This document shows, piece after piece, positions 1 to 59,305 of a DNA stretch of 59,305 bases. Position numbers and translations under genes: made by a program. How positions within the stretch are numbered: position 1 is the first letter of the stretch; each line of letters begins with the position of its first letter. The notes beneath the pieces were generated by a model. That model was given only the letters and a program-made list of their open reading frames with translations, searched no databases and had not been told where the DNA came from. Location of the stretch: contig CAMPET010000241.1 of assembly GCA_946803715.1 (NCBI GenBank), forward strand, positions 47,156-106,460, read 5' to 3'. The DNA comes from Beroe ovata (lineage: Eukaryota; Ctenophora; Nuda; Beroida; Beroidae).

Positions 1-722
1 GGCGCAAATCTGCAAAATACCAGCACATATTTGCTTCCTCGAAAACATAATTCATTTAGGGGAATTTATAAATGCCAAAATTGACTACAGAAAACGGCGA
101 AAATCCTTTTAAACAATAGTTACCCAATTATGATATTTCTCAGTACTTTATGCCATTTAGCTACGTTTTGTCATTGATCTCAGCGAATCATTGGATGTAG
201 AATGAACTGGGAGGATCAAGAATCGTTCCTTTGCTTATTCTATCCATGACGGCTTTATCAGTGTATGGCTAGAGTGATGTCAACGTAGTGGACTGTTAGT
301 TAGAAAGTGGTGTCAATGGACGACGGACGTCTTCCTTAAATAACAATAGATAATCTTATACTCCGTATCATCTGTAGTCTGAAAACACCGATACTAATTC
401 AGTAGGACAGTAGCCTCTACTGAATACCTTTAATAAAGCTACAGATAATCCTACTCTTCTACTTAGGAGCTACAGATACTACCTTCGTCCCTCAATTCTA
501 CAAGAAATATCCTAATTAGGGGATATATCCGGCAATAATGGGGATATATCCGACGATTAGGGGATATATCCGGCAACACACACACACACACTCTCTCTCT
601 CTTTCTCTCTCTCTCTCTTTATCTGGAGGAAGTTCTGATACACGGACGCACGCTATTTGGGGCCGAACTTCTTATTTAGAAGATGATCCTAACCAGACAG
701 CTCATATATTCTCTCTTTTCAG
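1..722. other. Probable VPS13B intron; no exon recognised
   Basis: No reading frame here resembles the VPS13B segment expected just before the first recognised exon. The stretch ends in a CA tract then a CT-rich tract (about 576-620) and a pyrimidine-rich acceptor at 722. A roughly 20-bp unit containing GGGGATATATCCG is repeated three times at about 517-576. An AGTGGTGTCA decamer, which recurs in introns across the window, lies at 306-315. I read this as the tail of a long intron. Confidence 0.5.
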
Positions 723-3093
723 GGACCGGTGTCATAACAAGTGTAACAAACCTCGCAGTCAGTATCAGTCGTAACATGGACAGAATGTCCCTAGATGACA
801 GGTGAGTTGTCATTGGAATTGAAACTGCGTGACAGCTACCACGTTACAGACCAACGCGTGACTATACTACTACCGCCGCGTGACTGTGACTCCTTCATAA
901 ATTCAGACACACGAAGTTGTGTGCGATACATCGACGCGCGTACAAAGCTTCCCACGTGGGGACGGGACTATCCAAGGGACTCACGGGGCTCGGACTACAT
1001 CTGGTATCTGCCGTGGCTGGATTAGTGCAGCACCCAATGCAGGTTCGTGATCGGTGATATACGTGATGTTTTTATCCGTGGGGAGATTGGATTGGTTTTT
1101 CTGTTAAGCTGCACTGAATTGATGATTTCCAGAGAAAACAATAGCACGGACCCAGTCGTGTGATATTTCCACGTCAGTGTGAAAATTAGATTAATAGCAC
1201 TGAGCATGAATCCAAAACTCTCACTGAATTTCAATCACGCTCAATACACTTACTAATAAGTGGTCATGAGATATGATAGGGAGCTAGGAAACTTATATCT
1301 CGAGTTACAGATGCTAGTTATAGATGAGTTGGGAGCTACGGCTATTACGTTACTAAAGTGTGTTTAACTCAGCATTGATGTGATACTATAGTGTTGGACT
1401 CTAGTATTGACGACTGGCTTAACCCGTTTCGTCAATTCTCACAATAGAATCCGTTATGGCCACCAAATGTAACGGGATGAACTGCAGTAGCACTATAATT
1501 GGGTTTGATAGACTTCTGATTTGATTCTAATGGGAGTAATATTAACGGTAGTGGTAATAACATGATACTGTACCAGGTGTTGCCTTATCTTAACCTAGTC
1601 ACGGTCAACCATTCACTGCCCCGCCACAGGATATTGGCGAGGCTGAGGGCGTGGTTGGAGCTACCCGCGGCCTGGTAACTGGTGTGTCTAAAGGACTGGT
1701 TGGCATGGTAACCAAGCCGCTAGGTGGTGCAGCGGAGCTGGTTGCTAATACTGGGGAAGGACTGTTGACTGGGGCTGGTTGGGTGCTCTCTCCTAAAGCC
1801 CTGGACTCTCCTCACGCTCACGTTGTGAGATCAGATTCGCGAATCAGGTTTGTTCAGGAAGGGATAGGTTTGTTTATGAAGGAGTAACGAAACAAGCAAC
1901 AAACACAGGCTATGATATGTTGTGTTAATGATTGCATGGGGTGATAATGTGCGTTGTTAGGCTACTTAAGTTGGCGCAAAGCAACGCTATGTTTAATAAC
2001 AGTGTTCTGGGGAAATGGGATCCAATTCTTCAGAAATAAGCACCAGAATAGCATTTGTCAGTGTTTTTACTGCGTACGAGAATGCTTTTTAAAGAATACC
2101 TTAGGAATAGGTACCTAACTTTGTTTCTCTTCTACGACACGGCTATTATGAAATTGGGTGAAACCACCCTGTGCAATACTGGAGTTTCCTATCACTTTAC
2201 AATCACGTGACACCCCTTCATACTATTTCAGGATAGCATTGGAGCTACTTCAGCTACCCAGCTGTGGTGGCATACAGTTTGTACAATGTACAACATCTCC
2301 ACTTCCAATTATACTCCTTATCAGCCCAGATAAGATGTGAGTCCTACATTTCCCTTGTTGTGTGTTTGTGTCTGTGTGTCTGTGTCTATGTTAGTGTCTG
2401 TGTCTCTGTGTCGGTGTGTGCACCTGTCTGTGTGTGTCTGTGTCTGTGGGTCTGAGTCTGGGTTTCTGTGTCTGTACTCTGTGTGTGTCTGTATGTGCGT
2501 TTGTGTGTCTGTGTGCTCTATATGGAGCTCCAAACCTGCACATAAACCACCACTTCCTCCAGATTTCTCCTGCTCGACTCGATAATCCAGTGTTTCAACC
2601 GGGCCGCAGTGACATTTATCTTTGAGAAGAAAGCTGTGGCAATTTACTCGGTGTCTCAAAACGGTAATGCTCATTCTGTCGCTCAGTTTAACCACACACC
2701 GACCAGTTTAATACCCATCACGCCACAACCCTGACACATTTTACTTGGGATAAACAGTGGTTTTAGCTTTATCTCTGACGGCATGTCTCGGCGTATGTTT
2801 ATCGTGAAAATCAGTCACGCATTATTGGTATTTTCAATGATATCATAGCTTACCGTACACACAGTTTCTGAGTCACATACGCAAGCCATAATCTTCAAAC
2901 TACTCCTTTACAAAGTTGTTTCTCAGGAGCCCCAGAGACAACACTGGATCAAGCACTTTTGGAGAAGATAAACAAGATGTATTCATTGGTTCAACCTGAG
3001 TCAGTGGAAAGGAGTGCCGATCTAATTGCTGTGATCCCATTCCAGCATACTACCAAACTGTCGCTCCTCAGGAACCTACTGAATGAAGTGTAG
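723..3093 (+). CDS. VPS13B: VPS13B (COH1)-like bridge-like lipid-transfer protein, C-terminal part
   Basis: Six exons: 723-801, 907-1042, 1630-1847, 2232-2336, 2563-2663, 2927-3093. Phases agree throughout and give 267 residues ending at TAG 3091-3093. Exon 1 encodes SVTNLAVSISRNMDRMSLDD, exon 2 GLTGLGLHLVSAVAGLVQHP, exon 3 GLVGMVTKPLGGAAELVANT. These match the conserved C-terminal end of VPS13B (NMDRLSLD, then the VTKPxGGAAEL block) more closely than VPS13A/C/D. VPS13B is a very long rod-shaped protein that moves lipids at Golgi-associated membrane contacts and is mutated in Cohen syndrome. The last two exons are weakly conserved and rest on splice phase and open frame. The rest of the gene lies left of the window. 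The intron before exon 5 holds a long GT-rich tract. Confidence 0.85.
2355..2520. repeat. GT-rich imperfect microsatellite in VPS13B intron
   Basis: A run of GTGTGTCTGTGTCT-type variants fills most of the intron between the exons at 2232-2336 and 2563-2663. It keeps several frames open on both strands, which explains the Cys/Val- and His/Thr-rich open frames there; these are not genes. Confidence 0.85.
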
Positions 3094-3880
3094 ATTGTCT
3101 TTTTTGATCATTGCGAGGATTGAAGTGCACAGATTGTAATGATTGATTTGATTGATTTGTTTTGGAAAAAGTTATTTATTCCAACTCAGTTTTATTTATT
3201 TTAATTTCAGTTTTACCGCAATTTTTGATTGAATAATACAGTGTTTTGTTTGGATCATGGAAGGGATATTTCTCTAGGTTTTTAGGCTTCAGTTTGTGTT
3301 AGGAGTTAAGTTTATTGATGGACGCTGTCCCGAAGCTGCAGTAGAGTTACGATAGACTTTTGGCCCATAATGGATCGTAGATTTCACTCCTTCTACCATC
3401 TTAGATGACAGAGAACTAGATTGACACGACCGATAATTTTGTTAAATATGTCTGTACTCTGTTGTTATAGAGAAGCTTGTCGACAATATCCCTTATTTTT
3501 CTAATATTGCTTCACTAAATAATCAAAGCCTGAGAGACGTTTTCTAGACGTCAAAAAACATGAAATAAGCCTCACTGATTTATCGTCACAGCATTTCTGA
3601 TGAACAGTTTGAAGTATATAACTCTTTCGAATTTGATTGCAGTTCATCTACCATGCGTTTTACTTTTTCATCTCATCCCTATGGAAACCGGAAGCTTGTG
3701 GAGTACGTTCCAGTAGCGATGATAGTAATTTTACCGCATGGCAACGCGTTGCAGTGCGGTAAATTATCAATACGCACTTCTGAATGCTTGCGCAAACGTG
3801 TGCAGTAAGGAAAACTAAAATGAGCAGCTTTGTGCGCGGCGCGTCGTTGTATGCCTCAACGACGATTACGGGTTTCGCGC
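3094..3880. other. VPS13B 3' flank and intergenic sequence
   Basis: AT-rich sequence after the VPS13B stop. No coding exon and no classical AATAAA close to the stop is seen. The 3' UTR probably lies in the first few hundred bases. Confidence 0.45.
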
Positions 3881-4080
3881 GTTGCCGGATGTTATCTGTC
3901 CACTGTTCCTTGCGCGCGCCTGCATCGAAGGCCTGTTTCGGCTTTCGATGAAGGCGCGTGCGAGAAACTGTTGCCGGATGTTATCTGTCCACTGTTTCTT
4001 GCGCGCGGCGCGCGCGCCTTCATCGAAGGCCGATGAAGGCGCGCGCAAGAAACAGTGGACAGATAACATTCGGCAAAGAA
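3880..4080. mobile_element. GC-rich palindromic MITE-like element
   Basis: A block starting TTGCCGGATGTTATCTGTCC occurs at about 3881 and again as a direct copy at about 3971. An inverted copy (GGACAGATAACATTCGGCAA) ends at about 4077. The last two make a palindrome centred near 4027 with arms of about 50 bp rich in GCGCGC. No transposase frame is present. The overlapping open frames here on both strands are mirror images of the palindrome. A non-autonomous foldback/MITE-like element is the simplest reading; target-site duplications were not identified. Confidence 0.55.
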
Positions 4081-4119
4081 ACTGAGGTCAGATAGAATCT
4101 GACAAATTTGGTCTTAAGG

Positions 4120-4340
4120 TCGCGCCGCGCACTTGCACATTGCACGCGCAGCGCGGGAACACTCGCAACAGCAGGGCCAAAGCCTGTCTAGACAGATGAC
4201 GTGACTTGAGACCTCGGATCCATGCAATTCTATAGCATATAATATAGTGCATTCTCATTGGTCGCGCGCAGACAACCCTGAATAGGAATTGTCAGCACAA
4301 CCATTGCGCGCGGCGCTCCATGCATCGGTTTTAATACTGA
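4120..4340. repeat. GC-rich dispersed repeat
   Basis: GCGCGC-rich sequence carrying GCAGCGCGGGAACAC (4148-4162). The same core occurs at 10564-10577 and in inverse orientation at 52506-52520, so this is one copy of a dispersed family. No coding potential is recognised. Confidence 0.45.
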
Positions 4341-4915
4341 CCTATGCCAGCCCACCCGGATTGCATCGCCATGGTCATCATTTTGAAGAGAAGACTCTTA
4401 TAGAATACGAAATATTGGTAAATAAAATGTAAATCAAACTCAATGACATTGAATCTGAACAGAGAACAGTCTTAGCCGATCGTAATTAATGGGTTAACAG
4501 CTTGACATCAATACATCATCCAAAAAAGAACTTCAAATCATCAACCAACACCAATTCTATCAATAGAGACACTAATGCTCAAGAACTTAGTAAAACGTCC
4601 CAATATCTTGGACATAGAGTTTCAAATTTCAACCGTTTTAACTCAGCTATCTGTAAACCGATTTCTCCCTACAACCGGTCTGTGTTATCGATAAGAGCAC
4701 TGTGACACTGCTCCAAGGTCCAAAACCTTTTTAGAGCGGTCATTTGATGCCAAAGGAACAATCCCTGAAACGATTGTAGATTAAACTGATAAATCGTTGA
4801 CCTGAAGAGAGTAAAAAGGACGTGGCGCGCAGGCTAAATGCTAACAATATCACTAGAGGAGTGGCAATGATGGTTTATTATCGGGCAGAAGACTGAGTGT
4901 TCGAGTCCGGAGAAC

Positions 4916-5100
4916 CGCACTGCAGTAGCTCAGTGGTTAAGGTTTCAGCCAAATCTGCTTCTCCCAATCTGAATCAGAGGACCCGGGTTCGATTCCCGAC
5001 ATGATCATGTTCTATGCTCGGGTAGCCTAGTGGTTTAAGGTTCCAGCTCTATGTGTACTGTACACAGAGGTCACTGGTTCAAGGCCACAGTGCCGCACCA
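4916..5100 (+). repeat. Two adjacent tRNA-like (SINE-head-like) units
   Basis: Unit one (about 4919-4999) has an A-box-like TAGCTCAGTGGTTAAGG and a B-box-like GGTTCGATTCC. Unit two (about 5013-5100) has TAGCCTAGTGGTTTAAGG and GGTTCAAGGCC. Neither folds into a convincing cloverleaf (acceptor and T stems are imperfect), so I call them tRNA-derived elements, not functional tRNA genes. They abut the large palindrome that begins at 5103. Confidence 0.5.
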
Positions 5101-5102
5101 AC

Positions 5103-7456
5103 AAAATATTCGTTGAAGCTGGAGTTTAGCTGAGTGCGCGGCTCAATCTCAATCGCAGGTAAAGGGTCTTCTTGATATTGTAAGCATTTAGCATGCGCGC
5201 GCGTCGAAAATTTACTCAGCTTTGATTGAACTGAGTTCTCATAGTATTGTTCAGTTCACAAGACACTTCAACCAGGTCTCGAGACGTCTATATATCACGG
5301 AGTGTCTCATGTCGCATAGTAGTTTCATAGTATGATCGATAGAGAAGAGTTATAGACCTTATTCAACAATATCACTCGACCAGATCAATGATTTCACAGT
5401 TTTGACGTTCCTGGGACCTCTAAATATCACATAAATAGAGTCCTGGTGCTCTGCTAAGTTCCACAGTGCACTCCTCAACAGCCCAGGACAGTTATTCAAT
5501 GATAAAACAGGGTATCACGACATCTGTGCAACGTTCAGTACGGTAAGGATGATATAAGAACCTCATATTACTCCGTGGACTCTATAAGGGCCTCGGGGAC
5601 CTTATCAATCGATAGAAACTTGAGTCAATTCATGGTTTGACCTTGAGCAACGTGGGAACATATACAGACAAAAGGTTGAGGTCCTGGAACCCTATCTTTA
5701 CATTCAAATTTAACGGGGTCGAAAATTAGAGAAAAAAATCAGATTTTTCCTATTGCTAGTTTTTTGACATTTTTCCTATACAAAGTACATTTTTGAAAAC
5801 ACGCACGGATTTTTTAGAAAAATTGTAGAATTTAGGAAATGTCGATCGGCTTAAATCATAATTTTGAAAATAGGGTTCCAGGGCCCTAACCCTTTATCTG
5901 TACGTGTTCCCACGTTGCTCAAGGTTAGACCATGACTTGACTCAAGTTTCTATCGAGTGATAAGGTCCCTGAGGCCCTTATTGAGTCCACGGAGCAATAT
6001 AAGGTTCTTATATCATCCTTACCGTACTGAACGTTGCACAGATGTCGTGATACCCAGTTTAATCGCTGGATAACCGTCCTGGGCTGTTGATTGTGGCATA
6101 GTAAAGCAACACAGAGCACCAGGACTCTATAACAGTGACTAATAGAGGTCTCAAGCACCATAATTCTGTCACAGAGTGTTGAAACAATGATATAATCGGA
6201 ATAACATGCTTAATATCCGATTGAAAACTCAATTCAACGAATAATCTTCACCTATAAATGATGGAACAGGCAATTACTACGTGTATCACATAGGTAGGAG
6301 CTGCCTCATCACTAAATGCGCTATTTAGAGTCGATAAAACATGATTTTTCATCCTTATTCAATGATCTCATCAGGCTTTATCAGTGATTTCACAGTTTTA
6401 ACGTTCCTGGGACCACTAAATATCATACAAATAGAGTCCTGGTGCTCTGTTAAGTTCCACAGTCCTCCCCTTAACCGACCAGGACCGTTATTCAACGATA
6501 AAAAGAGGTATCATGACATCTGTGCAACGTTCAGTACGGTAAGGATGATATAAGAACCTTATATTACTCCGTGGACTCTATAAGGGCCTCAGGGACCTTA
6601 TCAATCGATAGAAACTTGAGTCAAGTCATGGTCTAACCTTGAACAACGTGGGAACACGCACAGATAAAGGGTTAGGGCCCTGGGACCCTATTTTCAAAAT
6701 TGAGATTTAAGCCGATTGACATTTCTTAAATTCTACAAATTTTCTAAAAAATCCGTGCGTGTTTTCAAAAATGTACTTTGCATAGGAAAAATTTCAAAAA
6801 ACTAGCAATAGGAAAAATCTTTTTTTCACTCTACCTTCGACCCCGGTAAATTTGAATGTTAAGATAGGGTTCCAGGACCTCAACCATTTGTCTGAACATG
6901 TTCCCACGTTGTTCAAAGTAAGACCATGACTTGACTCAAGTTTCTATCGAGTGATAAGGTCCCTGAGGCCCTTATAGAGTCCACGGAGTAATATAAGGTT
7001 CTCATATCATCCTTACCGTACTGAACGTTGCACAGATGTCATGATACCCTGATTTATCATTGAATAACTGTCCTGGGCTGTTGAGGAGTGCACTGTGGAA
7101 CTTAGCAGAGCACCAGGACTCTATTTATGTGATATTTAGAGGTCTCAGGAACGTCAGAACTGTGAAATCATTGATCTGGTCGAGTGATATTGTTGAATAA
7201 GGTCTATAACTCTTCTCTATCGATCATACTATGAAACTACTATGCGACATGAGACACTCCGTGATATATAGACGTCTCGAGACCTGGTTGAAGTGTCTTG
7301 TGAACTGAACAATACTATGAGAACTCAGTTCAATCAAAGCTGAGTAAATTTTCGACGCGCGCGCATGCTAAATGCTTACAATATGAAGAAGAACCTTTAC
7401 CTGCGATTGAGATTGAGCCGCGCACTCAGCTAAACTCCAGCTTCAACGAATATTTT
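5103..7456. mobile_element. Giant nested palindrome (foldback-type element)
   Basis: The left arm 5103-6180 is the reverse complement of 6350-7456, with a central non-matching loop of about 170 bp. Each arm is itself an inverted repeat, centred near 5782 and near 6778, so the inner module appears four times in alternating orientation. Outer ends pair as ATATTCGTTGAAGC with GCTTCAACGAATAT; mismatches are scattered, so this is not a simple sequencing echo. No transposase frame is present. The right end coincides with a single N at 7457, so part of the structure could reflect scaffolding across a hairpin. Confidence 0.7.
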
Positions 7457-7457
7457 N
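7457..7457. other. Assembly gap (single N)
   Basis: One undetermined base exactly at the end of the right arm of the nested palindrome, probably a contig join. Confidence 0.8.
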
Positions 7458-7802
7458 AAAGGCTAGAGCCTCAAAAAGTTAGAAAAAAGGGCGCACCCTA
7501 AGCGCGCGCGGCTCAGTGACATGAAATTGCTACCAACTCGGGACACAGTGACGCTTGGGGTTAAGGAGTGCCGTCTCATTGAAAGCCAGGCCTTTTGTAA
7601 CGGTCTGCAGTGGCCCTGGAACTGTTACTCGGTATGATACAGACATTCTCTTGTCTCTATGACCTGACACACGAAAAATGAGAGACAGGATGCTACCGTG
7701 AACCGTCTGATATCGGATCTCTATCATATTAGGGAACAAGTGAAACGACTGACATGAGGCACTTGGGAGCCTTACCACTCCCTTTTGGTAATATAATAAA
7801 AC

Positions 7803-8175
7803 GCCAAAACGATGTTCCTTAGCGGGAATCGAACAAGGATTATCCGACTAACGACAGCAACGGTGCCGGTCCTTACTTCTTAGACCATTGAGCTACCTCT
7901 GTGCTCATTGCGGGGATTGAACCCTGAGGATTTGACTAACCATATCCAGTATCCACGGTGCCAGCGTCTTAGACAATCGAGCTACCGCGGTGCTCTTTGC
8001 GGGAATTGAACCAAGATGATCTGATCAACAAAATCCATGGTGTCATTGTGCCAGCGTCTTAGACCATTGGGCTACCGCGACGCCCATTGCGGGGATTGAA
8101 CCAAGATGATCCGATTGACGATGACAATTGGGTCCGACGACTTAGACCACTGAGCTAGCTTACCGCTGTGCTTTG
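7803..8175 (-). repeat. Tandem array of four tRNA-like units
   Basis: On the minus strand four units of about 89 bp follow each other (plus-strand limits about 7817-7910, 7911-7999, 8000-8089, 8090-8175). Each has an A-box-like block (for example GGTAGCTCGATTGTCTAAGAC) and a B-box-like GGTTCAATCCCCGC or GTTCGATTCCCGC with about 45 bp between, longer than class I tRNAs. The units are 60-80% alike by eye. The spacing recalls class II tRNAs, but stems are imperfect; a tRNA-derived tandem repeat is favoured over active tRNA genes. Confidence 0.6.
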
Positions 8176-8749
8176 GTTAGCATTTATCATGCGCGTCTCA
8201 GTTTCAATTGAGGTATTTGTGAAGAATTACGAATTCAGAGTTACGAACCTATGAATTCCTCAGTGTCAAATGGATTGTGAACAGAGAAATACCTTTCTTC
8301 AATGAACAAAATCTATAATTTTTATACGCAGACATTGATTCTCATTCAAATTAGTCGATCATGCGTATTTCAAAGTTGAAAAGCGGGAAATTGAAGATAC
8401 ATTTGTTACAAATTCACGCATTTCAGCCTTTGATATTCAACGTTTCACATGTTAAGCAGGGAAATCAGGGCAGTTATCGTCATTCTTGAGTAAAATTCGA
8501 TGCAAATTCGAGATATTCATAGATTGTTCATAGATCTACGTTCGACGGAGTCAGCACATCCCACAATTGATAAGTCAAACCAAGGTTAAAAATGTATTAT
8601 CGGTCGTATGAGGAGGCGAGATGAGTGTAGGAGAGGATCAAGATGACAAATTTAACCGCAATCTGGCTTCTACTGTCCCTCTACCTGAAAATAAACGAAT
8701 TCTTTCGTAACGCAGACTATTTAAAGCACGATCAAGCTAATAATCATAC

Positions 8750-9950
8750 ATAAACTATTCCAGAGTGTCTTACCTTTACTTTGGAATTTCGAACCAAATC
8801 GGCTACTTCCATGGATTGTTAGAGCATTATAGTGACGGAGAGAGTTGTTGTAGGATCTTGATATCTGATAGGGAAATGAGCCATTGAGCAGGATTTTTTA
8901 GTTTCAAATGAAATCTTGTGGTGTGAAGTTAGAAGAGTCTGAGGCATCAATTTTTGTTGCTAATGACGAGTGATTTGTACATGCTTTCTTTGTATATTCA
9001 ATTACTTTTCTGGTTTCAAATGAAATTCTGTACACATGAACTGAGAAAGAGCCTAGCATTAATACTAATTCTAAATCGAAAATGTGTATGTATTCTCACG
9101 AGAGGGAATGAGTGTGTGGTCACGCAGCAAGTATATTGAAGCCTGGTTTGTAGAGTGTGTCAGGCAAGGAATAGTAAAGTGTGTATGGTCAATCTACATT
9201 AAAAATGAGCTAGAAGTAGGGTGTTAACTCTATTTTATATTCAGCTATTTTACATTCAGCTATGTAGTGCATTGTGAGTCAATCTGTGAAGCAAAACAGA
9301 CAACTTGACCATCTGAGCAGTTCATAATGAGTATTCTATCATGTTCAAACTATCCCAGAGTGTCTTACTAGTGGAATTTCGAGCAAGAACTACTAAATTC
9401 TATTAGAGCATCAGCGATGAGAAGACTTGTTGTAAGATCTTGGAATGGTATGAGGGAGAAATGATTTAGGGAGCAGGATATTTTCCCGTTTTAGGGTGTA
9501 ACTAACTACCTGATATTCTGGCCAAACATAATTAAAGAAACAGCCTAGAATTTCAATTCTTCATAAATCCAGAAGGTGCGTGTTTTCTCATTCTTGAACA
9601 TATAACAGAAGAGAGGCAACGTGTGGGCCAATTGATGCCACACAATAAACATATGGATGTCTATTCTATAGATCAATGTCATAAAAAGACTACAGACTAG
9701 GAGAGTGAGTCAATCTTCACGAGAAAATGAGCTACAAGTAGGGGGTTAGCTCAATCAATGTCATGATTCGAGCTATTTAGTGACTTTTGGGTCAATCTGT
9801 GAAACAAAACAGTCTACTTGACCCAAAAACAGCTACAAATAATTTTTCTATCATACACAAACTATCCCAGAATGTTCTAACTATGGAATTTCGAGTGAGA
9901 ACTTTTACTACACATGTAACATTATAGTATCATATGAATAGATAAATGAA
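8750..9950. repeat. Diverged tandem repeats, ~0.5 kb period
   Basis: The block around CCAGAGTGTCTTAC...GGAATTTCGA appears near 8762, 9352 and (shorter) 9866. A block with CAATCTGTGAAGCAAAACAG appears near 9280 and, as CAATCTGTGAAACAAAACAG, near 9792. Order is conserved, so this is an old tandem duplication. No coding frame is supported. Confidence 0.6.
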
Positions 9951-10137
9951 TATGACTTATTGCCTTCAAGCAACTCTGTTCTGACACTTCACTCTTCATA
10001 AATTTAATTCATTGAACCATAAATTTAATTCAGAATCATTTGTTATAGCATCACTCATCAGGGTTGTTATAGCATCTGTGTTGTTATAGCATCAGTTTAA
10101 AAGTGAAACAACTACTGCCTGCATCGTCCGAATTTCT

Positions 10138-10640
10138 GACAGTTGCTAAAGTCTAAATGTCATTTGTCCATTGTTTCTCGCTCGCGGCACACGCTGCTTA
10201 ACCGAATCATCAAAAGACCAAAATTGATTTTAGCTATCAGATTACATAATAAAAACATGGGCGCGCCGCGCAACACGCGTACAGTCTGAAGAAGGGTAAA
10301 CCCTTTGTCGGGCGATGCCAAACCGCTGATGCAAGCCTGAGATTGTCGATCGATGATAGACCATGTCGAGAATTTCGTTTCGCGCGCGCGGCGGCGCAAA
10401 CTTATTCTCAGTTGTGCACACGTTGCGCGCCCCTGTTCTACTCAGTGAATTAAAAAGTCGTAGCGTAGAATCTACAAAGACGCGCAGAAATACCACGGAG
10501 ACGCAGCGGAGACGCGCACTAGAAGCCACGGAGACGCGCAGCGCGCGCGGAGTATTTGGATCACACAGCGCGGGAACACGCGGCGCTAGCCTTATCGTGC
10601 TCCTATCTATGGAGCACTGCCTTATGATCATATGATAGTG
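10138..10640. repeat. GC-rich dispersed repeat upstream of ANKAR
   Basis: GCGCGC-rich DNA containing CAGCGCGGGAACAC at 10565-10578, shared with 4148-4162 and 52506-52520. Long open frames run through it on both strands, a by-product of high GC and few stop codons. It ends about 350 bp before the ANKAR start codon. Confidence 0.45.
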
Positions 10641-10992
10641 CCATGATATGCGCAGCTGCCTGGCAAAATGCCATCTAAAAACGCAATTGATGTGAGAACC
10701 GTTTCATATATATTATACTTCATTTTAAATCAGGACTTAATCAGGAATTGATCAAGAGGTTGCTGTAGAATAGATCTCTTGGAATGTTCTTGGCAGTGCT
10801 TAGTGCTATTGAGAAGCAGCATGCAACATTGCAACTCTAGCATGAGCTAATATAGTCATCTGATGTTATTTGACAATACAATGGCTCTTGCTAGACTTCT
10901 CATGACATTTGCTTGAGACTTGAAAGGAAATACTATAGAATAACTTAAATATTCGATTATTCAATTTCATCATTCAAAGGTGATGTTGGATA

Positions 10993-13900
10993 ATGGAGTC
11001 TCCCTCAGAAAGTCTCAGCACTCCCTCTCTGGCTACTGTTTTCTTTGATAAATTTGAAAAGGATGAGCTTCAAGAACTTCTCTCTACAAAACCCCATGAC
11101 TGGTTGTTTGCTCAAAATATTGTGGATGACAAGGTTATTATTTAACTTTGATAGATATCTTCATTTTAGTGTTTGGGATTCAGAATGATCACAGTTCAAT
11201 TGATCGTCAGGTCCCAGAGCTTTCTAATGGTCTGCTTACAAACATAACAAATCCTACACAAGAAAACCTGTCACACTATGTCATCCTGCTACAGAAGGAT
11301 AAGCCATTGGTAGCACATTTATCTATTCTTACCTAGATTGATGTATAACTGTTTATCATTGATTGCTTTTATATTACTCATTCATTTCTCTTACAAACAG
11401 ACCTTTTTAGAGCAAGAAGAAAGAGGATAGTTTTGATCTACGAGAGATTCAACAAATTATCAGGGAACTGACTGTCGGTATCAATGTCTTTGAGCAACTG
11501 CCTGGAATTTGTCTGAGACCGAAATTTGATAAGGGTAACTCAAATACAATGTATATAGGTAGGATGAGTCTTATTCCTGTTGGAATGCCTTTCTCTTACC
11601 TCTATTCCACCAGGAACATTTGTTGATGTGCCTCCAGCATACATTGACACCCATGTTGCCCAATGTATGCTAGAGCTAGACTATTACATGAAATGTTTAT
11701 GGCATGGGGCTCATTTTGGACGGGAACGAAGACAAAAGTTTACAGAAAGGTTTGTAGAATGAATTATTATCTGATTTTCATCAAAACTTTGCCCACCAAT
11801 TATAACCAAATGATTACTTCCCAGTTTCCAATTACCTTAATTACCTGAATCACACAGGTGGACAGATTTGATGAATGTTAACAAGGATGGAGAGCCGGAG
11901 ACAAGAGTTGACAAACAAAGTATCTTCAAGGACTATGGGATGTATGATTTCAACAAGGTAGATAATCTAATGAGCTTTACTTGAAGGGTTTTCATATTGG
12001 GTATCTTTCATTTCATAATATATTCCATAGGATCCTCATTGGAATGGGTTCTATGAAAAGGACATGGCGATGTCTGAAGATATAGAAGCATGCAAAAAGC
12101 TCAATCAAGAGGTAGCTATATTATTGCTTGTCAAACCTGACTGTACAACGCAACCATCCGCAAATTTAATGCTAATTTGGTCTTCAGTTGTACAATGATA
12201 ATATCAATGTTTGAAAAGCTGCAATATATTGCATATTAAAAGTTGTGGCCTGCTGTATAATCTCTTTTCTGCTTCATAAAGCACATACGATAATTAATGA
12301 TTTGTCTTCGCAAGTAAGATGTTTGCCAGTATATATAATAAGGTTTGGTGGTAAGATACTGGAAACTAAAGCTTCCTTTCTACAGATGTTGCTGTATTAT
12401 ATTATGCGATAGGTACCTACCTACATAATATGACTTTGATGATATGCACAATTGAATGCAAGAGTTTATGTCATAGCTCTCGACCTACCTATGCCAAGAT
12501 CATGTTATAGATCTAGATAGCTATCGACACAATATGTCGATAGTCCGTAGTCAATTATGACACGCAGTTGGTGTTGACATAAGTCCTAATAAGATATACT
12601 GGTCAGTTTCAAGTCAATATTTAACAATAAAGAGTAAGTGCTTGGATATGAATGGTGCTCCATTTCAGATACTCGATAGTATCGGAGTTTTCTTGCTATG
12701 CAGTATAACCGAAGCGGAACAGCACAAGAATATGATCGCATTTACTATTGGTCATGATATATCTTCATTTACAAGGTAAGAGATTGACATTAAATCAAAC
12801 ACTCGTGGAATTCTTTATACAAGCTGATACATTACATAGACATTCGAAATGGAATAGGGTTGGTTACGTAATGTATACAGGGGTGAATTATACCCAAGTA
12901 TAGAACATGGATTACCTATCGTTTGCGATAGTGAATCATGAATGATTTGTCTGCGTGTGTGTGGGTGGTCTGTAGAACCATTACCTAATTCTCGATGAAA
13001 TGATAAATGGTAAAATCCTTCCATTGGTAAGAACATTGCGGTTGTTTGAAATGAAATCATGGTTTATTTTCACTCGCAGGGCTGGTCTTGACAAGTTGGT
13101 CGATGACACCCATCAGCCACTTACCTGCTGGTTACAGTCACAACGCTCTGCTGTCAGGTAATACAGTGGTGTCAAATGTAGAAAAGTGGTGTCAGTTCGG
13201 AGACTGGTGTCTAGAGCTCGATCATGTCACGAACCACAATTTTGTTGCATAAAAAATTACTCTCTACCCAGGGATTGGTTCACCAAGAAGCCCAAGGTAG
13301 CACAACTCCTCGCAAAAGTGAAGTTCATCACGGCACTGAGCTACTTCTTGGTCAGCATGAAGAAGTTTAGCATGGTTCCAGACATAAGGTAAGATATTAA
13401 ATATCTAACTATCGATTTTGTGTATGAATTATTATAGTTAACTAATGTGGTCGGGATGGTTAATGGTTATTGGTTATTAATTTAAAAACTATGCCGTAAT
13501 GATAACGATTTGAATGAAAAGCGAGACTTTCTCACGCTCAATTAAAATTCAATGAACTTGTGATGCTCAATTTCTCTCGTTTCAGCTCCTTCCTCCCATC
13601 ACTGACAACAGAGCAAGTAAAAACGGAAGATACGCTCCCGCCCTTGATGTTGCATAGCGATAGTAACACGAGTAACAAGTTGTTCACTGACGATAACATG
13701 TACTCGCACATTCACGGGGGTGTCATCATAGGTTAGTGGTGTCAACTGACACCAGATGATGGTATCAGTGGAGGATAGTGGTGTCGGCGAGTGTCATTCA
13801 TTCTTCGAGCATTGCGCGTAGAGTGGCGTCAATGAATATTACGGTTTATGGTGTCAGCTGATGGTGTCAAGGGAGGGGGGCGAAGTCAACCGTCGTGGGT

Positions 13901-16900
13901 GGTGTTTTTTAATAAACTGGAGTAATGGAAATGATTACGAGTGACGTAAGCGGAGGGAATTTGTGACGGTCGAGAAAGCAACAACGCAGTGCAGGTTCCA
14001 CAATACCCGTTGTATAATTATTGCTCCTGCAAATTCCACCCTTATTAAGCTATTATATGCGGATAAATAGAGATCCTATTACTGTCTATTTGTTTCCCTA
14101 TTATATACAGTAAGTTGTTGACACCTACAACTCCACCCAAGTCCCAATATGGAAAGCTATCTCCGTTCAGTTTATATATATCCTCAATTCATTAATTAGT
14201 ACGATTCCCAATTCATAATCTATTCATTCATTATCGTCAGAACTGTGACGTTTCGAAATCTTATAATGATATATTATATCAATTATCACGGCGTGGGCGT
14301 TAATAATAGGAATAATAGAAAGGGGAGAAGGGGACACAAACAATTCCATTATCATATTGTGGACCCGACAGTACATCGCGCTACCTTCCCCCCCGGACTT
14401 TGGGCAATTTGGTCATGTCTGTCTTTGGAGACCCCTGTTATGACCAATCATGAAATATATAGGTATGATGTCTATGCAAACAATCTTGGCAAAAAGTTCA
14501 ATATTCCAAGAACCTTCGTACGAAGGGGCGGATGCTGATGTACAATTTCGGTGATTGAAGCCAAGCCCATTTTTGTTGTATATTGACAGGAACTCTATTG
14601 TTGTACGGTCTATTTAGCTATTCTTGTCCATGCAGCCTGCTATTCACAAAGGACAAGAGCAATTTGGGGTAACAAGAACGTAGAAATTGAAAAAAACCTC
14701 CCTCTGCAACCCTTTTAATGACGTATCCTATCTTAAAGCACCAAACATACTGCAAACGAACTTTCAATTGTTCTTTCTACACCCACAACACAACCAGCCA
14801 CGGTTTTAATATATTGTACCACCGATTTCCGCCACAGGTAAGGAGTGCATTACCCTCGCCTCGGCATCCGACGAGCTCATCGAGAAATACGATGCGATAT
14901 GTGAAGTTGCGTTCCAGCAAAACCACAAAAAGCTAAAGGGGAGTGGAGATGGAAATCTCTACCCAATGGCAGGTAACCGTCATAGCACTTTTTGAAGTTT
15001 ACCATCTTACGAAGACTTGCATTGTCGCTCAAGATGATTTGACGTCTCCCGTTGCAAGAAATATTCGCCATTGTAAGAAGAGCTCTGCTCACGATTCAAC
15101 TTTTGTCTTTCGTGAGTCATGAAGGTCTTTATTAAAGCTTTTTTCGAGATAAGTATCATATATGTGTAATATACGAGGTGCTTTTGTATAAAGGATGTCA
15201 TATCGCGACACGCCCAATTTATCTCATTCATTATAACACACAGATGGAGAATCAAATCATCATATTATGTCGGGCACTCATCGGACAAAGCTTACAGGTG
15301 CCAACTCCCCCCTTAGCTTAGCAACCCCGTGCACGTCATAGCAACCACACCCAGGTCTCAGCAACCATGCACGTCCCCTAGCAACCGTTGCTTAGCAACA
15401 TCTTGCGCATTGTTGCAACCTCCGCAAGGGTTTACAGATTGATAACCGCTCGAGAGACCGGAATTTGCAGCAAAAACCTGCCTGAAACAAGTAGTGTTAT
15501 GCTTTAGTGAGCCCTTGGAGAGGGGGTAATTATTCAGTAATCACTCTGTAAAACTCTGTTAACCTAGCGGAGAATTTTTTAGTACGATGAACCCCCCTTC
15601 GAGGCATAATAGAAAGAAATAATACTACCTATATTCATAACAATCATGCATCTCGTTTCCTTTCCCTTGTGGATCCAGACTCCAGTTAGACGTGTATGAG
15701 ACTTGGTAGAGCAGGGGTCAATTCTGGAAAAAATGTACGTGGGAGGCGTTGCTGTAATGAAAGGATTTCAAAGTTTGTGCTCGTTGTTTGGCGAAAAATA
15801 TGGAGAAAGTAGGCTTTGAATATATTTGAGTATATTTGTAGAAAAGTTGACTTCAAAGCAAATTCTTGAGGAAAAATATGGACATGAGAAATGTAGGAAG
15901 TATGGGTATTGTGTTGAAAAATCATTCGGTATTTCCATCCACGTCCATGCTTACATGCGAGGAATTAGCATGATTATGATCACAGCATGCAAACTAATCA
16001 ACAGCATATATTACCTTCGTGATTTGATCAATTAGTTTTAGGTTTTAGTTGGACGGGGAATTTAGTTCAACTCGTGTTCAATCTGAGAGAGAACCATTGC
16101 AATTATTGAACATTGTAGAGAGAATGTTATAAGCATGTAGATGGCATTCCATGTGGCTTGAAACATCGATTTATCTGTTTGTTTGTTTGTTTGTATGTTT
16201 GATTTGTACGTATACCTGTTTGTATTCGTCTGTTACACTGATCTATTTTCAGAAATGGAAATCGGAGGTAAGACGTATGCTATGGTAGCGATAGAGCTGG
16301 AAAAGCTCTACCTACAATCACCCAAGACACCGCGATGGTAAGTTATTATAGAATATCATCCTATTTTCAGAACACTCTAGCACCCAATGATTTCGAACCC
16401 CTCTATACAAGTTAAATATTATCTATCCCCGTCTTTCGCCCTGTTTCCAGGCTGCATACAATAATCGATGGCGCGGCACAGACTAAGAAACGAGTGTTTC
16501 CTGTGAGTGAGACTAGGATAGTTGAGCAGTTCAACAAGAGATTTGGGAATGTAAGTTGTAATTGCCACGTTGCTATAGCAACCGTATTCCAAGGAGGTTT
16601 AAACCGTGCCAAATATATATGTGTTGCGTGTAATTAGAAGTCCATTACACATTTAAGTGCCACATTACCAATCATCATTAAGGTCCATGATTAATGAATT
16701 ATCAAACAATGAAAACCACTCTCAGACGCTCTCCGTTATGTCATCGTCCACTCAGCTGGTATTGGTAATGGAAGTCAGTGTATGTGTGTGTTACCATGGT
16801 AACAAAACGACAGTATTTGTTGCCCAAGCAGCTTCCATTGTCGATGTCTAAACCGTGCTATTTATATTTGAGTATTTGGGTCATAGCCTGAGCTAGACAT

Positions 16901-19900
16901 TTTATTGTCCGCCCTAGGGATTACTGGTCAAAAGGCGGCACTCTCCTTCCAACAGATATGCCGCGTGACCATGTCTCGAGCTTAGTTTGCCGTACAATAA
17001 CTGTCGCTATCCTAGCCACTTATAATGATGTAGATTTTGATTGCAAAACGGCACTTAAATCAATTTCAGTCTATTCGAATTAAATCTCGATAGATTTTCT
17101 CAGAATAATCAATAATAGCTCAACCTTCTTCTCCCCTTACACCAGCTTCACAATTCCCCCAGCCCCAAAAGATCTCAACATCTCAACTCATGGTGGCAGT
17201 ACATCTGGGACGATCAGCCGTTTTCCAGCAGACAATGACGAAGAGCACCAAAACACGGCTCAGCAAGTGTGACGAGAAGAAGATGTCTATGATGCACTAT
17301 GCGGCGATGAACGATCATAGCAACCTGATATGTGAGTGTTGTAAGAATTCGGCAGCTTTTGAGTGAGATTTTGGCGTTTAATCGGTTCACTCTTGATGAT
17401 GAAAGTCATAAGATATGCTAACTCACTGCCAAGTTTGATTACGATATTCCCTTGGGACAAACCTATTACTCATCTATCGGATTGGTCACTACAACTCTAT
17501 CCATATCGAATTTCCCCATAATTCGCGCTCACCATCAAATTTCCCAATAATTATCCCGCACTGCGCGCCCACCATAACCTGCACGTGCCCTGGTTGCGCG
17601 CATCTGCTCCTTCATAATACACGTGTGTGTGCTCCTTCATAATACACGTTTATACTGTGTGTGTGTGTGTGTGTGTGCTCCTTCATAATACACGTGTGTC
17701 TTTCAGGTGACATGGTACGGACCTGGGGATGTGACGTTAACGTGAGGTGGGAGGGTGAGGCACGCACACACGGGCCCTCACCACTTCATATTGCCATACA
17801 GCACGGCGCCATCGAGTGTCTGATATGTCTGCTGAGCTACAACGCGCAGCTGAACTTGGTTAGTGAAGTACACCCCATCATTCACTCCCTCCTTCCATCC
17901 ATCTCTCCCCCTTCCTGGTATTAGTCAATGGTGTTCTAGAGTCTAGAGAGGTATGAGAAGGGTAGGAATCTGCTGCGCAGGACCCGAGGGCACTGGTTCT
18001 TCAATTCTTGTACTGGACACACAGTGACTGAGTTGATCCTTGTTTCTGAGAAAAGAATAGTGTGTGACACTCACTGACTTTCCCACTTTCTCTAGTCTCT
18101 ATGAATGATGATTAATTGGTCCGGGACTCACTATTCACTATGCAGTGAATTTATGAATAAAACAAACATCATGGCGCATTATACCAAATATCCGAATACT
18201 GAATAAAACCTATTATAAGGATTTTGCGGCACGGCCTATTATGGCCTTAAAATTTTTTCATTTATAGAGTCACGGTAATTGGAATTCGCGCGTCTGGTCC
18301 TGCCATATACGCACGTAAATAGAGAGAGAGCTATAGCTTGTCCGCTCGACAGGCAAATTGCAGATGTGGGCGTTCAAATTGGTATCTGACGTAGGAGGGG
18401 TTGACAATCTGGCATGGTATATTTCTATCACTTAAAACAATTGAAGAATAAAGTATGGGAAATAGTGAAATTGTCTTCCTATAAAGGAAGCTAATATTTC
18501 GGCGGAATTGAAGTGAGTAGCTCACGTTAAATCTGCTATGATAATTGATTGTGGCGATCTAAACTCTATATAAGTGGACCACTACTAAAACCACTACTCC
18601 TTCATAAACAACCACTGACAACTATTTTGCAGGAAGATGACAAAGGCTGGCTTGCAATTCACACTGCTTCCTATTATAATCAACATCTTATCGCTACACT
18701 CCTGCTCAAGAGAAATCCAGAGTTCATTAACGAGCCCACTAGGAACAAGGGTGAGAGGGCACTAAAAATAGTGGTTGTTAAATTAGAGGGTCACTCTTAT
18801 AAAAGTGATGAAAATCGGATGGAAAAGGGGGTCGAAAAGAGGGTTTTCTATGAGTTAGGAATTACCAAACCTCAAAAAGCGTTATATAAGCTCTCTTCTA
18901 GATGATGATATATTCCCTATTCTCATTCCCCAGAGAAATTGACACCACTCCTGCTGGCGTGTAGTAGCGGAGCTCTTGACACGGTTGAGAGGTTACTATC
19001 ACTGGGCGCATCTCCCACCACACTAACAACTTCTGACCGTGGTGTCATCCATCTGGCAGCGTTACATCGACATGTCAAGGTAGCTTAGTGATAAAGAGCT
19101 TAGTGATAAAGAGGGGATACTCATTCATGAACGAGCCCAAATATATGATTCAATGAAGCATTTTGATTCATTCATGAACGAGGAACTGCAGTTTTTCCTC
19201 TGGAATATTTTAATGGGATAAAACTCCGTTTTTAAATGAAACGAGACGTAGATTTTTATGTTTGTCACAAGTTTCGAATTGATAATTTCTACTGATTACT
19301 GCTACCTACCACGAAGCGTAATTGACGTCAATTATAATTAGCCACCAACGATGAAAGCGAATAGAAATTGGTTAGGCAAATAAAATAACACTCACAAATA
19401 CTTTATTGACCTTCTCTTGGTTATTGCCTTAACCATGTTATTATTAAACCACAAACATTCAACCAGCCTGTATAATCATCACATTAATCTCCTATCAACT
19501 CCACAATCATCACGTTAACCACCAATTAACTCCACAATCATCACGTTAACCACCAATTAGCTCCACAATCATCACGTTAACCACTAATTAAGTACCAATT
19601 AACACCTTGGTTCAGGTAATTGAGTTGTTTATCAAGAAGAGCTATCCTGACCTCGCGGTATGGGATATTCTGGTAAAGATGTTACGTAGTGACGAGGTGA
19701 AGGAGCGGTATCATGCCGTGGTGGCCCTGGATAGACTCACTAAAAACGGTGGGTTTTCCTGGGATTCACCGGTGGGTTTTCGGGGATTCACCGGTGAGTT
19801 TTCCGTGATTCACCGGTTAATCATCTTACCGTAATAATTTCACAGGCAACTTTCTGAAAATCACTATGCCACGTTACATTCTTACATTGACCGAAAAGCG

Positions 19901-22900
19901 GAAATTTTGGACGATAATCAAAGTTCAACCTATGGGTTAACAACTTTTAACGTTGTAGTTTAGTCGAAGTGTAGTCTGGGTAGCGAACGTGACGAACTTT
20001 GAACTGGGTAAATGGTTTGGTTAAATCGTACAGACAGTGGATTTATTGTCCAGTTTTTTATTTGTTCCTTAAGAACGTCTTCCATTCAGCATGGAAAAAT
20101 GTCGTGAAAAATAATTCTAGCTATCTGATATTGTACTCCAAACCCGCACAACTCTTACACCACACCCGCACACCCAGACTCCACACCCGCTCAACTCTAA
20201 CTGCACACCCGCACAACTCCACACCCGCGCAACTCAAACCCGCACAACTCTACAGGAGAAAACTGGCAGGAATTGCTCGATGCGGGTGCGGTCCCCGCCC
20301 TAGTTGACATCCTCAAACCAGACCCTCGGAAACTTCCAGAAGAGGAAAACAGTGTAGCGAGAATGGACCTTAAAATGCAAACATCAACCGTCATAAAGTT
20401 AGTCATGTAGTATTATATATACAGAGCTGATGGATATGGTCAAATCTGAGTTGAAAAAAGAAGACTTTTTGCTTTGTAGTTGATTATACTGGAGAATCTT
20501 TAAATGCATTGCTTTTGGTGCCAATTGCCGTAGGATAGCGCGTTGATATCGATCACAAAGCGTGCTAGGATAAGAAATTGTAGAAAAACCAGCACAGGCA
20601 ATATTAGGATGACACGATTTATTTTGAGTCAATGTGTCTAGAAAAACTATTACTACTATAAACACAGACTGTATATCACACTTACACAGGAATCTATCGT
20701 GCGAAGATGACGTGAGACGTGCTATCGCAGCTACCAACGCCCTCAAAACATTCATTGGACTGCTTTCCTTGCCTCATGATGTGATACAATCCAATGCTGC
20801 GACCATCATATCCGATGTGTGCCAGGTAAAGTGTGACTAATCATGGGAGCTCTGGTCATTATAACCAATCAAATACAACCTACGGATATCGGCCAACCGA
20901 AAACCCTAAAATCTGTATCAACCAATCACATCCTCCCAAATCTGTGTCAACCAATCACATCCTCCCAAATCTGTGTCAACCAATCACATCCTCCCAAATC
21001 TATATCAACCAATCACAGGCTGCTAAATAGCTATCAACCAATCACAGCCTGTTATATCTCTATCAATTCTCTCATCAGGTGAACGATAACGCCCAGAAGG
21101 TGGCAAGTGAAGGTGGCATTGCGCCTCTTATCGTACTCCTGAAGAGCTGGATGCCGTCTGTCCTCACTTCAGCCATGAGATCACTCTCACAGCTAGGTAC
21201 TATTATTATTACTACAGGATACAGTAGGCAACAACTTTGATGAATTTTTGTTGCTCCTGTTTGAAAATCTAAATCAGAGATCGATGTGTCAATTCTGAGT
21301 TTGATGATTTCTACTTTGAATAATTAATTTAGAAATAATATGGTCGTGTATCCAAGAATGATCCTCAAACCGATTGCACAAATTCACAAAGTTTATAAAG
21401 ACAGCGAAATCGAAATGAAATCTTTGAAGTTCATCGTACGAAGAATGATAAAAGTTACTCGATTCATTTCTTCCAGAGCAATTGTTTAAAATCAGAAAAC
21501 TGCCATACCAATGCACGGCAAAATATGATAACAATTTGAAACTATTGCCGAACAGTTTTACCTAAAGTTTACTAACTAAAAACAGTGAGCACACCAGCGT
21601 TTTATGTTTAGTTAAGCGAGTCTCTAAAAGCAGCAGTCCCTTCGACCGACCTCTGCCCTGTGATAGGACCATTCCAATCCCGGCATTATCCCCTATCAGC
21701 TCGAATATATATATTTGCACTTATATCAGAACATCTGACTCTCCTAATTCATGCCGAAAAGAAGATTTCCCTGTTCTTGGTTAGTCTCGAAGTTTCTTGT
21801 CCATCCCTTGCACTGCTTCTCTCCTGGTCGACAAGGTCTCATGGATTGCCGTTTGACCACCTCCACATTCTCTACTGAACCTGGAAATGGGAGAGAAATT
21901 AGAAATTCTGTGGCAAATGTTTAGTTTAGTATAAGTACCATTGTATTATATCACTACTTATGATAAATCACTAAGAAGGGAATAGAAAGCAACTTGAAAT
22001 TTACTTTGTTGAAATAACCTACCCTGCTCATCCGCATTGTTGATCGCAGCTGCACTGGAATGCTCGACTCCGACAGCGAAAACCACACACACCACCACTA
22101 AAACTGCCGATGAAACCATGGTAACGATTGTATATGGAAAGAGGGCGGTATGGAGAGGGATAACAGAGAAACTCTAGTTCGTTCACTGGCGATAGAGTGT
22201 CTGACCCGTGCTTTTATACCCAACACACACACACTCTCTCTCTCCCGACCATTCACCATTGGACGACATCATCGCTATATGTAACGCGCTATAATCAGTC
22301 CCTCTCCATCGCACTCTCTCTCTCTCTCTCACCCCCTTATATTATGCAGCTCTCTTTCTGCATCTCTTTCTGCATCTCTTCGCTCTCTTTCTAACTCTCT
22401 CTCCCTCTAACCCCCTATAATATGGTACTCTCTTTCTGCCTCTCTTTCTCTCCACATCCTCGAAATTCTTTCTACCTGGATGTCCATTATGCCACAAAGC
22501 GCGCGGACTCAGTCCAATCTTATGGGTGATATAGGTACTAGAGTACTAGGTCCGGCACGAATAGTTGTAATTAACGGCCTTAATAACACACGAATTATAA
22601 TATAGATCATTTGAGTGCTGTCCCCGAAATTGCTTCTACACCGCGCCGCTCAAAATTGAAATTTAACTATCTAGTATTTATTTTACGTAACGTGCCTACT
22701 ATCACCAACTTTAGTATTATCTTAGCGATATTCTAATCTCAAAATAATCTGCGTCTCCTAAAAGAAGTATTATAAATTCGTATTTGAAACGTACTGATGG
22801 ATGAAAATGCAATCTCAGATTCCCTTGCTATAGATAAAATTTTCCTCCGTTCAGAATTGAAGGATTTCGATTTCGGAAGAGAAATAGTGAAGCAAGACTG

Positions 22901-25900
22901 GATGAGTAAATTTTGGTAATTTTTTTGGTAAAATTTCTACAAATCCTCACTTGTCGAAATCCTAACGTTTTTACCGTAAAAACGTTAGGATTTCGACACG
23001 CGTATCATTCGAAGATTGATTTGAACGAAAAGGAGGACGATACCTATTAAGGATTTAAGGAGAAGAATGTATTCTTACTCCAGCATGCCCTTGAAATAGG
23101 CTCAAGTTTTAATCGTTCACATTTTTCTCTGATTGATGTTGAGGAAAGAAAAAAAAGGCATCCGGGTTCGTTGCAATTCATGCTATGCATTGAAATAGCG
23201 TTGATGAAAATATTGATGAGAGCTCAGTCAACTCAGCTATTGTTTCTTCAAAGGTACATAGAAATGAGAAGAATGGTGCGTGCAGCAGTACTTGTTTCGC
23301 TTGAGGAGGGAGAATCTATTCAGTGAAATTATTTTCTCAGTGCAGCAGCAGCTGCTGATGAGGGTGCCATATGAGAAGAAAATATGTATTGCAAAATTTA
23401 TAGAATAAGAAAGGGGGTTATAAAAGTAAAGTGCTTTGCTTTCACGAGATAAGGATCAAGATAGGCCGGGATTCTTGCCAACTCGAAGACTGAATGAAAT
23501 TTAATTCGCTTCGAGAATGATATGCTTTTGTGTTTGATGATCTGAAGAAAATATTATCATATCAAATAAGCGTATCGCTTAAATCGAATTTAGTATTGAT
23601 GATTACTCATTATGATCGATTACTCATTTAAATCATTATTTCAGGCGCAAATTACGAAAACAATAAAGATGAGATTGCGAAAAGTGGGGGTTTGGAACCA
23701 CTTGTGTCGCTATTAGACAACAGTGACGCCAAGGTCAACATTCTCTCACATTAAATGATACCCATCCAGCAACATTTCCCTACCACTTTGACACCAATTC
23801 TCACTTGATACCAACATCCATTGTCTATTGACACCACTCTCTCTCTCTTTCTCTCTGACGCCGCCTCTTCCTTGACACCACTCTCCCTTGACACAACTTC
23901 TCCCTTGACACCACTCTTCCTAGACACTACTTCTCCCTTGACACCACTCTCCCTTGACACGACTTCTCCCTTGACACGATTTCTCCTTTGACACGACTTC
24001 TCCCATGAAACTTCCCCCTTCTCAGCAGCATATCCTTGACACCACTTTGTAACCAGGTGCAAGCAGAAGCAGCCAACGCTCTGAATGTTGTTTGCCGGGA
24101 AAGTGTCAACAACCAGAACTTCATCATTTCTATCGGAGGTATACCACCCTTGGTCAAGCTGGTCCAATCTACAAACATAGAGGTCAGTACCATCACTGAG
24201 ACTCGATGCTATAATGATTCAGTCTCGAGATTTGGTGGTTATGATAGTACGGACTGGGGAGGCGGGTATTGCAAGAATTTGGGATCGCACCATGTTACCA
24301 TGATACCATGTTACCAAGTTACCATGTTGAATAGTGCATGTCAAAGCTATGGAAATATCAGAAATTTCTTGCCTGGAATGTCCTGGCTTTTTAACATGTA
24401 CCTAATCAATGTATTGGGAGATAACCAGTCACTTTACTGTAAGCCGTTATCGAATTCGATACTTCATAAGTTGCCATGGATGCAGCCTTACTCAATCATC
24501 AGATGAGAGCTTGTATCAGTGTAGCAGCATCAACCAGCTTACCTACCAGTTCTTTAGATTCTCGTTATTTCGGTTGAATGCTAAGTTTTTGCACCGATAG
24601 TAACTGATGGATTACAATCTTCGTGGGATCCCTCCTAGAATTAGTTTCAACGAATCCACGGTTTGTGTCTACAACTATATAACTACTGATGGATCCCTTG
24701 TTGAATTCCGCGTGAATTAACTATTAAATATTAACCAACACCGAAGGCAATACTGAATACCTACCATTTATACCTATTCCTCAAATCGCCCGTTGACTAT
24801 GAAAATAAGATTTGACTCCATAACGATTCGCGGAATTTCGGAGAACTTTAACATTCACAACTCGAAATATTGGGATTGAATTTTATGTTGTCAACAGTAC
24901 GAGAGAGGGATTTACTATTGTGATTATATTCTTGTGAAATATAGAGCTAGTCTGTTGTGAGGTGCCTATAATTTTCCTTACCACTGGGTCATAAAACTTT
25001 NCCTCAATGGCGATGTCCAAGTCCGGGAGGGGGCTTATTAAATATTAACCAACACCGAAGGCAATACTGAATACCTACCATTTATACCTATTCCTCAAGT
25101 CGCGCGTTGACTAGGAAAATAAGATTTGACTCCATAACGATTCGCGGAATTTCGGAGAACTTTAACATTCACAGCTCGAAATATTGGGATTGAATTTTTA
25201 TGTTTTCAACAGTACGAGAGAGGGATTTACTATCGTGATCATATTCTTGTGAAATATAGAGTTAGTCTTTTGTGAGGTACCTATAATTTTCCTTACCACT
25301 GGGTCATAAAACTTTAAACTTTTAAAGTCTGAAAAAAGGTTCTGGTTTTTTATGGTGCACTGCCACTTACCATTGTCAACATGACTTACATCAGAGCTTC
25401 TGAAAAGGGGGAGGGGAGGGGCGAGAAGGCGACGTGCTCTTCTGCAAAAATAACTCATTACAAACACCTCCCATGTAGCTCCTTACTTATTATTAATGGA
25501 CGATGAGTCATAGTCCGTGACGTGGTCCAAGATAAGGGAGCCGTCACATCTGTCATCATCTGTCATATTTAACACAGTGACCTCTGTTTATCCATATTTG
25601 CAGGCGGTTGGAACACCGCAACCAGTTTAAGTTATACACTTCCTCACTGCACACGGGTTTAAATCTCAAACATGATCGTAATGAGAAGTGTTGCGATACG
25701 TTTAATAAAACTCCCTTGGGACAAATGTTTCAATTCAGGTACAAGTTAGCGCAGCTGGTGCCCTGAGATCCCTTGCCCAGTCTAACAGTGTGTCACAAGG
25801 CAGGATTGCTGATTTAGGGGGTATCAACCCCCTTATCAGACTCCTCAAGTCAAATCCTCGGAATTTAGATGTGAGTTGTCAGACTTTCTAGGAAATATCA

Positions 25901-28900
25901 TATTGATCCCAAGTGACTGAAGGATCGCACTCTCTTCATATATTAGGTATTTTGCAAAGAAAGTTATCAATTCCAATTTTTTGCACTGCTTTGTGACGAC
26001 AAACTTGCCTCATTGAAGGTTCAAGAAAAAGCATCTGGTGCTCTATGGGCTTTATCGGGCGATGACCCGACAAAAAGGAGGGACATAGGAACAAAGATTG
26101 GTATTGAGATGCTCATAGTGCTTCTAGAGAGCAAGTCTGAGAAGATCCAGTGAGTTGTTGTGCGGTAGCGTGATTCCGGGAAACATCCGAAATTGCTTTC
26201 ATTATAGTAAAGTAATAAGCACCTCTCGTAGAAATGCTTTTGAATGCATAAAATGCATTTTGTTGAATACTATCTGAGATTTTTGGAGTTCATACAGACA
26301 TAATATTGCCGATGATGATAGCCGACTATAATACGTCAGATTTGTGGCCGCTAAAGCACTCTCAACACTCTCGTGTGGGGCACCGAAACACCAAACCAAG
26401 ATTAGGGAGGCAGGAGGGGTGCTGCCCCTTGTCAGAATGCTGAAGCAGAGCGCAAGTGAGCGGGTCCTACTCGCTGTTATCAGTACCCTGGCTGCCCTCT
26501 CCATCGGTTAGTCTGGTAACAGTCTGGTAACTGTGTGGTAACCGTCTGGTAACAGTCTGGTAACAGTCTGGTAACAGTCAGGTAACAGTCTGGTAACAGT
26601 CTGGTAACAGTTTGTAAGGGTCACACCAACATCGTTACACGTCGTTTAACTGCCATTTAATCAGTATGGTTTTATACCAGCCTGATGTTCATATTTTGCT
26701 TGTACAGTAACTCATCTTAAAACGCAGGATTGGCACACACGCCCGTCAAGCTTAACCAGACTTCAATAGCCGCTGGCGGAGCAATCAAATCTTTGGTTTC
26801 CTTGGTAACAGGCCACACCAACGATCTCGTTAAGGTAACTTGTCGAAATATACTTTGGATCGCGCTTCGATAACCGTGACTTTGTCTCAAGTTCTGGGTT
26901 AGAAATCATAATTCTCGACTATTGTTAGAATACTTCATTGCGAGTGAGCAATGGTCACTGCAGAGTCACGACTTACTGTCCACTTCGCATTCTCTGTGTT
27001 CTTACTCTCACTAAAATGCGAACTGAGAAACTGCCTAATAATAGTCCCCGCTGCGGGACCTTGTTTCCAAGAAGCATAATTGTTCACACCTCCTGGGACG
27101 ACCATCTTTGGAACATATATTCATCTCATGAAACAAATCGAAATGGCGAAATAGCTCAGTATATTTTCCATTTCTACGCACAATTATCGCCGACGCGCGC
27201 GCGCTGTTATCGTGCACAATACCCCCACCACTATAACTGTTATTGCTAACAATAACCTCACGACTACAATAGTTGTTAAAGCTAACAATAACCTCGCCCC
27301 ACCGCCCTCTCCACAGGTTCAGTCAGCGTACGCCATAGCGTGTATTATCCTAGCACACCCTGCAAACCATACCCTGCTGTTGAAGGAGAAACTGTCCTAC
27401 ACTCTACTCATCGACTTATTATACAGCTCAAAGCGAGAGGTTGGATACTATTGTACTTATGTAGGAACCTATTATAGAATATACGATAGAGACAAAATTA
27501 AGACACAATGTAGACATTATTTACACAGTGTAAAGACGCCATAAAGACATTATTCAGACATAACTAAGACAGGATGTCGAAACCATTATGAACCCGGCCC
27601 TTCCAATAATTACTGTTCCAATATCGGTAGCAACCGGATCACAATGTTCCAAACCCCCATGCGTCTAGTCGCCCAAATTTGCTCTGTATTTAATAACGGC
27701 TAACTCTGGTTGGCTCAGAACTGTCCATGCCCTGACTGTCCTAACTGTCCACTCCCTAACTGTCCAATCATGTAGGTTTCGCTCGGGGCAGGAAGAGCAC
27801 TAACCACATTCGCGTATAACAACATTGCCGCTCAGAAAGACCTCGTGAACGGAGGTAGGTTTGGTGGTTTCATAGTCGTCTGAGAAGAGAGACAGTTAGT
27901 TTTCCTGGATCCTTGCCAGAGAGTTGTACTCGAACAATGAACAAAGACTGATTAGAGGAAAACAAGAGTTTTAAAATCGGAGATAAACCGCGTGTTTATC
28001 ATCGAAAACGTGCTATTTCGCGTGATAAGTAATGTATATCAAATATCTACCGAAGCAAAACTACACGGATAGCGCACTGTAGGTATCTTATACCACTGGT
28101 GGTAAACGTGTGCTGTTGTCAGACAGTAAGCTAGAAGGGCGGGAGAATTGCATGACAATCCGTAATGAGATACAGTGACTTCTTACTTCATGTGTGATGT
28201 GTGTGTCTGTGTGACTGTGTGGTAGGCGGTCTTTACTGTACGTTCTTCTCATCAATTTCTATGAAAATCTGAAAAATCTTCTCGCATTTTTCCTGCAAAA
28301 TTTTTGGCAATCTACAGTATCAATTGTCCAAAGATAGAATATATTTTGCATCATTTTTCTTCCTTGCCTTTGGGGGCGTTGCTTGCAAGCTAAGTCTCCA
28401 CAAGTATTCGTTTGACAATGTAGCACAGCTTTTTTTGCAAAAATAGCTTAGTAAGCAGGGCGATGAAATTATTCTAGCAACTTCCTTTGTTTTCGTTGCC
28501 ATTTGTTGAATAGTAATATCATAACTCAAAAACTATTCGAACATGGAGACACACGTTATTGATGAAACATCATTAATATTGCAGATAATTGCTGAATAAT
28601 GAATCAGTAACATGCAGACTGCAGAGCGTAGCGAAATGATGTTATTAAGCTATACACACACAGTCCCACTCTCCCTGGATTTTGCTGTACATAAATCTCC
28701 ATATCAAACATCTACTTTGGAATATAGGAATGCAAAATATGCGGCCACTATAATATTAAGAGACCCCTTTGGCCTTCTCTGGGACGAAGCCAATATTCGA
28801 AGAGGGAATGTTCCCGTGAGAGAGAAAATTTTCAAAATATCATATTGAATATTCGACAACTGTGTTTTTGTTGGCTGGATATTGTGTTAGCTAGATATTC

Positions 28901-31003
28901 TTCGTCGGGCAAATTACTCGATATTTGACGATCAATACTCAATCTGCCGCTACTACTTAATCAATCGTAGCTACTACTACTGCTAAATCACTCGCAGGTG
29001 AAATCCAATACGAACAGTTCATACAGTTCCTCACTTCCCCAGACCAAGAGGAGCAAGGTCATGCAGCTTTCCAGGTGAGAATTCCCTCTTAATTTCCTCT
29101 AAATTCCCTCTAAATTTGCTCTGAATTCCCTCTTAATTTCCTCTGAATTTCCTCTAAATTTGGTCTCGATTTACTTTAAGTTCCCTCTAAATTTCCTTTC
29201 TATTAATAACTCTGGTCATTTGAGTTACATTGCGGTTGGAACCGAGTTTTAAATCCATAGATTTTGTGGTTTTATAACCACTACCACACGTGCAACGCGG
29301 CGTTTGTTCTGTACACGTGCGTTACCAGGTTGTTATCTTGGCACGTGTAACTGAACCACGTGCCTTACCAGGTGGTCATCTTGGCACGTGTCATGACGGG
29401 TGAAGATCACGTGATTATCATGGCCCGTGGGATAGAGATACTGTACGAGTTGCTACAGAGTGAGGATGAATTGATACAGGAGTTGGCTGCCAACAACATC
29501 GCTTCTCTGTCACACACACGTGCAGGCAAGTGTCTGGGATCACATTGTCACGTGAACATAATTCTATAGGGTTCTCTAATCTCTACCATTGCTTGGCCAT
29601 GTGATAACATAAATATCTCTGTATATGTTGACTGGCCACTTCCTCTAAAGACAAATTATTGACCACCAAAAGGATATTATAAAACACTCATCACACACTT
29701 CATATCACACTTTTACTCCACTTATCACGCCCGTTGATCACACATATCACACCCGTCGATCACACACATCACACTCTCTAATCACCCCAGGAATACCCGC
29801 TGCCCTGGTAACGGTCGGTGCCATGGAAACGCTCATCACCCTCCTTAACTCACCTGCGGAATTGGTGAGGAGCTCAGCTGCCACAGCGGTAGGGTACATG
29901 ACATACAACAGGGGTGCCATGAGGATACTGCTCACTGCATGTAGGAGGTAACATTTTCATCCTTACTTCTGATTACTTACGCATGATTACTTTGATTGCT
30001 CTCTTAATTAACTTATGATTCCCGATAATTTTTAACCAATTCATCTGATTTACGCTTTTTGGAACCGATTTTGTAGTGCTATTTCCGAACATTTCCGATG
30101 AATTCGAACATCTCATACCCTTCCTAGGAATCCAGATCTGTTCCAGCAACTGTTAGAAAACTTGGGAACTGGAAAGATTTCCGATGTTTTCATCAGAGAG
30201 TGGGAATATTGTCTGACAGTTGGCCTCCCCTCGCAATCGTTAGTGTAGTTCGCTCGGTCGTTTTTTGCTTTGATTTCTATCGATGATCTCGGTCCTTGGT
30301 TTGAATAAAATGACCGAGAAATGTTCATACATAGTGCAATTCTCACCGTGACATAACGAATATTTTATATTGTGTATTTCACAGCGTTCATTTGGTACCA
30401 ATCGAGTTGGAAAGGAAGATGGTTGATGTTGGCGACAACTCCCAGTCTACAATGATGAATCAACTGAAAACAGTCACTGGAACAATCGTGAGTAAGAGTG
30501 GCGTCAAAGTTGTGTAAATTGGTGTCAAGGTTGTGTAAAGTGGTGTCAAGGTTATGTTAAGTGGTGTCAGCGTCAAGTTAGTATGCTTCCAAGAAAACAG
30601 ACTGGTGTCAGGAAATAACAATATCAGGGTAGAGTGGTGTCAGCGAGTATGGTGTCAAGGATCCGGTGTTTAAGAGTGGTGTCAACTAAAGTGTCAATCA
30701 GTTAGAAATTGCTGATCTCAAGATTGTCCCTCTATCGGGCACAATGTCACAAAATTTATCACCTTATTGCAGCGCGCGCGGGCGCCGAACTGAAATATCG
30801 CAACGCAATTTCCGCAGTTGCTATGTGCAGCTTTTGCTACACGCGCGTTCCCAGACATCAACCTGTGGACCAGGAGATCCCCACGCCTAAAATTGTCTGC
30901 ATTTCAGGAATCGCCGACGTATGGCACAACTATTACGGAGGATATGTTGGACGGTTCTAGTACACACAGATATACATCTGCTTCGTCTGTGATGATGCAA
31001 TGA
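10993..31003 (+). CDS. ANKAR: ANKAR-like ankyrin and armadillo repeat protein, complete
   Basis: Thirty-five exons were joined by splice signals and phase; they sum to 4,266 nt, i.e. 1,421 residues plus stop, close to vertebrate ANKAR (about 1,430). The order is also that of ANKAR: a unique N-terminal half (exons 1-13), ankyrin repeats (14-17), a long armadillo array (18-34) and a short Ser/Thr-rich tail. The start ATG at 10993 is the first in frame and opens exon 1. No signal peptide or membrane segment is seen, so a cytosolic or nuclear protein is expected. The function of ANKAR is poorly known; ARM and ankyrin arrays are protein-binding scaffolds. The intron at 29526 has a GC donor (GCAAGT). 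A small antisense gene lies in the intron at 21197-23644. Exon coordinates are in the three block entries. Confidence 0.93.
13158..13200 (+). repeat. AGTGGTGTCA repeats just after an ANKAR donor
   Basis: The decamer AGTGGTGTCA occurs at 13165-13174 and 13185-13194, within 40 bp of the donor at 13158. The same decamer follows the donor at 13732 (13735-13744), and variants fill 13735-13880. Confidence 0.6.
14973..16252 (+). other. ANKAR intron 11, no gene seen
   Basis: A 1.28 kb intron with no supported exon on either strand. It contains a run of CAGCAACC/TAGCAACC motifs (about 15317-15420) ending in the near-palindrome GTTGCTTAGCAAC at 15387-15399. Confidence 0.5.
17163..19079 (+). other. ANKAR: ANKAR ankyrin repeats, exons 14-17
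   Basis: Exons 17163-17331, 17707-17858, 18633-18750, 18934-19079. Ankyrin signatures appear in series: KKMSMMHYAAMNDHSNLI, GPSPLHIAIQHGAIECLICL, GWLAIHTASYYNQHLIATLL, LTPLLLACSSGALDTVERLL and GVIHLAALHRHVK, i.e. about five repeats with the T/S-PLHxA and LL landmarks. The acceptor of exon 14 is the second AG (17161-17162); using the earlier one breaks the frame. Confidence 0.88.
17640..17706 (+). repeat. GT microsatellite and CTCCTTCATAATACACGT repeats
   Basis: A CTCCTTCATAATACACGT unit occurs three times (about 17607-17697) around a GT run, directly before the acceptor of the exon at 17707. Confidence 0.7.
19470..19600 (+). repeat. 31-bp minisatellite before an ANKAR acceptor
   Basis: Units containing CTCCACAATCATCACGTTAA are repeated three to four times, ending about 15 bp before the acceptor of exon 19616-19748. 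Confidence 0.7.
19748..19815 (+). repeat. Tandem repeat carrying copies of a splice donor
   Basis: A 22-23 bp unit beginning CGGTGGGTTTTC starts at the last exon base and donor of exon 19616-19748 and recurs about three times (CGGTGGGTTTTC, CGGTGGGTTTTC, CGGTGAGTTTTC). Each copy is a possible donor, and the third (GTGAGT) is the closest to consensus. Confidence 0.75.
20904..21060 (+). repeat. ~29-bp minisatellite with a CCAATCA core
   Basis: About five to six copies of a unit with ATCAACCAATCACATCCTCC run up to the polypyrimidine tract of the exon at 21079. Each copy contains CCAAT. Late copies are diverged. Confidence 0.75.
21744..22119 (-). CDS. Small secreted peptide precursor nested antisense in an ANKAR intron
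   Basis: Two exons on the minus strand, 22119-22023 and 21880-21744, joined by a canonical GT-AG intron at phase 1, predict 77 residues. The ATG sits in a strong context (ACCATGG). Residues 1-17 are a typical signal peptide (MVSSAVLVVVCVVFAVG). After an acidic spacer comes a dibasic K42-R43 followed by Gln44, a layout used for prohormone-convertase cleavage with pyroglutamate formation. The predicted mature 34-residue peptide has exactly two Cys (49 and 56) enclosing RPGEKQ, so one disulfide ring is possible. The promoter entry supports transcription. I recognise no family. No poly(A) signal was identified. The gene lies wholly in the intron 21197-23644, opposite to ANKAR. A chance small frame is the alternative; signal peptide, splice signals, Kozak context and TATA together argue against it. 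Confidence 0.6.
22183..22262 (-). promoter_or_regulatory. TATA/CCAAT promoter of the nested peptide gene
   Basis: On the minus strand GGTATAAAAG lies at 22220-22211, with CCAAT at 22262-22258 about 40 bp upstream. A start site near 22185 is expected, giving a 5' leader of about 65 nt before the ATG at 22119. Further upstream (22300-22440) the minus strand is GAGA-rich. Confidence 0.6.
22952..22998. repeat. Perfect 22-bp hairpin
   Basis: Left arm 22952-22973 (TGTCGAAATCCTAACGTTTTTA cut to its first 20 bases: TGTCGAAATCCTAACGTTTT) and right arm 22977-22998 are perfect reverse complements with a 3-nt loop (CCG). It lies in the same ANKAR intron as the peptide gene. The loop is too short for a standard pre-miRNA. 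Confidence 0.8.
24722..25316. repeat. Duplicated segment around an N: probable unmerged alleles
   Basis: 24722-25000 is repeated with a few differences at about 25035-25316. A single N at 25001 and about 34 unrelated bases separate the copies. No exon is involved. The N and SNP-like differences suggest two haplotype contig ends placed in tandem. Confidence 0.75.
26507..26613 (+). repeat. 11-bp minisatellite at a splice donor
   Basis: About nine copies of GTCTGGTAACA begin within five bases of the donor of exon 26340-26506 (GTTAGTCTGG). Each copy holds GGTAAC, itself donor-like. Confidence 0.85.
27855..28997 (+). other. ANKAR intron, no gene seen
   Basis: An intron of 1.14 kb. The 78-codon open frame at 28612-28848 has no splice support, domain or signal and is considered chance. 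Confidence 0.5.
29326..29395 (+). repeat. Tandemly duplicated splice acceptor
   Basis: TTACCAGGTTGTTATCTTGG (about 29324-29343) is followed 39 bp later by TTACCAGGTGGTCATCTTGG (about 29365-29384). The second is the acceptor and first codons of exon 29372-29525. The upstream copy is a decoy acceptor whose frame soon meets a stop (TAACTGA). Confidence 0.75.
30488..30690 (+). repeat. GGTGTCA minisatellite at a splice donor
   Basis: Starting about 15 bp after the donor at 30488, GTGGTGTCAAGGTTGTGTAA-like units recur, with AGTGGTGTCA again at 30539, 30560, 30634 and 30676 (approximate). Confidence 0.75.
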
Positions 31004-32021
31004 GACTGGTGTGACGTCACAACATCTGAAATTCGATTCAGACACGTTCGATAGCGATAAAACGTCTTTCGAAAATTGATAACGTGCCAATAGTAATAAT
31101 GATATGTGCAAATCGGAAGGTTAGATTAAGCGATCTATACTGTAAATCCCCTGTAAATACGAAGCTATGTGTTGTTTCTTCTCCTAGTTTTGTAATGTGT
31201 GGTAGAGTTTAATAAGAACACTTTTTATACTAGATTCATGTTTTCGTTCAGATACTTTTATTTACTCTTCTCTTATTCGTGTGTTCGAATTGTCCTCAAC
31301 TTAACAAAACAGGAATTCTAAAGTTTAGGTAGGGAATCAGCAAACATTGTGAAGGACCCTAATGTACAAGCGCCAGTCTAGCATCACCCGGTTTCGAGTT
31401 CTTGATAAAGAAAACGCGTTTTTGAGGAAAATTTAATTCAGGATTACAACATGAGTGGAAATTTTGACAGAATGGATTAATCTTGGGACACAAAAGATGA
31501 TTTTGAGCTAAGAAATTGGGAAAATACTACAATATGTATGTAATCTCATCTTTTTGAACTATAAGTATCGGAAATGTCGTTAATTGGTAGTAAGTTGAAA
31601 TAAAATGTTCGTACTACGTGCGTTTCAACGTTAATGCAAGTTAAAAACGCAGCTTAAATCTTTTTTGTCTGTTTTTCGTTTTTTTAATTTTCTGTTTTTT
31701 TTTACTTTTTGAATATATCACACTTAAGCTTAACATGCAAATAGATACATAATAGATGTTTTAACATGCAAGTCTCGAAAAGTCTATTTCGAAAAGCAAA
31801 AACGCCTCACGAATAGTTCTTATCGTTATTGACAGCGAGGCTAAAGTAATTTAATGACACAGCTAAAAATAGCGGCAGCATGCATTTTAGGAAATTATAC
31901 TGAGCTCGAAAAAGTTTATCTTCATAGAAAAAAACGCGTGACTATTGTCCATTTTGTCTACACACATAGTCATACTTTCCGCACGACGAAATCGCGCGCG
32001 ATATAATCTCCATCACCATAA
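31004..32021. other. Intergenic region between convergent ANKAR and SMG1
   Basis: AT-rich, with T runs near 31660-31710. It holds the presumed ANKAR 3' UTR and no supported exon. Confidence 0.5.
31599..31604 (+). terminator. Candidate poly(A) signal for ANKAR
   Basis: AATAAA lies about 600 bp after the ANKAR stop codon, the clearest classical signal downstream in this orientation. Use is inferred only. Confidence 0.35.
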
Positions 32022-32673
32022 ATGGGCATCACGTGTCTTCTCGCTATGTCCATATGTGGACGAAATACTAACCGTATTACTGCATGCAATGAAAAGCTAA
32101 TTCAACCTGAGAGCTACAGTCCACTACCATCACTCTCAGGTAATTTCGCCAGTCTCTGAGTCTCTAAGCTCGACTTTACACAGGATTAAAAATACTTCGA
32201 CCTCTTCTCGGGACAGCCTTTGACCGTTCACTTGATCCATAAGTCCTGACGTCACTATTACGTCACTGTGGCACCATAATGCCGCCAGCAAACACAAGAC
32301 TGTGTCTCCCACAGACCTACAGTCGACTGTAAATTATTGTCATGTTTACTTTTCGACAACTATACTTTCACCTCAAAGACTGTTTGTCTGTGTTCAATAC
32401 CGCAGATGTTCAGGGTGGTTTTCTAAAACGAGTCTCTTCATCAGAACTTTGCCTTCTACAGACTGGGACATGCACGTGCAGCGGCATGTCACCAAGGCAA
32501 CGTATCATCATGTCACGCGTCACGTGACTACAACAACGCGTGGGGTATCACGCGGATCAGAAGGGAAACAGAGGGGATTTCTCCGGAACGTACATTTACC
32601 ATTCGTCAACTATGTTAATCTCACAAAAATCTGCAGAGAGATTTCATTACAATCACATCAAACTTCTATTTGA
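32022..32673 (+). CDS. Hypothetical two-exon gene (weak)
   Basis: An ATG at 32022 opens 39 codons that end at a donor (TCAG|GTAATT, 32139). Joining at phase 1 to an acceptor at 32314 continues 119 codons to TGA at 32671, for 158 residues in total. The protein has no recognisable domain, no clear signal peptide, several His/Thr-rich stretches and four Cys in its middle. The frame runs up to about 90 bp from the SMG1 stop on the other strand. Open frames of this length also occur by chance in the window, so this is a candidate only. Confidence 0.2.
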
Positions 32674-32761
32674 ATTCTTCACTTTCAATGTTGTAACCAT
32701 GACAACCAAATCATGAACACTTACAATTGGGGAGGGCCGTTAATGCCCTGTTTCACACACT

Positions 32762-59305
<26,544 letters not shown>

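Follow-up and report, generated by a model that had tools for sequence, protein, structure and literature searches.

A candidate gene for a secreted ring peptide on the antisense strand of an ankyrin/Arm-repeat gene intron

Annotation easily overlooks small secreted peptides that evolve fast, and even more so genes that lie antisense within others. An initial annotation of the 59,305-nt stretch of DNA analysed here (the window) proposed such a gene on the minus strand of an intron, which raises the question of whether the locus is a real gene and whether its product would be processed to a peptide. The two small exons, described as being in the right phase with GT-AG ends, proved correct to the base, and the joined minus-strand frame translates to the 77 residues given for the precursor, MVSSAVLVVVCVVFAVGVEHSSAAAINNADEQGSVENVEVVKRQSMRPCRPGEKQCKGWTRNFETNQEQGNLLFGMN (Table 1). 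The translation also bears out the proposed layout: an acidic spacer, KR followed by Gln, and a tail of 34 residues that begins QSMRPCRPGEKQCKGW and contains two cysteines in the arrangement C-RPGEKQ-C. The start codon is the ATG at 22119 (minus), where the ACCATGG context is seen as claimed. The stop-to-stop frame of exon 1 starts at 22173, so an in-frame stop lies upstream of this ATG, and there is no ATG between the TATA element and the start codon. Use of an alternative acceptor, with the exon starting from 21907, keeps the frame and adds nine residues. The promoter elements lie at the distances that had been called proper, TATAAAA at −31 and CCAAT at −75, with an Inr-like CCAGTG at +1; an Inr-like match at about the same spacing accompanies 5 of the 96 TATAAAR sites in a 250-kb set of real sequence. 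Downstream of the gene, no AATAAA or ATTAAA is found in 644 nt. One of these hexamers lies within 300 nt of 6 of 19 training open reading frames (ORFs) and in 20.6% of random 300-nt segments, and polyadenylation signals are uninformative for the peptide gene.

Table 1. Elements of the putative peptide gene and of its host in window coordinates; a slash marks an exon–intron border.
Feature	Position	Strand	Remarks
CCAAT box	22258..22262	−	begins 75 nt upstream of the predicted transcription start
TATAAAA	22212..22218	−	first T at −31 relative to the predicted transcription start
Inr-like CCAGTG	22184..22189	−	inferred transcription start, A at 22187
Predicted 5′ UTR		−	68 nt from the inferred start site A 22187, without ATG
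Coding exon 1	22023..22119 (97 nt)	−	signal-peptide-like residues 1 to ~25 and first part of the acidic spacer
Intron	21881..22022 (142 bp)	−	CAG/GTAGGT to TTTCCAG/G
Possible branch point TTCTAAT	inside 21881..22022	−	located by eye in the 142-bp intron
Second in-frame acceptor (CACAG/AATTTC) to main acceptor	21881..21907 (27 bp)	−	
Coding exon 2, including TAG stop	21744..21880	−	remainder of the spacer, KR and tail
KR, residues 42–43, then Gln	21849..21854	−	candidate convertase site, cleavage inferred
Predicted mature peptide, 34 residues	21747..21848	−	C49-RPGEKQ-C56, ring inferred
Host exon, Arm repeat	21079..21196	+	
Host intron	21197..23644 (2,448 bp)	+	between Arm-repeat exons
Host exon, Arm repeat	23645..23733	+	
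Next host exon, Arm repeat	24057..24182	+	

The gene had been placed antisense in an intron of ANKAR. Its nesting between Arm-repeat exons of the plus strand holds, as the three host exons join into an uninterrupted series of Arm repeats that scores 66.1 bits with Pfam Arm. The peptide region was also considered as host coding sequence and rejected as such, because the flanking exons join into Arm repeats without loss. Further plus-strand domain matches comprise an Ank upstream, within 17643-17921 (21.4 bits, just over the cut-off of 21.1), and an Arm downstream, within 29649-29948 (24 bits, just over the cut-off of 20.6), together with Arm matches below cut-off at 21031-21237 (20.3 bits) and 24009-24503 (16 bits) and an Ank_2 below cut-off at 18549-18902 (16.5 bits). 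With the pieces on one strand, the order of domains makes ANKAR a reasonable, if provisional, name for the host.

The N-terminus of the precursor passes a crude test of hydrophobicity combined with the −3/−1 rule, by which signal peptides were judged and which repeats also pass (L014 of the sequence set and 51482 on the plus strand of the window). The DNA coding for its hydrophobic stretch is GT-rich. Elsewhere in the window, a 15-bp minisatellite at 51481-51546 (+) gives rise to a hydrophobic repeat mimicking a signal peptide. The KR upstream of the peptide (residues 42-43) is the sole dibasic site of the precursor, and its P4 residue is Val. On reading the 77 residues, the peptide is present once; its tail carries a charge of about +2 by manual count and terminates in LLFGMN before the stop, with no amidation signal (Gly-basic) at the peptide end. 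Exon 2 was also modelled from its sequence alone, but the predicted structure was of poor quality (mean pLDDT 61.3) and was set aside.

Codon usage was scored with a model built from 20 long, uncurated ORFs (25,437 nt, including one GT-repeat ORF and two near-identical copies) and each test compared the score with those of 4,000 noncoding segments free of stops. Null segments equalled or beat the score of exon 1 in 2.4% of cases, that of exon 2 in 19.9% and that of the tail alone in 29.0%; when only synonymous choice was considered, the null reached the score in 11.3%, 26.3% and 30.2% of cases, respectively. Exon 1 looks coding, with a score typical of coding sequence and a signal that is partly amino-acid composition. 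Exon 2 does not stand out: its score falls where coding and null overlap, and the stretch scores 1.48 in the coding frame and 1.63 and 1.51 in two other frames, both of which contain stops. Codon statistics fit coding, but they are weak evidence and far from proof.

To gauge how often chance produces such a model, we counted strong-context starts whose frame has an N-terminus resembling a signal peptide and runs over two exons joined at consensus splice sites. These rules were set after the gene was seen and the window was drawn from a scan, so the resulting figures are not p-values; a genome-wide scan also gives chance models more opportunities. With a TATA element required ahead of the first ATG, the 249,765 real bases (in which 3,305 window bases count twice, through part of L007 and all of L008) yielded one two-exon start, which is the peptide gene, and one single-exon start, in L014, which a GT repeat produces. 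In 75.6 Mb of order-4 Markov sequence there were three two-exon starts and 13 of any kind, which corresponds to 0.01 two-exon models expected per 250 kb. Without the TATA requirement, nine starts of any kind were found in the real set, and the two that span two exons are the peptide gene and the minisatellite artefact at 51482 (+). The matching simulation (58.1 Mb) produced 52 two-exon starts, or 0.22 expected per 250 kb, three of them with a Cys pair as well as a dibasic site; a further 125-kb simulated piece happened to contain one two-exon start. We also simulated 22,027 introns modelled on the composition of the host intron (order 2 for 10,167 and order 3 for 11,860): none held a two-exon model with TATA, 16 held one without it, and a dibasic site together with a Cys pair was counted three times. 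Reversed real sequence contained no two-exon model. The features of the peptide gene are thus rarely matched by simulated sequence.

Searches for relatives covered the genome, proteins, structures and domain families. Among first-look candidates, the ones that were scored, no second copy was found in the genome at E<=10, the single hit (n=1) being the gene itself; with this single copy, we discarded both a detectable paralogue and an origin from a repeat. Against 5.8 billion proteins, the precursor drew four candidates, none at E<=10, and the exon 2 product had no homologue. Pattern matches in viral contigs (37) and in bacterial and archaeal genomes (269) included no confirmed case, and an animal gene is not expected in either. 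The precursor had no match in the PDB, two in Pfam that were both far under cut-off (13.8 of 25.4 bits; 11.5 of 27 bits), and none in NCBIfam, which is built for bacterial and archaeal proteins. All this is consistent with the original statement that the pattern belongs to no known family. The titles and abstracts examined from the neuropeptide, ctenophore-peptide and toxin literature contained nothing similar, and a DNA pattern for GGNPWG plus a basic residue, the end of one ctenophore peptide, had no match in the genome. No relative in which the peptide frame might be compared turned up in these searches.

A second gene of the same window allows a comparison. At 46526-47893 (+), a single open frame of 456 residues encodes a galactose-3-O-sulfotransferase domain (PF06990, 140 bits). 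The four best database relatives of this Gal3ST-like protein share 54-67% identity with it, organism-labelled matches share 25-31%, with no annelid among those listed, and ten ENA records at the top of its 47 matches share 37-67%, so the protein database probably includes some related animals. The absence of a relative of the peptide is compatible with rapid evolution, with short ORFs being missing and with there being no gene.

The assembly comprises 77.8 Mb in 534 contigs, and the GC content of the window is ~42%; PMC11184263 gives 91.6 Mb and 41.97% GC for the Beroe ovata genome. In profile searches of the genome, innexins gave 14 matches, 13 of them over cut-off, and convertase domains were represented by P_proprotein matches on three contigs, three in all and each over cut-off. 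COX1 was not found in the genome, and neither zf-C4 (the nuclear-receptor DNA-binding domain) nor Hormone_recep had a match there in searches run without a positive control. Ctenophores are not known to have the nuclear-receptor DNA-binding domain; Hormone_recep is expected in a ctenophore. We take a ctenophore to be the likeliest source: innexins combined with no match to the DNA-binding domain, the GC content of the window and the small genomes of the group point to one, but the missing Hormone_recep match and the unmatched pattern for a ctenophore peptide do not. A sponge was set aside in view of the innexins, which are not known from sponges. The window further contains a papain-family cysteine protease exon at 57362-57946 (−; PF00112, 180 bits) and a SOUL heme-binding domain exon at 54044-54421 (+; PF04832, 37.3 bits), upstream of which lies a secreted-looking frame at 53284-53574 (+) with no Pfam match. 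The stretches 34395-34796 and ~35348-35672 (both −) are nearly identical coding sequence by translation; the second starts at a one-base gap at 35348, and the pair stems either from duplication in the recent past or from an error of assembly. Elsewhere in the sequence set, L021 holds tandem long ORFs at ~5061-6648 and 8370-9957 (−) that are identical over their first 70 listed residues and that we take to resemble carotenoid oxygenases.

We conclude that the host intron quite likely contains a two-exon orphan gene that codes for protein. The arguments are the exact frame across two exons and their consensus splice sites, the canonical spacing of CCAAT, TATA and Inr followed by a first ATG in strong context, the outcome of the simulations with TATA (no simulated intron, and three models in 75.6 Mb) and the codon score of exon 1. 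Its single copy in the genome indicates that it is not a detected repeat. The reading we favour, to which we assign a probability of roughly 0.55, is that of a real lineage-restricted gene whose product would be processed at KR to one ring peptide; the three P_proprotein matches also count in its favour. Under this reading, the gene's own TATA promoter would drive a spliced transcript antisense to the ankyrin/Arm-repeat host, and the 77-residue preproprotein would enter the secretory pathway by its signal peptide. A proprotein convertase may then cut after KR, releasing one 34-residue peptide with a single predicted disulfide ring, C-x6-C, whose N-terminal Gln could cyclise, probably to pyroglutamate. 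The released peptide would act as an extracellular signal or effector; a signalling peptide of regulated secretion is our first guess, and a defence or prey-directed peptide our second. Several observations weigh against this reading: neither homologue nor paralogue of the peptide came to light in the searches, although Gal3ST-like relatives reach 67% identity in the same database; the codon scores of exon 2 and the tail are unremarkable; neither polyadenylation hexamer occurs within 644 nt downstream; the DNA behind the hydrophobic stretch is GT-rich; and repeats elsewhere in the set yield false signal peptides.

The same evidence for a gene, from frame, promoter and simulated introns, would equally suit a small secreted protein that is left uncut at KR. 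Once rid of its signal peptide, such a protein would have ~52 residues and one disulfide, and could be, for example, a component of mucus, matrix or defence. That KR is the only dibasic site and has Val at P4, that there is no amidation signal and that the peptide occurs in one copy are in keeping with this alternative. Yet an acidic spacer, a KR right before Gln and the position of both tail cysteines after KR are prohormone-like, and we regard an uncut protein as unlikely. A chance model without any gene, in which a promoter-like run meets open frames in a GA/GT-rich intron, strikes us as rather improbable. It would agree with the protein, viral and bacterial/archaeal searches, from which no frame conservation emerged, with the unremarkable codon usage of exon 2 and with the false signal peptides that repeats give elsewhere in the set. 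Moreover, the three simulated TATA models arose in an amount of sequence close to that of the whole genome, the window came from a scan, and the combination of dibasic site and Cys pair recurred in both the Markov models and the simulated introns. Against chance stand the low expectation per 250 kb, the empty result of the local simulations with TATA and the absence of two-exon models from reversed real sequence; features outside the counting rules, namely the spacing of Inr and of CCAAT and the codon score of exon 1, fit too. A real antisense transcript with no meaningful protein, a regulatory or neutral RNA antisense to the host, would account for the well-placed promoter elements and the weak codon evidence in exon 2. 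It would require neither a signal peptide nor a frame-keeping intron nor an open exon 2, and we consider it very improbable.

If the gene is real and translated, an orphan ring peptide would join the peptide set of an animal with perhaps poorly known signalling. If the model is due to chance, it illustrates how convincing chance models in GT/GA-rich introns can look. A bolder proposal goes further: an early-branching animal, possibly a ctenophore, might signal by a single-copy peptide family, so far unrecognised, that carries a disulfide ring and a pyroglutamate cap, is encoded by a small antisense gene nested in an intron and is unlike the amidated peptides of the phylum. We hold this proposal to be doubtful. 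The ctenophore neuropeptide survey of Hayakawa et al. 2022 (PMC9525235) focuses on short amidated peptides, and its main text uses neither "cysteine" nor "disulfide".

How the putative precursor compares with known systems depends on the family chosen. It resembles animal prohormone precursors in its layout and its convertase-type KR, with P_proprotein domains present in the genome, but differs in having no amidation signal, no repeated peptides and no homologue found. Single-copy prohormone precursors of animals combine a signal peptide, an acidic spacer, a dibasic site and one peptide. With the allatostatin-C/somatostatin type it shares the N-terminal Gln and a six-residue ring; its ring sequence RPGEKQ differs from the core motif of that family, and a 21-residue tail extends past the ring, whereas the family's peptides end with the second Cys or shortly beyond it. 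Orphan genes for small secreted precursors are commonplace in animals. Cysteine-containing toxins and antimicrobial peptides are unlike the candidate, which has two tail cysteines only, a charge of ~ +2 and no family match above cut-off, but like it they combine a signal peptide, an acidic pro-region, a dibasic site and a basic Cys tail.
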